NCBI GenBank assembly: GCA_030706405.1
Contig: JAUZOO010000010.1
Span: 124,001-188,000 of the forward strand
Direction: 5' to 3'
Source: Bacteroidota bacterium
GTDB lineage: Bacteria > Bacteroidota > Bacteroidia > Bacteroidales > JAAUTT01
DNA length: 64,000 nt
A program made the position numbers and the translations under genes. Below the pieces are notes generated by a model that saw only the letters and a list, made by a program, of their open reading frames with translations, made no database searches and was not told the DNA's origin. Numbering within the stretch: the stretch's first letter is position 1; each line of letters opens with the position of its first letter. Positions 1 through 64,000 of this stretch are shown here, one piece after another.

Positions 1-8
1 ATGGCCGG

Positions 9-386
9 ATAACTTGTGCAGGAAATTACTTAACTGACCCAAAAACTATAATCCTGCTATTGGGATTTAAGATAATTTTGAAAGAAACTCATTTCCCAAG
101 TTTGGGATTTTAGATAAATTTAAAATGAACACTTATCCCAAATAGCGAATTCGAGTTTTTTCTTTGTGGAACGATAATCCCAAATGTCGGATAAGTGTTT
201 TTTCAAAGTTTTTGTAAAATCCCAACTGGCGGATTGGGCAAAATTCATCAGAAAACCATAATCCCAAATGGCGGATAAGTGCTTTTTGTTTGTTAATCTG
301 AAATCCGACACTTGGGATAATCGATTTTTTATGCATAATGTCTTATCCCAAACGGGCAATCGGTCTATTAATATCCAGCTGGCTAT
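9..386. repeat. 42-bp periodic dyad-repeat array
   Basis: Eight units start exactly every 42 bp at 51, 93, 135, 177, 219, 261, 303 and 345; a weak ninth may start at 9, so the array may extend past the left edge. Each unit begins with a 16-bp dyad of form ATCC-N8-GGAT, for example ATCCCAAATGGCGGAT at 261, followed by about 26 bp of variable, T-rich sequence. Six of eight units keep both half-sites with at most one change (units 135 and 345 are degenerate on the right arm). The period equals four turns of B-DNA and also 14 codons. On the minus strand it reads as a 14-residue repeat ending in Trp-Asp, interrupted by stops in the two units at 51 and 93. No known repeat family is recognised. Seen directly; function unknown. 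Confidence 0.85.
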
Positions 387-688
387 AAAAACGATCCGGA
401 TTGTGTTCCCTTCAAACTAAAACATCGGCATACCCGCGAGGTTTGTCATTTCTCACCTTCACATTGTTCGTTCGTCAGAATTTGGTTAGTTTAAACGTGT
501 TAATAATTGGCATAACCTTACTGTTTTCAATAATAGTCTCCTCCGACCAATAAAGTTTAGCGAAAGATTTTACAAAAAAAATCTTTTTCCCGATAGGGTA
601 AATCCTTCTTAAGAAATCATAATAACAGAAGCAGAAATACAGATTCTGTTCAACCCCGGGATACGCATTAAACTTAAAAACTTAAGCC
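387..688. other. Intergenic region upstream of the 689 gene
   Basis: About 300 bases with no convincing ORF, RNA gene or terminator. No good TAnnTTTG promoter box was found. A short imperfect dyad (cagaaatacagattctg) lies about 50 bp before the start of the 689 gene. Nothing else stands out. Confidence 0.5.
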
Positions 689-1966
689 ATGAAAACACAT
701 AATAACATTTTCGCACTAATAGCTGCTTGCTTGATGGTGGCTCTCTTTACAGCATATTTTAATCCGGTTATGGCAGGCGACGACCAATTCTCTGTAATAC
801 GCGGAAAACTGGTTGATCAGGCAAACAAAAAACCACTGATGTTTGCCAATATCTATCTCGATAATACCGGCATCGGAACAGTATCGAACGGCGAAGGGGA
901 ATTTATTCTCAAAGTGCCCGTCGATGAGCAAAACCATCCGATAAAAGTCTCCTACATGGGGTATCGGTCGCAGTCTTTCAACTTTAACGACCTCTCCCGC
1001 GATTACAACGTTATTCCAATGGAGCTGGAGGCAATTAATATTAAAGAAGTAATTGTACGGACGAACGACCCGATTTCGCTGATACGTGGAGTTATTAAAA
1101 ATATTCCCGAAAATTATGGACGGACACCTTATGTAGGCACAGCATTTTATCGCGAATCGGCCATGCAAAACCGCCAATACGTGGGCGTTGCCGAGGCTAT
1201 CCTTTCCATTTACAAATCGGATTATGGCAACGAAATGGCCGAAGATCGTATCAAAGTATTTAAAGGTCGCAAAAGTCAGGATGTAAAACGAATGGATACG
1301 CTCGTGTTTAAACTTCAGGGAGGGCATTACGTAGCTACACTGCTTGACTTAGCCAAAAGTCCCGAAACGTTTATGCTCGAAAAATTCTTCCACGTTTACA
1401 ACTATCAACCCGTTACCACCACTAACATTGAAGGCCGCGAAACCTATGTAATCGATTTTGCTCAACGTAAAGAAATAGACGATGCTTTTTATACCGGGCG
1501 GTTATATATCGATGTAAATACACTGGCAATCAAGAAAGCAGAATTCTCTATCAGTCCGTACGGGTTAAAATTTGCCGACCAATACCTGGTAAAGAAAAGG
1601 CCGATAGGATATTCTGTTAAAACAACAAGCGGCCATTACATGGTTGATTACCGCGAAATAAACGGAAAATGGATGTTAAACCACGTGCGATACGAAGTAA
1701 AATTTAAGGTCGATAAAAAACGACTGTTTTCGTTCAGCAAAACATATACTTCAACCGTCGATTTGGCTATGACCGACAAAGATACCGTGAACGTTGCCAA
1801 ATTTAAACTCCGTGAAAGCGTAAAACCCAATGATGTATTCATCGACCATGTGAGCAGTTTTTACGACGAAGATTTTTGGGGCAGCTATAATATTATTAAA
1901 CCCGAGGAACCTATTGAAGCAGCCATTGAACGGATAGGCAAACGCCTGCAGAAATATCAGAAATAA
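689..1966 (+). CDS. Carboxypeptidase-like regulatory domain envelope protein
   Basis: A 425-aa exported protein. Residues 1-29 form a signal peptide ending VMA before GDD, with no lipobox Cys. Residues about 36-115 match the CarboxypepD_reg (PF13715) beta-sandwich pattern: IRGKLVDQANKKPLMFANIYL, then GIGTVSNGEGEF and a VSYMGY strand. The remaining 300 residues are the poorly characterised C-terminal part common in Bacteroidota proteins of this type (IRGVIKNIPENYG, ending KRLQKYQK), and have no catalytic motif that I can name. It is probably periplasmic or outer-membrane associated. It stands alone, with a strong terminator directly behind it. Function unknown; the domain assignment is solid. 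Confidence 0.85.
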   Translation: MKTHNNIFALIAACLMVALFTAYFNPVMAGDDQFSVIRGKLVDQANKKPLMFANIYLDNTGIGTVSNGEGEFILKVPVDEQNHPIKVSYMGYRSQSFNFNDLSRDYNVIPMELEAINIKEVIVRTNDPISLIRGVIKNIPENYGRTPYVGTAFYRESAMQNRQYVGVAEAILSIYKSDYGNEMAEDRIKVFKGRKSQDVKRMDTLVFKLQGGHYVATLLDLAKSPETFMLEKFFHVYNYQPVTTTNIEGRETYVIDFAQRKEIDDAFYTGRLYIDVNTLAIKKAEFSISPYGLKFADQYLVKKRPIGYSVKTTSGHYMVDYREINGKWMLNHVRYEVKFKVDKKRLFSFSKTYTSTVDLAMTDKDTVNVAKFKLRESVKPNDVFIDHVSSFYDEDFWGSYNIIKPEEPIEAAIERIGKRLQKYQK

Positions 1967-2010
1967 TTTTTTTCATAGTTCGTTAGTTTTGTGAGGTTAG
2001 TAGATTAGCA

Positions 2011-2043
2011 AAACACCGGGATTGGGGTCCCGGTGTTTTTTTA
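2011..2043 (+). terminator. Intrinsic terminator
   Basis: An 11-bp GC-rich stem (AAACACCGGGA / TCCCGGTGTTT) with a 6-nt loop is followed by a T run. It ends the 689 transcript. It also sits just past the convergent lptB stop and could act in both directions. Confidence 0.9.
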
Positions 2044-2044
2044 T

Positions 2045-2770
2045 TTAGCTTCTTAATTCGAAATTCTTTCCAAGATAAACCCTTCGTACCTGCTCGTCTT
2101 CGGCGAGGTCCTGGGCAGTTCCGGCTTTTAGAATGTCCCCTTCGAACAACAGGTAAGCCCGGTCGGTTATCGAAAGCGTTTCATGTACATTATGGTCGGT
2201 AATCAAAATACCAATATTCTTTTCCTTCAGTTTGCCAACAATCGACTGAATATCCTCAACGGCGATAGGGTCAACACCAGCAAAGGGCTCATCGAGTAAT
2301 ATAAATTTGGGATTAATGGCCAATGCACGGGCAATCTCGGTACGTCGGCGTTCTCCACCCGATAATTGGTAGCCAAAGCTTTTGCGAATTTTATTCAGAC
2401 CAAATTCCTGTAACAACGATTCAACACGCTCGTGCTGTTCTTGTTTGCTAAGGGTTGTCATTTCCAAAACCGAAAGGATATTATCCTCTACCGAAAGCTT
2501 ACGGAATACACTGGCTTCCTGAGCCAGATATCCAATGCCTTTTTGAGCGCGACGATAAACAGGTTCTTTCGTAATATCTTCGTCGTCAAGATAAATGTGC
2601 CCCTCGTTTGGAGTGATAAGCCCTACAATCATATAAAACGAAGTTGTTTTACCGGCACCGTTAGGACCAAGCAATCCAACAATTTCTCCCTGATTAACCT
2701 CTACGGAAACTCCTTTTACAACAACTCTGGAACGGTAACGTTTTACAAGATTTTCGGTACGTAGCTTCAC
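2045..2770 (-). CDS. lptB: LPS export ABC transporter ATP-binding protein LptB
   Basis: A 241-aa ABC ATPase that powers lipopolysaccharide extraction from the inner membrane by the LptB2FG complex. Visible motifs are Walker A GPNGAGKT (about residue 36), Q-loop, signature LSGGERRR, Walker [14 protein letters not shown] and the H-loop [22 protein letters not shown] and the [15 protein letters not shown] segment are characteristic of LptB rather than of amino-acid importers. Length is normal for the family. The permease genes lptF/G are not in this window. It lies 162 bp downstream of tatC on the same strand, with its own likely promoter box in that gap. Confidence 0.95.
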
Positions 2771-2870
2771 GGCAATAAATTTAAATGATTACTTGGCGTT
2801 ACGTTTGCTAACTATAAAATGCTTATTTTAAGCATACAAACGTCTTTGTTATTATTTTATTTTCAAGGCA

Positions 2871-2878
2871 CAAATATA
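2871..2878 (-). promoter_or_regulatory. Putative -7 box for lptB
   Basis: CAAATATA on the plus strand reads TATATTTG on the minus strand, an exact TAnnTTTG Bacteroidota -7 element about 100 bp before lptB. No clear -33 TTTG was found at the usual spacing. Confidence 0.5.
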
Positions 2879-2932
2879 ACGATTAACCATAAAGTTATTC
2901 GGAATAAAATGACCTTAAGATTTAACTTCCTT

Positions 2933-3745
2933 TTAATTCTTCTGTGCGTTTCTTCTGCGTGTTACAATCGCTGAAATGACGATACTTACCTCATAGAGCA
3001 ATATCAATGGGATGCTCACTAAAATTTGGCTAAATACGTCGGGTGGGGTAATAACCGCAGCCACTACAAGGATAACAATTATGGCATGACGACGGTACTT
3101 TCGCATAAACTGTGGCGACATTATTCCAATCTTACTAAGAAAATACGCCAGAATTGGCAGCTCAAATATCAGTCCACTGGCCAGGGTTACCGAAGCTATG
3201 GTCGAGAAATAAGAGGTTAGGTTTATCTGATTTTCAATTTGAGAGCTAACTGCGTAGGAACCGAGAAAATGTACCGAAAATGGCACAATCATGTAATAAC
3301 CAAACAAAATTCCCAACAAAAACAGTGATGAAATGGCAAATACGGCACCGCGTGCATGATTCCGCTCATTACTGTGCAGGGCCGGAGCAACAAAGCTCCA
3401 GAACTCCCGGATTACAAATGGCGAAGCAATAATTAAACCGGCAATCACCGACACCATCATGTCGGTGGAGAACTGACCCGACATATCAATATTTATCAGT
3501 TTGAGCGGCTTAGAGTTTATGCACAGGCTCGATGTATGAAGCAATCCACCAAGTTTGCAAAGCAACCGGTTACTAATAAAGTCGGGGTTTTTGGGAGTAA
3601 GTAAAATATAGTCGAATATATACCTGCTATAAACAAAAGCCAAGGTTGCAAACACTACAATTGCCAAGGCTGAACGTATGATATGCCACCTCAGTTCTTC
3701 GAGATGCTCAAGAAACGTCATCTCCGACGCAGAATCCTTCTTCAT
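2933..3745 (-). CDS. tatC: Twin-arginine translocase subunit TatC
   Basis: A 270-aa polytopic inner-membrane protein, the signal-peptide receptor of the Tat system that exports folded proteins. The N-terminal signature MTFLEHLEELRWHIIRS is the classical TatC start, and FVIREFWSFVAPAL and FELPILAYFLSKIGI are conserved family segments. About six hydrophobic helices can be counted. A roughly 25-residue insertion after the first helix, with two Cys (RLLCKLGGLLHTSSLC), is an elaboration seen in Bacteroidota TatC. No tatA/B gene is adjacent. It is divergent from recQ. Confidence 0.95.
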   Translation of the reverse strand: MKKDSASEMTFLEHLEELRWHIIRSALAIVVFATLAFVYSRYIFDYILLTPKNPDFISNRLLCKLGGLLHTSSLCINSKPLKLINIDMSGQFSTDMMVSVIAGLIIASPFVIREFWSFVAPALHSNERNHARGAVFAISSLFLLGILFGYYMIVPFSVHFLGSYAVSSQIENQINLTSYFSTIASVTLASGLIFELPILAYFLSKIGIMSPQFMRKYRRHAIIVILVVAAVITPPDVFSQILVSIPLILLYEVSIVISAIVTRRRNAQKN

Positions 3746-4043
3746 AAGAAAATTTTAAAAAATCTTGTTTATCCGCCAAATTTTAACATACTTTGAATTC
3801 CCTAAAAACTCCTAAAGTCAGATTGTCCGTTTGTTTTTGGTAACAAAATTATTTTTGAGCTTAGAGCCTGCCAATTCAAAAAATTGTATAAATTTAAGTG
3901 CAAATGTATTTAAATTTTGTTCCCAATCTTGGCAAATATTCAAACTAAACATTTAGAAAATCAAATTAACTATATTTGCATTGACCGCGAACAAAGAGCT
4001 TAATTCAAGCCTTTAGTTAAAATAACGTAAGAATAATAATTAA
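3746..4043. promoter_or_regulatory. Divergent tatC / recQ promoter region
   Basis: A 298-bp AT-rich spacer. On the plus strand TATATTTG at 3971-3978 is an exact -7 box for recQ. On the minus strand TAATTTTG (3844-3851) and TACATTTG (3901-3908) are candidate boxes for tatC. The -33 elements are not clear. No small ORF was found. Confidence 0.5.
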
Positions 4044-6236
4044 ATGAGATCTGGGATAGATATTTCATTAACTGAACATCTTAAAAAGCATTTTGGATTC
4101 ACTTCATTTAAAGGAAACCAGGAAGCCATTATCAATAATGTTTTGGCCGGAAATGACGGCTTTGTTTTGATGCCTACCGGAGGAGGAAAATCACTTTGTT
4201 ACCAGTTGCCGGCCTTAATCATGGAAGGTACGGCAATTATTATATCTCCCCTGATAGCCCTGATGAAAAATCAGGTGGATGCTATGCGTAGCTTCAGTAC
4301 CGACGACATGGTTGCTCATTTTCTTAACTCTTCGCTTTCTAAAGCTCAAATTACCAAAGTTAAAGAAGATGTGATGGATGGCCGTACCAAGATGCTCTAC
4401 GTTGCCCCCGAATCGCTCACAAAAGAGGAAAATATACAATTTCTTAAACAGATTAAAATTTCGTTTTATGCCGTAGACGAAGCTCACTGCATCTCAGAAT
4501 GGGGGCACGACTTTCGTCCTGAATACCGTCGTATTCGTCCTATCATCAACGAGATAGGCTCGGCGCCCATTATTGCGTTAACGGCCACGGCTACACCCAA
4601 GGTTCAGCACGATATTCAGAAAAATTTGAATATGCTTGAAGCTACTGTTTTCAAGTCGTCATTCAACAGACATAACCTGTATTACGAGGTACGCCCGAAG
4701 ATTAACGCCACCAAGGAAATTATCAAATACATCAAAAATAACTGTGGGAAATCAGGTATTATCTATTGCCTGAGTCGTAAAAAAGTAGAAGAACTAGCCG
4801 AAATACTGCGTGTTAATGGCATTAAAGCCCTTGCTTACCATGCCGGAATGGACGCCAATACCAGAGCCGACAACCAGGATAAATTCCTTATGGAAGACTG
4901 CGATGTAATCGTTGCTACAATTGCTTTCGGGATGGGTATCGACAAGCCCGATGTTCGCTACGTTATCCATTACGACATGCCTAAAAGCCTTGAAGGTTAT
5001 TACCAGGAAACTGGCCGTGCCGGTCGCGATGGTGGCGAAGGTAACTGCATTGCATTTTACAGTTACAAGGACATTCAGAAACTCGAGAAGTTTATGCAGG
5101 GTAAACCAGTTGCCGAGCAGGAAATCGGACGCCACCTGTTGCTCGAAACTACTGCCTATGCAGAATCGGCTCTGTGTCGCCGTAGAACGCTTCTGCACTA
5201 TTTCGGAGAAGATTATCCGGATGTAAATTGTGAAACTTGCGATAACTGTCGTTTCCCGAAAACACAGTTCGAGGGTCAGGAATATGTGGAACAGGTTCTT
5301 GATGCTATTCTTGCTGTAAAAGAAAAATTTAAATCAGACCATATCGCCAATATTCTGGCCGGAAACCTTGACAGTGCTATCAAGTCGTACAAACATCATA
5401 AGCTTGAAATTTTCGGCACGGGAAGCGAAAAAGATAACAAATTTTGGAATTCGGTAATTCGCCAGGCATTGGTGGCTCACTTTATTCAAAAAGACATTGA
5501 AAATTATGGATTATTGGGATTAACACCCCTGGGGCACGAATATCTGGAACATCCCCATCCCATTACACTTTACGAAGATCACCATTATGCCGATGAAGAG
5601 GATGAAGAAGGCGGAATGGGAGGAGGAAAAACCAGCACGGTTGACACCGAGTTGTTTAATATCCTGAAAGATTTGCGTAAAAAAATGTCGAAGCAGAAAA
5701 GTCTTCCGCCATTTGTTATTTTTCAGGATCCGTCGCTTGAGGATATGTCTATCCAGTACCCTATTACCATGGAGGAACTCCAGAATATCGTTGGGGTAGG
5801 AGCTGGGAAAGCTCAGCGGTATGGCAAGGAATTCCTTGAGTTGATTAAGGCTTATGTCGAGGAAAAGGAGATTATCCGTCCGCAGGACATGGTCGTAAAA
5901 TCAGTGGTGAATAAGTCGGGGATGAAAGTATATATCATTCAGGCTATTGACCGTAAAATGTCGCTCGACGATATTTGCAATGCGAAAAATCTGTCGATGG
6001 GCGACTTGCTTAACGAAATCGAAGCAATCGTAAACTCCGGGACCAAGCTTAACCTCGATTATTATATTGATGAAGTTTTAGATGAGGAACATCAAGACGA
6101 AGTGTTCGATTACTTCCGCGAAGAAGCCGAATCCGAATCAATAGAAGAAGCTTTAAAGGTTCTTGGCGACGACGAATACAGCGAAGAAGAAATTCGCTTA
6201 ATGCGTATAAAGTTTATCTCCGAAATGGGGAATTAA
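4044..6236 (+). CDS. recQ: ATP-dependent DNA helicase RecQ
   Basis: A 730-aa superfamily 2 3'-5' DNA helicase for recombination and fork repair. Motifs in order: motif 0 region FGFTSFKGNQ (17-26), Walker A MPTGGGKS (about 48), DEAH box DEAHCISEWGHDFR (about 147), motif III ALTATAT, motif VI QETGRAGRDG (about 324), and Zn-binding cysteines in the RQC region (ALCRR ... CETCDNC). An HRDC-like segment (IVGVGAGKAQRYG, about 583) follows, then a C-terminal helix-turn-helix tail (LDDICNAKNLSMGDLLNE). Length is normal for Bacteroidota RecQ. The terminator behind it indicates a single-gene transcript. Confidence 0.96.
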   Translation: MRSGIDISLTEHLKKHFGFTSFKGNQEAIINNVLAGNDGFVLMPTGGGKSLCYQLPALIMEGTAIIISPLIALMKNQVDAMRSFSTDDMVAHFLNSSLSKAQITKVKEDVMDGRTKMLYVAPESLTKEENIQFLKQIKISFYAVDEAHCISEWGHDFRPEYRRIRPIINEIGSAPIIALTATATPKVQHDIQKNLNMLEATVFKSSFNRHNLYYEVRPKINATKEIIKYIKNNCGKSGIIYCLSRKKVEELAEILRVNGIKALAYHAGMDANTRADNQDKFLMEDCDVIVATIAFGMGIDKPDVRYVIHYDMPKSLEGYYQETGRAGRDGGEGNCIAFYSYKDIQKLEKFMQGKPVAEQEIGRHLLLETTAYAESALCRRRTLLHYFGEDYPDVNCETCDNCRFPKTQFEGQEYVEQVLDAILAVKEKFKSDHIANILAGNLDSAIKSYKHHKLEIFGTGSEKDNKFWNSVIRQALVAHFIQKDIENYGLLGLTPLGHEYLEHPHPITLYEDHHYADEEDEEGGMGGGKTSTVDTELFNILKDLRKKMSKQKSLPPFVIFQDPSLEDMSIQYPITMEELQNIVGVGAGKAQRYGKEFLELIKAYVEEKEIIRPQDMVVKSVVNKSGMKVYIIQAIDRKMSLDDICNAKNLSMGDLLNEIEAIVNSGTKLNLDYYIDEVLDEEHQDEVFDYFREEAESESIEEALKVLGDDEYSEEEIRLMRIKFISEMGN

Positions 6237-6264
6237 TCTTCTTCTGATAAAGCACGAATTGAAC

Positions 6265-6311
6265 GAATACCAATGTCTAAATCACAAAAAAGCGTTGGTA
6301 TTCTTTTTTTT
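6265..6311 (+). terminator. Intrinsic terminator of recQ
   Basis: The inverted repeat GAATACCAATG / CGTTGGTATTC (one G-T pair) is followed by eight Ts. It lies between recQ and the convergent permease gene. Confidence 0.8.
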
Positions 6312-6335
6312 GTGATAAATCAATGATTGACCTTT

Positions 6336-7526
6336 CTATTCCATCTTTGTGTCAAATCCATCTCTAAGTCCATTGCCCAGAAAGTTAAATGCCAAGACCA
6401 TCAGCATTATGGCAAAGCCGGGAAGAATGGCTAAATATGCCTGGTCAAGAATGATATAGCCATAATGGTCTTTAATCATATTTCCCCATGAAGGTACCGG
6501 TGGCTGAACTCCAACTCCAAGAAAGCTTAACCCAGCCTCCATCAATATAGCTGATGCAAAATTTGCTGCTGAAATAATTACCACTGGCCCTATTATATTC
6601 GGCAGTATATGCCTGAAGATGATACGGAAATCGCCAAAACCCAATGCCCGGGCTGCTTCTACAAATTCCTTTTCCCGAAAGCTGAGAACCTGGCCTCTAA
6701 CCACACGAGCCACTTCCACCCACATGGTGAGCCCCACGGCAACAAATACCTGCCAAAAGCCTTTCCCCAATACCAATGTAATTGACAATACCATTAATAA
6801 TGTAGGGATTGACCAAACAACGTTTATAAGCCATGAGATAAATACATCCGTTCGGTCACGGTAATAACCAGCCACAACGCCAAGCCATATACCGATTATA
6901 AGTGAAATGAAAACTGAAATAAACCCTACGGAGAACGAAACTCGGGTTCCGATTATCAGGCGGCTGAACATATCGCGACCAAACCGGTCGGTACCTAAAA
7001 GAAATGTCCGGGTTACAATCTGTTTATCAACAATGGTTTTTATAAGTTCCGCTTTGGAAATAGTGATTATACGACCTTCCGCGTCCTTAAACCTAAAATT
7101 GTCTTTGGTGGTTTTTACAACAGGCACAGACTTATCCACAGGGAATACAACATCTACAAGGTGAAATCGGGATTCAAAAGGTTCGTCGCCCTTTCCCGAT
7201 GAATATTCGTTTAAAATTAGAGAATCGCCCTGAATTTTGAATGAATCTATAGGAATACATTGATATTGAGTTTCTCTACCCAGTAACATGGTATGAAAAA
7301 AGGACGAACTTTCAATATTCTGATGTTTTCGAATAAGTGCAATCTTTGCCTTAAACATTGGTGGCTTGGCTGCAATGGAAAGCATTTGATTGTTCGAAAA
7401 TGGCGTAGAGTCAGGGGTTATAAGATATCCCAACAGGGCTATAAAAAATGATAGCAAGATAAAAATGGCCCCGGCAATCGAAAGCTTATTATGCTTAAAC
7501 CTGTTCCAAAAAAGAGAATTTTCCAT
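6336..7526 (-). CDS. OppC/DppC-type ABC transporter permease
   Basis: A 396-aa inner-membrane permease of the peptide/nickel importer class (BPD_transp_1). It has an OppC-type N-terminus with a first helix at about 15-36, a roughly 110-residue extracytoplasmic segment, then five helices. The EAA loop EAARALGFGDFRIIFRHILPN is intact at about 290. The segment between helix 1 and 2 is longer than in classical OppC, a form often seen in Bacteroidota. It starts 11 bp after the CNT transporter stop, so it is the last gene of a three-gene minus-strand operon. No cognate OppB, ATPase or binding protein is next to it, so its partners must lie elsewhere. Substrate unknown. Confidence 0.9.
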   Translation of the reverse strand: MENSLFWNRFKHNKLSIAGAIFILLSFFIALLGYLITPDSTPFSNNQMLSIAAKPPMFKAKIALIRKHQNIESSSFFHTMLLGRETQYQCIPIDSFKIQGDSLILNEYSSGKGDEPFESRFHLVDVVFPVDKSVPVVKTTKDNFRFKDAEGRIITISKAELIKTIVDKQIVTRTFLLGTDRFGRDMFSRLIIGTRVSFSVGFISVFISLIIGIWLGVVAGYYRDRTDVFISWLINVVWSIPTLLMVLSITLVLGKGFWQVFVAVGLTMWVEVARVVRGQVLSFREKEFVEAARALGFGDFRIIFRHILPNIIGPVVIISAANFASAILMEAGLSFLGVGVQPPVPSWGNMIKDHYGYIILDQAYLAILPGFAIMLMVLAFNFLGNGLRDGFDTKME

Positions 7527-7537
7527 TTACGCTTGAA

Positions 7538-8848
7538 TTACCCGATAATCATCCCCATTAAACACGCCGAAAGCAACGATACCAATGTGCCGGCTATCAA
7601 CGCTTTAAATCCGAGCTCCGAAACCATGTTTCGTTTACCCGGTGCCAGGGAGCCAATACATCCGATTTGGATGCCGATGGAGGCAAAATTAGCAAAACCC
7701 GACAAAAAGTAAGTAGCCATAATCACCGATTTCTGCTGCGTAAAAGCCCCGGCAGCCTTCAATGACGAGAGGTTTATGTATCCGATAAATTCGGTAAGCA
7801 TTACTTTTTCGCCCAGCAAACGCCCGGTAGTAACCATATCGGCGGGACAGATACCAATAACCCACATAACCGGGGCAAAGCAGTATCCGAGAATAAATTG
7901 CAACGATAACTCCTGGTAACGGCCTCCGGTAATTGAAGCAATATAACTATTCAGATGTGTCCAGTAACCGATTTTAAGGGCGATAAAATTGAACATCGCC
8001 ACAAAAGCAACAAATACAATGAGCATGGCCCCCACATTAATGGTAAGCTTTAATCCATCGCCGGTTCCGTTGAAAATAGCCCCAAGGACATTGGTTTCGC
8101 TCCGGGATTTTTCGAGATAAAGTTCACGGTCAAACTCTCCCGTATGCGGAATAAGAATTTTAGCAATCACAATTGCTCCGGGAGCAGCCATTACAGATGC
8201 CGCAATAAGATGCTTGGCGAAAATTAATTGCTGTACAGGGTCATTTCCTCCCAAAAAGCCGATATAGGCGGCGAGTACCGTGCCAGCAAGCATCGACATT
8301 CCCGCAACCATAACCTGGAATATTTCGGGGCGCGACATTTTTTCGAGGTAAGACTTGATGAGAAGTGGAGATTCACTCTGTCCGAGAAATATATTAGCCG
8401 AAGTAGCCAGGCTTTCAGGGCCCGAGATGGACATTAGTCGCTGCAACAGCCTTGCCAGTAATTTAACGACCCACTGAATAATACCATAATAATATAATGC
8501 ACCTGTAAGTGCCCCAATAAAAATAATAGCCGGAAGTATCTGAAATGCAAAGATGATGCCTACTTTATCGCTGTTTACAAGTTCGCCGAACAGAAAGCGG
8601 GAACCTTCTTTAGAGAAATTGATGACACTGATAAACAACCGGCCTATGAACTCAAATAATTTATAGAATGCCGGAACATAAATTACCCCTAACCCTAACA
8701 TTAACTGAGCCGCCAACCCTGTAAAGACAACTCTCCACGATATAGCTTTCCGATTTTCGCTCAACAAATAGCATATGCCAATAATAAAAGCAATGCCAAC
8801 CGTGCCCCGCAGGACACCCAATACCGGTAAGTATTCGGCCTGTGCCAT
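7538..8848 (-). CDS. Concentrative nucleoside transporter (CNT/NupC family)
   Basis: A 436-aa cation-coupled nucleoside importer of the inner membrane. The N-terminal domain (LPVLGVLRGTVGIAFIIGICY) is followed by the gate domain. Family motifs include the hairpin GQSESPLLIKSYL (about 152), FGELVNSDKVGIIFAF and GICPADMVTTGRLLGEK. Many hydrophobic helices; normal length. Its ATG overlaps the stop of the upstream nuclease gene in TAATG, which implies translational coupling. Coupling to a nuclease-family protein suggests salvage of nucleic-acid breakdown products; that link is inference. Confidence 0.93.
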   Translation of the reverse strand: MAQAEYLPVLGVLRGTVGIAFIIGICYLLSENRKAISWRVVFTGLAAQLMLGLGVIYVPAFYKLFEFIGRLFISVINFSKEGSRFLFGELVNSDKVGIIFAFQILPAIIFIGALTGALYYYGIIQWVVKLLARLLQRLMSISGPESLATSANIFLGQSESPLLIKSYLEKMSRPEIFQVMVAGMSMLAGTVLAAYIGFLGGNDPVQQLIFAKHLIAASVMAAPGAIVIAKILIPHTGEFDRELYLEKSRSETNVLGAIFNGTGDGLKLTINVGAMLIVFVAFVAMFNFIALKIGYWTHLNSYIASITGGRYQELSLQFILGYCFAPVMWVIGICPADMVTTGRLLGEKVMLTEFIGYINLSSLKAAGAFTQQKSVIMATYFLSGFANFASIGIQIGCIGSLAPGKRNMVSELGFKALIAGTLVSLLSACLMGMIIG

Positions 8849-9447
8849 TATTTGGCCCGGCGGTTTATTTCATCACGGATTATTGAGGCCCGTTCATAGT
8901 TTTCTTTCGAAATAGCTTCGCTTAAAAGATCCTTTAGTTCATCTATATCAAGCTCTTTCAATTCGTCGTTCTCGGGCTGAACAATCTCGGGTTTGGCCTC
9001 ATCTCCTTCGGCTTTGTGTCCATGAACGTCATTCTCAAAATCAATAACAATGCCAGCTTTGGCAATAATATCTTCGGTAGTGAAAATAGGACATTTAAAA
9101 CGTAAGGCAAGCGCTATGGAATCAGACGTGCGAGCATCAATAGAAATACGGGTCTGGCCATTATCACATATTAATTTTGAAAAGAATACGCCTTCTTCCA
9201 GTTTATAAATGTTAACCTCGATAAGGGTGATTTTAAATGCTGTGGCAAAGTTCACAAATAAATCATGAGTCAGGGGGCGGGGTGGTTTTAGTCCTTCCAA
9301 TTGAATTGCAATAGCTTGAGCTTCAAATCCTCCAACAATAATAGGTACTCTTCGTTGCCCGTTTTCTTCGCTTAAAACCAAGGCATAAGCTCCCGATTGG
9401 GTTTGACTATATGAAATACCTAAAACATTAAGCCTAATCTTATTCAC
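8848..9447 (-). CDS. Bifunctional nuclease (DUF151) family protein with UVR motif
   Basis: A 199-aa protein. Residues 1-130 match the DUF151/BFN domain (PF02577): VPIIVGGFEAQAIAIQLEG, RPLTHDLF, SIDARTSDSIALALR, CPIFTTEDII. An acidic linker (about 140-165) leads to a C-terminal UvrB/UvrC-type coiled coil, LKDLLSEAISKENYERASIIRDEI. DUF151 proteins are called bifunctional nucleases from limited plant work; the activity is not proven for bacterial members. First gene of the operon with the CNT transporter (overlap TAATG) and the OppC-like permease. Confidence 0.9.
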   Translation of the reverse strand: MNKIRLNVLGISYSQTQSGAYALVLSEENGQRRVPIIVGGFEAQAIAIQLEGLKPPRPLTHDLFVNFATAFKITLIEVNIYKLEEGVFFSKLICDNGQTRISIDARTSDSIALALRFKCPIFTTEDIIAKAGIVIDFENDVHGHKAEGDEAKPEIVQPENDELKELDIDELKDLLSEAISKENYERASIIRDEINRRAK

Positions 9448-9479
9448 GCGAGAATTTCATTTAGAATTTATATCGAACA

Positions 9480-9487
9480 CAAATATA
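9480..9487 (-). promoter_or_regulatory. Putative -7 box for the DUF151 operon
   Basis: TATATTTG on the minus strand, 33 bp before the start codon, matches TAnnTTTG exactly. No clear -33 box at the standard spacing. Confidence 0.5.
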
Positions 9488-9524
9488 ATGAAATCAACAA
9501 AACTTTTAGTAAATATAATATAAT

Positions 9525-9544
9525 GTCGTTTTGACAAAAACGAC
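9525..9544. repeat. Perfect short inverted repeat
   Basis: GTCGTTTT-gaca-AAAACGAC lies in the divergent region between the DUF151 gene and rplU. There is no T tail, so an operator-like site is more likely than a terminator. Function unknown. Confidence 0.45.
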
Positions 9545-9635
9545 GGAGTGCATTTACATTCGAAGAAACCTCTCCGGCACAAAAAAGTTTAAATCACATT
9601 GAAATACAATTCCTAATAAAATTCATTATAAAATG

Positions 9636-9666
9636 TTTGTACTTGATTGAAAGTTTTATATTTTTG
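9636..9666 (+). promoter_or_regulatory. rplU-rpmA promoter
   Basis: TTTG (9636-9639), a 19-bp spacer, then TATTTTTG (9659-9666). This is the canonical Bacteroidota -33/-7 arrangement and the best promoter in the window, about 35 bp before rplU. Confidence 0.8.
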
Positions 9667-9700
9667 CAGTCCATTTTGTAAATAAAGAAAAACAAATAAA

Positions 9701-10012
9701 ATGTACGCAATAGTTGACATCGCAGGCCAACAATTTAAGGTAGAAAAAGACCAGAAAGTTTTTGTTCACCGCTTGGAAGCCGAAGAAGGAGCAAATGTAT
9801 CGTTTAACCAAGTTCTGTTGGTTGATAACGACGGAGACGTTAAAGTTGGCGTTCCCACAGTAGACGGGGCTATTATCTCCGCTAAAGTACTGGCCCACGT
9901 TCGTGGTGACAAAGTATTGGTTTTCAAAAAGAAAAGAAGAAAAGGTTATCAAAAACTGAGCGGTCACCGTCAGGATTTAACCCAGATTCAAGTAGAAGAT
10001 ATCAAAGCTTAA
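9701..10012 (+). CDS. rplU: 50S ribosomal protein L21
   Basis: A 103-aa ribosomal protein that binds 23S rRNA. The start [18 protein letters not shown] and the C-terminal [16 protein letters not shown] are signatures of L21. It is followed 31 bp later by rpmA, the usual L21-L27 pair. A canonical promoter lies directly upstream. Confidence 0.98.
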
Positions 10013-10043
10013 GGTTCAACGGATTTTTTAAAAATATTCAAAC

Positions 10044-10310
10044 ATGGCACACAAAAAAGGTGCGGGTAGTTCCCGTAACGGTAGAGAGTCGGAAAGTAAA
10101 CGACTTGGTATCAAATTATTCGGCGGTCAGGGTGCTAAAGCCGGAGCTATTATCGTACGTCAAAGAGGTACTGTACACAATCCGGGCTTAAATGTAGGTA
10201 TTGGCAAAGACCACACCTTATTTGCACTGGTTAACGGCACTGTAGAATTCAGAAGAAAAACTAACAACAAATCGTACGTTTCGGTTGTTCCTTTTGCAGT
10301 TGCAGAATAA
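10044..10310 (+). CDS. rpmA: 50S ribosomal protein L27
   Basis: An 88-aa large-subunit protein near the peptidyl-transferase centre. The N-terminus [20 protein letters not shown] is the L27 signature; it begins directly with the functional sequence, without the cleaved extension of Firmicutes L27. [20 protein letters not shown] is also conserved. Co-transcribed with rplU. Confidence 0.98.
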
Positions 10311-10335
10311 CAGAACACGGTTTTTTTGATATTGT

Positions 10336-10391
10336 CTCCTGTACAATTACTATCTTTAGGTGGTAAATGGTACAGGAGATTTTTATTTTTG
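10336..10391 (+). terminator. Terminator-like hairpin merging into the serS promoter
   Basis: CTCCTGTAC (10336-10344) pairs with GTACAGGAG (10370-10378) across a 25-nt loop, followed by ATTTTTATTTTTG. The same T-rich tail holds TATTTTTG (10384-10391), an exact -7 box placed 57 bp before serS, so one sequence may end rpmA and start serS. Confidence 0.6.
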
Positions 10392-10448
10392 CGATTTAAC
10401 GAACCTGAGTCGGGAACTTTACCATCCTGATTCGAACAACCTAAAAAT

Positions 10449-11723
10449 ATGCTTACGGTTAAATTCATCGAAGAAAACACAGATTACGTTATTGAACGGT
10501 TAGCTGTAAAACGGTTCAATGGCACAGAAATCATCGGTCAAATTCTTGATCTCGACAAAAAACGCCGGCAATTACAAAACCGCAACGACAATATTTTGGC
10601 GGAAATGAACAGCATTGCCAAAGAAATCGGGATACTTTACAAATCGGGGAAAGCTCAGGAAGCCGAGGCTGCCAAGCAAAGAACCGCATTGTTGAAAGAA
10701 GAAACGAAACAACATAGTGCCGAACTTGACGAAACCGAAAAGCAGGTAAAAGAACTATTGGTACAGGTTCCTAACCTTCCACATATTTCCGTGCCCAGGG
10801 GTAACGGGGCCGAAGACAACGAAACTGTTCGTACCGGAGGCCAGATGCCAGAGCTCAGTGCCGATGCCGTTCCTCACTGGGATTTAGCTAAGAAATACGA
10901 CATAATCGACTTCGAACTTGGCAACAAAATCACCGGAGCCGGATTTCCTGTTTATAAGGGGAAAGGATCAAAGCTTCAGCGTGCGCTTATAAACTTCTTC
11001 CTTGATGAAGGCGAAAAGGCCGGCTACAAAGAATACATGCCTCCGCTTATGGTCAACGAAGACTCGGGCTATGGCACGGGTCAGCTTCCCGATAAGGAAG
11101 GCCAGATGTATCATGCTACACTCGATAATTATTACCTGATACCAACCGCCGAAGTGCCGGTAACCAATATTTGGCGCGATGTTATCGTTAATGCATCTGA
11201 ATTCCCTATTAAAGCTACGGCTTACACGCCATGTTTCCGCCGCGAAGCAGGTTCGTATGGTAAAGATGTTCGCGGGTTGAACCGTCTTCACCAGTTTGAT
11301 AAAGTAGAAATTGTTCAGATTCAGCATCCATCCAAATCGTACGAGACTCTTGAAGAAATGGTAGCCCACGTGGAAGGCCTCGTGAAAAAACTTGAACTTC
11401 CATACCGCATTTTGCGCCTCTGCGGTGGTGATATGAGTTTTACCTCGGCCCTCACTTTCGACTTTGAAGTATATGCCGCCGCTCAGCAACGCTGGTTGGA
11501 AGTAAGCTCGGTTTCGAACTTCGAATCGTTCCAGGCTAACCGTCTTAAACTCAGATACCGCGACGAGGTGGAAAAGAAAACCAACCTTGCCCACACCCTT
11601 AACGGTAGTGCATTGGCATTGCCTCGCATAGTTGCTGCTCTGCTCGAAAATAATCAAACCGAAAAAGGTATTAAAATTCCTGCGGCTTTGGTTCCTTATA
11701 CCAGATTTGAATATATCGACTAA
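10449..11723 (+). CDS. serS: Seryl-tRNA synthetase
   Basis: A 424-aa class II aminoacyl-tRNA synthetase that charges tRNA-Ser. Residues 1-105 form the long coiled-coil arm that contacts the tRNA variable loop (LDLDKKRRQLQNRNDNILAEM). The catalytic core has motif 2 TPCFRREAGSYGKDVRGLNRLHQFDKVE and motif 3 LNGSALALPRIVAALLENNQ. Length is standard. Single-gene unit with its own terminator. Confidence 0.98.
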   Translation: MLTVKFIEENTDYVIERLAVKRFNGTEIIGQILDLDKKRRQLQNRNDNILAEMNSIAKEIGILYKSGKAQEAEAAKQRTALLKEETKQHSAELDETEKQVKELLVQVPNLPHISVPRGNGAEDNETVRTGGQMPELSADAVPHWDLAKKYDIIDFELGNKITGAGFPVYKGKGSKLQRALINFFLDEGEKAGYKEYMPPLMVNEDSGYGTGQLPDKEGQMYHATLDNYYLIPTAEVPVTNIWRDVIVNASEFPIKATAYTPCFRREAGSYGKDVRGLNRLHQFDKVEIVQIQHPSKSYETLEEMVAHVEGLVKKLELPYRILRLCGGDMSFTSALTFDFEVYAAAQQRWLEVSSVSNFESFQANRLKLRYRDEVEKKTNLAHTLNGSALALPRIVAALLENNQTEKGIKIPAALVPYTRFEYID

Positions 11724-11742
11724 TCAATCAATTATTTATATT

Positions 11743-11777
11743 AAAAAGCTCCTGAAAAATCAGGGGCTTTTTGTTTT
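11743..11777 (+). terminator. Intrinsic terminator of serS
   Basis: A stem AAAAAGCtCCTG / CAGGgGCTTTTT with an AAAAAT loop and trailing T run, 20 bp past the serS stop. Confidence 0.9.
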
Positions 11778-11918
11778 TAGCCCTTTCCTGATAATTTTTT
11801 AAAAATTTAAATTTGGCATATTTGTTGTTTTAGAAGGGCTTTCATTTAACTCCGTTATAGATTCGATTACGGTAATTGAGTGTTGAAAATCAGTGTAAAA
11901 CATTTTAAAAACTAAACT

Positions 11919-12401
11919 ATGAAAAAGCAAAGAGTATTTTTATTGCTGGTATTATCTTTCTTTACCGGCAAATTATTTTCTCAAACAATAGAAAGTTTTG
12001 AAGAAACAGCTAAAAAGAGCAATGCTATATTGTTCGAAGATACGGCCCTTAAGGTGAAACCAAAATTGGCTGATAGAAAGGTTTATGACAAGTGGATTAA
12101 GGATAATAACAAGAAGTATCAGGATTTTTCGCAGATTGCCATGGGCGAGCCCATTTCTGTTACTGTAGCAATTCTTCTTGATGAGCAGGGAAATATTGTT
12201 GCTTCAGCAATATCAAAGAGTGTAGGTTTTGGGTTTGACGAAGAAGCCTTGCGTCTGATAAAAGAAAATCCTAATAGATGGAATCCCGGAATGCTAAAAG
12301 GGAAGCCTGTTCCTGTTGAACTTCGGTATCAGATTGATTTTATAAATAATAGCAATTTTTTTGCCACAAAAAATAATAAAAAGATTTTCAAACAATATTA
12401 G
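11919..12401 (+). CDS. Secreted TonB C-terminal-like small protein
   Basis: A 160-aa protein. A signal peptide (MKKQRVFLLLVLSFFTGKLFSQ) precedes about 65 residues of charged linker and a C-terminal domain resembling the TonB C-terminus: PISVTVAILLDEQGNIVASAISKSVGFGFDEEALRLI, then WNPGMLKGKPVPVELRYQIDF. Classical TonB has an uncleaved anchor and a Pro-rich spacer; here the spacer is absent and the N-terminus looks cleavable (FSQ), so it is unlikely to be a working TonB. Function unknown. It stands alone, with no clear promoter. Confidence 0.75.
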   Translation: MKKQRVFLLLVLSFFTGKLFSQTIESFEETAKKSNAILFEDTALKVKPKLADRKVYDKWIKDNNKKYQDFSQIAMGEPISVTVAILLDEQGNIVASAISKSVGFGFDEEALRLIKENPNRWNPGMLKGKPVPVELRYQIDFINNSNFFATKNNKKIFKQY

Positions 12402-12463
12402 TCATCTTCTATAAAGAAGGGAGCAAATGAGGAGACGTATCTTATTTTTTATTTAACGAACCT

Positions 12464-12495
12464 CTTGTTTTTTTAAAAATTAATTTCTTCTTTTG
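12464..12495 (+). promoter_or_regulatory. Possible trp operon promoter
   Basis: CTTG (12464-12467), a 20-bp spacer, then TTCTTTTG (12488-12495), one change from TAnnTTTG. This would start transcription about 20-25 bp before the leader peptide ATG, the right place for an attenuated leader. Confidence 0.45.
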
Positions 12496-12524
12496 CTGAC
12501 ATAAATCATTTTCGAAACAAACAA

Positions 12525-12596
12525 ATGAACAATATATCTCTGAATAGAAATTGGTGGTGGCGTCTACTTTATTCCATAAGCCGGAATGAGGAGTAG
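12525..12596 (+). CDS. trpL: trp operon leader peptide (three tandem Trp codons)
   Basis: A 23-codon ORF, absent from the ORF track because it is short: MNNISLNRN-WWW-RLLYSISRNEE, stop TAG. Three consecutive TGG codons (12552-12560) occur in a 23-aa peptide just before trpE. Directly after them CTACTTTATTCC (12564-12575) can pair with GGAATGAGGAGTAG (12583-12596), a 1:2-type pause hairpin, and the terminator hairpin at 12634-12660 follows. This is the standard layout of ribosome-mediated attenuation: ribosome stalling on Trp codons under tryptophan shortage would favour read-through. The exact antiterminator pairing is not obvious by eye; AGCCC (12595-12599) can pair with GGGCT in the 3' terminator arm. 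No Shine-Dalgarno is visible, as is common in this phylum. Confidence 0.88.
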   Translation: MNNISLNRNWWWRLLYSISRNEE

Positions 12597-12633
12597 CCCC
12601 GTGTTTCTATCCCAGAAAAGATAAAATACAGAA

Positions 12634-12660
12634 GCTCGCCGATACCGGCGGGCTTTTTTT
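12634..12660 (+). terminator. trp attenuator terminator
   Basis: An 8-bp GC-rich stem GCTCGCCG-atac-CGGCGGGC is followed by seven Ts. It lies 38 bp after the leader peptide stop and 42 bp before trpE, so it ends the leader transcript before the structural genes unless antitermination occurs. Confidence 0.88.
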
Positions 12661-12701
12661 GTTTTTGCACTAAAAATTTAATAACGATAATAATTTGCAT
12701 T

Positions 12702-14105
12702 ATGGCGTTCAAATTTAAAACCAACACTAAAAAGGTACTTGCCGACACCCTTACTCCGGTGAGCATCTATCTGAAATTACGCGATATGTATCCCGGAGCC
12801 TTTTTACTCGAAAGCTCCGACTATCATGGCAATGAAAACAGCTTTTCGTTCGTTTGCCTTAATCCGATTGCTTCCATTGTAGTTGACAATTATCAGGTTA
12901 CATGTTCTTATCCTGATAATTCAACCACTAGCCAAGCCATCGCCAAACCCGCCGATTTCTCGGCAGCCATGAAGACCTTCATGCAAAGTTTCGACACCTG
13001 CGAGAATGGCGAGAAACTTCCTGTAAACGGTTTGTTTGGCTATTCTTCATACGATGCCGTTAAATACTTCGAAACCCTTAAACTTTCGGCTCCGCAAAAC
13101 GAAGCTTACAAGATTCCCGATGTCTGTTATCAGTACTTTAAGTATGTGATTGCCATCAACCACTTTAAGAACGTTATGTACATTATCGAAAATCTTACTG
13201 AAGGAGAAAATAGCGAGTGCGACCGCATTGAGCGACTGCTTTATACCATGAATCTTACGACAGGTCGTTTTTCGTGTGCTGACACCGAAACGTCCAACAT
13301 CACCGATGAGGAATATCGGCAGATGGTAACCTGCGGAAAAGAAGCCTGCTATCGTGGTAATGTTTTTCAGATTGTGCTGGCCCGTCAGTTTGCTCGTCAA
13401 TACAATGGCGATGACTTTAATGTGTATCGGGCTTTACGCTCTATAAATCCTTCTCCATACTTGTTTTATTTCGATTTTAAAGATTACCGTATCTTTGGTT
13501 CTTCGCCAGAGGTTCAGATAAAGATTAAAGACGGGAAAGCTAATATTAACCCTATTGCCGGAACTGCCAAACGCACCGGCGATGACGAAAAGGACAAGGA
13601 ATTGGCCCGTCAGCTTGCCGCCGATCCCAAGGAAAACGCAGAACACGTGATGCTCGTCGATTTGGCCCGTAACGATCTGAGCCGCTATGGAACAGGGGTT
13701 AGCGTCGAGAGTTTCCGCGAAGTGCAGTTTTATTCGCACGTCCTTCACCTGGTATCGACCGTATCGGCAAAACTTAACGATCAGTCGGGGGCGGTGGATA
13801 TGTACATGGCAACATTCCCGGCTGGTACACTTTCGGGGGCACCTAAGTATAAAGCCATGGAACTGATTGACGGCATCGAAAACCAATCGCGTGGATATTA
13901 TGGTGGAGCCATCGGATACATCGGATTCGACGGGACTTTGAACCATGCCATCATGATACGCACGTTCCTAAGCAAGAACCACACGCTTTATTGTCAGGCC
14001 GGAGCAGGGATTGTGGCTGCATCAAACGAAGAGAGCGAACTTCAGGAGGTAAATAACAAACTCGGAGCTTTGAAAAAAGCTTTTGAACTGGCTAAAGAGC
14101 TTTAA
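12702..14105 (+). CDS. trpE: Anthranilate synthase component I
   Basis: A 467-aa subunit that makes anthranilate from chorismate with ammonia delivered by TrpG; first step of tryptophan synthesis. The N-terminal LLESSD motif (about 32) is the tryptophan feedback site. The chorismate-binding core has NPSPYLFYFDF, INPIAGTAKRTGDDEKD, HVMLVDLARNDLSRYG and GTLSGAPKYKAMELID. LLESS and the trpG partner argue against PabB. First structural gene of trpEGDCFBA, downstream of the attenuator. Confidence 0.97.
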   Translation: MAFKFKTNTKKVLADTLTPVSIYLKLRDMYPGAFLLESSDYHGNENSFSFVCLNPIASIVVDNYQVTCSYPDNSTTSQAIAKPADFSAAMKTFMQSFDTCENGEKLPVNGLFGYSSYDAVKYFETLKLSAPQNEAYKIPDVCYQYFKYVIAINHFKNVMYIIENLTEGENSECDRIERLLYTMNLTTGRFSCADTETSNITDEEYRQMVTCGKEACYRGNVFQIVLARQFARQYNGDDFNVYRALRSINPSPYLFYFDFKDYRIFGSSPEVQIKIKDGKANINPIAGTAKRTGDDEKDKELARQLAADPKENAEHVMLVDLARNDLSRYGTGVSVESFREVQFYSHVLHLVSTVSAKLNDQSGAVDMYMATFPAGTLSGAPKYKAMELIDGIENQSRGYYGGAIGYIGFDGTLNHAIMIRTFLSKNHTLYCQAGAGIVAASNEESELQEVNNKLGALKKAFELAKEL

Positions 14106-14155
14106 TTAGACGACGGTCTGCGGTCTATCGACTCAAAACATTAAAACAAAACATC
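14106..14155 (+). repeat. trpE-trpG spacer tract
   Basis: The spacer has the short iterated word ggtctgcggtctatcgac, reminiscent of low-complexity operon spacer repeats seen at other sites here (compare 27250-27281). No promoter or terminator signal. Confidence 0.35.
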
Positions 14156-14731
14156 ATGAAAAATAAGATATTAGTCATCGACAATTACGATTCGTTTGTA
14201 TATAACCTTGTTCATTATATTGAAAAAATTACGGGCGAGAGACCCGATGTTTACCGCAATGACGAGATAAGCATCGAAGATGTTGGCAAGTACGATAAAA
14301 TTCTGTTATCGCCCGGTCCCGGTGTGCCTTCGGAAGCAGGAATTATTCTCGATGTAATTCGAAAATATTCCCCAACGCACAGTATCTTTGGTGTTTGTCT
14401 CGGTCATCAGGCTATTGGCGAAGCTTTCGGCGGACAGCTGACAAACCTTGATACGGTTTATCACGGAATCGCTTCCAAAATACAGGTGTTGACTCCCGGC
14501 GACCCGCTCTATAAAGGTATTCCTGCAGAGTTCAACGTGGGGCGTTACCATTCGTGGGTTGTGTCGCGTGAAGGTTTACCCGATTGCTTTACCATCACCA
14601 CCGAAGACGAAAGCGGTATGATTATGGGCATTAGTCATAAACAATACAACGTCCGCGGGGTGCAGTTTCATCCCGAATCAGTTCTCACCGAACATGGAAT
14701 GAAGATGGTTGAAAACTGGTTAGCAATTTGA
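14156..14731 (+). CDS. trpG: Anthranilate synthase component II (glutamine amidotransferase)
   Basis: A 191-aa class I glutamine amidotransferase that feeds ammonia to TrpE. The start ILVIDNYDSFVYNLVHYIE is typical, the nucleophile Cys is in FGVCLGHQAIGEAFGG (about 79-94), and the His/Glu pair is in GVQFHPESVLTEHG near residue 172. It may also serve p-aminobenzoate synthesis, as TrpG/PabA sharing is common; no second copy is visible here. It is 50 bp after trpE; the spacer holds a short repeat-like tract. Confidence 0.97.
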   Translation: MKNKILVIDNYDSFVYNLVHYIEKITGERPDVYRNDEISIEDVGKYDKILLSPGPGVPSEAGIILDVIRKYSPTHSIFGVCLGHQAIGEAFGGQLTNLDTVYHGIASKIQVLTPGDPLYKGIPAEFNVGRYHSWVVSREGLPDCFTITTEDESGMIMGISHKQYNVRGVQFHPESVLTEHGMKMVENWLAI

Positions 14732-14822
14732 TAGTTTGCCAATAAATTAATGTGACAATTTGCCAATGGGCAATGAGTTATTTGGAGTCAGTCTTGGCTC
14801 TAGGTTCTAATTAATTAAAACA
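14732..14822 (+). repeat. trpG-trpD spacer repeat tract
   Basis: A 91-bp spacer with the iterated word aatttgccaat (atagtttgccaataaattaatg, gacaatttgccaatgggcaatg) followed by gtcttggctctaggttctaa. Imperfect short tandem words of this type seem to be a spacer family. No ORF. Confidence 0.5.
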
Positions 14823-15812
14823 ATGAAAGAAACCCTTTCTTATTTATTTGAAGGCAATATTTTGTCTCAACAAAACGCTAAAGATGTGCTTACCGATATT
14901 GCCTCCGGCAAATTCTCGGAAGCTGAAATTGCTTCATTTTTTACCGTTTACCGAATGCGTAAGATTACGGCGCAGGAAATACTTGGTTTCCGTGAGGCCA
15001 TGATTAGCGTTGCGGTTCCCGTTGAGATGGACGGATTCACAACTATCGACCTTTGCGGTACTGGTGGCGATGGGAAGAACACGTTTAACATCTCTACCCT
15101 TTCGTCTTTTGTGTTGGCCGGGGCTGGTGCAAAAGTGGTGAAACACGGCAACTACGGGCTTTCATCACCTTGTGGGTCGTCCAATATTATGGAATATTTC
15201 GGGTATCAATTTAGCACCGATAACAATAAGTTAAGGAAGGAAATGGAAGAATGCGGCATCTGCTACCTTCATGCACCTATCTTCCATCCGGCTATGAAGT
15301 ATGTGGCTCCGGTACGCAAAGCTTTAAAGGTGAAAACTTTTTTTAATATGCTGGGACCCATGACTAATCCGGCCCGTCCGCAGGCGCAGTTTGTGGGTGT
15401 TTTCAGCACCGAGGTACAAAAAATGTATGCCGAAGTATTGCAACTCGCTGGCATTCGCCATGGGATAGTACATAGCTTGGATGGTTATGATGAGATTTCG
15501 TTAACCGGAGAATTTTGTGTTGCCGGTCATGGCAAGGAGACAACGTACACTCCCGAATCGCTGGGATTAATACGCGTGAATCCGGGGGAACTTCACGGAG
15601 GTGATACTATCGACGAAGCTGCTGACATTTTTCTTTCCGTACTCGAAGGCAAGGGAACTAAAGTGCAAACGGAAGTTGTGGTTGCCAATTCGGCCTTTGC
15701 CCTGTCGTGCTATTTCCCCGATAAATCTATCCCCGACTGCATTGCCATGGCCCGGGAATCATTATCTAGTGGTAAAGCGTTGCAAGTGTTTAAAAAATTA
15801 TTGAATAAGTAA
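14823..15812 (+). CDS. trpD: Anthranilate phosphoribosyltransferase
   Basis: A 329-aa enzyme that transfers phosphoribosyl from PRPP to anthranilate. The PRPP-binding signature GTGGDGKNTFNIST (about 80) and the following KHGNYGLSSPCGSSNIMEYFGY are intact; HPAMKYVAPVRKAL and FFNMLGPMTNPARP match the family. Normal length. It is followed by trpC after 3 bp. Confidence 0.97.
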   Translation: MKETLSYLFEGNILSQQNAKDVLTDIASGKFSEAEIASFFTVYRMRKITAQEILGFREAMISVAVPVEMDGFTTIDLCGTGGDGKNTFNISTLSSFVLAGAGAKVVKHGNYGLSSPCGSSNIMEYFGYQFSTDNNKLRKEMEECGICYLHAPIFHPAMKYVAPVRKALKVKTFFNMLGPMTNPARPQAQFVGVFSTEVQKMYAEVLQLAGIRHGIVHSLDGYDEISLTGEFCVAGHGKETTYTPESLGLIRVNPGELHGGDTIDEAADIFLSVLEGKGTKVQTEVVVANSAFALSCYFPDKSIPDCIAMARESLSSGKALQVFKKLLNK

Positions 15813-15815
15813 GCC

Positions 15816-16598
15816 ATGACTATTCTCGACAAAATTATTGCCGAAAAATATAACGAAGTAAAAGTCCAAAAGGCGATTGTTTCAATTTCAGAACTTGAAA
15901 AGAAAGACGCATTTAAGCGTACCTGCATTTCGCTGAAAGAATCGCTTACGCATCCCGGCTCGTCGGGCATCATTGCGGAGTTTAAACGTAAATCGCCGTC
16001 CAAAGGCTTTATCAACAGTAATGTTGCTGTTGAAGATGTGACCTCCGGTTACGCCAAAGCTGGTGCTGCCGGGCTTTCCGTACTTACCGACCGTCAGTTT
16101 TTTGGGGGCTCTTTGGTTGATTTGGTCGCAGCCCGTGGTGTTAACTCCATTCCAATTTTGCGTAAAGATTTTATGGTTGACGAATACCAGATTATCGAGG
16201 CTAAAGCCATGGGTGCCGACGTCATCCTGCTCATTGCCGCCTCGCTCGACCTTCCGTTGATTAAAAGGCTGGCATCTTGCGCTAAATCGCTTGGATTGGA
16301 AATTCTCTTCGAAATTCACGCTCAGGAAGAACTCGAAAAAATCGTGGATGAGGTGGACATGGTGGGTGTAAATAACCGTAATCTCAAGGATTTCCATGTC
16401 GATTTGGAGCATTCGTTAAAATTGGCGGCACAGCTTCCCGATAAATTCGTGAAAGTGTCGGAAAGCGGCATCGACAATCCCGACACCATTAAATACCTGC
16501 GTTCGTTCGGGTTTAAAGGTTTTCTGATCGGCGAAAACTTTATGAAACAACCTAACCCGGGCTATGCCTGCGGGGAGTTTATAAAACAGATGATTTAG
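15816..16598 (+). CDS. trpC: Indole-3-glycerol phosphate synthase
   Basis: A 260-aa TIM-barrel enzyme that closes the indole ring from CdRP. Conserved segments are IIAEFKRKSPSKG (about 52), GLSVLTDRQFFGGS, ILRKDFMVDEYQIIEAKAMGAD, LEILFEIHAQEEL, GVNNRNLKDF and VSESGI. It is separate from trpF, not fused as in Escherichia coli. The spacing of 3 bp after trpD suggests coupling. Confidence 0.97.
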   Translation: MTILDKIIAEKYNEVKVQKAIVSISELEKKDAFKRTCISLKESLTHPGSSGIIAEFKRKSPSKGFINSNVAVEDVTSGYAKAGAAGLSVLTDRQFFGGSLVDLVAARGVNSIPILRKDFMVDEYQIIEAKAMGADVILLIAASLDLPLIKRLASCAKSLGLEILFEIHAQEELEKIVDEVDMVGVNNRNLKDFHVDLEHSLKLAAQLPDKFVKVSESGIDNPDTIKYLRSFGFKGFLIGENFMKQPNPGYACGEFIKQMI

Positions 16599-16662
16599 CT
16601 GTAAACCGTTAGCCTTTGGCTATTAGCGAAAGACCAACGGCTTACAGCCAATAGCTTATACC
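16599..16662 (+). repeat. trpC-trpF spacer palindromic tract
   Basis: An imperfect inverted repeat: gctgtaaaccgtt pairs with aacggcttacagc, and ggctattagc recurs as gccaatagc. It is rich in the words ggctattagc / cttacagc and looks like a degenerate palindromic repeat inserted in an operon spacer. Confidence 0.5.
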
Positions 16663-17271
16663 ATGCTTATAAAAGTTTGCGGAATGCGCGATAGCGCTAA
16701 TATACAACAGGTAGCCGCCTTGCAGCCCGACTGGATGGGTTTTATCTTTTATCCCAAATCGAAGCGTTATGTGGGAAAGGAATTTGTTCATCCATGTGTG
16801 CCCGGCATAAAAACTGTGGCGGTATTTGTGGACGAAGAGCCCGGCAAAGTTCGCGACATTATTAACGATAACAGGTTCGACTTTGCCCAGCTGCACGGCG
16901 ACGAGTCTCCGGTTTATTGTCAAAAAATAAAAGAATACGGAATCCATGTCATTAAAGCCTTTGGAATTCATGAAGGATTTAACTGGCAAAAATTGAAACA
17001 ATATCAGGATGTTTGCGATTATTTTCTGTTCGACACCAGTACTGCTGATTATGGTGGGAGTGGGCAGAAGTTTGACTGGAGTATCCTCGGAAATTACAGG
17101 TTATCGAAACCTTTCCTGCTAAGCGGAGGTATTGGTCCCGATGATGCGGCTGAAATTCAAACCATAAAACATTCTGCTTTGGCCGGAATTGATCTGAACA
17201 GCAAGTTCGAAACTGCCCCGGCATTAAAAGATGTAGAGAAATTGAGAATATTTTTAACAGAGTTGAGATAG
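16663..17271 (+). CDS. trpF: Phosphoribosylanthranilate isomerase
   Basis: A 202-aa TIM-barrel isomerase acting between TrpD and TrpC. The start LIKVCGMRDSANI carries the catalytic Cys-Gly-Met, and FAQLHGDESPVYC, LFDTSTADYGGSGQKFDWSIL and LSGGIGPDDAAEI with the phosphate loop GIDLNSKFE are present. Normal length. Confidence 0.97.
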   Translation: MLIKVCGMRDSANIQQVAALQPDWMGFIFYPKSKRYVGKEFVHPCVPGIKTVAVFVDEEPGKVRDIINDNRFDFAQLHGDESPVYCQKIKEYGIHVIKAFGIHEGFNWQKLKQYQDVCDYFLFDTSTADYGGSGQKFDWSILGNYRLSKPFLLSGGIGPDDAAEIQTIKHSALAGIDLNSKFETAPALKDVEKLRIFLTELR

Positions 17272-17302
17272 CTAATTCCCAACGCCCAATTACACATAAG
17301 AT

Positions 17303-18484
17303 ATGAAACATTCACCTGACGAAAGAGGTTTTTTCGGAAAGTTCGGCGGAGCTTACATCCCCGAAATGCTTCAGGCTAATATTGAAGAGCTGAGAGAAAA
17401 CTATCTCCGGATAATGAACAGCGAAAACTTTCAGCAACAGTTTCACAAACTGATGAAAGATTACGTGGGACGGCCTTCGCCCCTGTATTATGCTTCGCGT
17501 CTTTCGCAACATTACGGAACCAATATTTACCTAAAACGAGAAGACCTGAACCATACCGGTTCGCATAAAGTTAACAACACCATCGGACAGATTTTGCTGG
17601 CCAAGGAACTGGGCAAGAGCCGCATCATTGCCGAAACCGGCGCCGGGCAACATGGTGTGGCAACCGCTACCGTTTGTGCACTGATGGGCCTGCAATGTGT
17701 GGTTTACATGGGCGAAACCGATGTGAAACGTCAGATGCCCAATGTACTTCGCATGCAAATGCTTGGAGCTACCGTTGTACCTGCCATGAGCGGTAACCGT
17801 ACCCTCAAGGATGCCGGTAACGAAGCGCTTCGCGATTGGATCAGCAACCCGGTTGACACCTATTACCTGATAGGTTCGGTGGTTGGCCCGCATCCGTTCC
17901 CCGACATGGTGGCGCGTTTCCAGTCCATCATTTCCGAAGAGATACGTTGGCAGTTAAAAGAGCAGACCGGCAACGGACTGCCCGATTATGTGCTGGCTTG
18001 TATTGGCGGCGGAAGCAATGCTATGGGCGCTTTCTATCATTTTATTGAAGACCCTTCTGTTAAATTGGTGGCTGTTGAAGCGGCTGGTTTAGGCGTAGAT
18101 TCCGGCGAAACTGCGGCATCCATTGCCAAGGGTACCGAGGGGGTTATTCAGGGAGCCCGTACCATGCTCATGCAAACCGACGATGGACAAATTATTGAGC
18201 CGTATTCCATTTCAGCTGGTCTCGACTATCCCGGCATTGGCCCTGCACACGCCCATTTGCACGATATTGGACGCGAAATTGTGATTGACGCTACCGATAA
18301 GGAAGCGCTCGATGCGGCCTTTCAGCTTACCCGCCTCGAAGGCATTATCCCGGCACTCGAATCGGCTCACGCACTGGCCGGATTGGCTAAAATGAAGTTT
18401 AAATCCGACGATGTGGTGGTGGTCAATATATCCGGCCGCGGCGACAAGGATATGGACACTTATATTAAGTATATGAGTAAATAG
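17303..18484 (+). CDS. trpB: Tryptophan synthase beta subunit
   Basis: A 393-aa PLP enzyme that condenses indole with serine. The PLP lysine motif HTGSHKVNNTIGQ (about 82) and the phosphate-binding CIGGGSNAMGAFYHF are clear; YVGRPSPLYYASRLS and AETGAGQHGVATAT are conserved. Length and N-terminus are those of the canonical TrpB1 that pairs with TrpA. Confidence 0.98.
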   Translation: MKHSPDERGFFGKFGGAYIPEMLQANIEELRENYLRIMNSENFQQQFHKLMKDYVGRPSPLYYASRLSQHYGTNIYLKREDLNHTGSHKVNNTIGQILLAKELGKSRIIAETGAGQHGVATATVCALMGLQCVVYMGETDVKRQMPNVLRMQMLGATVVPAMSGNRTLKDAGNEALRDWISNPVDTYYLIGSVVGPHPFPDMVARFQSIISEEIRWQLKEQTGNGLPDYVLACIGGGSNAMGAFYHFIEDPSVKLVAVEAAGLGVDSGETAASIAKGTEGVIQGARTMLMQTDDGQIIEPYSISAGLDYPGIGPAHAHLHDIGREIVIDATDKEALDAAFQLTRLEGIIPALESAHALAGLAKMKFKSDDVVVVNISGRGDKDMDTYIKYMSK

Positions 18485-18539
18485 AACCAAGTATTAAGAA
18501 CCTAGAGCAAGATTGCCTTGAATTTAAAAAAAGAAAACA
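18485..18539 (+). repeat. trpB-trpA spacer tract
   Basis: The spacer contains aaccaagtattaagaacctagagcaagattg, a degenerate tandem of an aagaaccta/agagcaag word. No terminator; trpA is expected to be co-transcribed. Confidence 0.4.
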
Positions 18540-19313
18540 ATGAACCGCATAGATACATTATTTCAGCAGAAGAAAAATAACGTCCTGTCCGTTTACTTTA
18601 CGGCAGGACATCCGGAGCTGAACAGCACGGCTTCTATTTTGGGCGAACTGGAAGCTTCGGGCGTGGAGATGGTCGAAATAGGGATGCCTTTTTCCGATCC
18701 TTTGGCCGATGGTCCGGTAATTCAGGATAGCAGCTCTAAAGCATTAAAAAATGGGATGACCCTCAAACTGCTGTTCGACCAGTTAAAAGATATTCGCAAA
18801 GATGTTAAGATCCCGTTACTGCTCATGGGGTATATTAACCCGGTGCTTCAGTACGGTGTCGAAAACTTTTGTAAGAAATGTCGCGAAACCGGCATCGATG
18901 GCGTAATACTTCCCGACCTTCCGATGGATATTTATGAAGAATCGTTCCGTAAATGTTTTGAGGACAACGGCGTTCACTTCATCTTTTTAATAACCCCGCA
19001 AACCAGCGACGAGCGCATCCGAATGATCGACAGCATCAGCGGAGGATTTATCTACATGGTATCGTCGGCAGCAACAACCGGGGCGAAGAGCACCATTGCC
19101 GAAAAGCAGATCGAATATTTTAACCGGGTTAAAGCCCTTAACCTGAAAAATCCGTTGGTGATCGGTTTTGGCATCTCTAATCACGAGACTTTTGCCAGTG
19201 CCTGTCGGTATGCCAACGGCGCCATCATTGGCAGTGCTTTTGTAAAAATGCTCGATAAAGCCACCGATATGAAATCGGATATCCGGAAATTTGTGAAGGA
19301 AGTTTTGGGATAA
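18540..19313 (+). CDS. trpA: Tryptophan synthase alpha subunit
   Basis: A 257-aa TIM-barrel subunit that releases indole from indole-3-glycerol phosphate and channels it to TrpB. The catalytic Glu is in VEMVEIGMPFSDPLADGPVIQ (about 42-62) and Asp is in GVILPDLPMD. GFIYMVSSAATTGAKS and the phosphate site GFGIS are conserved. Last gene of the trp operon. Confidence 0.98.
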   Translation: MNRIDTLFQQKKNNVLSVYFTAGHPELNSTASILGELEASGVEMVEIGMPFSDPLADGPVIQDSSSKALKNGMTLKLLFDQLKDIRKDVKIPLLLMGYINPVLQYGVENFCKKCRETGIDGVILPDLPMDIYEESFRKCFEDNGVHFIFLITPQTSDERIRMIDSISGGFIYMVSSAATTGAKSTIAEKQIEYFNRVKALNLKNPLVIGFGISNHETFASACRYANGAIIGSAFVKMLDKATDMKSDIRKFVKEVLG

Positions 19314-19392
19314 AAATGGCTGTTAATACCCTCCTTTTTAATGAGGGGGTGGTTTCTTTATCAATTTGATACTATTTCAATAATCTTCTAAG

Positions 19393-19425
19393 TTCGGCGG
19401 AGGCTTTGTCTCCGCCGAAATATTT
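19393..19425. terminator. Strong hairpin after trpA
   Basis: A perfect 10-bp stem TTCGGCGGAG / CTCCGCCGAA with a 7-nt loop, between the convergent trpA and DMT transporter genes. The tail is AT-rich (atattta) but not a pure T run, so it may stop transcription from both sides with moderate strength. Confidence 0.65.
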
Positions 19426-19433
19426 ATAGGCGG

Positions 19434-20372
19434 TTATATCCGGTATCCTTCCTTAATTTTTTTAAATGAAGGAAATGAAAATTGAAACGAAATGTTTTGG
19501 GTAACAATGTAAACTCCGGAGAACACGAGCGCTACAGCAATTCCTTTCATAACCCCGAAAGTATCCATTCCCCAGATGAGGGAAAGCACCGAAGCTACTA
19601 CCGGTTGAAGGTAATTGTACATACTCACTTCGGTTGGGCGAAGGTTACGCTGACCTATCGGGATTAACAAATAACCCAGGAAAGTGCCGGCCAGCACGAT
19701 AAAGGCAATGTCAAAATAAACAGGGGTTGGCAACAACGAATAATTAATTGTTGTGAGCTGATTGAACGATAGCGGCAAACAGAATAACGAAGCAAAGGTA
19801 AACATCCATTTCATCAGCGTTACCGGCGAATATTTACCGATAAGTCCCTTAAACCATACCAGATAAATGGTAAAGCTAAACTGTGCTAATAAGCAAAGAA
19901 GGTCGCCCCAAACACTGCTGGACCTTGAACCCGAATGATGCCCGCTTACAATTAACAGCAATGCCCCCGAAGCCCCAAAGGTTATACCGACAATCTTTTT
20001 CCATGTGATGGCTTCTTTAAGGTAGAAGGCTGAGACAATCATGGTGATGATCGGCAGAGTAGTGGTGATGATGGACGCATCGATGGGGGATGTGAGGGAA
20101 ACTCCTTTAATGAACGATACCTGATTGAAAACAATGGCAAAGATTGATGCCAAGGCAAGCATTAACATGTCGCGGCGTTCAACGGACTCTCGTTTTACAA
20201 ACAGCGAAGCAATCCAGAAGGTGATGGCTCCCCCGGTAATCCGGAAGGTGGTGAGCGCCAAAGGACTTACATCGCTGTTTAACAATACTGCTTTGGAAAG
20301 GGGCGACAGAAAACCCCACGCAAAATTAGCCACCAGCATCGCTACGTGGCCTCGATATGTTTCTTTTTTCAT
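19434..20372 (-). CDS. DMT superfamily (EamA) transporter
   Basis: A 312-aa inner-membrane protein with about ten helices in two EamA repeats: the first begins MLVANFAWGFLSPLSKAVL, the second near SSVWGDLLCLLAQFSFTIYLVWFKG. The helix LRPTEVSMYNYLQPVVASVLSLIWGMD is the conserved end of EamA repeats. EamA members export amino acids or metabolites; substrate unknown. It stands next to the trp operon but on the opposite strand, so no functional link is claimed. Confidence 0.9.
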   Translation of the reverse strand: MKKETYRGHVAMLVANFAWGFLSPLSKAVLLNSDVSPLALTTFRITGGAITFWIASLFVKRESVERRDMLMLALASIFAIVFNQVSFIKGVSLTSPIDASIITTTLPIITMIVSAFYLKEAITWKKIVGITFGASGALLLIVSGHHSGSRSSSVWGDLLCLLAQFSFTIYLVWFKGLIGKYSPVTLMKWMFTFASLFCLPLSFNQLTTINYSLLPTPVYFDIAFIVLAGTFLGYLLIPIGQRNLRPTEVSMYNYLQPVVASVLSLIWGMDTFGVMKGIAVALVFSGVYIVTQNISFQFSFPSFKKIKEGYRI

Positions 20373-20483
20373 TGCTAACTAAACTAAAACCGGCGCAAAA
20401 GTACAGCATTATATCTAACGGAAACCGGAAATATTTGTTCAATTTAGTTGTAGGGAATTGGCCTTTAGCTATTAGATATCTTT

Positions 20484-20516
20484 CTCCCTCCCCGAAAGGG
20501 GAGGGACGGGGTGGGG
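20484..20516. repeat. G/C-rich palindrome after the CDF gene
   Basis: CTCCCTCCCC-gaaa-GGGGAGGGA followed by cggggtgggg abuts the CDF stop codon. It resembles the hairpins at 21421-21496 in composition and may be the same family of dispersed element. Confidence 0.55.
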
Positions 20517-20517
20517 C

Positions 20518-21372
20518 TTACTCTTCCGGCTCGTAATGAACCTGCACCTCGCAACGCGGCACCTTCTTACAAATTTCCCGCTCCACCATGTCCGATATGG
20601 CGTGTGCCTGCCGCAGACTGATTTCCGGGTCGAGGTGGATGGTGACGTTTACAAACGTGTCGGCACCGGAGTTGCGCACTTTTAAATCGTGAAAATATTT
20701 GACTTCGGGAATGTCGTTCAGTGTCGAAGCAATCTGGTTGATGAGGGATGCCGGAGCCCTGTCGAGTAGTACATCAACAGCACGGCGTCCGAGTTTATAC
20801 GACACAAACAGCACGATAAGGGCCACGCCAAGGGCAGCCACCGAGTCGGCAAAGTACCAACCAAAATTGGCACATACAAGTCCGAACAGAACAACGGTGG
20901 AACTCCAGATATCGGTCGAAAAATGCAGAGCATCGGCCTCTAATGCCTGGCTGTTATGCTTTATGGCAACTTTGTACAGTGCCCGCGAGCGTGTAAAATC
21001 GACTACAATGGATGTGACAACCACCACATAACTCCAAACTGACACTTCAATATGGGTATGCCCGGAGGTAAGGCGGCCAATGGCTTCGGAGATAATCCAC
21101 ACGCAGGTTATGAGCAACAGGATGGTTTCGACCAGTGCCGAGAAATTCTCGATTTTCCCGTGTCCGAAATTATGGTCGCTGTCAGCCGGTTTATCGGATA
21201 TGCGTACCGAGAAATAGGTGATAACCGCCGCCACCAGGTCGAGACCGGAATGCAGCGCTTCGGCCAGAATACCCAAACTGCTCGTCAACAGTCCAATGAT
21301 GAGTTTAAAGCTGGTTAGAAATATGGCTGCCAGCACCGAAAAACCGGCAACTTTTCTCTTTTCTTTCGACAT
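20518..21372 (-). CDS. Cation diffusion facilitator family metal exporter
   Basis: A 284-aa inner-membrane protein with six predicted helices that exchanges divalent metal (Zn, Fe or Mn) for protons. The metal-site helix LAEALHSGLDLVAAVITYFSVR and the HNFGHGKIE segment are CDF signatures. HFSTDIWSSTVVLFGL supplies the second His/Asp pair. The C-terminal cytoplasmic domain (about 205-284) has HDLKVRNSGADTFVNVTIHLDP. The metal cannot be decided by eye. Confidence 0.93.
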   Translation of the reverse strand: MSKEKRKVAGFSVLAAIFLTSFKLIIGLLTSSLGILAEALHSGLDLVAAVITYFSVRISDKPADSDHNFGHGKIENFSALVETILLLITCVWIISEAIGRLTSGHTHIEVSVWSYVVVVTSIVVDFTRSRALYKVAIKHNSQALEADALHFSTDIWSSTVVLFGLVCANFGWYFADSVAALGVALIVLFVSYKLGRRAVDVLLDRAPASLINQIASTLNDIPEVKYFHDLKVRNSGADTFVNVTIHLDPEISLRQAHAISDMVEREICKKVPRCEVQVHYEPEE

Positions 21373-21420
21373 GAATTTGTGAATTTAAAGATTCAAAGAT
21401 TCCGTATTTAACCTCCCCAA

Positions 21421-21496
21421 CCCCTCCTTGAAAAGGAGGGGATTCTCCCCTTCTCAAGGGGAGACGCAGAGGGGTTTTAGAGTCCCCCTTGGGGGA
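21421..21496. repeat. Cluster of three tight hairpins
   Basis: Three palindromes in 76 bp: CCCCTCCTT-gaa-AAGGAGGGG (21421-21441), CTCCCCTT-ctc-AAGGGGAG (21445-21463) and TCCCCC-tt-GGGGGA (21483-21496), between the CDF gene and ogt. Clusters of this composition are common dispersed intergenic elements in Bacteroidota genomes; mechanism unknown. Confidence 0.75.
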
Positions 21497-21511
21497 TTTA
21501 GGGGGCTGGTA

Positions 21512-22000
21512 TTAAATCGCCAGTTTATTAATGCTCCCCTCGTGTTCCAACAGCCATTGTTTACGCCAGAGCCCACCGGCATAACCCGTCAGGTCGCCAT
21601 TGTTTCCAACCACGCGGTGGCAGGGAATGATAATCCAGAGCGGGTTGCGTCCGTTGGCTGTACCCACAGCCCGTACCGAAAGCTTTGAGCCAAGACGTAT
21701 CGCCAACTGAAGGTACGAAATAGTGGTTCCGTAAGGTATTTTTAAAAGTTCCTCCCAAACTTTATGCTGGAAGCCCGTTCCTTCAAAATCCAGCGGCAGA
21801 TCAAACTGTTTTCGCTGTTTGGCAAAGTATTCCGTGAGTTGACGCTTGGCCTCGGCAACAAGCGGATTATCTTCAGATTGGCCGGGAATATCGGCAGTTT
21901 CCTCCAGAATGGTTACAGACACTAACCCCTTATTAGAAGCATTAATTTCGACATTTCCGAGAGGGCTTTGAAGATATCCGGTATAAATAGAATCGGTCAT
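21512..22000 (-). CDS. ogt: Methylated-DNA--protein-cysteine methyltransferase
   Basis: A 162-aa suicide repair protein that transfers the alkyl group from O6-alkylguanine to its own Cys. The active-site motif IPCHRVVGNNGDLTGYAGGL is intact near residue 130, and the helix-turn-helix segment VWEELLKIPYGTTISYLQLA is typical. The N-terminal part is short, as in Ogt rather than Ada; no AdaA-like DNA-binding domain is fused. Confidence 0.96.
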   Translation of the reverse strand: MTDSIYTGYLQSPLGNVEINASNKGLVSVTILEETADIPGQSEDNPLVAEAKRQLTEYFAKQRKQFDLPLDFEGTGFQHKVWEELLKIPYGTTISYLQLAIRLGSKLSVRAVGTANGRNPLWIIIPCHRVVGNNGDLTGYAGGLWRKQWLLEHEGSINKLAI

Positions 22001-22131
22001 AGGAATCGGGGATTTTGTGTATAATTACAAAATGTTTGAGGCTCGGGAGCTTTTTAATGAAGGTATTAATGTAGTATTTTCGTCCCAATAATAAACAATA
22101 ATCAATCATAAATAATCAATTATCCAGGATT

Positions 22132-22467
22132 ATGGCAGTATTAAAATTTGATGAAGTAAAAGCAACAACCGTTCGCGAAGGGGTTGACCGGAAGCTTATC
22201 CATACCAATAACCTGATGTCGGTAGTGATCGATTTCACCAATGGCCCGTGGGCTGAGCCTGAGCCGACACACTCGCACGTTCACGAACAAATTTCGTATG
22301 TGGCTTCGGGCGAGATTATTTTTGTATGCGAAGGCGAGCCCAACCAACGCCTCAAAGCCGGAGATATGTTCAGCGTACCTTCCGGAAAGCAGCACGGCAT
22401 TCAGCTTCTAACACCAACGGCGCGGCTGGTGGATAATTTTAACCCAATACGGGCGGAGTTCTTGTAA
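22132..22467 (+). CDS. Cupin domain protein
   Basis: An 111-aa single-domain cupin. Metal-ligand motif 1 is THSHVHEQISYVASGEIIFVCEGE (about 45-68) and motif 2 is the GDMFSVPSGKQHGIQLLT segment with its His. Small cupins range from sugar isomerases to degradation enzymes, and nothing here fixes the substrate. It is divergent from ogt. Confidence 0.85.
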   Translation: MAVLKFDEVKATTVREGVDRKLIHTNNLMSVVIDFTNGPWAEPEPTHSHVHEQISYVASGEIIFVCEGEPNQRLKAGDMFSVPSGKQHGIQLLTPTARLVDNFNPIRAEFL

Positions 22468-22477
22468 ACGCAAAGGC

Positions 22478-22521
22478 GCAGAGGCGCAAAGATGAAAATT
22501 TAATCTTTGCGCCTCTGCGTT
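22478..22521. repeat. Inverted repeat with internal duplication
   Basis: AGAGGCGCAAAGAT pairs with ATCTTTGCGCCTCT, extended by AACGC / GCGTT once an 8-bp partial duplication (aaaggcgc) on the left arm is allowed for. It lies between the convergent cupin and FMN-binding genes and can serve as a bidirectional terminator-like hairpin; the word gcgcctctgcgtt is typical of dispersed Bacteroidota spacer repeats. Confidence 0.6.
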
Positions 22522-22539
22522 CAATTTCAAGTCAAATAT

Positions 22540-23079
22540 TTATGGCTTTGTTTGAAGTGCGCTGATAGCCAACATGGCAACGTTTCTTTTGATTGCTGTA
22601 GAGCTGTATGTTGCCCCGGAAACAGCATCAACATCGAGTTGTGCAGCTTCTTTTAACGTTTTGCCGTTCCATGTGTCCAAGAACCCTTTAGCTTTGACTT
22701 TATTGATATAGCCAGGGGTTTCTTTATTTTCCAATAAAAATAGTTTCTTAATTATTTTATTCTTGTCAAGGATTAAAACGACAGGTGTTGGGCCTTTATA
22801 TCCAATAATATCTTTGGAAAGCGGACGGCTCGACAATGCATAACCGTCTAATTTCCCTTTTGCGTTTTTTATTACATGCCAAATGGTATTTCCTTCCGAA
22901 ACTGAAGCTGCATCAGTAAATACTGTTTTTACCATTTCCAGGGCCGACAAAACCGCCTCCGGCTGTGGGCCTCTCATAGCAAGATCATGATGTTGTGCCG
23001 ATACTGTATTGGTTTTTAATACTAATGAAATGGCTAAGACAAGGACTGTTACGATAAATTTATTTTTTCCAGTGTTCAT
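22540..23079 (-). CDS. FMN-binding domain exported protein
   Basis: A 179-aa protein if started at the second Met (MNTGKNKFIVTVLVLAI), which gives a clean signal peptide ending VSAQ; the ORF-track start adds 13 unlikely residues. The C-terminal FMN-binding domain ends in VDAVSGATYSSTAIKRNV. SGATYSS matches the D-x-x-S-G-A-T-x-[ST] motif at which flavin transferase attaches FMN covalently, as in NqrC and RnfG. No Rnf/Nqr genes are adjacent, so this is a stand-alone periplasmic flavoprotein; its electron partner is unknown. Confidence 0.88.
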   Translation of the reverse strand: MNTGKNKFIVTVLVLAISLVLKTNTVSAQHHDLAMRGPQPEAVLSALEMVKTVFTDAASVSEGNTIWHVIKNAKGKLDGYALSSRPLSKDIIGYKGPTPVVLILDKNKIIKKLFLLENKETPGYINKVKAKGFLDTWNGKTLKEAAQLDVDAVSGATYSSTAIKRNVAMLAISALQTKP

Positions 23080-23355
23080 AATAAACTGTTTTTGATATTC
23101 AACTTTAGAAATAGACACGAGGAAAATTAAATACTTGCGTTGGTAGCTTGAAAATATAAAAAGTCTTTAGCCAAACTGAGGAGAATGAATTCCCTGCGGC
23201 AAGAAAAAAATTCTGTGCGCAGGAAAATATAATTCCCTGCGCACAGAATTTAAAACTCCTAGTGTGGAAATTATTTTCCGTAAGCACGGAATTGAAAAGG
23301 GCTGTTCTTTGGTTGGTAGATGGTTTTTTTCTCCGCGTCTTTGTGGTGAGCCCTT

Positions 23356-26300
23356 TTAAAACAAGCTCAACTGTGTATCGTCCGGCTTGGCTTTTTTCTT
23401 CTCGCGAAGGGTGAATTCAAACAGGTTTTGTTCGATGTTGTCCAGAAAAGGGCTACGGGGCAGTTGCAGCTCACGGTTGTGTAGCCTGCGTTTGAGCGCG
23501 TGCGATAGGTACAGGTATTTCGAAGCCCGTGTCATGCCTACGTACAACAACCGCTTTTCTTCGTCTATATCGGGATTTTCGAAGTATAACGAGTAGGGGA
23601 GAAGGCCGTCCTCGCAACCGGGGATGAAAACGCAGCCAAACTCGAGCCCTTTGGAGGCGTGTATGGTCATTAGCGACACACGTTCTGCTTTTGCCTCCCA
23701 GGTATCGACGCCGCTGCCCAGTTTTATGTGTTGAAGAAAAGCCTGCCCGTCGTTTCCAAAAGCTTCTGCTATCCCTAAAAGTTTCTGAATTTGTGCGTGA
23801 TGTTTCTCTCCATCCACATCGGGAAGTTTGGCGATGATCTGCTCCAGCTTTTCTTTCACCGGCAAGTCGTTTGGAATAGCAGCAAACAAGGCGATGTTTA
23901 TCGTTTTTTGTTTGAGCAGGATATCTGTTAGCCCTTTTTCTGCGGAAACGAGATGGGCAAAGATGTCGAGAGCCGTTTTTAGCGGGCCTTGCGCGAAAGT
24001 AGATTCGCGACCTGTTACCTGGTACGGGATGTTGCGTTCGGCGAAAACTGTTTCGATGGCTTCCATCTGTGCGCGGGTGCGGCAAAGCACGGCAAAATCC
24101 GAAAGGCTCACCAAATCGCTGTCGGTATCGGTTTGCAGGCCGCGATCCATCGAGTGAAATTGCAACCCGCCCATAAGACTGTCGATGGTTTTAGCCATGA
24201 ACTCGGCTTCGGCCCTATCGGACGGATGGGTGTCGATACGCAGCTTTAGCCCGCGCGATGTGCCTTTGAGCGAATCATCGGCGGTGAGGTTTAATACCTG
24301 CGTGGATGCCATGAGGATGCGGTCGGTACAACGATAACTTTTTTTCAGGCGGAACAGTCGGGCATCAGGAAAATCGTCGGTAAAGCGACGGATGAATTCC
24401 ACGTCCGAGCCGCGGAAGCCGTAAATGGCCTGGTTGGGATCGCCAATCACGAAGAGGTTGCCGTTATTTTCGGGCAAAAGAAGTTTAACCAAATGATATT
24501 GCCCATGGTTGATGTCCTGGTACTCGTCGATCATAATCCATTTAAAACGCTCGTGGTAAGCTGCGGCAATCCCGGGCGAAGTTTTCAGGATAAAATAAGG
24601 AAGATAGATGAGGTCGTCGAGGTGGAAAGCATTGGCGTCAGTTAATGCCTTTTGGTATTTTTTAAAGATATGTCGGAGCTCCGGGTCGGCGATAGCATCG
24701 GTTTCCTGGAGGTTTTGTTTTACCAAAGATATATCGTCGGACAGTTTGCGGCATTCGCGGTCTTTAGCGCCGGTAAGTTGCCGTAAAAGGGCAATGCGTT
24801 CGTCATCGCCGGCCAGCATAAAAACTTCGGAGCGTCCGGTTTGAGCGAGGTTGTCTTTCAATATTTGTAAGCCTAGGGCATGGAATGTTGCCACCGTAAT
24901 CTTTTCGGAAGCAGCCTTGTCGATTGTCTTTTCGATACGCTCGCGGATTTCGCCGGCAGCTTTGTTGGTAAAGGTAACGGCCAGAATGGTTGCCGGGTCG
25001 GCACCGTAATGGTCGATGAGACAGGCGATGCGCGAGGTGAGTACGCGGGTTTTACCGGTTCCGGGACCGGCCAGTACCAGCGCAGGGCCTTCGTGGTGCA
25101 TCACGGCTTGTTTCTGCTCGGCATTAAACGAGGCCAGCCAGTTCTTTGTGTCCTTTTCTTCGGGTTCTTCGGGTTCTCCGTCGAGGGCATAGTGTTGTTC
25201 GATGAGGCTTCGGTATTCGGCCAGGTCGAAATTCAATAGTTTGCGTTTGGGAACGATGGTTTCGGGAGTTGCCATGTCGGCAAAAAGTTTTTCGCCAGCT
25301 TCGAATTGTTTGGCTTCGCCGGATTGGAATACGCGTATCACGCCATATTCTCCGTCAAAACCTTCCTTAATAATGATCTGTCCGTTGCGCATGCGCCGGA
25401 TGGCTTCGGCTAAAAAGGGACCTCCTTCAGATTTAATGACTTCCAAATCTTTAAAAAGGAGGATATCGAATTCGGTGCCCAGTTTCTGGATGAGGTTGAA
25501 ATAGAGCTGTTGTACTTTCTTGGAGTTTTCGCCTGAGCCTACAATCTCGGAAAGGATTTCGGGCAGGGGAATGATGGAATGGAAATCGCGACGGTTGGGG
25601 CGCAGGGAAATGTCGGTACGGTCGGAGAGCTGGGCGATGCGGCTGGCCACGCCAACTACCACGCGGCGCCCGCAAACAGGGCAAACGGCACGGTTACGGA
25701 GTGTTTCTACGGGATTAAAGCAAACCCCGCATTTGCGGTGACCGTCGTAATGGTATTTTCCTTCCTGCGGAAACATGTCGATGGTACCGAGAAAGGTTTC
25801 TCCATTAGCCTGTTTTATGGCATTAAAAACGGAATCGTAGGAATAATCGCAATTGAAAACATTGGCATTTCGGCCAATGCGATCGGGCGAGTGGGCATCG
25901 GAATTGGAAAGCATGGTAAAGCGATCGAGCTGGCTGCACATCCAGTTGAGTGCCGGGTCTGTTGAAAGTCCGGTTTCCACGGCATGAATGTGGGAGATGA
26001 GGTCGTCGAAACAATCGTCGATTAAGTCAAAGCCGCCTTTTTCGCCAAGTACGGAAAACCAAGGTGTCCAGATATGGGCGGGGACGAAGAAGATGTCGGG
26101 AGAACAGTTTAAGGCCAGTTCGAGCAGATTTCGCGAGTCGAACCCGAGGATAGGGCGGCCATCGGAAGTGATGTTTCCAATCTTGGCAAGTTCCTGCTGC
26201 ATCTTTTCAACAACCTCAAACGATGGGGCATACAACAGGTTATGAACCTTACGGACTTTGTTGTTTTTCTTGTAAATACTCGAAATCTCGGACGATAGCA

Positions 26301-26565
26301 CAAAACGTACTTCGCGGTCTTCGACCTCGGGATTGGTGAACGGAAGTTTTATCCGCAACTCCGGCCGCAGCTTGAACAATCCGGGTTCGGCAGGGATAAG
26401 CTTCTCGCGAAGCTCTTTGGTCCATCCCGGATGGGTAAAGTCGCCCGTACCCATTAGCCCTACGCCTTTGATGCGAGCCCAGTAATCGAGGTGCTCCGGG
26501 TCGAGTTGCTTGCTGGTGGCCAGCGAAAAGTGGGAATGTATGTGAAAATCGGCGATGAATTGCAT
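23356..26565 (-). CDS. Endonuclease Q-like PHP domain fused to UvrD helicase
   Basis: A 1069-aa two-part protein. Residues 1-about 420 match the EndoQ/TIGR00375 PHP family: IADFHIHSHFSLATSKQLD, MGTGDFTHPGW, PAHIWTPWFSVLG, LSNSDAHSPDRIGRNAN, and a four-Cys zinc motif CGVCFNP...CPVCGRRV near 275-300. EndoQ of archaea and some bacilli nicks DNA 5' to deaminated bases. Residues about 480-1069 are a superfamily 1A UvrD/PcrA helicase: AGPGTGKT, DEYQDINHGQ, GDPNQAIYGFRGSD, MTIHASKGLEFGCVFIPG, LLYVGMTRASKYL. The tail KPDDTQLSLF resembles a clamp-binding peptide (QxxLxLF, inference). Damaged-base incision coupled with unwinding is a natural reading, not proven. Confidence 0.92.
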   Translation of the reverse strand: MQFIADFHIHSHFSLATSKQLDPEHLDYWARIKGVGLMGTGDFTHPGWTKELREKLIPAEPGLFKLRPELRIKLPFTNPEVEDREVRFVLSSEISSIYKKNNKVRKVHNLLYAPSFEVVEKMQQELAKIGNITSDGRPILGFDSRNLLELALNCSPDIFFVPAHIWTPWFSVLGEKGGFDLIDDCFDDLISHIHAVETGLSTDPALNWMCSQLDRFTMLSNSDAHSPDRIGRNANVFNCDYSYDSVFNAIKQANGETFLGTIDMFPQEGKYHYDGHRKCGVCFNPVETLRNRAVCPVCGRRVVVGVASRIAQLSDRTDISLRPNRRDFHSIIPLPEILSEIVGSGENSKKVQQLYFNLIQKLGTEFDILLFKDLEVIKSEGGPFLAEAIRRMRNGQIIIKEGFDGEYGVIRVFQSGEAKQFEAGEKLFADMATPETIVPKRKLLNFDLAEYRSLIEQHYALDGEPEEPEEKDTKNWLASFNAEQKQAVMHHEGPALVLAGPGTGKTRVLTSRIACLIDHYGADPATILAVTFTNKAAGEIRERIEKTIDKAASEKITVATFHALGLQILKDNLAQTGRSEVFMLAGDDERIALLRQLTGAKDRECRKLSDDISLVKQNLQETDAIADPELRHIFKKYQKALTDANAFHLDDLIYLPYFILKTSPGIAAAYHERFKWIMIDEYQDINHGQYHLVKLLLPENNGNLFVIGDPNQAIYGFRGSDVEFIRRFTDDFPDARLFRLKKSYRCTDRILMASTQVLNLTADDSLKGTSRGLKLRIDTHPSDRAEAEFMAKTIDSLMGGLQFHSMDRGLQTDTDSDLVSLSDFAVLCRTRAQMEAIETVFAERNIPYQVTGRESTFAQGPLKTALDIFAHLVSAEKGLTDILLKQKTINIALFAAIPNDLPVKEKLEQIIAKLPDVDGEKHHAQIQKLLGIAEAFGNDGQAFLQHIKLGSGVDTWEAKAERVSLMTIHASKGLEFGCVFIPGCEDGLLPYSLYFENPDIDEEKRLLYVGMTRASKYLYLSHALKRRLHNRELQLPRSPFLDNIEQNLFEFTLREKKKAKPDDTQLSLF

Positions 26566-26651
26566 TTAAAGAAGGTTTAAAAGTTACAGGGTTCAAAGGT
26601 TAAAAGCCTCGCTTTGTCACTTAATTACGTAATTTTCTAATCACATTAAGG

Positions 26652-27239
26652 TTAGACCGCTGCGCTGTTAATGGCCGATGAATCCCAGTCTGCCGAATTT
26701 ATTACGGCATCGGGAAGCTTTTCGGGCGAGTCGATGATCGTCCATATCTGGCGGTGCATGTCGCGCATAAAATTTTGAGCAATCATCTGTTCGAAAAACT
26801 GGAGTAAAGGGTTAAAAAAACCATTAATATTCATGATGATGATGGGTTGGGTAAAACGCCCGAGCTGTTTAAGGGTGATGACTTCGAGCAGTTCTTCGAG
26901 CGTACCCACACCGCCGGGCAAAGCGACTACCGCATCCACGTTCTCAACCATACGTTTTTTGCGTTCGCGCATATCTTCAACCACAATCATTTCCGAAACT
27001 TCTTCGTGAGCCCATTCCATGGCCATCATAAAATCGGGGATGATGCCGGTAATCTTGCCATTGCCTTTCACCATGCGGTCGGCCAGGGCTCCCATCAAAC
27101 CAACGGCCCCTCCACCGTATAGCACGTGGATTTTATGGTTTAGGCATACCTCTGCCAAATCACGGGCAGCCTGCATGTACTGTTGGTCCACCCGACTACT
27201 TGATGCGCAGAAAACGCAAAGGGTTTTGAGTTCTTTCAT
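26652..27239 (-). CDS. LOG family (TIGR00730) Rossmann-fold hydrolase
   Basis: A 195-aa protein of the lysine-decarboxylase-like/LOG family, whose studied members are cytokinin or nucleoside 5'-monophosphate phosphoribohydrolases. The binding motif PGGVGTLEELLEVITLKQLG (about 108) and GGGAVGLMGALADRMV are intact. FCASSSRVDQQYMQAARDLAE is the usual start. In bacteria without plant hosts the role is probably nucleotide breakdown; inference. Confidence 0.92.
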   Translation of the reverse strand: MKELKTLCVFCASSSRVDQQYMQAARDLAEVCLNHKIHVLYGGGAVGLMGALADRMVKGNGKITGIIPDFMMAMEWAHEEVSEMIVVEDMRERKKRMVENVDAVVALPGGVGTLEELLEVITLKQLGRFTQPIIIMNINGFFNPLLQFFEQMIAQNFMRDMHRQIWTIIDSPEKLPDAVINSADWDSSAINSAAV

Positions 27240-27249
27240 GGTTTGGGTA

Positions 27250-27319
27250 TTGGTCGATAGACTAGCTGACTATCGTCTATCTATACTAAAAAAGCCGTCG
27301 GGTTAGGACAGCTTTTTTT
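27250..27319 (-). terminator. trxA terminator and adjacent palindrome
   Basis: AAAAAAGCCGTC...GACAGCTTTTTT (27288-27318, a two-base internal mismatch) gives a hairpin with a T run on the minus strand 18 bp past trxA. Next to it GATAGAC (27255-27261) and GTCTATC (27275-27281) form a second short palindrome. Confidence 0.7.
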
Positions 27320-27336
27320 ATGTATGTTGTTGGAAA

Positions 27337-27654
27337 TTATAAAAGTGCTTCGAGTTTGTTAACCAGTACGCTTTTAGGCACAGCGCCAACTTGTTTGTCA
27401 ACAATTTCACCACCTTTAAAGAACAGGATGGTAGGGATATTACGGATTCCGAATTTAGCGGAAACTTCGGGATTGCTGTCTACATCGAGTTTGGTTACTA
27501 CGGCGCGGCCTTCATAGTCGGCACCGATTTCTTTTACCAATGGTCCAACCATTCGGCAAGGGCCACACCATTCGGCCCAAAAATCTACTATTACGGGTTT
27601 GTCCGATTTGAGAACTACGTCGTCAAAATTGGCATCTGTTACATCTATAATCAT
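27337..27654 (-). CDS. trxA: Thioredoxin
   Basis: A 105-aa cytoplasmic dithiol reductase. The active site WAEWCGPCRM (about 27-36), the cis-Pro segment RNIPTILFF and the C-terminal helix are all present. Length is standard. It can supply electrons to the thioredoxin-coupled ArsC encoded at 33199 (general knowledge). Confidence 0.97.
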   Translation of the reverse strand: MIIDVTDANFDDVVLKSDKPVIVDFWAEWCGPCRMVGPLVKEIGADYEGRAVVTKLDVDSNPEVSAKFGIRNIPTILFFKGGEIVDKQVGAVPKSVLVNKLEALL

Positions 27655-27953
27655 ACGATATCGTTTTTAGTTACTGTTTTGGTAATGAACTTTCAGGCAC
27701 AAGTAGGGATGATTTCTGTGCTGATGACCAAAAATAAACAAATTTTTTAAAAGAATGTTTTCTAATTCTCTACTGAAGTATTTTAAATGTAAAACTATTT
27801 TTAGATTTTAATAATCTTATAATTAACTGTTTGTGTAAATTTTAATATTTTTTCAGGAATTGATTAAACCTTTGGCCAGGGTGTGTATCTAAACAGGCAA
27901 AACACAACATTTAGAGAGAACAAAAACTAAATCTCATTTAAAATTTAAAGTGT
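27655..27953. other. Divergent trxA / lipoprotein spacer
   Basis: 299 AT-rich bases. TATTTTTG on the minus strand at 27729-27736 is a possible -7 box for trxA. I see no strong box for the 27954 gene, no ORF and no hairpin. Confidence 0.4.
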
Positions 27954-28964
27954 ATGAAAAGAAAACTCTATTATCCGGTTGCCGCAATTCTTTTTAGCGG
28001 GTTACTTTATGTAGGATGTTCAAAGAACCTCGACACCCCGGGAAGTGGTGTGAGTGCTTCGGGAATTACCACTACAGATGCTGTTATTGTTCAGAATGCA
28101 GAGTCGCAGGAAGCTGTTAACGACAAAGTTGAGCAAAGTATTGACAATACGTCCGATGCTGTTGAGTCGAACAAATTTACAGGTACAACTTTAAAATCAG
28201 GTAGTATAGGTTACTCTCTGGCTATTGATCATCCAACTACCGATACTGCAAAAATTACCTTTCCAAAGGTTGTTACCATTGTTTATAACAATTCAGATAC
28301 GATTAATGGCGAACATACCAGCATGACAGGTACCGTTATTATTACAGTTGATACTATTCCTGTAGGAACAAAATCGTACTGGAGAAATCACGTAAAACGC
28401 ACCATTCAATTCCAAAACCTGACTGTAACTACCGACAGCTCGAAGTTTGTATTTAATGGAACCCGTGTTATGTATCGGTTATCTTCAAAAGTTAAACAAA
28501 GTAGCGATTTGAAACTTCGTGCCGAAGCTATTGATTCTATTTCTTCGAATTATACCTTGAACGTAACTTCGGGTACTACCTCTAAAACGGTTACACGCAT
28601 TGCTCATAAAACCCGCGATGCTATTGCTCATTTCGTAAGAGCAACCACTACCAGCAGATGGACTTCGGATATCAAAAGCGATACCATTAAAATTACCGGA
28701 GCAGTTACTGGTGTAAACAGTAATGGAGTTTCGTACAGCCGCGTAATTACAACGCCTATTGTTATCGTGTTCAAACAAAGTTGGCCGTATAATCAGGTTA
28801 TTGCATCGGGTGTAATAACTTATACCGTTGGTACCAGCACTCCGTTTATCATTACGTATACCGGACTTGATGGATTTAACACGAATGTCAGCATCAGTCG
28901 CGATGGAAAAGTCAAGTTATTTCAACGCAGATGTGGGCGAAAGATGGGATCAGGCATGTTTTAA
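27954..28964 (+). CDS. Hypothetical lipoprotein
   Basis: A 336-aa lipoprotein: signal peptide with lipobox YVGC at Cys22, then a low-complexity Ser/Thr-rich stretch. The rest (about 80-320) is rich in alternating Thr/Val/Ile beta strands (SLAIDHPTTDTAKITFPKV, GVSYSRVITTPIVIVFKQSWPY), suggesting a beta-sandwich surface protein. No family is recognised. It is probably exported to the outer membrane. Single-gene unit closed by a strong hairpin. Confidence 0.8.
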   Translation: MKRKLYYPVAAILFSGLLYVGCSKNLDTPGSGVSASGITTTDAVIVQNAESQEAVNDKVEQSIDNTSDAVESNKFTGTTLKSGSIGYSLAIDHPTTDTAKITFPKVVTIVYNNSDTINGEHTSMTGTVIITVDTIPVGTKSYWRNHVKRTIQFQNLTVTTDSSKFVFNGTRVMYRLSSKVKQSSDLKLRAEAIDSISSNYTLNVTSGTTSKTVTRIAHKTRDAIAHFVRATTTSRWTSDIKSDTIKITGAVTGVNSNGVSYSRVITTPIVIVFKQSWPYNQVIASGVITYTVGTSTPFIITYTGLDGFNTNVSISRDGKVKLFQRRCGRKMGSGMF

Positions 28965-28981
28965 ATGATTGATTATAAATA

Positions 28982-29018
28982 AAAAGCCCCTTCATAATTT
29001 TTTAATGAAGGGGCTTTT
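28982..29018. terminator. Bidirectional terminator
   Basis: A perfect 14-bp stem AAAAGCCCCTTCAT / ATGAAGGGGCTTTT with A and T runs on both sides, between the convergent lipoprotein and oadA genes. Confidence 0.92.
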
Positions 29019-29042
29019 CATTTATTTATAGTCCATTAACTA

Positions 29043-30554
29043 TCAAAGTCTCAAACGTCCCGATAATACCCAAGGGCTTACCGATGCCGGACGGATTGAC
29101 TTGATGTTATATTGCGTATTGTCTTCCTCGCCCAAAGCGGCAACAGCACCGGCAATTACAGCGGCAATTGCGGCATCGTCTTTCTTTTCGGCTGGTTTTT
29201 CAGGTTCAGGGAAGCCGTCTCTGCGTAGTTTGAAGTAAGCTTCGGCAACCTGAGGAAGAAGTGCATACGACAGAACATCTTCGTCCTGTTGCTGGTATTC
29301 TTTCATTTTGGCCCGGGTAGCTTCAAGCTCGGGAGCTATCAAATCGGCAGGGCGGCAGGTAATCGGCTGCTCATCACCCAAAATCAGTTTAGTGATTTCG
29401 GCAGGGATTGGTGCCGGAGTTTTGCCGTATTCGCCTTTAACCAAAGCTTTCGATTCTTTAGGAACCATTTTGTAGCGTTCGCCCATGAGCACGTTTAGTA
29501 CGGCCTGAGTTCCTACAATTTGGCTGGTAGGAGTCACCAACGGCGGATAACCAAAGTCTTCGCGTACCCGGGGAACTTCTTTTAAAACTTCTTCGTATTT
29601 ATCGGCAGCATTGGATTGTTTGAGCTGCGATACAAGGTTCGAAAGCATACCTCCGGGAACCTGGTAAATGAGCGCATTAACATCAACTCCCAAAACTTTT
29701 TGATCGAGAAGTCCTGATTTGATATACTCTTCGCGTAAAGGTCTGAAATATTCGGCGATTTCGCTCAGTTTAGCGAGATCGAGACCGGTATCATATTCAG
29801 TACCTTGAAGAGATGCTACCAGCGATTCGGTTGGAGGCTGTGAAGTTCCCATCGACATTGGTGAGATAGCGCAGTCAACACTGGTAATGCCGGCTTCTAT
29901 GGCTTTTAAGTAAGTCAGGGAGGCTGTTCCGCTGGTATAATGCGAGTGAAGTGCCAACGGAATATTAACGGCTTCGCGGATGGCTTTCACCAGGTCGTAA
30001 GCAGCGTAAGGCAGCAAAAGACCTGCCATGTCCTTGATACAGATAGAGTCAGCACCCATCGATTCAAGCCTTTTAGCATCGGCTACGAACAGGTCGAGCG
30101 AATGTACGGGGCTGGTGGTATAGCAAACGGTAGCCTGGGCATGTCCACCTTCTTTTTTACAGGCTTTAATAGCTGTTTCGATATTGCGGGGGTCGTTGAG
30201 GGCATCGAAGATACGGATGATATCCATACCGTTAGCAACGGCTTTCTGAACGAAATATTCCACAACATCGTCGGCATAATGCTTATAGCCTAAGAGGTTT
30301 TGGCCTCTTAAAAGCATCTGTAAAGGGGTCTTTTTTGCTTTGGCCTTGATAGCCCGCAGCCTGTGCCAAGGGTCTTCGTTGAGGAAACGCAGACAGGCAT
30401 CGAAAGTTGCACCGCCCCAGGCTTCAAGAGAATGATACCCAATATCATCGAGCTTGTCAATGATAGGAAGCATATCCTCTAACCTCATACGGGTTGCTAT
30501 CAGCGATTGATGGGCATCCCGTAATACGGTTTCGGTTATTTTAACTTTAGCCAT
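29043..30554 (-). CDS. oadA: Oxaloacetate decarboxylase / pyruvate carboxylase carboxyltransferase subunit
   Basis: A 503-aa carboxyltransferase subunit that moves CO2 between oxaloacetate (or a related acid) and biotin. TETVLRDAHQSLIATRMR, AWGGATFDACLRFL, the catalytic Lys in SICIKDMAGLL (about 172) and LHSHYTSGTASLTYLKAIEAG identify the HMGL/PYC carboxyltransferase fold. The C-terminal PYC_OADA domain is present but there is no fused biotin domain; the next gene upstream supplies it. Whether it works as a decarboxylase with a sodium pump or as part of a carboxylase cannot be decided, as no membrane beta subunit or biotin carboxylase is adjacent. Confidence 0.9.
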   Translation of the reverse strand: MAKVKITETVLRDAHQSLIATRMRLEDMLPIIDKLDDIGYHSLEAWGGATFDACLRFLNEDPWHRLRAIKAKAKKTPLQMLLRGQNLLGYKHYADDVVEYFVQKAVANGMDIIRIFDALNDPRNIETAIKACKKEGGHAQATVCYTTSPVHSLDLFVADAKRLESMGADSICIKDMAGLLLPYAAYDLVKAIREAVNIPLALHSHYTSGTASLTYLKAIEAGITSVDCAISPMSMGTSQPPTESLVASLQGTEYDTGLDLAKLSEIAEYFRPLREEYIKSGLLDQKVLGVDVNALIYQVPGGMLSNLVSQLKQSNAADKYEEVLKEVPRVREDFGYPPLVTPTSQIVGTQAVLNVLMGERYKMVPKESKALVKGEYGKTPAPIPAEITKLILGDEQPITCRPADLIAPELEATRAKMKEYQQQDEDVLSYALLPQVAEAYFKLRRDGFPEPEKPAEKKDDAAIAAVIAGAVAALGEEDNTQYNIKSIRPASVSPWVLSGRLRL

Positions 30555-30577
30555 TTTTTAAGATTTTTGATTGATGG

Positions 30578-30955
30578 TTATCCGAGAACTACAAGAACTT
30601 GGCCAGCAGTAACAGCTTGACCTTGTGTTACCTGAATTTCAATAACTTTACCATCTGCAGGGGCAGTAATATCGTTTTCCATTTTCATGGCTTCGAGAAT
30701 CAATAACGATTGACCGCGTTTTACAGTATCGCCAACGTTTGCTTTGATTTTTAAAATATTGCCGGGCATAGGTGAGGTAACCTTGGAGGTTGGGCCAGAT
30801 GTAGCGGCAGCTTTTGAAGCTTTGGGAGCTGGAGCGGGTGCAGCGGCTGGTTTAGGAGCTGGAGCTGCTACCGGAGCTGAGCTTGATCCACCTTTTACTT
30901 CTTCTACTTCAACCTCGTATTGTTGGTCGTTAACCTTAATTAAAAACTTTCTCAT
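30578..30955 (-). CDS. Biotin carboxyl carrier protein
   Basis: A 125-aa carrier. An N-terminal segment (MRKFLIKVNDQQYEVEVEEV) is joined by an Ala/Pro-rich hinge (about 26-60) to a biotinyl domain with the biotin site ILEAMKMEND (Lys about 91). It is transcribed with oadA (23-bp gap) and forms its missing biotin domain. The N-terminal part resembles the gamma/delta-type carriers of decarboxylases. Confidence 0.93.
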   Translation of the reverse strand: MRKFLIKVNDQQYEVEVEEVKGGSSSAPVAAPAPKPAAAPAPAPKASKAAATSGPTSKVTSPMPGNILKIKANVGDTVKRGQSLLILEAMKMENDITAPADGKVIEIQVTQGQAVTAGQVLVVLG

Positions 30956-31016
30956 GTTACTTTTTTATTTAAATTTTTTGAATGTATGTAATTTTATTGT
31001 GAATCAGTTCACAGTT

Positions 31017-31024
31017 CAAAAATA
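31017..31024 (-). promoter_or_regulatory. Putative -7 box for the biotin carrier / oadA operon
   Basis: TATTTTTG on the minus strand, 62 bp before the carrier start codon. The -33 element is unclear. Confidence 0.45.
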
Positions 31025-31115
31025 GCATTTTAAATTTCCAAAACATAAAATTATAATTATAAAATCTAAATAACTTTTTGTTTTGTAAGATTTTGTAAAT
31101 CAGGGATTTTAAATA

Positions 31116-31159
31116 AAAAAACGAAAGCCGGTCTGTGATAAAAGCCGGCTTTCGTTTTT
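31116..31159 (-). terminator. Terminator of the ars operon
   Basis: A stem of about 15 bp, AAAAACGAAAGCCGG / CCGGCTTTCGTTTTT, with a 13-nt loop. On the minus strand it ends in a T run, 42 bp after acr3. Confidence 0.9.
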
Positions 31160-31200
31160 AATATTTTTTCTTTTGTTATAAGGTTCCCAAAACAAACCTT

Positions 31201-32241
31201 TTAGTTTTCAAAGAAACGTCGTTTGAAATACAGGGCCACGTTTACCAGTCCTATTAAAACGGGCACCTCTACCAAAGGCCCGATAACCGTTGCAAAAGCT
31301 ACCTGCGAATTGATGCCGAATACCGCTACCGCTACAGCTATGGCCAGTTCGAAATCGTTACTTCCGGCAGTAAATGCGAGGGTTGTCGATTTTTCGTAAT
31401 TGGCTCCCATCCATTTGGCTGCAAAGAAGGTGGTAAAAAACATGAGGGCGAAATATATCGAATAAGGTATTGCAACACTTACCACATCGAGAGGTAGCTC
31501 AATGATTTTTTCGCCTTTCAGGGAAAACATTACAAAAATGGTAAAGAGCAATGCAATTGGTGTTAACCATGACACTTTGGGGATGAATTGTTTAAAATAC
31601 CAATCGTCGCCCTTTAGCTGCCGCAGGATAAGGCTCGACAGCAATCCGGCAGCAAAGGGAATTCCCAGGTAAATCAGTACCGTGGAAGCTATCTCGGCAA
31701 TAGATACGCTAACAACGGCTCCGCTTAAACCGAATAACGGAGGTAAAAAGGTGATGAAAACATAGGCGTAAACTGAGTAAAGAAAAACCTGAAATAAGGC
31801 GTTAAACGCTACTAATCCGGCAGCCAGTTCGGAGTCGCCTTTGGCAAGGTCGTTCCAAACCAATACCATGGCAATGCAGCGAGCCAATCCGACCAAAATA
31901 ACTCCAACCATCAGTTCGGGCCGATTATGCAGAAATGCGATGGCTAAAAGAAACATTACCAGAGGACCGATAATCCAGTTTTGAGTTAGAGAAAGCGAAA
32001 GCAGTTTTACGTTTTTGAAAACCAAAGGCAATTTCTCGTATTTTACCTTGGCCAGAGGCGGAAACATCATCAATATTAGCCCGATGGCTATTGGAATATT
32101 GGTAGTTCCCGAACTTAACGAATTCCAGAAATCCGAAATGCCGGGCGAAGTATAGCCAATGAGTACCCCAGCAAACATGGCGAGAAATATCCATAGCGTG
32201 AGGAAACGGTCAAAGAATGAAAGTTGTTTTGCTGTTCCCAT
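31201..32241 (-). CDS. acr3: Arsenite efflux permease Acr3
   Basis: A 346-aa inner-membrane arsenite exporter of the ACR3 (BART) family with about ten helices. The conserved Cys is in [23 protein letters not shown] (about 124). [29 protein letters not shown] and [16 protein letters not shown] are family signatures. I start at [13 protein letters not shown] (32241): the 31-residue extension in the ORF track is a translation of a palindromic repeat, not protein. Last gene of arsR-arsC-arsM-acr3; arsenite produced by ArsC leaves through this pump. Confidence 0.94.
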
Positions 32242-32293
32242 GAATAGAAGATAAAAATATTTAGTACAGAGTATTGTTATATAAAATAAGTGC

Positions 32294-32347
32294 CAGCGCT
32301 CGTTTGTAATGTTACGCCACGGCAAGGCACGCATTACAAATGAGCGC
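32294..32347. repeat. REP-like palindrome in the ars operon
   Basis: GCGCTCgTTTGTAATG (one G-T pair) pairs with CATTACAAATGAGCGC over a 22-nt loop, flanked by CCAGC on one side and CCAGC on the other. It lies between arsM and acr3. Structure and composition are like REP/MITE-type elements; no transposase is nearby. Confidence 0.7.
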
Positions 32348-32389
32348 CAGCATCTGTTAAGTCAACGGCATTGAATTAGTAACTGTTAA

Positions 32390-33202
32390 TTATCTGGCTG
32401 GTTTTTCGGCATACACGGTGATGCTGAATATGCCTGCCCCGGACTTTTTGAATGCGTCCAGTTCCTGTTGGCTCAGATAATTCATTAGTATTTCGTCGGG
32501 GACACTAATGAGTTTTTCTTTTTGTACATTGATATTTATCAACCCTTTGTCGGTCATAATTTTAAGGTAATCGTCTTTTTGAATAGCTCCCGAAACGCAA
32601 CCTGCATACATTTCAGCAGCTTCCCGAAGTCCTTTGGGTAAATCGCCGCGCAGTACCACGTCCGAAACCGATAGGTGAGCACCGGGTTTGAGCACACGAA
32701 ATATCTCTCCAAAAGCCTTTTCTTTATCGGGAACAAGGTTTAAAACGCAGTTACTGATGATAACATCGGCAGTGCTATCGGAAACGGGCATGTTTTCGAT
32801 GTCGCCCAAGCGGAATTCCACGTTGGTAAAGCCAAGCTTTTGGGCATTGGCGCGGGCTTTTTCAATCATGGCCTCAGTCATGTCGATGCCAATAACGTTG
32901 CCACTTTCGCCAACTAAAGCACGAGCAACAAAGCAGTCGTTTCCGGCTCCAGAGCCCAGGTCGATAACGGTGTTGTCTTTTGTTATCCGGGCAAATTCGG
33001 TAGGAATACCGCAGCCTAAACCTAAATCGGCATCGGGGTTGTAGCCTTCGAGCTGACTGTAATTTTCACTAAAGATGCTATAATCAACCGACGAACAACA
33101 TCCTGTAGCCCCGCAACACGATGATTCGTTTTTACCTTTAGACTGGCTGGCTATTTCGCCGTATTTTTCTTTTACAATAAGTTTTAAATCAGAGGAATTC
33201 AT
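32390..33202 (-). CDS. arsM: Arsenite S-adenosylmethionine methyltransferase
   Basis: A 270-aa class I methyltransferase that methylates As(III). The SAM motif TVIDLGSGAGNDCFVA (about 80), the As-binding cysteines (a Cys pair near residue 30 and CVSG near residue 200) and SEDYSQLEGYNPDADLGLGCGIPTEFA-like start (here SENYSQLEGYNPDADLGLG) match ArsM. It overlaps arsC by 4 bp. Methylation gives volatile or less retained species in addition to efflux. Confidence 0.94.
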   Translation of the reverse strand: MNSSDLKLIVKEKYGEIASQSKGKNESSCCGATGCCSSVDYSIFSENYSQLEGYNPDADLGLGCGIPTEFARITKDNTVIDLGSGAGNDCFVARALVGESGNVIGIDMTEAMIEKARANAQKLGFTNVEFRLGDIENMPVSDSTADVIISNCVLNLVPDKEKAFGEIFRVLKPGAHLSVSDVVLRGDLPKGLREAAEMYAGCVSGAIQKDDYLKIMTDKGLININVQKEKLISVPDEILMNYLSQQELDAFKKSGAGIFSITVYAEKPAR

Positions 33203-33624
33203 AATTGAGGTTCTATTTGTTCAACATAAAGTTTGTAGAATTCTGTTTTTATCTCGTCGCGTACACGGATGAACTCGCTCCAGATAAATTCGTCGGTTCC
33301 GGTGGCGTGCGATGGGTCGTCGAAGCCGATATGCAGGCGGTGTTTTACTTTTCCGATGAATGCAGGACACGCTTCGTTAGCTCCGCCACATACGGTAATC
33401 ACGTAATCCCATTCATCGTTCAGGTATTTTTCTACCGAATCGGAGGTGTGATGACTGATGTCAATGCCTGCATCTTTCATTGCTGCGACGGCTTTTTCGT
33501 TGAGTTTTCCCGAAGCCTGCGTGCCGGCCGAGCAAACGGTGATGTTCGGGTCGAACGACTGTAAAAAGCCGTGGGCCATCTGGCTGCGGCAACTGTTTCC
33601 TGTACAAAGAATTAATACTTTCAT
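33199..33624 (-). CDS. arsC: Arsenate reductase (thioredoxin-coupled LMW-PTP type)
   Basis: A 141-aa protein with the low-molecular-weight phosphatase P-loop CTGNSCRSQMAHGF at the N-terminus, which reduces arsenate to arsenite. FIGKVKHRLHIGFDDPSHATGTD is typical of ArsC; a catalytic Cys lies in ITVCGGANEACPAF. It probably takes electrons from thioredoxin (trxA is at 27337). Second gene of the operon. Confidence 0.94.
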   Translation of the reverse strand: MKVLILCTGNSCRSQMAHGFLQSFDPNITVCSAGTQASGKLNEKAVAAMKDAGIDISHHTSDSVEKYLNDEWDYVITVCGGANEACPAFIGKVKHRLHIGFDDPSHATGTDEFIWSEFIRVRDEIKTEFYKLYVEQIEPQL

Positions 33625-33633
33625 TTTTGAATA

Positions 33634-33972
33634 TTATTTGCAGTTGGTTCCACAATTATTGTCGATTGAGGTCATATCCTTAAAGAAGTCGTCGAACATC
33701 TGCTTGTATTTTACAAGGGTCGAGTTGCAAAGACAATAGTTGATTTTCAGGCCGTCAATTTCGCCATGGATTAGCCCTACTTCCTTCAGATCCTTTAAAT
33801 GTTGCGATACAGTGCTGCGACTAAGCGGCAAACTGTCGGAAATATCGCCGGAGATACAGGTCTTTGTCTCGGCCAGGTATTTTAGGATAGCCAATCGCGC
33901 CGGGTGCGAGATTACTTTGGTGAATTTTGCCAGTTCCTGAAGTTCGGTACTGAATACTTCTGCTTTTATCAT
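33634..33972 (-). CDS. arsR: ArsR-family arsenic-responsive repressor
   Basis: A 112-aa winged-helix repressor. Metal-sensing Cys is in ETKTCISGDISDSLPLSRSTVSQHLKDLKEVGLI, overlapping the DNA-recognition helix; extra Cys at INYCLCNS and the C-terminal NNCGTNCK tail may join the As(III) site (inference). The classical ELCVCDL motif is altered to TCISGDI, as in many Bacteroidota ArsR. First gene of the operon, with a perfect dyad operator before it. Confidence 0.93.
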   Translation of the reverse strand: MIKAEVFSTELQELAKFTKVISHPARLAILKYLAETKTCISGDISDSLPLSRSTVSQHLKDLKEVGLIHGEIDGLKINYCLCNSTLVKYKQMFDDFFKDMTSIDNNCGTNCK

Positions 33973-33983
33973 ACGTTATGTTT

Positions 33984-34005
33984 TATGTCGTAAAAATACG
34001 ACATA
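33984..34005 (-). promoter_or_regulatory. ArsR operator overlapping the ars promoter
   Basis: A perfect 9-bp dyad TATGTCGTA-aaaa-TACGACATA, 12 bp before arsR. Its centre reads TATTTTTA on the minus strand, one base from a TAnnTTTG -7 box, with TTTC at 34018-34021 exactly 19 bp away as -33. Repressor bound here would block the promoter directly. Confidence 0.85.
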
Positions 34006-34123
34006 GTTTAATGAAAAGAAACTTTTTGAGGATTAAATTAACGTTAAATGTGGATATTTGTAGGTAATATACTGTTATTTAAAGAGTAACGACTGCAAAA
34101 TATAAGTTGCAGATCATCAATTG

Positions 34124-34573
34124 TCAATCGTTCTTTATTTCATCGAGCATATTGTACAGTATACCCGCAGTTTCGGCAATAACTTTCCGGCAAATGATCT
34201 TGTGGTGTTTCCGTTCCGTAACATCGGCTTCGGTGGCGTGTTTTTTCAGGAGTTCGAAACAATTACTTGTATCAAAGATTTCTTCGACCTTTTGGTTTAG
34301 TTCGCGTACCTTTTTGTACGACAGTAGTTTGGTGTCCATGTCTTTGGGATTGGTATTCCCGTATTTCAGACCCAGAATCATGAAACTTCCGGTAACGGCG
34401 CCGCATTTTTGGCGCAAGCGACCCATTCCTCCGCCAAATGTTGAGGAGATAAGTTTGGCCGTATTTTCGTCGAGGTTAAACTGTGGGGCAAAGGCCAAAA
34501 CGATGGACTGGGAACAGGCATAGCCTTCGTCGAAAAAGGCTAAGGCCTTGTCTATAGCTTTTTGTTTTTGCAT
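34124..34573 (-). CDS. C_GCAxxG_C_C family redox protein
   Basis: A 149-aa protein if started at MQKQKAIDKA; the upstream seven residues lie in a repeat. The family motif is GYACSQSIVLAF, CGAVTGSFMILGLKYG and the later single Cys residues. The family is defined by its Cys pattern; members are thought to bind metal clusters or take part in redox, but the function is not established. It lies next to the ars operon but in its own unit. Confidence 0.85.
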   Translation of the reverse strand: MQKQKAIDKALAFFDEGYACSQSIVLAFAPQFNLDENTAKLISSTFGGGMGRLRQKCGAVTGSFMILGLKYGNTNPKDMDTKLLSYKKVRELNQKVEEIFDTSNCFELLKKHATEADVTERKHHKIICRKVIAETAGILYNMLDEIKND

Positions 34574-34587
34574 GGTGTAAAAGAAAA

Positions 34588-34631
34588 GACACAAAGTGTC
34601 GAAGATGATTAATTCTTCGCGTCTTTGTGTC
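34588..34631. repeat. Inverted repeat of the gacacaaag family
   Basis: GACACAAAG ... CTTTGTGTC with inner arms CGAAGA / TTCG, inside a tract of repeated aaagacac / tctttgtg words, between the GGGtGRT gene end and the C_GCAxxG gene start. May end the GGGtGRT transcript poorly; no T run. Confidence 0.55.
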
Positions 34632-34656
34632 TTTGTGTTTATTCTTTAAAAAAGAA

Positions 34657-35649
34657 TTAAGCTTGCGAAATAGCAACAGCTACAGCAACAGAAGCTCCTA
34701 CCATCGGGTTGTTACCCATACCGATCAAGCCCATCATTTCTACGTGAGCAGGTACCGAAGATGAACCTGCGAACTGAGCGTCGGAGTGCATACGGCCCAT
34801 GGTGTCGGTCATACCGTAAGAAGCAGGACCAGCAGCCATGTTGTCTGGGTGAAGGGTACGACCTGTACCGCCACCAGAAGCTACCGAGAAGTATTTCTTA
34901 CCTTGTTCGATACATTCTTTTTTGTATGTACCAGCAACAGGGTGTTGGAAACGGGTTGGGTTGGTTGAGTTACCGGTGATGGAAACGTCAACACCTTCTT
35001 TGTGAAGGATAGCAACACCTTCGCGAACGTCGTTGGCACCATAGCAGTTAACTTTGGCCTTTTCACCATTCGAGTAAGCGATACGTTTTACTTCGTTAAC
35101 TTCGCCAGTAGCATAGTCAAACTGAGTTTGAACATAGGTAAAACCGTTGATACGGGCAATGATTTGAGCTGCATCTTTACCTAATCCGTTAAGGATAACA
35201 CGTAAAGGTTCTTTACGAACGCGGTTAGCCGATTTTGCTAATCCGATAGCACCTTCGGCAGCAGCAAACGATTCGTGACCAGCGAGGAAAGCGAAACATT
35301 TGGTTTCTTCGCGAAGCAACATGGCAGCGAGGTTACCGTGACCCAAACCAACCTTACGGTCGTCGGCAACAGAACCCGGGATACAGAAAGCCTGTAAACC
35401 TTCGCCTAAAGTAGCTGCGATATCAGCTGCATTGGTCTGACCTTTTTTAATGGCAATAGCACCACCTACGATATAAGCCCACATAGCGTTTTCGAAGGCG
35501 ATAGGCTGAATATCTTTTACAATTTTGTAAACATCAACACCTTTGTCGTCGCAAATTTTCTTTGCTTCTTCAATTGATGCAATTCCGTACGAGTTAAGTA
35601 CTTTATTGATTTGGTTGATACGTCTGTCGTAACTTTCAAATAATGGCAT
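34657..35649 (-). CDS. GGGtGRT protein
   Basis: A 330-aa protein named after its motif SVASGGGTGRTLHPDNMAAG (about 262-281). Other conserved features are LPLFESYDRRINQINKVL-like start and EMMGLIGMGNNPMVGASVAVAVA end. No known enzyme fold is obvious by eye. It is found in Bacteroidota and anaerobic Firmicutes, and is always next to the NifU-like protein encoded just upstream (12-bp gap) as far as I know. Function not established; family name is firm. Confidence 0.88.
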   Translation of the reverse strand: MPLFESYDRRINQINKVLNSYGIASIEEAKKICDDKGVDVYKIVKDIQPIAFENAMWAYIVGGAIAIKKGQTNAADIAATLGEGLQAFCIPGSVADDRKVGLGHGNLAAMLLREETKCFAFLAGHESFAAAEGAIGLAKSANRVRKEPLRVILNGLGKDAAQIIARINGFTYVQTQFDYATGEVNEVKRIAYSNGEKAKVNCYGANDVREGVAILHKEGVDVSITGNSTNPTRFQHPVAGTYKKECIEQGKKYFSVASGGGTGRTLHPDNMAAGPASYGMTDTMGRMHSDAQFAGSSSVPAHVEMMGLIGMGNNPMVGASVAVAVAISQA

Positions 35650-35661
35650 ATCTGGTTTCTC

Positions 35662-36354
35662 CTATTCTTTACGTGGGTCAATAATTTTCACTGCATCTTC
35701 GATACGTCCGTATTTGCCTGAAGCTTTTTTCAATGCTTCGTTAGCATCAGTACCGGCTTTAATCATGTCCATCATGCGGCCAAGGCTAACAAATTCGTAA
35801 CCGATGATTTGGTTTTCTGCATCCAAACCGATTTTGGTGATGTAACCTTCGGCCATTTCGAGGTAACGAGGACCTTTAGCTACAGTACCATACAAAGTAC
35901 CGGTAACACCGCGCAAACCTTTTCCTAAGTCTTCGAGACCAGCTCCGATAGGCAGACCGCCTTCAGAGAATGCAGTTTGGGTACGTCCGTAAACGATTTG
36001 CAGGAATAATTCGCGCATTGCAGTGTTGATAGCGTCGCAAACGAGGTCGGTATTTAAAGCTTCGAGGATGGTTTTGCCTGGGAGGATTTCGGAAGCCATA
36101 GCAGCAGAGTGAGTCATACCGGTGCAACCAATAGTTTCAACCAATGCTTCCTGAATAACACCTTCTTTAACATTCAAAGTAAGTTTGCAAGCACCCTGCT
36201 GAGGAGCGCACCAACCTACACCGTGGGTTAACCCCGAAATGTCTTTTACTTCTTTTGCCTTAACCCATCTTCCTTCTTCGGGAATTGGAGCAGGGCCATG
36301 ATTTGCACCTTGAGCGACGCAGATCATACCTTCAACTTCGTGTGTAAAACTCAT
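35662..36354 (-). CDS. Iron-sulfur scaffold (NifU_N-like) protein
   Basis: A 230-aa cytoplasmic protein. The ordered motifs GVGWCAPQQGACKLTLNV and ETIGCTGMTHSAAMASEIL resemble NifU/IscU-like Cys sites (GC-A-ASAS type), and the C-terminal half is unique. It forms a two-gene operon with the GGGtGRT gene. A role in assembling or sensing a metal cluster is likely but unproven. Confidence 0.75.
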   Translation of the reverse strand: MSFTHEVEGMICVAQGANHGPAPIPEEGRWVKAKEVKDISGLTHGVGWCAPQQGACKLTLNVKEGVIQEALVETIGCTGMTHSAAMASEILPGKTILEALNTDLVCDAINTAMRELFLQIVYGRTQTAFSEGGLPIGAGLEDLGKGLRGVTGTLYGTVAKGPRYLEMAEGYITKIGLDAENQIIGYEFVSLGRMMDMIKAGTDANEALKKASGKYGRIEDAVKIIDPRKE

Positions 36355-36393
36355 ATGTCCTAATTTTTGATTTGAATTTTATTTTTCAGGGGA

Positions 36394-36426
36394 CAAATAT
36401 AGTCATTACCTGAATTGTAACCCAAA
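36394..36426 (-). promoter_or_regulatory. Promoter of the scaffold / GGGtGRT operon
   Basis: On the minus strand TTTG (36423-36426), 21 bp, TATATTTG (36394-36401), 40 bp before the start codon. A good Bacteroidota promoter. Confidence 0.75.
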
Positions 36427-36773
36427 AATTTAGGGGGTAAGAACAAGGTTATTATCAGATTTTTAATTCATAAATTTAATATTCACGGGTATTACGACTA
36501 ATTTTTATAAATGGAATAAGATGAGAATCGTTGCACAGGTACAAAAATATTGGATTGCGAGGTGAGCTTAGTTTCATTGAAATGGTGATGCATATCACTT
36601 ATTTTTCTGATAAAAATTTCGATTTGAGTTAGTTAAAATGAAAAATAGTATATAATTTTAAGATACAAGTCTCAGAAAAGAGGGAGAGTCAATTTTTCCT
36701 CATAGATGTTGGAACCAATTTTACTAAAGATAAGTGTTTAAATAAAAGTAGTTTAACTTTAAATAAAAGTGTT
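36427..36773. other. AT-rich spacer upstream of the 36774 gene
   Basis: About 350 bases with no ORF, hairpin or clear promoter box; it holds long runs of A and T and the imperfect repeat taaataaaagt near 36740-36770 (aaataaaagtagtttaactttaaataaaagt). Confidence 0.4.
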
Positions 36774-36980
36774 ATGATAAAAAATGAGATTGGAGTGACC
36801 GCAGTTAACATTAGTAATTTACTCGACACTTGCCGCGAATTACCCGTGTCCGACATCGGAACCTTGTTGAAACAGGAAGAAGAACACGTGTTTATAGCTC
36901 TTGGTTGGCTTGCCAGGGAGAAAAAGGTCTTTTTCTTTAAAGAAACAAACGACGTAATGAAGGTTTGTTTAATTGAATGA
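36774..36980 (+). CDS. Winged-helix DUF2582 protein, copy 1
   Basis: A 68-aa DUF2582 (PF10771) winged helix-turn-helix protein: SDIGTLLKQEEEHVFIALGWLAREKKVFFF. About 57% identical by eye to copy 2 at 59642. It begins just upstream of the xylan locus. Small winged-helix protein of unknown target; its terminator hairpin follows. Confidence 0.88.
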   Translation: MIKNEIGVTAVNISNLLDTCRELPVSDIGTLLKQEEEHVFIALGWLAREKKVFFFKETNDVMKVCLIE

Positions 36981-37027
36981 TTTTTAAAAACAAATAAGGG
37001 TAATTAATTTATATTTTGTTTGTTACG

Positions 37028-37079
37028 GCCCTGCGAATGTTATGATAAAAAACATAATATTCGTGGGGCTGTTTGTTTT
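37028..37079 (+). terminator. Terminator of the 36774 gene
   Basis: A 17-bp stem with three G-T pairs (GCCCTGCGAATGTTATG / CATAATATTCGTGGGGC), loop ataaaaaa, then tgtttgtttt. Confidence 0.88.
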
Positions 37080-37205
37080 AAGATGAATGGCAGAAGCTTT
37101 ATCAATCAGCCCGGTAATTCGGGGCTATTCTTTAGCTTGTGAGTATTAATTATTTTTAGATATTTGTATCGACTACATCCGGAATATATTCTATTGGCGC
37201 ATATT

Positions 37206-37213
37206 TAACTTTG
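37206..37213 (+). promoter_or_regulatory. Putative -7 box for the HTCS gene
   Basis: TAACTTTG, an exact TAnnTTTG box 57 bp before the HTCS start. The -33 element is not evident. Confidence 0.45.
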
Positions 37214-37270
37214 TACTCATACCTTTATTATAAATGCCGGGAACTATTAACTAACTGAAAATCTAAAGGA

Positions 37271-40200
37271 ATGAAAGGGTTTAAAGCCTGTCAATACCTT
37301 ATATTTTGTCTGGTATTTGTTGGAATGTGTGCGGGAGCTGTGGAGGCCCAGGTTTCCGATATGGGCTCCGACATGAGGTTTAAATCTGTTTCGTCTCGAT
37401 TGGGCTTATCGTCGGTGTTTTGTATGGCGCAGGACGAAAACGGGTTTATCTGGATGGGGACTCGCGACGGATTAAACCGATTCGACGGGTACGATTTGAT
37501 GACTTTTAAATACGATCCCTCTAATCCCAATAGCATTAGTAATAATGAGATAACCTGCATTTTTGCCGATCCTAATGGCCTATTATGGATAGGAACCCGT
37601 GGCGGTGGAGTAAACCTTCTTGACCGCCGAACAAACCGCATTTACCGTTTTTTAAATATTTCGAAGGAGAATATTGTCCGCAACATTTTTAAATCGCGAA
37701 ATGGTACGCTGTGGATAGGCACTTCGAACGGTCTTGTTAAAGTGATTTCTGATTTACACAATCAGAAATTTGAATTTGAGAATGTGTCTGTCCGTGGAAA
37801 ATTTAGATCTGCTTACGGAACAACTATTAACCCGCGAAAAACCGAAATATCGGTGGTATCAATTAATGAGTTGTCGCCCGATAAGTTGTTAATTGGAACA
37901 GAACAAGGTTTCTATACTTATAATCCCAAAGTCAAGCAGTTTAGAAGTGTTGATTTAGGTGCAGATTATGTGACTATTGTGACTTCTATTCTGGTTGATG
38001 CCAAACAAAATGTCTGGCTGGGAACCTTTGAAGGCTTATTGAAGCTAGTCACTAAACCCGGCGGCAGATTCGATATTACTTCGTATAATAATCATCAACG
38101 AGGAGAACGTTATATCCGCTCAAACCGCATAGAGTCCGTTGTTTCTGATCCTTTTGGAAATATATGGGCGGGTTCACGTGGTGCCGGGTTGATAAAAATA
38201 ACAGGGAGTGGCAAAACTTTCGTTTTTCAGAATGATGCACTGGATTACCAAAGCCTGAACGATAATATTGTCAATTCGTTGCTTGTTGACAGAACCGGTG
38301 TTTTATGGATTGGAACCGAAAGTCACGGGTGTAGCATGGTTGACTTGTATAACAAAAGGTTCAGTCACCTACGCAGCATTCCTAATCGTTTCGGGAGCCT
38401 TGGCGGGAGTCTTGTTACTGCAATTTCGGGAAATTTAACGAATAGGGTATGGGTAGGAACTACTGAAGGAGGTTTGGATAAGCTTACTTTTTCCAAAGGA
38501 ACTTATAAAATAGACCATTTCCCTTCGATAAAAGTTACCCCGACATTGTCCAGCAACGAAATAATCTCTCTTTTAGAAGACAGGGATCATACGCTTTGGA
38601 TAGGAACTACCGCCAATTATATAACCCGGTACGACGAACGAGGTGGTTTTAAAAGTTATCCGTCTAACGGGTACGTTTTTTCAATTTATCAGGATAAGGC
38701 TAACCGAATATGGTTTGGAACCTGGGGGCAGGGACTAGGGCTTATCGATAAAAATAGCGGACAGATAAGTCGTATCAGCAATGAGATGGGAAATCGTCAT
38801 TCGCTAAGTAGTGATATGGTACTCGCTATTTTCGACGATGACTATGGGAACTTGTGGGTTGGAACTAAAGGTGGTGGCGTAAATATTTGTCCATCTAATG
38901 AGTTGGCACGGGGTAACGGAAATTTTATTTCGTTTAAGAGTCAAAGTCTGTCGGAAGGAAGTATTAGTCATAACGATGTGTATTGTATTACCCGCGATAG
39001 TCGGGGTATAATCTGGATTGGAACCGGTGGGGGACTTAATAAGGTAATTCCCCTTAATAATCAATCCATTGGCGAAGCTGTCCGAAAAAAGAATGTCAGT
39101 TTTAAAGCCTATTCCGAAAAAGACGGGTTGCCCAATGGTGTGATATATAGTGTTTTGGAAGATCGACAAGGCAATTTATGGCTAAGTACCAACAATGGAC
39201 TCTGTGTATTCGACCCGCGCACTGAAAAAGTTAAGAATTATTTTGATAACGATGGACTTCTGGCCAACCAATTTCATTCCAACGCTTATTTTAAAGATGC
39301 CGGAGGATTCATGTATTTCGGTGGAGTTAACGGGCTTACCTATTTTAATCCCGATAGTATAAAGAATAATCCTTTTGCCCCACAAACCCAAATTACCGGG
39401 CTAAAGATTTTCAATCAGGCAATTATGCCGGGCGATAAACATAACGGCAGAATCGTTTTGAATACCGACATTGCCAATGCCAAAGAAATTATCCTTTCGT
39501 ATAGAGACAAAGAGTTAACCTTTGAGTTTTCGGCAATGCACTATGCCAATTCCCAGAAAATTCATTATGCATACCGTTTGGTAGGGTTTAACGATAAGTG
39601 GCAGGAAACCAAAAGCAACGACCGCTCGGTAACCTACACCAACCTCGATCATGGCACTTATGTTTTACAGGTAAAAGCAACCAATAACGATGGTGTTTGG
39701 AGCGAAAAACCCGACGAACTCGTCATTACCATATTACCCCCTTTTTGGCAAAGTCCTTGGTTTAGTATTGTTTATATACTGCTTATTGCGGGAGGTTTGT
39801 ACCTGTTCCGGAAATACTCGCTGATTGCCGTGAAGGAAAAAAACCGGCTGCTCATCGAACAGCTCGAGCATAAAAAGCAGACGGAGATTGCCGAAGCAAA
39901 GATGCGTTTCTTCACAAATATCTCCCACGAAATCCGGACCCCGCTCACGCTTATTTACGATCCGCTGGAAAGGGTACTGGCACAGGGCGAACTGGACCCG
40001 AATTCAAGACAGCACCTCACGCTGATGTCGAAGAATGTTAATAGACTGCTCTCGCTTGTAAATCAATTGCTTCAATTTCAGAAGATTGATATGGGATTTG
40101 TGTCGCTAAAAGTTTCTGAAGTTAGCCTGATGCCATTTTTGCGTGAAGTAGCAGGAAATTTTGCACAGAAAATAAGCCTTAAAAACGTCTCATTGGCGAT

Positions 40201-41536
40201 CGATACCTTTTCGGAACAGATTTCGCTATGGTTTGATAGTGAGTTTATGACAACCGTTTTTTATAACCTGTTATCCAACGCTATAAAGTTTACCCCCGAG
40301 GGCGGACAGATTTCTATAAAATTAACTCCTTACCAGGGCAATTTTGATGTAGGGTTTATTTCCGGGCTCCGGCAACGTATTTTTTCTTCTAAAGTTAAAG
40401 AACAAAACTGGATAGCCATCGAAATTGCCGATACCGGGAAAGGCATATCCCGACGGGAAATATCGCGTATTTTCAATCGTTTTTATCAGGTTAATGAACC
40501 ATCAATGTATCATCATGCCGGTTCGGGAATAGGGCTTTCGCTGGTTAAAGAATATGTGGAGCTGCACAAAGGGCATATTGAGGTGAGCAGTCTTCCGGGA
40601 GCGGGGAGCCGGTTTACGGTTTATCTGCCAGTAGGCAAAAAGCATTTCAGGCCCGACCAGATTATTAGTAAGGCCAAGCCCAGAGTTTCGGGAGAAGACT
40701 ATAATATTCCCGACGACGAGACTGAAATGAACGGAGCAGACGAAACCTCAATGGTTGGCCCCGAAAAATCGGTTGAAGCCCCGTTGTTACTCATTATCGA
40801 AGATGACCACGAGTTAGCCGCTTATCTGCAGAATTACTTTGGCGAAACCTATCAGGTAATCACTGTTTTCGACGGGAAAAAAGGTATGGCCAGGGCTCAG
40901 GAATCGTCGCCCGACCTTGTAATTTCGGATGTTATGTTGCCAGGAGCTACAGGGATTGAAATTTGCAATTATCTGAAATCGAACATCGAAACCAGCCATA
41001 TCCCGGTTATATTGCTTACCGCAAAGGCCGCCGAAGATGATATGATTTCCGGGTACGAGGGAGGCGCCGATAGTTATATGACCAAACCGTTTAATATCAA
41101 GGTGCTTGCAGCTCAGGTAAAAAGCCTTATCGAAACGCGTAACCAGTTAAAACACAGTTTCAGTAAAAAGGTGGTACTGAAGCCCAGTGATTTGGCAATA
41201 ACTTCGCTGGACGAGCAATTCCTTCAGCGGTTAATGGATATTTCAAATGCACATCTTTCTGATAATGATTTTGATGTGTCGGGATTGGTGGAGGCAATGA
41301 ACATGAGTCATACGGCAATTCTTAAAAAGATAAAAGCCCTTACCGGCCTTTCGTTGGTCGATTTTATCAAGAGTCTGCGTTTGAAAAAAGCTGCGCAAAT
41401 ACTTCAAAAAGAGAAATATCCGATAGCCGAAGTGGGCTATATGGTAGGTTTTTCCGATCCCAAATACTTTAGCAAATGTTTTATTAAAGAGTTTGGAAAG
41501 ACGCCTACCGAGTATGGAAACGAATTTCGAAATTGA
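37271..41536 (+). CDS. Hybrid two-component sensor/regulator (HTCS) of the xylan locus
   Basis: A 1421-aa one-protein signalling system. A signal peptide (to about 27) precedes two seven-bladed propellers (repeated W-G-T blades such as GFIWMGTRDGLNRFDGYD, LWIGTRGGGVNLL), a Y_Y_Y domain (about 745-820) and a membrane helix (about 832-848). In the cytoplasm there is a His kinase with FFTNISHEIRTPLT (phospho-His 886), N-box LLSNAIKFTPEGG and G-boxes ADTGKGIS and GSGIGLSLVKEY; a receiver with Asp1220 in LVISDVMLPGATGIE; and an AraC-type DNA-binding domain to the end. All catalytic parts look intact. It opens the xylan locus on the same strand; such sensors bind oligosaccharides in the periplasm and activate the adjacent genes. 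Xylo-oligosaccharide as ligand is inferred from context. Confidence 0.95.
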   Translation: MKGFKACQYLIFCLVFVGMCAGAVEAQVSDMGSDMRFKSVSSRLGLSSVFCMAQDENGFIWMGTRDGLNRFDGYDLMTFKYDPSNPNSISNNEITCIFADPNGLLWIGTRGGGVNLLDRRTNRIYRFLNISKENIVRNIFKSRNGTLWIGTSNGLVKVISDLHNQKFEFENVSVRGKFRSAYGTTINPRKTEISVVSINELSPDKLLIGTEQGFYTYNPKVKQFRSVDLGADYVTIVTSILVDAKQNVWLGTFEGLLKLVTKPGGRFDITSYNNHQRGERYIRSNRIESVVSDPFGNIWAGSRGAGLIKITGSGKTFVFQNDALDYQSLNDNIVNSLLVDRTGVLWIGTESHGCSMVDLYNKRFSHLRSIPNRFGSLGGSLVTAISGNLTNRVWVGTTEGGLDKLTFSKGTYKIDHFPSIKVTPTLSSNEIISLLEDRDHTLWIGTTANYITRYDERGGFKSYPSNGYVFSIYQDKANRIWFGTWGQGLGLIDKNSGQISRISNEMGNRHSLSSDMVLAIFDDDYGNLWVGTKGGGVNICPSNELARGNGNFISFKSQSLSEGSISHNDVYCITRDSRGIIWIGTGGGLNKVIPLNNQSIGEAVRKKNVSFKAYSEKDGLPNGVIYSVLEDRQGNLWLSTNNGLCVFDPRTEKVKNYFDNDGLLANQFHSNAYFKDAGGFMYFGGVNGLTYFNPDSIKNNPFAPQTQITGLKIFNQAIMPGDKHNGRIVLNTDIANAKEIILSYRDKELTFEFSAMHYANSQKIHYAYRLVGFNDKWQETKSNDRSVTYTNLDHGTYVLQVKATNNDGVWSEKPDELVITILPPFWQSPWFSIVYILLIAGGLYLFRKYSLIAVKEKNRLLIEQLEHKKQTEIAEAKMRFFTNISHEIRTPLTLIYDPLERVLAQGELDPNSRQHLTLMSKNVNRLLSLVNQLLQFQKIDMGFVSLKVSEVSLMPFLREVAGNFAQKISLKNVSLAIDTFSEQISLWFDSEFMTTVFYNLLSNAIKFTPEGGQISIKLTPYQGNFDVGFISGLRQRIFSSKVKEQNWIAIEIADTGKGISRREISRIFNRFYQVNEPSMYHHAGSGIGLSLVKEYVELHKGHIEVSSLPGAGSRFTVYLPVGKKHFRPDQIISKAKPRVSGEDYNIPDDETEMNGADETSMVGPEKSVEAPLLLIIEDDHELAAYLQNYFGETYQVITVFDGKKGMARAQESSPDLVISDVMLPGATGIEICNYLKSNIETSHIPVILLTAKAAEDDMISGYEGGADSYMTKPFNIKVLAAQVKSLIETRNQLKHSFSKKVVLKPSDLAITSLDEQFLQRLMDISNAHLSDNDFDVSGLVEAMNMSHTAILKKIKALTGLSLVDFIKSLRLKKAAQILQKEKYPIAEVGYMVGFSDPKYFSKCFIKEFGKTPTEYGNEFRN

Positions 41537-41640
41537 GTTTTGAGAGAAGTTTTGGTACCTATCTTATTTTTAGTATTTTGAAGTACATTAATTTCGGCTT
41601 TCGCCGGAATGACAGTCAATTGTAATACTTCTTATATCTG

Positions 41641-41667
41641 GCGGAGCTTATAACTCCGCTTTTTTTG
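41641..41667 (+). terminator. Intrinsic terminator of the HTCS gene
   Basis: GCGGAG / CTCCGC stem around cttataa, followed by a T run. HTCS is therefore transcribed apart from the enzyme genes. Confidence 0.85.
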
Positions 41668-41910
41668 TTGTGTCACGGCCACTCCTGCAATTACTTTATT
41701 TTTAATCTACACAAGCTCGTTAAAAGCAAATCGGTACGAATTGTTCCTTCCTGACAGGTGTGATAAATTTATTTTTTAGGTAGTAAAGTTTGGTAATCGT
41801 TTTTAAATCTATTTGTTATAAGCTTAAATTTCCCTTCCAAAAAAGTGGTTAGTTTAATTTTTTACCCCCAATTAAACGATTTTTTCTCCCCTTGAGCAAT
41901 CGCATACGAC

Positions 41911-41918
41911 TAATTTTG
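41911..41918 (+). promoter_or_regulatory. Putative -7 box in front of the GH3 gene
   Basis: TAATTTTG, exact TAnnTTTG. A start some 6-7 bp downstream would lie at about 41924, so the ORF at 41922 would be leaderless at best, or this is the promoter of the GH3-led operon with a 165-nt leader. CTTG at 41891-41894 is a weak -33 candidate at 16 bp. Confidence 0.45.
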
Positions 41919-41921
41919 GAT

Positions 41922-42032
41922 ATGAAAATGGAGAAAAGACAATCTGTCCACCTAATGATTTTGCAACTACTAACTGCCTTAATTATCATTCTTGGGGTTT
42001 TAGCCTTGCTTAGTTTTTGGGGAATTTTGTAA
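41922..42032 (+). CDS. Possible 36-aa single-span membrane peptide
   Basis: A short ORF missing from the ORF track: MKMEKRQSVHLMILQLLTALIIILG..., ending LLSFWGIL. A basic start followed by about 22 hydrophobic residues forms a clear transmembrane helix. It lies 60 bp before the GH3 gene. The overlap with the promoter box at 41911 weakens it; an internal ATG at 41928 would allow a leaderless start. Could be a real small membrane protein or chance. Confidence 0.4.
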   Translation: MKMEKRQSVHLMILQLLTALIIILGVLALLSFWGIL

Positions 42033-42092
42033 AACCCGGGTAAAACAGGTACTATTAATAACGGCTAATTATATATTATAAATAACCACAAC

Positions 42093-44273
42093 ATGAAACT
42101 ACCAAGATTAAGCCTATTTCTTATTTTATTTTTATGGCTTACCAGTGTCCAGGCTCAAGTAACGCCGGTTTATTTAGACCCTTCCCAACCGGTTGAAACT
42201 CGTGCTCGCGACCTGGTTTCGAAGATGACCCTCCAGGAAAAAGTTTTTCAGTTGATGAACGAAACTCCGGCGATTCCCCGCCTTAATATTCCTGCATACG
42301 ACTGGTGGAACGAATGTCTCCACGGAGTTGCCCGTTCCGGCGTAGCTACCGTATTTCCACAGGCTATCGGACTAGGCGCCACCTTCGACCCCGACCTTAT
42401 TTTTCGCGTAGGTACAGCGGTTTCCGACGAAGCTCGTGCCATGTACAATGCCTTTATCGACAACGGTTATCATCTTAAATATGGCGGACTGACTTTTTGG
42501 ACTCCGAACATCAATATTTTTCGCGATCCACGTTGGGGCAGGGGACAGGAAACTTATGGAGAAGACCCTTTCCTTACAGCATCAATGGGCGTAGCTTTGG
42601 TAAAAGGACTTCAGGGTAACGACCCCAACTACTTAAAAGTTGCAGCCTGTGCCAAGCACTTTGCAGTACACAGCGGACCCGAAAGGCTTCGGCACGAGTT
42701 TAACGTCAAACCTACTGATAAAGATTTGAACGAGACTTACCTTCCAGCATTCAAAGCCCTTGTAGATGCGGGTGTGGAAGCTGTAATGTGTGCTTACAAC
42801 CGTACCAACGACCAACCGTGCTGCTCAAACAATTATCTTATAAATGATGTATTGCGAGGCAAGTGGGGATTTAAAGGACATATCGTAAGCGATTGCGGCG
42901 CTATCGGCGATTTTTTTCAGGGACATAAAGTTACCAGCAGTATTGAAGGAGCAGCAACAATGGCCCTGCAGCATGGGGTAAACCTTAACTGCGGCGACGA
43001 ATATGCTACCCTGGCCGAAGCTGTTAAAAAAGGAACGGTTGACGAAAAGCTTATCGATAACACGCTGGTAACGCTACTTAAAACTCGTTTTAAACTGGGC
43101 ATGTTCGACCCAAAGGAAAAATGCCCGTACAATAGCATCAAAGCCGATGTAATTAACAGTCCCGAACACCGTCAGCTGGCACGCGAAGCAGCTTTAAAAT
43201 CGATGGTTCTTCTTAAAAATAATGGAGCATTGCCATTGAAGAATAATCTTCCGCGCTACTATGTTACCGGGCCTAATGCCACCAGTATTGAAGTATTACT
43301 TGGCAACTATTATGGTGTAAATAATAATCTATCGACTATTCTCGAAGGACTTGCATCACACGTTGGCCCCGGAAGTCAGCTCCAGTATAAGCCCGGATGC
43401 CTTGCTGATCGCGATAATATTAACCCCATCGACTGGACAACCTCCGAAGTTAAAGCTTCCGATGCAACCATTGTGGTACTTGGATTATCGGGCTATCTTG
43501 AAGGCGAAGAAGGCGAATCATTGGCTTCTGCTCATTTTGGCGACCGTCTGGATTACAATATCCCCAAAAATCAGGTCGACTTTCTCCGCAATCTCCGTAA
43601 AAATACTACCAAGCCTATTATTGTTGTAGTAACCGGAGGCAGCCCGATGAATCTTAGTGAAGTACATGAACTGGCCGATGCCGTTCTGCTGGCATGGTAT
43701 CCGGGCGAAGAAGGTGGAAACGCCGTTGCCGACATCATTTTTGGTAAAGTGTCCCCATCCGGAAAACTACCGGTAACCTTCCCTAAATCGCTCGACCAAC
43801 TTCCGGCTTACGAGGATTATAACATGACAGGCCGTACCTACCGTTATATGACCGCCGAACCTATGTACCCCTTTGGCTATGGTTTGAGCTACGGACGGTT
43901 TGAATATTCCGGGCTAAAAGTTTCGTCTAATAAAATAAAGAAAAACCAGTCACTGAGCGCTGAAGTTACTGTTACCAATACCGGGAAATCAGTTTCAGAT
44001 GAAGTGGTACAGCTTTATATCACCAGACCGGGGGCTAACAATCCGCTGTATTCATTGAAATCGGTTAAACGAATCAGCCTGAACCCGGGCGAATCCACAC
44101 AGGTAACATTCCCGATAACTCCCGAAATGCTTAGCGTTGTTAACGAAGTCGGTCAACAGGTATTATTGCCCGGAGACGTCAAGATCTGGGTGGGCGGTTC
44201 TCTTCCCGGTAAACGGAGTGAAGAACTCGGAATGCCCCAAGCCCAGAACATAACGGTGAATGTTTTGAAGTAA
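42093..44273 (+). CDS. GH3 beta-xylosidase
   Basis: A 726-aa exported enzyme (signal peptide ending VQAQ). GH3 N-terminal barrel: WNECLHGVARSGVATVFPQAIGLGATFD, GRGQETYGEDPFLTASMGVALVKGLQG, AACAKHFAVHSGPE and the nucleophile Asp in HIVSDCGAIGDFF (about 270). The alpha/beta C-domain has LLKNNGALPL and a FnIII-like end (YPFGYGLSYGRFEYSGL...). WWNECLHGV and SDCGAI are features of the plant-type xylosidase subgroup that includes bacterial beta-xylosidases. Periplasmic release of xylose from xylo-oligosaccharides is expected. Confidence 0.92.
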   Translation: MKLPRLSLFLILFLWLTSVQAQVTPVYLDPSQPVETRARDLVSKMTLQEKVFQLMNETPAIPRLNIPAYDWWNECLHGVARSGVATVFPQAIGLGATFDPDLIFRVGTAVSDEARAMYNAFIDNGYHLKYGGLTFWTPNINIFRDPRWGRGQETYGEDPFLTASMGVALVKGLQGNDPNYLKVAACAKHFAVHSGPERLRHEFNVKPTDKDLNETYLPAFKALVDAGVEAVMCAYNRTNDQPCCSNNYLINDVLRGKWGFKGHIVSDCGAIGDFFQGHKVTSSIEGAATMALQHGVNLNCGDEYATLAEAVKKGTVDEKLIDNTLVTLLKTRFKLGMFDPKEKCPYNSIKADVINSPEHRQLAREAALKSMVLLKNNGALPLKNNLPRYYVTGPNATSIEVLLGNYYGVNNNLSTILEGLASHVGPGSQLQYKPGCLADRDNINPIDWTTSEVKASDATIVVLGLSGYLEGEEGESLASAHFGDRLDYNIPKNQVDFLRNLRKNTTKPIIVVVTGGSPMNLSEVHELADAVLLAWYPGEEGGNAVADIIFGKVSPSGKLPVTFPKSLDQLPAYEDYNMTGRTYRYMTAEPMYPFGYGLSYGRFEYSGLKVSSNKIKKNQSLSAEVTVTNTGKSVSDEVVQLYITRPGANNPLYSLKSVKRISLNPGESTQVTFPITPEMLSVVNEVGQQVLLPGDVKIWVGGSLPGKRSEELGMPQAQNITVNVLK

Positions 44274-44350
44274 CGAAGAAGCAAACCGTTGAATATTGAA
44301 ACATCAAACCATCATAACTCTAAAAAACTAACTAAAACTTAACCAGCCTA

Positions 44351-44401
44351 TGACATAGCAGTATTACCACCGAATAGTATTCTGCTTCTGACAAAGCAGT
44401 G
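44351..44401 (+). repeat. Nested hairpins before susC
   Basis: CTGCTT-ctgaca-AAGCAG (44382-44399) is a perfect 6-bp stem, and the upstream AGCAGTATT can pair with AGTATTCTGCT as an alternative fold. The two cannot form together, so this leader could be regulatory or just a weak terminator of GH3. Confidence 0.45.
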
Positions 44402-44458
44402 GAAACGTTGAATAAATAAACAGGAATAACATACATTTACTTTAAACCACTAACTTTT

Positions 44459-47400
44459 ATGAAAAAAAACAATTTATGGAAGAGTAAGGTGAACACTTAT
44501 CCGGGAGCCCCAAATGTAACGCTTCGGTTTTTGTCCCTTTCTTTAATAGTCGGGCTACTATGCTTTAACACCTTTAACACCAGTGCAGCCAGTCTTAAAG
44601 CTGCCACAGGAAACTCTATCTGTGCCAAACAAGCACAAAAAATTACAGGAAAAGTTACTGATGCTTCCACAGGCGAAGGTCTTCCGGGAGTAAGCGTAAT
44701 TATTGCAGGGACTACCTCTGGAGCATCTACCGATATTAACGGTAATTACCAGGTTGAAGTACCCAATGCATCTGCAAAATTGTCTTTTTCGTTTATCGGC
44801 TACACAACTCAGGTGGTTGAGGTTTCCGGAAAAAGCGTAATCAATATTCAGTTGGCCAGCGAATCCAAAAAACTTGAAGAAGTAGTGGTTGTTGGTTATG
44901 GAACTCAAAAAAAGAGTGACGTTACCGGAGCTACCGTACGGGTGGATGAAAAAGCCCTTCGCGAAATACCTGCCGTCAATATGCAGGAAGCCCTTCAAGG
45001 ACGTGCTGCAGGGGTAGAAATTCAAAGAATTGGAACCCAGCCGGGAGCCGGAGCTCAAATCCGCATTCGTGGAGAGCGTTCTATCCTTGGCTCAAACGAT
45101 CCTCTTATCGTTCTGGATGGAATTCCTTTTGAAGGCAACATCAATGACATCAACCAAAATGATATTGAGTCGGTTGTGGCTCTAAAAGATGCTTCTGCTA
45201 CGGCTATTTACGGGTCCAGAGGTGCTAACGGGGTTATCCTTGTTTCCACTAAGAGAGGAAAAGCGGGAACTACTAAGTTTTCATACGTTGGATACTATGG
45301 TGTTAGTTCTGTAGCACGCAAATATCCCGTATATAACGCGCAGGAATATCGTGCTATGCGAGATATATCGCCTTATACACAGGGTTATATGGCTGCAGAA
45401 TTACAATCAATAGCTAATGGTACAAGTACCAACTGGCAAGACCTGATGTACCAAAATGGATATACCACCAACCATACGTTAACCGCTTCAGGGGGAAATG
45501 AATACAACCAATTTTCAATTGGGGGCGATTACCTAAAACAAACTACCGTATTACCGGGTCAGGATTTTGCGCGCTATGCCTTACGTGCTACCGGAGATTT
45601 TAAAGTAGGTCAGAAATTTAAAATTGGGTTAAATACGATGAACTCAGTAACGGTAAACAATGGGTCTCAATTTAACAACCCAATGTTCCCTATAATTTCG
45701 TTAAGTCCCTTGGAACCTGCATATAATGCTGATGGAACAATAAACAGAACTCCGGCAGGTAACCCCGATGAGACAGCTTCTCAATACAGCCCGTTACTGT
45801 TAAAAAATAACAACAATAACTGGGTTGACAAAGTTCGCCGGCTTCACACATTTAACAGCTTATACGCTGAATACGAAATTATAAGAGGGCTGAAATACCG
45901 TATGAATGTAGGACTCGATTTTCGTCAACAGGAAAATGACCAATTTCAGGGAGCAGACAGCTATTTCCGTCCAGGGAAAGGGAATACAGCAAGCGTTAAC
46001 AATACCGAAGGATGGGGCTATACCGTTGAAAACCTGCTTACTTTTGAAAGAACTTTTGCTCAAAAACACAGAGTTTCATTTACCGGATTATATAGCAGAC
46101 AGGAAGACCATACTCACAATACTTACATAAGCAAAGACTCCATTGATGCTGATTTTATAGAGTACTTCAACCTGGGGCAGTCGAATCAATCAACAAGTAA
46201 CCTGCCAAACTATAGTGGGGGCGAGAGTTCGTGGGGATTGATCTCCTACATGGCCCGTGTAAACTATGCTTATGACGATAAATACCTTCTTACAGTTACA
46301 GGTCGTATGGACGGCTCGTCGAGATTAGCAGAAGGGCATAAATGGCATCGGTATCCGGCGGTATCTGTGGGTTGGAATATCAGCAAGGAAGCTTTTATGC
46401 AAAATATAAAAGAGATATCAAGCTTAAAACTTCGGGCCGGTTGGGGCGAAACATCAAACCAGGCAGTATCTCCGTATGCTTCGCTGGGCGGGCTGTCTAA
46501 TTCTATAAGTACGAATGGAGTAAACCAACCTGTAAAGTATAATTACGGAACAAAGGTGGTAAGCGGATACTACGTAGCTTCTATCAAGAATCCCACACTC
46601 GATTGGGAATATACCCGTACTGTAAATGTTGGTTTGGATTTTGGAATCTTAAATAACCGCATTACCGGTAGTGTTGAAGTATATAAAGCTAAGACTCATG
46701 GAATTCTGTATAGCCAGAGTCTTCCGGCTTCTTCCGGAATCCCCAATTCGTACAATACCAATATTGGTAAAATGGAGAACAAAGGGTTAGAAATTACAAT
46801 TTCTTCTACCAATATCTCAACTCATGGCTTTACCTGGAGTACCGATCTTAACTTTTTCCTTAACCGTAATAAGTTAGTAAGTCTGCAATCCGGATTTACA
46901 AAAAATATTAGCAATCAGTTGTTTGTAGGCCAGCCATTAACAGCTATTTACGATTATAATAAATTAGGAATTTGGCAAACCAGTGAAGCTGCCGAGGCTG
47001 CAAAATATGGACAGTTGCCGGGACAAATCAAAGTGGAAGACCTTAACCACGATGGTGTCATTGATCCGGATAACGACCGAAAAATTATCGGTTCCAGCGA
47101 AGCCAAATGGCAGGGAGGTATGACCAACCGGTTTTCTTACAAGGGTTTTGACTTTTCATTTGTTCTTTATACCCGTATGGGCGGAACTTTGATTAGCGGG
47201 GTACACATGCCTCAAGCCGCTTACTTAACCATGTTGAACGGCGTAAGGAATGGTTTGAAAGTAAATTATTGGACTCCAACCAATCCAACTAACGATTTTC
47301 CTATGCCATCAGCTACAATTACCCCTCCTAAAGCCACAACAGCTGCCTCTACTTTAGCTTATTATGATGCCAGCTTTGTAAAAGTAAGGAGTATTAATTT

Positions 47401-47656
47401 TGGTTACACCCTTCCCAAGTCGCTTCTATCTAAATTCAAAATTGAAACGATTCGATTCTATGTGACCGCACAAAATCCATTCCTTCTTTATTCTCCCTAT
47501 GTAAAAAAGGGTGGGGTCGATCCGGAACCTACCGGAACAGGCACCAATGGCTTTGTTAACAGCACAGGAGGAAACATTTCGTCGCGTGCCCTGACCATTG
47601 CAGCTGCAACGCCTCCTCTTAAATCATTTCTCTTTGGGGTGAACCTAAATTTCTAA
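44459..47656 (+). CDS. SusC-like TonB-dependent outer-membrane transporter
   Basis: A 1065-aa outer-membrane import channel. N-terminal signal region, CarboxypepD_reg domain (ITGKVTDASTGEGLPGVSVIIAGTTSGASTDINGNYQV, about 62-100), TonB box EEVVVVGYGTQKKSDVTGA (about 140-158), plug (LREIPAVNMQEALQGRAAGVEI, VLDGIPFEG, LKDASATAIYGSRGANGVIL) and a 22-strand barrel ending SFLFGVNLNF. Full length, TonB-box intact. It forms the SusCD pedal-bin complex with the next gene and takes up xylo-oligosaccharides (substrate from context). Confidence 0.96.
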   Translation: MKKNNLWKSKVNTYPGAPNVTLRFLSLSLIVGLLCFNTFNTSAASLKAATGNSICAKQAQKITGKVTDASTGEGLPGVSVIIAGTTSGASTDINGNYQVEVPNASAKLSFSFIGYTTQVVEVSGKSVINIQLASESKKLEEVVVVGYGTQKKSDVTGATVRVDEKALREIPAVNMQEALQGRAAGVEIQRIGTQPGAGAQIRIRGERSILGSNDPLIVLDGIPFEGNINDINQNDIESVVALKDASATAIYGSRGANGVILVSTKRGKAGTTKFSYVGYYGVSSVARKYPVYNAQEYRAMRDISPYTQGYMAAELQSIANGTSTNWQDLMYQNGYTTNHTLTASGGNEYNQFSIGGDYLKQTTVLPGQDFARYALRATGDFKVGQKFKIGLNTMNSVTVNNGSQFNNPMFPIISLSPLEPAYNADGTINRTPAGNPDETASQYSPLLLKNNNNNWVDKVRRLHTFNSLYAEYEIIRGLKYRMNVGLDFRQQENDQFQGADSYFRPGKGNTASVNNTEGWGYTVENLLTFERTFAQKHRVSFTGLYSRQEDHTHNTYISKDSIDADFIEYFNLGQSNQSTSNLPNYSGGESSWGLISYMARVNYAYDDKYLLTVTGRMDGSSRLAEGHKWHRYPAVSVGWNISKEAFMQNIKEISSLKLRAGWGETSNQAVSPYASLGGLSNSISTNGVNQPVKYNYGTKVVSGYYVASIKNPTLDWEYTRTVNVGLDFGILNNRITGSVEVYKAKTHGILYSQSLPASSGIPNSYNTNIGKMENKGLEITISSTNISTHGFTWSTDLNFFLNRNKLVSLQSGFTKNISNQLFVGQPLTAIYDYNKLGIWQTSEAAEAAKYGQLPGQIKVEDLNHDGVIDPDNDRKIIGSSEAKWQGGMTNRFSYKGFDFSFVLYTRMGGTLISGVHMPQAAYLTMLNGVRNGLKVNYWTPTNPTNDFPMPSATITPPKATTAASTLAYYDASFVKVRSINFGYTLPKSLLSKFKIETIRFYVTAQNPFLLYSPYVKKGGVDPEPTGTGTNGFVNSTGGNISSRALTIAAATPPLKSFLFGVNLNF

Positions 47657-47674
47657 TCTTAAAAAATGTACGAT

Positions 47675-49510
47675 ATGAAAATTAAAAATAAAATATCAGC
47701 CACATTTATAGCTGTCATCACTTTAGCGACATTAGTCGCAGGGTGCAGCAACGATATATTGACTGAATCACCTTATACCAGTTTTACTACCGAATATTTT
47801 AAAACTGCCGACGGGCTGCAAAATGGCGTCAATGCAGTTTATGCAGGTATGCGATACGACTATGGCCCTATGGGGGCTCTCGACATCTCAAATGTAGGAA
47901 CGGATGAGTGGTCTTTTGGAGACCAGGGGCTCTCTGGCGATGTTTTCCAGGAAGGTACTTACATTACGACAAGTTCCGACGGCGCAATTCTTACTGCATG
48001 GAATCGAAATTACTGGCACATTAATCTTTGCAATGCTATTCTTCAATACGCACCAGGGGTATCGATGAGCGAATCCGATAAGACTACTGCAATGGCTGAA
48101 GCCCACTATTTAAGGGCTCACCTTTATATGTGTCTTGTTGAACAATTCGGGGCAGTTCCGCTGAACCTTGGAGCTGGCGATTTGCAATTTAACACTAACC
48201 CGTCAAGCGAATTTTTTAGATTGCCGGTTAACGACGTCCTTATTAAAGATTATAAGGCAATCATTTCAGATTTGATCTATGCCAGCCAAAACCTTCCGGA
48301 TAAGAGACCTGTGGCTGCCTTCAAACTCTCGAAAGCTGCCGCCCTGCATTTACTTGCCAGAGCCTACCTTTTCCGTGGATATTCATCCGTTGCAAAAGTT
48401 TCTACCGACTTTGACAGTGCCTATTTCTATGCTAAAAAGTTGATTGATAACAGAGCTACTTATGGCTGCGATCTGCTTCAGGATTATGGCGATGTCCATA
48501 AAGTTGGCAACGATTATAACCAGGAAGTTCTCTATTCAGTAGAGCGGTTGTCTCAAAACAATTCAGCGAATGAATACCAGGCTCCCAGCTCCGACTTTGC
48601 CAATAAGGTTAATATTGCCAATAACATGTTTAACTGTAATTACCAGCAACCTACGTTTAAAAACTCCAGTATTGGTTGTATTGATGGACGCCCCCTTCAA
48701 TATGGACGTCCGTTGCGTCGCTACTGCCCCACTAAATGGCTATTAGATACAGCATTCGCTGAAAAGGCAAATGACAGTCGGTTTGACAATAGTTTTCGTA
48801 CGGTATGGCTGGCAGCCTCAGTTAATGCTTCCGGGACATCGGCGTACACCACCTATGTAAATAACCTGACATCCCTTGGACTGGCAATTGGCGATACTGC
48901 TATCGTATTATGCCCAACAGTAGATGCTTACAACGCACGTGTAGCGTATGCCAATGCTAAAAATAAGCGATATGCAATTTATGGGCCGAACCAGTTCTAT
49001 AATCATGGGTACAACCAATTGAGCAATTTGGTTTTCCCGAATCTGAAAAAATACGACGACCCTAATCGTGCTAATTTCCAGGATGTTTCTGGCCGTCCCT
49101 TTATTGTTAGTAAATTATCTGAGACCTATCTGATTGCTGCTGAAGCTGCTTTGCAGGCAGGACATCCGGCCGATGCGGTTCCATTACTCAACACTATTAG
49201 GGAAAGAGCAGCTTACCGGCCTGGGTTATCGGCAACCGACCTTGCAGCCCGGAAGCTCGCTATGGATATTGATGTTTCGAAAGTTACCCTCGATTTTATT
49301 ATGGACGAGCGTACCCGTGAACTTTGCGGAGAAAGCAAGCGCTGGCCCGATTTGGCGGTAAGAGGATTATTGGTACGCCGTGTAAAAGCGCATAACCCGG
49401 ATGGGGCTACTAACGTCAAGGATTTTCATATGTTGAAACCTATTCCTTTGACCCAACTCGATGCTATTTCAGATCCTGATAAGGCAAAATATCAGAATCC
49501 CGGATATTAA
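47675..49510 (+). CDS. SusD/RagB-like surface glycan-binding lipoprotein
   Basis: A 611-aa lipoprotein. I start at MKIKNKISATF (47675), as the ORF-track start adds three residues; the lipobox LVAGC is at Cys24. Helical SusD features: AWNRNYWHINLCNAIL, EAHYLRAHLYMCLVEQFGAVPL, KAAALHLLARAYLF, and the C-terminal LIAAEAALQAGHPADAVPLLNTIRERA and FIMDERTRELCGESKRWPDLAVRG. It begins 18 bp after susC and caps the SusC channel. Confidence 0.96.
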   Translation: MKIKNKISATFIAVITLATLVAGCSNDILTESPYTSFTTEYFKTADGLQNGVNAVYAGMRYDYGPMGALDISNVGTDEWSFGDQGLSGDVFQEGTYITTSSDGAILTAWNRNYWHINLCNAILQYAPGVSMSESDKTTAMAEAHYLRAHLYMCLVEQFGAVPLNLGAGDLQFNTNPSSEFFRLPVNDVLIKDYKAIISDLIYASQNLPDKRPVAAFKLSKAAALHLLARAYLFRGYSSVAKVSTDFDSAYFYAKKLIDNRATYGCDLLQDYGDVHKVGNDYNQEVLYSVERLSQNNSANEYQAPSSDFANKVNIANNMFNCNYQQPTFKNSSIGCIDGRPLQYGRPLRRYCPTKWLLDTAFAEKANDSRFDNSFRTVWLAASVNASGTSAYTTYVNNLTSLGLAIGDTAIVLCPTVDAYNARVAYANAKNKRYAIYGPNQFYNHGYNQLSNLVFPNLKKYDDPNRANFQDVSGRPFIVSKLSETYLIAAEAALQAGHPADAVPLLNTIRERAAYRPGLSATDLAARKLAMDIDVSKVTLDFIMDERTRELCGESKRWPDLAVRGLLVRRVKAHNPDGATNVKDFHMLKPIPLTQLDAISDPDKAKYQNPGY

Positions 49511-49545
49511 TTAATTGCAAAAGAACGATTTGTAAAACACAACAG

Positions 49546-49587
49546 GATTACGAAACCCTGTTACGAAAGCTTCTGGGTTTCGTAATC
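49546..49587 (+). repeat. Perfect hairpin between susD and the GH10 gene
   Basis: A 13-bp perfect stem GATTACGAAACCC / GGGTTTCGTAATC with a 16-nt loop and a weak tail (ttcaaat). Probably partial termination or an RNA end that shields susCD mRNA, giving more SusCD than enzyme (inference). Confidence 0.75.
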
Positions 49588-49605
49588 TTCAAATAAAAAT
49601 ACAAC

Positions 49606-51225
49606 ATGATGAAAACAAAATTATTTGTTCCGATCATATTTCTTGGCCTGCTAGCCAATTTCTCATCCTGTGTTAAGCAGGATGCTGTAAATGTTTTGGC
49701 TGAAGGGAATTTTGCTGATACTACGGGTACGCTAAAAGGCAACTCTTCATTTCCAATTGGCTTTGGCATCGATTATACTCCATTTTTAAATAATGCTAGG
49801 TACAAAACTATAGTAGCCAGAGAAGGAAGTTCCGTAACCTTCGGGTATCATATGAAACACGGTGCTTTGGTTCAAAACGATGGATCTATTGACTTTACCA
49901 AAGCCGATGCTTTATATAATGCAGCAACTGCTGCCGGTCTTGAAGTTTATGGCCATACATTGGGATGGCACTCGAACCAGAATGCGACTTACCTGAAAAA
50001 TTATGCCAAAATTGTTATACCGGCATCTACAGAGCTCTTGTCAAATCCTGGGTTTGAAACCACTAACAGTTCGTTGTTTGCTAATTGGTCTGTTTTGAAT
50101 ACCAGTCTCGGAACTTTCTCAGCAGCTACAGGGGCTAATGTACACGCTGGCAGTTACGCTTTAAAATGCGCAGTAACAACAGCCGGCAGCAGCTGGAAAA
50201 TGCAAATTTTAAGTGATGCGGCATCTGTCTCGTCTAGTAAAACCTATACCGTATCGTTTTTCATTAAAGCAGATGCAGCCACAACAATCCAGTTTGAACT
50301 TAGAAATAACGATGCTTCTTCAACGGTTCAATATGTAGGAAGCCAGAATGTATCCACCGGGTGGAGTCAGATTACCTACAATTACACACCCAAGAACACT
50401 ACCTTAGCTATTGCATTTGACCTTGGAGCCACTGCCACCAATTATTACATTGATGATGTAAGTATCAAAGAAGCTGTTACAGCTCCATCCGGAGCTCAGG
50501 TTGCAGCCCTATTGGATGCAGCGTTGAACGATTTCATTACCAAAACCGTTACCCATTATAAAGGGGAAGTTAAGGCTTGGGATGTAATCAACGAAATTTT
50601 GGCCGACAATGGAGCCATTCGTAACAACAGTAATACCGACACAAAACCTGCTGATGTGTTGGTTTGGTCAAACTACCTGGGTAAAAGTTTTGGTGTAAAA
50701 GCGTTTACTTATGCCCATGCCGCCGACCCAAGTGCTTTGTTATTTATTAACGATTATGCACTGGAATCCAACAATGCTAAGGTCGACTCTCTGGTTGCCT
50801 ACGTAAATTACCTTAAAGCTAACGGAGTTCAGGTTGATGGTATTGGAACCCAAATGCACATCAATATCAACACTTCTTATGCCGGTATTGATAATGCATT
50901 CCAAAAACTGGCAGCAACAGGCCTGAAGGTGCGTATTTCGGAATTGGATGTTTGTGCCAATCCATTAGCAAAGCCCAATTTTCTTACTGCTTATACAAAA
51001 TATGCTTATGATTATCAAGCTAATATGTATAAATATGTTGTTGATTCTTACATAAAAAATGTACCGGCAGCCCAAAGGTATGGAGTGACCATTTGGGGTG
51101 TTGACGATCCGGAAAGTTGGATTATTGTTAGTCAGGGAAAGGTTGATGCTCCGTTGCTTTTTGACAAGAATTTTGCTAAAAAGCCTGCTTATTCAGGAGT
51201 ATTAAAGGCTCTTCAAGCTAAATAA
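49606..51225 (+). CDS. Surface GH10 endo-xylanase with inserted carbohydrate-binding module
   Basis: A 539-aa lipoprotein (lipobox Cys near 24, ANFSSC). The GH10 barrel is split: the first part has GYHMKHGALVQ and YGHTLGWHSNQN, then residues about 145-300 hold a CBM4/9-like beta-sandwich (LLSNPGFETTNSSLFANWSVL ... YYIDDVSIKEA), then the barrel resumes. The acid/base Glu330 is in AWDVINEILADNG and the nucleophile Glu446 in VRISELDVCAN. The insertion in the barrel is a known design of Bacteroidota xylan-locus xylanases that act at the cell surface on polymeric xylan. Confidence 0.93.
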   Translation: MMKTKLFVPIIFLGLLANFSSCVKQDAVNVLAEGNFADTTGTLKGNSSFPIGFGIDYTPFLNNARYKTIVAREGSSVTFGYHMKHGALVQNDGSIDFTKADALYNAATAAGLEVYGHTLGWHSNQNATYLKNYAKIVIPASTELLSNPGFETTNSSLFANWSVLNTSLGTFSAATGANVHAGSYALKCAVTTAGSSWKMQILSDAASVSSSKTYTVSFFIKADAATTIQFELRNNDASSTVQYVGSQNVSTGWSQITYNYTPKNTTLAIAFDLGATATNYYIDDVSIKEAVTAPSGAQVAALLDAALNDFITKTVTHYKGEVKAWDVINEILADNGAIRNNSNTDTKPADVLVWSNYLGKSFGVKAFTYAHAADPSALLFINDYALESNNAKVDSLVAYVNYLKANGVQVDGIGTQMHININTSYAGIDNAFQKLAATGLKVRISELDVCANPLAKPNFLTAYTKYAYDYQANMYKYVVDSYIKNVPAAQRYGVTIWGVDDPESWIIVSQGKVDAPLLFDKNFAKKPAYSGVLKALQAK

Positions 51226-51270
51226 GTGAATCATTTCATAGTAGTTGTAATTAGTTTTCATTTGTAAGCT

Positions 51271-51298
51271 GCTGCCCGGTGAAAAGCCGGGCAGCTTT
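51271..51298 (+). terminator. Hairpin after the GH10 lipoprotein gene
   Basis: GCTGCCCGG-tgaaaag-CCGGGCAGC, a perfect 9-bp stem followed by tttaaa. Likely terminator of the susC-susD-xylanase unit, though its T tail is short. Confidence 0.7.
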
Positions 51299-51329
51299 AA
51301 ACGGATTATTATGTACTAATAATCCGTTT
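51299..51329. repeat. Perfect 13-bp palindrome directly abutting the hairpin
   Basis: AAACGGATTATTA-tgtac-TAATAATCCGTTT with no gap after the previous hairpin. Could be a second stop signal on both strands, or an operator of the 51399 gene. Confidence 0.8.
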
Positions 51330-51398
51330 ATTCTATCACCTTCTTCTGTTTTATGCCCCGAGACTTATTCTTCAAAATCAAATTTAAATTATGGGTTT

Positions 51399-53069
51399 AT
51401 GCAAATAATTAAAAACGTTTTTGCCAGACTGCTTCAATACATCTCAATTAGCTGCATTATATGTACTTTACTTTCCGCATCAGGATATAGCCAAAATATT
51501 CAGGAAGGATCTGTGCCCAAACTTGTCAAACAAGGCATTTCCACTCAATTAATCGTTAAAGGCAAGCCTTTTCTCATGCTTGCGGGGGAACTTGGCAATT
51601 CCAACGCATCAAGCCTTGATTATCTGAAGTTATTGTGGCCCAAACTCTCCAAGATGAACTTAAACACCGTGCTAGCTCCGGTTTATTGGGAATTCATTGA
51701 ACCAACTGAAGGTAAATTCGACTTTGCTTTGGTGGACGGTTTGATTGAACAGGCCCGGAACAATCAAATGCACTTGGTTTTACTATGGTTTGGTTCGTGG
51801 AAAAATAGCATGTCGTGCTACACCCCGCTTTGGGTAAAGAAAAACCAAAGCCGCTTTCCACGCATCAAAACTAAAGCTGGCATTACCCGCGAGATACTTT
51901 CGCCTTTTAGTGAAGAAAACCTGAAAGCGGACATCCGTGCATTTTCGGCTTTAATGAAACATATCAAAGATATTGATGAAAAAGAAAATACGGTGCTGAT
52001 GGTGCAGGTAGAGAACGAGATAGGACTGAAACCCGATGCTCGTGATTATAGTACTCTGGCTGAAAAGGTTTACCAGAATGAGGTACCTGCCGAAGTTATC
52101 AAACTGCTTAAAACTAAAAGAGAAAGTCTTAACCCTGCTTTACGAAAACTTTGGGAAGATGCTGGTGCCAAGGAATCCGGTTCTTGGGCAGAAGTTTTAG
52201 GCACAGGCCTTTATGCCGAAGATATGTTTATGGCATGGTACTATGCTCGTTATATCAATAAGGTGGCAGAGGCCGGAAAAGCTATCTATCCTTTGCCCAT
52301 GTACGTAAATGCTGAGCTTAATCGTCCGGAGCGGAAACCTGGTGAATACTCCAGTGGCGCGCCATTGCCTCATTCAATGGATATTTGGAAGCATGCTACA
52401 CCATCCATCGATATCATGTCTCCCGATATTTACGATCCGGATTTTATCGGTTGGACTCAAAAATATGATCAGCCCGGCAATCCATTATTTATACCCGAAG
52501 CTACATTAAACCCGCAAACTGCGGTTAATGCTATTTATGCCATAGCTCAACACAAGGCATTAGGATTCAGTCCTTTTGCAATAGAAAATGCGGATAGCAC
52601 TTGTTCGGCACTTATGGCCGGAAGTTATCAGCTGCTTAACCAATTAAAGGATCTAATTCTTTCCAAACAAAACGAAAATATAATGGCTGCGGCTCTTCTT
52701 GACAAGGATAATCCGCGGAAACAGGCCAAGATTGGTAAATACATGTTCGAATTTGCTCACGATTACACTTTTAAATGGTCGGCCGGAGCCAAGAAAACCG
52801 GGCCATGGCCAGTTACCGGAGGGATGGTCATTCAGATTGCGCCCGATGAATTCTATGTTGTTGGGAACGGAATCATCGTAACCTTTAGTCCGGCACAAGC
52901 AAATGGAGAACTTGTTGGCATTGGCTATGTCGAAGAGGGCAAACTCATAAACGGACGCTGGATACCCGGCAGACGTTTAAATGGCGATGAAGATCACCAA
53001 GGACAACATGTTCGCATTGTAGAAAGTGGAATTGATATTCAGCGGGTGAAACTGTACAACTACCAATAA
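51399..53069 (+). CDS. GH35-like glycosidase (DUF5597 type)
   Basis: A 556-aa exported enzyme. The ORF-track start is 40 residues too early and lies in a palindrome; MQIIKNVFARLLQYISI gives a good signal peptide ending SGYSQ. The N-terminal TIM barrel has MLAGELGNSNASSLDYL, VLAPVYWEFIEPTEGKFDF, the acid/base Glu207 in MVQVENEIG, and the nucleophile Glu367 in FIPEATLNP; the C-terminal part is DUF5597-like. Family members include beta-galactosidases; in this locus it may remove galactose or arabinopyranose side groups of xylan (inference). Confidence 0.85.
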   Translation: MQIIKNVFARLLQYISISCIICTLLSASGYSQNIQEGSVPKLVKQGISTQLIVKGKPFLMLAGELGNSNASSLDYLKLLWPKLSKMNLNTVLAPVYWEFIEPTEGKFDFALVDGLIEQARNNQMHLVLLWFGSWKNSMSCYTPLWVKKNQSRFPRIKTKAGITREILSPFSEENLKADIRAFSALMKHIKDIDEKENTVLMVQVENEIGLKPDARDYSTLAEKVYQNEVPAEVIKLLKTKRESLNPALRKLWEDAGAKESGSWAEVLGTGLYAEDMFMAWYYARYINKVAEAGKAIYPLPMYVNAELNRPERKPGEYSSGAPLPHSMDIWKHATPSIDIMSPDIYDPDFIGWTQKYDQPGNPLFIPEATLNPQTAVNAIYAIAQHKALGFSPFAIENADSTCSALMAGSYQLLNQLKDLILSKQNENIMAAALLDKDNPRKQAKIGKYMFEFAHDYTFKWSAGAKKTGPWPVTGGMVIQIAPDEFYVVGNGIIVTFSPAQANGELVGIGYVEEGKLINGRWIPGRRLNGDEDHQGQHVRIVESGIDIQRVKLYNYQ

Positions 53070-53097
53070 GTTAAATAGAAGTTTTGCAGGATAAAAT

Positions 53098-53319
53098 ATG
53101 ATGAGATTTACCCTCTTCCTCCTGTTTGTTTTTTTGTGCTTTACCGCTGTTAGCGGACAAGCCCAGCGGATCATTTCGTCAGATTATAATACCGAGTGCG
53201 GTAAACTCTGCAAAGTATTTAAGGAATGCAAATCGTCGGCGCTGATTCGTAATCTTACTCTTTATTTTGTGGAACGCTATGGTATGGATGAGGTCAAAAC
53301 TTGGTATTTCGAGGTATAG
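53098..53319 (+). CDS. Small Cys-rich secreted protein of the xylan locus
   Basis: A 73-aa protein with a signal peptide (MMRFTLFLLFVFLCFTAVSGQAQ) and a mature part of about 50 residues holding Cys-x3-Cys-x5-Cys (ECGKLCKVFKEC) and a basic/aromatic tail ending KTWYFEV. It starts 28 bp after the GH35-like gene. No family recognised. The signal peptide, spacing and operon position argue that it is expressed; function unknown. Confidence 0.65.
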   Translation: MMRFTLFLLFVFLCFTAVSGQAQRIISSDYNTECGKLCKVFKECKSSALIRNLTLYFVERYGMDEVKTWYFEV

Positions 53320-53322
53320 AAT

Positions 53323-53351
53323 GAACCGGATATCACGGCCTTCTCCGGTTC
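53323..53351 (+). repeat. Inverted repeat before the esterase gene
   Basis: GAACCGGA-(13 nt)-TCCGGTTC, with an overlapping TCACG / CGTGA pairing, followed by a short 6-bp tandem (aacatt)x3 at about 53374-53391. No T run. Confidence 0.55.
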
Positions 53352-53393
53352 GTGACAACGATGTTTACCTAATAACATTAACATTAACATTCA

Positions 53394-55337
53394 ATGAACA
53401 CATTAATCAAACTAAGTAGGCTTTTCGTTTTTGTATTTCTTTTTCCTATAGTCGTTTTCGGTCAGGTGAAATTGCCAAAACTTGTTAGCGACGGCATGGT
53501 TTTACAGCGTAACGCAGAGGTGAAAATTTGGGGTTGGGCTTCGGCTAATGAGGCAGTTACCGTTTCGTTTAATGGCTTGGTTTATAAAACCGTGGCCAAT
53601 ACAAATGGCGATTGGATGGTTAAACTTCCCAGACAGAAGGCTGGCGGCCCATATTCTATGACAATAACTGCCAGCAACACCCTTACCCTGAAAGATATTA
53701 TGGTGGGCGACGTCTGGGTTTGTTCCGGTCAGTCGAACATGGAACTTCCGATGTATCGGGTGCGTCCTCTTTACGAAAAAGAAATTGCAGAGGCAAAAAA
53801 CAGCAATATCCGCTATTTTAATGTGCCTCAGACATATAATTTCAACCAACCACAAAAGGATTTGCCTTACGGGAAGTGGGTTACGGCCGATCCTCAGAGC
53901 GTACTCAGCTTTTCTGCCGTGGGATATTTCTTTGCCAGCGAACTTTACCAGAAGTATCACATTCCCATCGGGTTGATTAATACAAGTCTTGGAGGCTCTC
54001 CGGCCGAAGCCTGGGTTAGTGAAGATGCCCTGAAAGCATTTCCCGACTATTGGAAAGAAGCTCAGCGATTTAAAGACACTTCCGTAATCATCGGTCTCGA
54101 AAACGACTATAAAACCAAGTCTACAGCCTGGTTCCGGCAGTTACAGCAAAACGACGATGGATATAAGGACCCGCAGAATCCTTGGTATTCAACATCTGTA
54201 TCTACTTCCGACTGGAATATGATGAAGGTTCCCGGCTACTGGTCGGCTACGGAAATTGGCAATTCAGGCGGCGTGGTATGGTTTCGTCGCGAAATTGATA
54301 TCCCTGCTTCAATGACTGGTTGTCCGGCTAAGTTAAACCTTGGTCGCATTGTCGATGCTGATTCGGTATTCATCAATGGAGTGTTTGCTGCAACCACCAG
54401 TTATCAGTATCCGCCGAGATGGTATAACCTTCCGGCCGGGATGTTTAAACCCGGTAAAAACATTATTACAGTTCGCATTATCAGTCCTAATAGTGCAGGC
54501 GGATTCGTCCCCGATAAGAAATACTTTCTTTCGGCTAACGGAGAATCCATCGATTTAACCGGTACCTGGCAATACCGTTTGGGAACCAAAATGGGACCAG
54601 CTCCAAACCAACCGTTTGTACGCTGGAAACCGCTTGGCTTGTACAATGCCATGATTGAGCCTCTTATCAATTATCGGATAAAAGGAGTTATTTGGTATCA
54701 GGGAGAGGCTAATACTTGGAAATCAAAAGAATATCAAAAATTATTTCCTGCCATGATTGAAAACTGGCGCGATAAATGGGGGCAGGGCAACTTTCCTTTT
54801 TTGTTTGTACAACTAGCCAATTTTATGGAGCCTAAAAATCAACCATCTGAAAGCAACTGGGCCTTGTTGCGCGAGTCGCAGCTTAAAACTTTATCCGTTC
54901 CCAACACAGCCATGGCAGTAACTATTGACCTTGGCGAATGGAACGACATTCATCCCCTCAACAAAAAAGATGTAGGCAAACGTCTTGCTTTTGCTGCTCA
55001 AAAAATGGCTTATGACGATAGTAAAATCGTGTATTCCGGACCGTTGTATGTTGGCATGAAGGTGGCAGACAATAAAATTATCCTTTCGTTTAAAAATACG
55101 GGCAGCGGATTGGTGACTAAAAGTGGCGGCGAGCTTAAATACTTCGCCATTGCCGGAGCCGACAAAAAATTTGTTTTTGCCAAAGCCATAATCCGGAACA
55201 ATACGGTTGAGGTGTGGAGCGATAGCGTTCCTCATCCGGTAGCCGTCCGTTATGCCTGGGCAGATAATCCTGAAGGCGCAAATCTTTATAACAGGGAAGG
55301 CTTGCCAGCTTCTCCTTTCAGAACGGATGAATGGTAG
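53394..55337 (+). CDS. SGNH acetyl-esterase (SASA family), probably acetylxylan esterase
   Basis: A 647-aa exported enzyme of the sialate O-acetylesterase family. Nucleophile motif VCSGQSNMELPM (about 113) and the Asp/His pair in LGEWNDIHPLNKKDVGKRLA (about 515) are visible. A beta-sandwich insertion (about 290-390, GGVVWFRREIDIPA) looks like a galactose-binding fold. In xylan loci these enzymes remove acetyl groups from xylo-oligosaccharides; sialic acid is unlikely here given the neighbours. Follows the small secreted protein on the same strand. Confidence 0.9.
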   Translation: MNTLIKLSRLFVFVFLFPIVVFGQVKLPKLVSDGMVLQRNAEVKIWGWASANEAVTVSFNGLVYKTVANTNGDWMVKLPRQKAGGPYSMTITASNTLTLKDIMVGDVWVCSGQSNMELPMYRVRPLYEKEIAEAKNSNIRYFNVPQTYNFNQPQKDLPYGKWVTADPQSVLSFSAVGYFFASELYQKYHIPIGLINTSLGGSPAEAWVSEDALKAFPDYWKEAQRFKDTSVIIGLENDYKTKSTAWFRQLQQNDDGYKDPQNPWYSTSVSTSDWNMMKVPGYWSATEIGNSGGVVWFRREIDIPASMTGCPAKLNLGRIVDADSVFINGVFAATTSYQYPPRWYNLPAGMFKPGKNIITVRIISPNSAGGFVPDKKYFLSANGESIDLTGTWQYRLGTKMGPAPNQPFVRWKPLGLYNAMIEPLINYRIKGVIWYQGEANTWKSKEYQKLFPAMIENWRDKWGQGNFPFLFVQLANFMEPKNQPSESNWALLRESQLKTLSVPNTAMAVTIDLGEWNDIHPLNKKDVGKRLAFAAQKMAYDDSKIVYSGPLYVGMKVADNKIILSFKNTGSGLVTKSGGELKYFAIAGADKKFVFAKAIIRNNTVEVWSDSVPHPVAVRYAWADNPEGANLYNREGLPASPFRTDEW

Positions 55338-55398
55338 GAAGTTACAGTTTTCAGTCTGAAAACTTCCAGCCCAATTGACAATATTAAACTTGTACCTT

Positions 55399-56535
55399 AT
55401 GGAAAAGAAATTCAACGTAGAAGGACTTCGAAATAGAAGGACGTTCTGGCTTTTGATTGTCGGAACCGTTTTGTTGGGAAATGTTAACATTGGGCAGGCT
55501 CAGAAAAAACAACCGGCTGCCAAGGTTCAAACCGAAAAGGGGCTGAAAGATTATTATCAGAATTATTTTCCCATAGGCGTTGCTGTTTCGGGTCGAAACC
55601 TGACTGGCCCGGATGCTAAATTGATACTTGCCCAGTTTAACAGCGTAACGCCCGAAAATTGTATGAAGATGGAGGTTATCCACCCCGAAGAAAATCGGTA
55701 CAACTGGACCGAAGCTGATAAGATTGTCAACTTTGCACAGGCACATGGGTTGAAGGTGCGTGGGCATAACCTCTGCTGGCACGAGCAGAACCCCAAGTGG
55801 TTGTTTAAGGATTCGAAAGGCAACCTGGTAACCAAAAGCGTGTTGTTGAACCGTTTGAAAGACCACATTTTTAAAGTTGTTGGCCAGTACAAAGGTCGTA
55901 TTTATGCTTGGGACGTGATTAACGAGGCCATTGACGACAGTGCTCAGAACTTTATCCGTAAATCGGAATGGTATAAAATATGCGGCGAGGAATATATCGC
56001 CAAAGCCTTTGAATATGCTCATCAGGCCGATCCTAAAGCATTGCTGTTTTATAATGATTACAACACCGAACGTCCCGAAAAAGTAGAACGGATTTACATG
56101 TTGCTCAAGCGACTAGTCGATGCCAAAGTTCCTATTTATGGAGTTGGTTTACAAGGGCACTGGTCAATATTTGAACCTTCGGAGAAGGAACTGCGCGATG
56201 CCATTGCCAAATATTCATCGCTGGGGTTGACGGTTCAGTTTACCGAACTGGATATGTCCATTTATCCGTGGGAGAAACTCAAACGCGAACGCCGGCAGGG
56301 AGAATCAGATGTTTTGACTCCCGAGCTGGAGCAGAAACAAATCGATCAATATAAGATGATTTTCAAGGTGTTCCGCGATTATAAGGATGTGATTACCGGC
56401 GTAACCTTTTGGAACGTTTCCGACAAACATTCCTGGCTCGATGAATACCCGGTTATGGGGCGCAAAAATTATCCATTACTTTTCGACCAGAAACGTAAAC
56501 CCAAAAAAGCATTTTGGGAAGTGGTGAAATTTTAA
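55399..56535 (+). CDS. Second GH10 endo-xylanase
   Basis: A 378-aa exported enzyme starting at MEKKFNVEGLRN (24 bp after the ORF-track start). Uninterrupted GH10 barrel: RGHNLCWHEQNPKWLF, acid/base Glu176 in AWDVINEAIDDS, nucleophile Glu283 in VQFTELDMSIYPW, and ITGVTFWNVSDKHSWLDE. No lipobox and no binding module, so it probably acts in the periplasm on short imported chains, in contrast to the surface lipoprotein GH10. Confidence 0.94.
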   Translation: MEKKFNVEGLRNRRTFWLLIVGTVLLGNVNIGQAQKKQPAAKVQTEKGLKDYYQNYFPIGVAVSGRNLTGPDAKLILAQFNSVTPENCMKMEVIHPEENRYNWTEADKIVNFAQAHGLKVRGHNLCWHEQNPKWLFKDSKGNLVTKSVLLNRLKDHIFKVVGQYKGRIYAWDVINEAIDDSAQNFIRKSEWYKICGEEYIAKAFEYAHQADPKALLFYNDYNTERPEKVERIYMLLKRLVDAKVPIYGVGLQGHWSIFEPSEKELRDAIAKYSSLGLTVQFTELDMSIYPWEKLKRERRQGESDVLTPELEQKQIDQYKMIFKVFRDYKDVITGVTFWNVSDKHSWLDEYPVMGRKNYPLLFDQKRKPKKAFWEVVKF

Positions 56536-56620
56536 CTTTAATTAAACCAAAGTCACAGCGTAATTTCTGTACTTTGTGATTTAAGCATATATTTTGTTTC
56601 AGCATTCCAATCCTCTAACT

Positions 56621-59590
56621 ATGAATAAAAAGAATTTTGGATACAAGCTATCTGTTATTATCCTGTTGGTTTGTTCCAGTATTCCCGTAATGGCGAGTAT
56701 CGACACAACTACGTACATCTCCGATCAAAATGTACCAGAGGGATTTGCAATTTCAGTGAATGGGCAGTCTGCACCGTTGTTTGCCAACGCTGGCGATTAT
56801 CCGGGCGTGATTCGTGTTTTGGGCGATTTAAAAAAGGATATTGTCAGCGTTACCAACAGTGAACCAAAACTTTGCATCGATACATTGCCTGTTTCAAAAA
56901 ATATAGTGGTGGTCGGGACGCTGGGTAAAAGTCCGGTTATCGACAAATTAGTGAAAGATGGGAAACTTGATGTTACCGGAATTTCGGGTAAATGGGAAGC
57001 ATTTATGATACAAGTGGTTGAAAATCCGTTTCCCGGAACCGATAAAGCCCTTGTCGTGGTTGGAAGTGACAAACGCGGTACGATCTATGGCATTTACGAC
57101 ATTTCAACAAAAATAGGAGTATCGCCCTGGTACTGGTGGGCCGACGTGCCGGTAAGGCATAAAGATGCCCTATTTGTGAAACCCGGCAAATACCTGCAAG
57201 GCTCGCCATCGGTCAAATATCGTGGTATTTTTCTTAATGACGAATGGCCCAACCTTACCAACTGGGTAACTGAAAAATTCGGAACGGTAAATCCATCAGT
57301 CAATCCGCCCATCCCGAAAGGAATTGCCAATTATAACAGCTTATTTTATAGTAAGATATTTGAGTTGATTTTGCGTTTAAAAGGAAATTACCTCTGGCCG
57401 GCCATGTGGAACAATGCCTTTAACGAAGATGATCCTGAAAATCCTCGTCTTGCCAACGAGTATGGCATTGTGATGGGAACTTCGCATCAGGAACCCATGC
57501 TCCGCGCCCAAAAGGAGTGGGATAGACGTTATCACGATTCTTTGGGTAGCTGGAATTATGCCAAACATCCACAGGTGTTGGAAAATTTTTGGCGCGAGGG
57601 CATCCGTCGCAATAAAAATTACGAAAGCATCCTGACTATCGGGCTTCGCGGAGCAAACGATACAGAGATGGCGCCCGGCGGACCCGAGGCCAACAAAGCG
57701 CTGCTCGAAAAAATCGTAGATAGGCAACGCAAAATTATATCCGAAGAAATAAATCCCGACGTAACCAAAGTGCCGCAGTTGTGGTGTTTGTATAAAGAAG
57801 TTCAGGAATTTTATAATTCCGGAATGCGCGTCCCCGACGATGTTACCTTGCTGTGGGCCGAAGATAACTGGGGCAATGTGCGTCGTTTGCCCACGACCGA
57901 AGAACGTCTCCGACCGGGAGGCGCAGGTGTTTACTATCATTTTGACTATCACGGTAGTCCACGGAATTATCAGTGGTTAAACACCAGTCCGCTGGCAAAA
58001 ATATGGGATCAGATGTCGCTTTCCAAACAATATGGAGCCGACCGGGTTTGGATCGTGAATATGGGCCATTTCAGGGGCTATGAGCTCCCGCTCGAATATT
58101 TTATGGATCTGGCCTGGAAAACGAACCAATGGACAAGCAATAACATCAATGAGTACACCCGGTTATGGGCAAAACGTGAGTTTGGAGAGACTTATGCCCC
58201 GGAGATTGCTAATATTCTGTCTAAATATACCAAATACAACGGGCGCCGTAAGCCAGAGTTGCTGACACCGAACACGTACAGTCTGGTCAATTATCAGGAA
58301 GCGGAAACGTATGTAGCAGAATATAAAGTATTGGCATTAAAGGCCGAAGAAATTGGTAATAAACTTCCAAAATCTATGAGCGATGCGTATTTTCACCTTG
58401 TACTTTTCCCGGTTAAAGCAAGTGCGTTGGTCAATGAGTTATATCTGGCTGCCGGTAAAAATAAACTTTATGCCCAGCAAGGCCGAGCCTCGGCAAACGA
58501 TTTTGCTGCCGAAACCCGGCGTCTTTTTTCGACCGATACCAGCCTGATGAGTTATTATAACCACGTTTATGCCGATGGTCGCTGGAATCACTTCATGGAT
58601 CAGACGCATCTCGGATATATCTCCTGGAATGATCCTCCGGTGAACAGCCTTCGGGCTATTAAGCTCGTCGAAAAGGAGGTCCCGACAGAAGCGTCCATGG
58701 GGATATCCGTTGAAGGTTCTGAATATGCATGGCCGGAAAACACCTCGCAGGCTGTTCTTCCTGTCTTTGACGTATTTTCGGCTAAAAGACATTATATCGA
58801 TATATTTAATAAAGGCAGTAAACCCTTTGACTTTAAAGTTTTTGCCAGTAAGCCGTGGATTTTGATTAGCGAGGCCAAAGGATCGGTTGAAAAGGATAAG
58901 CGATTATGGATTAGCATCAATTGGGGTAAAGCTCCTAAAGGTAAATTCGAAGGATTGATAAAAATAAGCGGAACCGGTAACAACATTGCAATTATGGTAG
59001 AAGCTGTTAATCCGGTTCAGGTTACCCGACAGAACCTTAACGACTTTGTTGAAACTGAAGGTTATGTTTCGATGGAAGCTGAACATTTTAGCGCTAAAAC
59101 CGAAGCAGGGGAAAACGCATGGGTAAGAATTGAAGATTACGGACATACCCTTTCGGGGATGAGGGCTACGGCCCCTGCCAATGCTCCGGAAGCTGTTCCC
59201 GGCAAGGATTCTCCCTGCCTCGAATACCGGATGTACCTGTTTAATTCCGGCAACGTGAAAGTTAAAACAACCTTTGGACCGGTGATGAATTTTATGCCTA
59301 ACCGGCCAATTCGCTATGCTGTATCGTTCGACGACGAAGCTCCACAGATCATCACGCTAGTTTCGGGTAACTATGTGGTACAAAATAGTAACAACGACTG
59401 GTCAAAAGCCGTGTCGGACAATGCCCGTTTAGCAATTTCAAAGCATAACCTCAATAAATCCGGCTATCATACGCTGAAAATTTGGATGATCGATCCGGGC
59501 GTGGTACTCCAAAAAATTGTAGTTGATCTTGGAGGAGTAAAACCGAGTTACCTGGGTCCTCCCGAAAGTTTTTTCAGAATGGCAAAATGA
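56621..59590 (+). CDS. GH115 alpha-glucuronidase
   Basis: A 989-aa exported enzyme starting at MNKKNFGYKLSV (ORF-track start is nine residues early). GH115 features: N-terminal GH20b-like domain (VVGTLGKSPVIDKL, RGTIYGIYDISTKIGVSPWYWWADVPV), the main barrel with KYRGIFLNDEWPNL, YLWPAMWNNAFNEDDPENPRLANEYGIVMGTSHQEPMLRAQ and LWAEDNWGNVRRLP, and a C-terminal beta domain after the FVETEGYVSMEAEHF segment. GH115 removes (methyl)glucuronic acid from xylan chains, including internal residues. Last enzyme of the locus. Confidence 0.93.
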   Translation: MNKKNFGYKLSVIILLVCSSIPVMASIDTTTYISDQNVPEGFAISVNGQSAPLFANAGDYPGVIRVLGDLKKDIVSVTNSEPKLCIDTLPVSKNIVVVGTLGKSPVIDKLVKDGKLDVTGISGKWEAFMIQVVENPFPGTDKALVVVGSDKRGTIYGIYDISTKIGVSPWYWWADVPVRHKDALFVKPGKYLQGSPSVKYRGIFLNDEWPNLTNWVTEKFGTVNPSVNPPIPKGIANYNSLFYSKIFELILRLKGNYLWPAMWNNAFNEDDPENPRLANEYGIVMGTSHQEPMLRAQKEWDRRYHDSLGSWNYAKHPQVLENFWREGIRRNKNYESILTIGLRGANDTEMAPGGPEANKALLEKIVDRQRKIISEEINPDVTKVPQLWCLYKEVQEFYNSGMRVPDDVTLLWAEDNWGNVRRLPTTEERLRPGGAGVYYHFDYHGSPRNYQWLNTSPLAKIWDQMSLSKQYGADRVWIVNMGHFRGYELPLEYFMDLAWKTNQWTSNNINEYTRLWAKREFGETYAPEIANILSKYTKYNGRRKPELLTPNTYSLVNYQEAETYVAEYKVLALKAEEIGNKLPKSMSDAYFHLVLFPVKASALVNELYLAAGKNKLYAQQGRASANDFAAETRRLFSTDTSLMSYYNHVYADGRWNHFMDQTHLGYISWNDPPVNSLRAIKLVEKEVPTEASMGISVEGSEYAWPENTSQAVLPVFDVFSAKRHYIDIFNKGSKPFDFKVFASKPWILISEAKGSVEKDKRLWISINWGKAPKGKFEGLIKISGTGNNIAIMVEAVNPVQVTRQNLNDFVETEGYVSMEAEHFSAKTEAGENAWVRIEDYGHTLSGMRATAPANAPEAVPGKDSPCLEYRMYLFNSGNVKVKTTFGPVMNFMPNRPIRYAVSFDDEAPQIITLVSGNYVVQNSNNDWSKAVSDNARLAISKHNLNKSGYHTLKIWMIDPGVVLQKIVVDLGGVKPSYLGPPESFFRMAK

Positions 59591-59641
59591 AAAATTAAAA
59601 GTGACGTTACTTAGTAAAACGATATAGTAAAGGGAAAATAT

Positions 59642-59848
59642 ATGATTAAAAGAGACATCTCAAAAGTATCGAATGACATTTGCGCTTTGCTCAATTCATA
59701 TTACGAACTGCCAATATCCGATATCGGTAGTTTTCTTAAAGTAGATGACGAACAGGTTTTCATAGCCCTTGGTTGGTTGGCCAGAGATCGAAAAATATTC
59801 TTCTTTGAAGAAGATGAGAATATTATGAAAGTTTGTTTAATTGAATGA
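59642..59848 (+). CDS. Winged-helix DUF2582 protein, copy 2
   Basis: A 68-aa paralogue of the 36774 protein with the same length and the same core SDIG..LK...E.VFIALGWLAR..K.FFF and the same end MKVCLIE. It lies 51 bp after GH115 on the same strand, so it may be transcribed with the locus. Roughly 57% identity by eye. Target unknown. Confidence 0.88.
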   Translation: MIKRDISKVSNDICALLNSYYELPISDIGSFLKVDDEQVFIALGWLARDRKIFFFEEDENIMKVCLIE

Positions 59849-59855
59849 TTAACCA

Positions 59856-61115
59856 TTACCACAGCTTGAGCTGTCCGTACGTTTTGTCTTTTTTCTTCTC
59901 GTTCACCTGTTCGGTAAAAAGCCGTCGCAGTCCTTCCGGCTTTAGTTCGTTGATGGTTGGCGAAGCAAGCTCATTACAGGTGATAAAATAGCGGGCACGT
60001 TTCATTACCACACCCATTTTCTGTAATTGCCACGAGCTTACTCGTCCATACCTTCGGGCACTGATAATGAGCTGTGCCGACTTTACGCCTACGCCCGGAA
60101 TTCGTAAAATCATCTCGTAATCAGCTTTATTTACATCGATGGGGAAAAGCCACGGATTTCGCAGGGCATAGCTCAGTTTGGGATCGAGTTCCAGATCGAG
60201 GTCGGGATGCGTATCGTTAACAATTTCATCTACACGAAACTGATAAAACCGTAATAACCAATCAGCCTGATACAACCGGTTTTCCCGAACCAGTGGAGGC
60301 GTCGTCAGTGCCGGAAGTCGTTTATCATAGCTGTTTACTGGGATAAATCCCGAATAATACACCCGTTTTAATTGTTGTTTTTGATAAAGTCCGGAGGCAA
60401 GATCCAGAATTTGGCGGTCATTATCGGAAGTGGCGCCGATAATCAGCTGGGTACTTTGTCCGGCAGGAGAAAAACGCGGCGATGAACGATATTTACGCCG
60501 CTCTTCCTTGTTTTCGAGAATTCCCTGACGGATGATGCCCATTGGTTGCAGCACGGTCGAATAATCTTTGTCCGGGGCCAGCATCTTTAAATTTTGTTCC
60601 GTCGGAATTTCTATATTTACACTGAGTCGGTCGGCATACAGTCCGGCTTCGCGAATGAGTTCCGGACTTGCGCCGGGAATGCTCTTCAAATGAATGTACC
60701 CGTTGTATTTATGCACCGTGCGGAGTTCGCGGGCAATCTTTGTAAGCATTGCCTGGGTATGGTCGGGCGATTTAACCACGCCGGAGCTGAGAAACAATCC
60801 TTCAATATAGTTACGACGATAAAATTCGATGGTAAGCTCCACAATCTCGGAAGGGCTTAATGCTGTACGCTGGATGTCGTTACTGCGGCGATTTACGCAA
60901 TAAGCACAGTCATATTGACAATAATTGGTAAGCATTATTTTTAGCAGCGAAACACAACGTCCGTCCTCGGCAAAGCTGTGGCAAATGCCCCATGCCGAAG
61001 CGTTGCCAATACCTTTCCCGGAGTTGGGGCGGTTAGTTCCGCTCGATGAGCATGACACATCGTACTTTGCGGCATTGGCCAGTATCTTTAGCTTTTCGAG
61101 GGTGTTGGCATTCAT
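59856..61115 (-). CDS. Radical SAM DNA modification/repair-type protein
   Basis: A 419-aa radical SAM enzyme of the type annotated as putative DNA modification/repair rSAM (TIGR03916). The cluster motif CQYDCAYCVNR (CxxxCxxC, about 72) is intact, followed by EFYRRNYIEGLFLSSGV and LSVNIEIPTEQNL. The C-terminal helix-hairpin-helix ILRIPGVGVKSAQLIISARRYG binds DNA in other proteins. The usual partner (TIGR03915, uracil-glycosylase-like) is not adjacent here; the downstream neighbour is the convergent winged-helix gene. Confidence 0.9.
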   Translation of the reverse strand: MNANTLEKLKILANAAKYDVSCSSSGTNRPNSGKGIGNASAWGICHSFAEDGRCVSLLKIMLTNYCQYDCAYCVNRRSNDIQRTALSPSEIVELTIEFYRRNYIEGLFLSSGVVKSPDHTQAMLTKIARELRTVHKYNGYIHLKSIPGASPELIREAGLYADRLSVNIEIPTEQNLKMLAPDKDYSTVLQPMGIIRQGILENKEERRKYRSSPRFSPAGQSTQLIIGATSDNDRQILDLASGLYQKQQLKRVYYSGFIPVNSYDKRLPALTTPPLVRENRLYQADWLLRFYQFRVDEIVNDTHPDLDLELDPKLSYALRNPWLFPIDVNKADYEMILRIPGVGVKSAQLIISARRYGRVSSWQLQKMGVVMKRARYFITCNELASPTINELKPEGLRRLFTEQVNEKKKDKTYGQLKLW

Positions 61116-61168
61116 GGGTTAATTGTGTTTCTTTGCTGCAAATTTCATTGTCAAAAATACTAATATTT

Positions 61169-61194
61169 TTAGCAATTGTAATTATATTTGCTAA
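61169..61194. promoter_or_regulatory. Promoter and dyad before the LexA-like gene
   Basis: TATATTTG (61183-61190), exact -7 box on the plus strand, lies inside the dyad TTAGCAA-(12 nt)-TTGCTAA. The dyad covers the divergent promoters and is a good candidate for the operator of the LexA-like protein itself. Confidence 0.65.
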
Positions 61195-61204
61195 TAAATT
61201 TATC

Positions 61205-61987
61205 ATGAATAACCTTATCGCATCCAATATAAGACATCTCCGTAAGGTGAAGGGACTAACGCAAGACCAGCTTGCCGATAAGATTGGCGTAAACCGCGCT
61301 ATGATAGGCTCCTACGAGGAAGGTCGCGCCGTACCCAAGCTTCCGGTTATGCAAAATATATCGCATTATTTCGGAATTAGCATAGACTTGTTGATAAACA
61401 ATGATTTGAGTAATATTCCAGACGGAGGCGATTCACTGCCCATTGATGCGAAAGGAGCTAATTTACGGGTAGTCTCCACCATTGTGGACAGGGATGATAA
61501 CGAGCTTATTACGCTTGTCCCGGCCAAAGCATCGGCGGGGTATCTCAATGGTTATGCCGATCCGGATTATGTTGACACGTTGCCCCGCTTTTCGTTACCT
61601 TTTCAGGAACTGGCTAAAGAGCGTACGTACCGGGCTTTTCAGATTAATGGCGATAGCATGGATCCGATTCCTTCGGGTGCGTATATTATCACCGAATATG
61701 TTCAGGATTGGCACGATATTAAAGACGGAAAGACTTATGTGTTGGTAACCCGCGATGAAGGTGTGGTTTATAAACGTGTGTTTTTGCATCCGAGCGGAGA
61801 GCTGTATTTAAAATCGGATAATCCCCAATACGAAACGTATAGCGTTCATCTTAACCGGATGCTTGAAGTATGGAAGGCCGTGGGGTATATTTGCACGAAA
61901 CTCCCCGAGCCTGATGCTGTGAGCCTTAGTAAATTATCGGCAATTGTGATGGAGATGAAACGGGAGATGGACGAGTTGAAGAGATGA
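61205..61987 (+). CDS. LexA-like XRE/S24 transcriptional regulator
   Basis: A 260-aa regulator. XRE-type helix-turn-helix (LIASNIRHLRKVKGLTQDQLADKIGVNRAMIGSYEEGRA, about 3-40) is joined to a LexA/signal-peptidase-like domain. The catalytic Ser151 is in INGDSMDPIPSGAYI and Lys190 in VVYKRVFLHPSGELYLKSDN. The Ala111-Gly112 pair (KASAGYL) is a possible self-cleavage site. The ORF-track start at 61046 is 53 residues early; MNNLIASN is the natural start. Divergent from the rSAM repair gene, which suggests DNA-damage control. Confidence 0.9.
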   Translation: MNNLIASNIRHLRKVKGLTQDQLADKIGVNRAMIGSYEEGRAVPKLPVMQNISHYFGISIDLLINNDLSNIPDGGDSLPIDAKGANLRVVSTIVDRDDNELITLVPAKASAGYLNGYADPDYVDTLPRFSLPFQELAKERTYRAFQINGDSMDPIPSGAYIITEYVQDWHDIKDGKTYVLVTRDEGVVYKRVFLHPSGELYLKSDNPQYETYSVHLNRMLEVWKAVGYICTKLPEPDAVSLSKLSAIVMEMKREMDELKR

Positions 61988-61996
61988 GCGCAGTTG

Positions 61997-62062
61997 TCAT
62001 TCCGGGCTTGTCCTGGAATCCTTTTCAAAAAAGACAAGGATTCCGGCCTGCGCCGGAATGAC
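61997..62062. repeat. Nested inverted repeat of the gtcattccgg family
   Basis: GTCATTCCGG...CCGGAATGAC outside and GGAATCCTT...AAGGATTCC inside, loop around caaaaaag. Same word family as the tract at 41594. Lies between convergent genes and probably terminates both. Confidence 0.7.
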
Positions 62063-62073
62063 AATTGATGAGG

Positions 62074-63747
62074 CTATTTTAAAACAACACCGGCCTTAAC
62101 ATCGCCTTCAACTACAAAATTGTGAGATGTAAGTTCGGTTCCAATCTTTTTAAGATTAACTTTTTCGGTTTCTTTACCCGAAACTTTTATGAATTTTCCG
62201 GGGCCTTTGCCTGTAATATTTTCCAGATCAACGTTTTTGCTATTGTTAATGGCAGCAATGTCTCCTTTCGAAATTTCAAGGTTTACGTTTTTCAAGTGTA
62301 TGTCCTGACCTTCAATGCAAGATAATCCGGTTGTCGCTTTAATTGAAATGTTTTCGAGGTTTATGTTGCGGATATACATTTCGGGCAAACCTTGCAGAAA
62401 AATGGCCCGTTGAGCTCCGTTGCACGAGATATTCTTTACATAAAGGTTGCGGAACTGGGGAGTTCCTTCGTTGACTGCCGGAAATTTATCAGTTGGCGCG
62501 GGCTTTTCCGTTTGTTTTTCGTCGGCTTCCGGAACCGGTGAAGTTCCGCCATAGTACATGTCGAAACCTATGGCATCGGCAGGTATGTTAATCATCGAAA
62601 TGTCTGAAATATAGATGTTTTCTACGATTCCACCACGTCCGCGGGTAGTTTTAAAACGTAACCCGATGTCGGTACCAAGAAATGTACAATTGGAAACGTA
62701 CAGGTTACGCACGCCACCCGACATTTCGCTGCCAATAACAAATCCGCCATGACCGTGATAAACCTCACAATTGCTGATGACAAACAATTCGGTAGGCTTA
62801 TTGCGTTTTCGGCCTTCTTCGTTTTTGCCCGATTTGATGCAAAGTGCATCGTCACCAACATCGAAAGTGCAGTTGGTTACGGTTCCAATGCGGCACGATT
62901 CAATGTCGATACCATCGCCATTCTGGGCATACCACGGGTTGGAAACATTGACGTTACGCATGGTAAAATGTTCGCACATGAGCGGATGAACGCACCAACT
63001 CGGAGAATTTTGAAATGTAACGCCGTCGAGCAGTACATTTTTGCAACCTACCAGTCCAATCATCACCGGACGTAGAAAGTCCTTGATAGCTTCGTAATCT
63101 TCTATTTTAGCATTAGGGCCGAGGTAGCCGGCTTCCTGGGTGTTGTATCCTTTCAACGATTTTTCGCTGGGGTACCAGGTGTTTCCACTTTTATCAACAA
63201 CTCCGCCCGATTTTATAAGGTTAGTCCATTGCGTTTGAGTGAGCTTCGATTTTTTTACCGGACGCCATGCATCGCCGGCTCCATTGATAACACCACCTCC
63301 GGTTATGGCAATATTCTCGGCATTTTCGGCGCTTACGGGTGCCTGACAACGAACGGTTCTTAAGCCTTCGAAATACGAATTGACCAGCGGATAATCGTTG
63401 ATATCACGGCTGAAAAGAACAAGCGCTCCCTTAACTAAATGCAGGTTTACATTGCTTCTTAGTACAATGGGTCCGGTAACCCATAGTCCGGAGGGAATGT
63501 AAACTACACCTCCTCCATTTTTGGCGCAGGCCTCAATAGCGTTGTTTATTGCTTTTGTGTTTAGCGTAATGCCGTCATTGATAGCTCCAAATTTTTTGAT
63601 ATTAAATGTATCTGTTTTAAAAACAGGCACATTTACCTGGGGCATTTCAAAGGGAAGTTTCTCTGCAATATTCTGAGCCGTACAGCTAAAAGCAATGCTG
63701 ACGGTTAGCACGAACGAAGCTAGCCCAACTTTTTTTTTCCTATTCAT
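62074..63747 (-). CDS. GH28 polygalacturonase-type pectinase
   Basis: A 557-aa exported enzyme (signal peptide to about 25, AFSCTAQN). Right-handed beta-helix with the GH28 catalytic signs: NGDGIDIESC (NxD), DVGDDALCIKSGKN (DD), YHGHGGFVIGSEMSGG (G-H-G) and LRFKTTRGRGG (R-x-K). KFGAINDGITLNTKAINNAIEAC is the usual GH28 start. The insert with polar linker (PVPEADEKQTEKPAPTDKF) is longer than in fungal enzymes, as in Bacteroidota GH28. Separate from the xylan locus; targets pectin. Confidence 0.93.
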   Translation of the reverse strand: MNRKKKVGLASFVLTVSIAFSCTAQNIAEKLPFEMPQVNVPVFKTDTFNIKKFGAINDGITLNTKAINNAIEACAKNGGGVVYIPSGLWVTGPIVLRSNVNLHLVKGALVLFSRDINDYPLVNSYFEGLRTVRCQAPVSAENAENIAITGGGVINGAGDAWRPVKKSKLTQTQWTNLIKSGGVVDKSGNTWYPSEKSLKGYNTQEAGYLGPNAKIEDYEAIKDFLRPVMIGLVGCKNVLLDGVTFQNSPSWCVHPLMCEHFTMRNVNVSNPWYAQNGDGIDIESCRIGTVTNCTFDVGDDALCIKSGKNEEGRKRNKPTELFVISNCEVYHGHGGFVIGSEMSGGVRNLYVSNCTFLGTDIGLRFKTTRGRGGIVENIYISDISMINIPADAIGFDMYYGGTSPVPEADEKQTEKPAPTDKFPAVNEGTPQFRNLYVKNISCNGAQRAIFLQGLPEMYIRNINLENISIKATTGLSCIEGQDIHLKNVNLEISKGDIAAINNSKNVDLENITGKGPGKFIKVSGKETEKVNLKKIGTELTSHNFVVEGDVKAGVVLK

Positions 63748-63838
63748 CCTTCTTAAATTATTGTTTGTACTAGTATAGTTTCGGCAGGCTCTGCAATTTT
63801 CTTGCCAGATACTGCGCCATGATTTGTCTGTCAGAATG

Positions 63839-63846
63839 CAAAACTA
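63839..63846 (-). promoter_or_regulatory. Putative promoter of the GH28 gene
   Basis: TAGTTTTG on the minus strand (exact TAnnTTTG) with CTTG 18 bp upstream (63865-63868), 92 bp before the GH28 start. Confidence 0.5.
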
Positions 63847-63942
63847 CAATAATTGGAGTTTATACCAAGTGCTGCAAGATGCTGAATCTGAATGTTTACA
63901 ACGAAAACTCATTAAGAGAGTTGCTGTAAAATTGTCTTCGAA

Positions 63943-64000
63943 TTATCTTTCTTTTTCCGGATTCCATCCATTTAAAACTTTTTCGATGGAATAATCTGCA
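63943..64000 (-). CDS. Partial CDS: C-terminus of a gene running off the right edge
   Basis: Reading the minus strand from the window end in one frame gives ADYSIEKVLNGWNPEKER then TAA. The composition is protein-like, and the gene would be upstream of and in line with the GH28 gene. Only 18 codons are visible, so this is tentative. Confidence 0.4.
   Translation of the reverse strand, partial: ADYSIEKVLNGWNPEKER

Follow-up and report, generated by a model that had tools for sequence, protein, structure and literature searches.

Several described systems have features in common with the array treated here. The parS_F site (sopC), which is bound by ParB_F (SopB), consists of a 43-bp repeat in twelve copies, with inverted repeats of 16 bp (PMC6238139). 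HipB of E. coli binds cooperatively to four operators with the sequence TATCCN8GGATA (PMC3920265). REP/BIME sequences with their RAYT partners are dispersed intergenic palindromes of which one copy is gene-linked and others are solitary. The BrickBuilt MITE of Porphyromonas gingivalis, an intergenic, multi-copy tandem repeat in the Bacteroidota, is composed of 23-bp units without spacers, and of a leader and a tail with inverted-repeat ends (PMC4596501). The array described here lies near the start of a 64-kb stretch of chromosomal DNA (the window) and belongs to a class of non-coding arrays with a period of 41 or 42 bp that point to a private, previously undescribed protein-DNA recognition system.

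The array in the window

Eight dyads follow one another at steps of exactly 42 bp with zero slips (Table 1), as an earlier note on this DNA had reported; the extent of 9-386 given there is corrected to approximately 51-360, as there is no dyad at 9. DNA to the left of the window, into which the array might have extended, adds no unit, and the array is complete within the window. The core ATCC-N8-GGAT is exact in five of the eight units (51, 177, 219, 261 and 303), with one mismatch at units 93 and 135 and two at unit 345. Dyads in the window that succeed one another every 42 bp form a chain of at most seven when one mismatch or fewer is allowed, and of eight with up to two; in 20 shuffles of the window the chain length was always 1, two dyads never being chained. 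TRF reported two copies only.

The unit is directional, with ATCCCAAnnGnCGGAT as its oriented reading. Units 51 and 303 are inverted in register, and the others, 93 apart, face the other way. Such in-register inversion (51-66 and 303-318) is not a product of simple tandem duplication. Aligned in orientation, the units match one another at 85% over the dyad columns and at 59% over those of the spacers; the spacers are thus not unique. A CRISPR-like array was rejected, the spacers being diverged copies of one another and the units inverting. Nothing seen here, where the neighbouring ORFs were read by eye, points to an origin or partition locus, an option raised earlier.

Two minus-strand ORFs overlap the array (120-359 and 133-336) in different frames, and no gene covers it. 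A coding repeat was rejected since no ORF spans the array, the frames differ and 41-bp arrays are common; the decayed tail of a repeat gene to the left, which the earlier note had entertained, is likewise contradicted by the many period-41 arrays and by the lack of such a gene there.

Table 1. Positions in the window of the array, its units and neighbouring features
Feature	Position	Strand	Basis
Extra intergenic DNA holding the array, right part of ~0.9 kb	1..590	.	Synteny comparison, boundaries approximate
Orphan array; eight dyads of 16 bp, with an exact step of 42 bp	51..360	.	Dyad search; lag 42, z 15.3 in the period test
Dyad unit 1, ATCCTGCTATTGGGAT, inverted orientation	51..66	-	Dyad search
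Dyad unit 2, TTCCCAAGTTTGGGAT, 1 mismatch to ATCCN8GGAT	93..108	.	Dyad search
Dyad unit 3, ATCCCAAATAGCGAAT, 1 mismatch	135..150	+	Dyad search
Dyad unit 4, ATCCCAAATGTCGGAT	177..192	+	Dyad search
Dyad unit 5, ATCCCAACTGGCGGAT	219..234	+	Dyad search
Dyad unit 6, ATCCCAAATGGCGGAT	261..276	+	Dyad search
Dyad unit 7, ATCCGACACTTGGGAT, inverted orientation	303..318	-	Dyad search
Dyad unit 8, ATCCCAAACGGGCAAT, 2 mismatches, end of array	345..360	+	Dyad search
Neighbouring gene, CarboxypepD_reg-like protein	689..1966	+	Pfam PF13715, E 5.7e-16

Genomic setting and the sibling array

To the left of the array the DNA leads to a tRNA-Leu gene and then to the trigger factor gene, with neither a repeat gene nor further units on the way. 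In the congeners G003 and G004 the trigger factor, tRNA-Leu and CarboxypepD_reg-like genes follow in the same order, with an intergenic region of only ~260 bp and no array. The CarboxypepD_reg-like gene is, as far as tested, outside the array system. No remnant of a DUF6261 gene was detected beside the array by tblastn (best E 0.083).

A pattern search of the whole genome (4.93 Mb), allowing one mismatch, located another array at C19:108221-108362 that has the dyad and the step of the window array, in answer to the earlier question of whether the dyad recurs at 42-bp spacing elsewhere. A blast-type comparison of the DNA within the genome did not recover this sibling. The spacers of the two arrays are homologous as well (127 bp at 68%, E 3e-5), and on this homology the window array is assigned as an orphan of the C19 family. 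The C19 array ends ~45 bp before the start codon of a DUF6261 gene (C19:108534-109292; Pfam match E 9e-26). Some conserved residues have been lost from the encoded protein (RD to RV, ET to SR), which may be decaying. Both arrays lie near tRNA genes; a link to tRNA genes was rejected, as the other DUF6261 loci checked are not so placed.

The genome carries five DUF6261 genes, and immediately upstream of every one stands an array with a period of 41 or 42, its palindrome differing from gene to gene. The statement that the array is without a gene thus stands for the window array, which is non-coding, and does not extend to the family, as arrays of the class go together with genes for DUF6261 and similar proteins. 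Same-genus genomes have neither DUF6261 nor arrays, and the array system is therefore dispensable.

Linked and orphan arrays

The scan for arrays covered 2.06 Mb of the genome (42%). It gave 24 regions that repeat at 30 to 55 bp, 21 of them at 41 or 42. One of the 21 is coding, leaving 20 non-coding arrays. Eight are directly upstream of small helical genes (five DUF6261, three others) and 12 are orphans, which occupy varied intergenic places. For all five arrays linked to DUF6261, blastn identified one or more orphan siblings (E 7e-48 to 9e-8), with homology that ends at the array edges and flanks that are not homologous. For four orphans no family partner was found within the 42% scanned.

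Orphans are also found in other genomes. In G033, TTTCGTCCCGGGACGAAA recurs at 42-bp steps next to a DUF6261 gene and again, far from it, in an orphan array, and a two-sided symmetric variant, TTTCGCCCCGGGGCGAAA, is found at two further sites, again at 42-bp steps. The Chryseobacterium genomes G413 and G845 have orphan clusters too, and one cluster, with the same dyads in a 42/142-bp layout, is apparently common to two Chryseobacterium species. The arrays had no match in phage and plasmid collections, and a phage or plasmid origin was rejected.

Association with DUF6261 across the phylum

For the 450 bp on either side of DUF6261 genes, the best lag of any repeat was determined over the range from 25 to 64 bp. 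Upstream, this lag was 41 or 42 in 43 of 49 loci, with z>6 in 36; downstream, these figures were 2 and 1 of 49. A named set of loci from Chryseobacterium, Kaistella, Epilithonimonas, Flavobacterium covae and columnare, Ancylomarina, Kordia and others likewise gave a lag of 41 or 42 upstream in 33/37 versus 1/37 downstream; the two sets partly overlap, and without duplicates they combine to 80 upstream regions. For 40 other genes, all from the window, the mean z was 1.2 and the maximum 5.3. The period test was used in place of an earlier loose two-dyad pattern, which over 393 genomes had returned many 7-bp repeats and chance coding hits. Two DUF6261 matches are located within ~8 kb of one another in Flavobacterium covae (CP067379.1, 2646849-2661481; L148, L152), one with an upstream array signal and one, a partial match, without.

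When only dyad symmetry is tracked, the main peaks fall at lags 41 and 42 and are echoed at 82/84, and there are minor peaks at 21 and 63, the latter two being attributable to a second palindrome half-way along the unit in some arrays. In G033:C4 (L289:1459-1740) and in Chryseobacterium arrays a second palindrome, e.g. TGTAAGCTTGCACA, is found 21 bp from the main one, so that these arrays present two alternating dyads every two turns. TAnnTTTG -7-like elements are concentrated 40-60 bp upstream of the start codons; a minority of the loci have promoter-like elements between the array and its gene.

Conserved geometry and private palindromes

Palindromes in the class measure 16-19 bp, with one every 41-42 bp, and are often perfect through the centre, with no loop. 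As judged from sequence comparison, they are unrelated between genes, and only layout and period are common to them: for gene pairs with a protein score ratio <0.5, none of more than 1000 array pairs reached 45 bits, although a period of 41 or 42 bp is used by most. Palindromes from different arrays include TTTCGTCCCGGGACGAAA, CTTGCCCAAGCTGGGCAAG, TTGCTGCACGATGCAGCAA and TTTCCGGTAACCCGGAAA. In 170 dyads, positions 3-9 bp from the centre are strongly paired and those further out pair at background level, although the dyads were selected on their inner 9 bp and only the types of mismatch are independent of that selection. The mismatches comprise 74 G:T and 102 A:C, a ratio of 0.73 where 0.80 is expected; lack of a G:T excess indicates symmetry of the DNA and not of an RNA hairpin.

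The class is characterized by a period of 41 or 42 bp, one palindrome per unit that is conserved above the spacers, and a sequence family that includes an array upstream of a DUF6261-type gene. The window array has the first two properties itself and the third through C19. The earlier suggestion that spacing itself is under selection gains support from the recurrence of 41/42 bp in sequence-unrelated arrays across the phylum, from the conservation of dyads above spacers and from mismatches without RNA-pairing bias. Frequent changes of spacing in relatives, which would have spoken against it, were not seen; arrays elsewhere keep their 41-42-bp steps.

DUF6261 and other array-linked proteins

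DUF6261 (Pfam PF19775) is annotated as of unknown function. Pfam comparison revealed no DNA-binding family and no ParB-type helix-turn-helix, a fold search against the PDB gave nothing at E<=0.001, and no nuclease or transposase match was found. The structural model is all-helical (pLDDT 82.5, pTM 0.53). A basic tail is present in some members only, 8/47 tails having a charge of +3 or more. As for membership of a defence system, the sole indication is a weak PADLOC match (E 0.005).

Some arrays precede helical genes that are not recognizable as DUF6261. Three of the linked arrays of this genome do so, as do three elsewhere, and the set of partners is therefore broader than one Pfam family. Homology of these proteins to DUF6261 was not detectable among those compared. 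Helical families after 41/42-bp arrays are found at L071:5216-6187, L072:2179-3165, L068:2536-3036, G000:C1:73553, C1:280571 and C7:65091, and some of the array-following helical proteins carry beta-sandwich or Fn3-like C-termini. At G299:C347, a Y1-transposase-like (RAYT) ORF, recognized by eye (L072:1005-1685), lies just before a 42-bp TCCACAGTTGTGGA array (L072:1782-2060) and a 329-aa helical gene.

Proposed function and alternative explanations

A spacing of 41-42 bp is naturally read as four helical turns, so that dimers on successive palindromes would be placed on the same side of the helix and could bind cooperatively. Palindromes on one face, a helical-protein gene next door and solitary sister arrays together suggest cooperative binding by the product of the neighbouring gene. 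On balance, the window array is probably an orphan of a phylum-wide class of cooperative protein-binding arrays, with DUF6261 as the likeliest binder and orphans as extra sites. Each array family has a palindrome that is private to it, and as a rule one copy stands immediately upstream of a gene for DUF6261 or a similar small helical protein, 5′ of the promoter where a promoter can be recognized, with the other copies solitary elsewhere in the chromosome. The product of the adjacent gene, which for the window family would be that of C19:108534-109292, is predicted to recognize its own palindrome and to coat its own array, probably regulating its own gene. The same protein may also coat the orphan arrays, including that of the window, and perhaps bridge arrays. 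A wider and more doubtful proposal is that Bacteroidota chromosomes hold dozens of private arrays, each specific for its own DUF6261-like helical protein, which would polymerize along or bridge the linked and orphan arrays and so join selected loci or silence adjacent genes; this would be a new and highly diversifying class of sequence-specific nucleoprotein system.

The main rival to a binding array is a mobile REP-like repeat, in which selfish palindromes would be copied to new intergenic sites, the DUF6261-type gene being the autonomous partner or mobilizer and the orphans non-autonomous. Linked-plus-orphan families within one genome, many copies per genome, the presence of the window array where congeners have none and the Y1-transposase-like ORF next to the G299 array would all be consistent with this. 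However, sibling arrays share neither ends nor flanks outside the arrays, DUF6261 resembles no nuclease or transposase, phage and plasmid collections hold nothing similar, and the same orphan cluster is apparently present in two Chryseobacterium species. Additionally, mobility alone leaves the fixed 41/42-bp step unexplained, and this origin is considered unlikely. The period also bears on a neutral minisatellite generated by replication slippage at palindromes. Tandem layout, sequence turnover and orphans in varied intergenic contexts could arise in this manner, yet 21 of the 24 regions of tandem type detected in 2.06 Mb repeat at 41/42 bp, and the same period occurs phylum-wide in unrelated sequences beside one gene family, with dyads conserved over spacers. 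A minisatellite is largely refuted by the period and retains only a slight probability.

Location immediately 5′ of genes, and palindromes that could fold, raise the possibility that the arrays are transcribed and that the palindromes work as hairpins, either within a leader or within a non-coding RNA. This is very improbable given that the dyad mismatches have no G-U excess, the palindromes are often loopless, promoter-like elements stand between array and gene, and units are inverted within arrays; Rfam returned only a sub-threshold chance match to a miRNA (101-224, minus strand; 26.4 bits versus a gathering score of 119). An operator array for another dimeric regulator, e.g. a HipB-like Cro-family repressor, is suggested by the core ATCC-N8-GGAT, which is that of the E. 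coli HipB operator, by the cooperative binding of HipB to its four operators, and by the genome's own hipBA-like locus, where three dyads ~40 bp apart demonstrate that multi-turn operator spacing occurs. That locus (L250:17483-17706, G000:C15:37483-37706; HipA N-terminal domain, E 7e-26) has two TATACC...GGTATA dyads and one ACACC...GGTG dyad, and is likely a toxin-antitoxin operator array, of use for comparison within the genome. A HipB-like regulator of the window array is nevertheless a poor prospect: hip genes are absent beside the array and its C19 sibling, the dyads of the genome's own hip-like locus differ, and other arrays of the class have unrelated palindromes.

With binding by the neighbouring gene product as the preferred reading, DUF6261, an unstudied family found across the Bacteroidota, gains a testable partner in the DNA array just upstream. 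Constant four-turn spacing combined with freely changing, two-fold symmetric sequence would amount to a naturally kept record of how proteins and their DNA sites have co-evolved, one genome containing many private specificities. The class would also account for many unannotated tandem repeats of Bacteroidota genomes and, if binding is demonstrated, could be a source of orthogonal DNA-binding modules.

Comparison with known systems

No description of these arrays or of DUF6261, which a single unrelated paper mentions, was found in the open literature searched, subscription papers lying outside its scope, and the class is provisionally regarded as new. BrickBuilt is likewise intergenic, tandemly repeated and multi-copy in the Bacteroidota, but common flanking terminal inverted repeats were not found here, sibling arrays being without homology outside the array. 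REP/BIME sequences with RAYT are alike in their dispersed intergenic palindromes and in the pairing of one gene-linked copy with solitary ones; they differ from the strict 41/42-bp arrays, whose partner is DUF6261 and not a Y1 transposase, a RAYT-like ORF being near one G299 array only. The HipB operator is the nearest motif, with the same core, several sites and cooperative binding of dimers (PMC3920265). However, HipB operators number four and belong to hipBA only, whereas the window array has eight strict 42-bp units, no hip genes and related arrays with other palindromes, and its neighbours are the trigger factor, tRNA-Leu and CarboxypepD_reg protein genes rather than a hipBA promoter. The nearest geometry is that of parS_F. 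In contrast to ParABS, the partner here is not of the ParB helix-turn-helix type, DUF6261 having neither such a match in Pfam nor a confident PDB fold. Unlike parS_F, the arrays are chromosomal, number 20 in 42% of one genome, carry private palindromes and are located 5′ of a gene for a helical protein.
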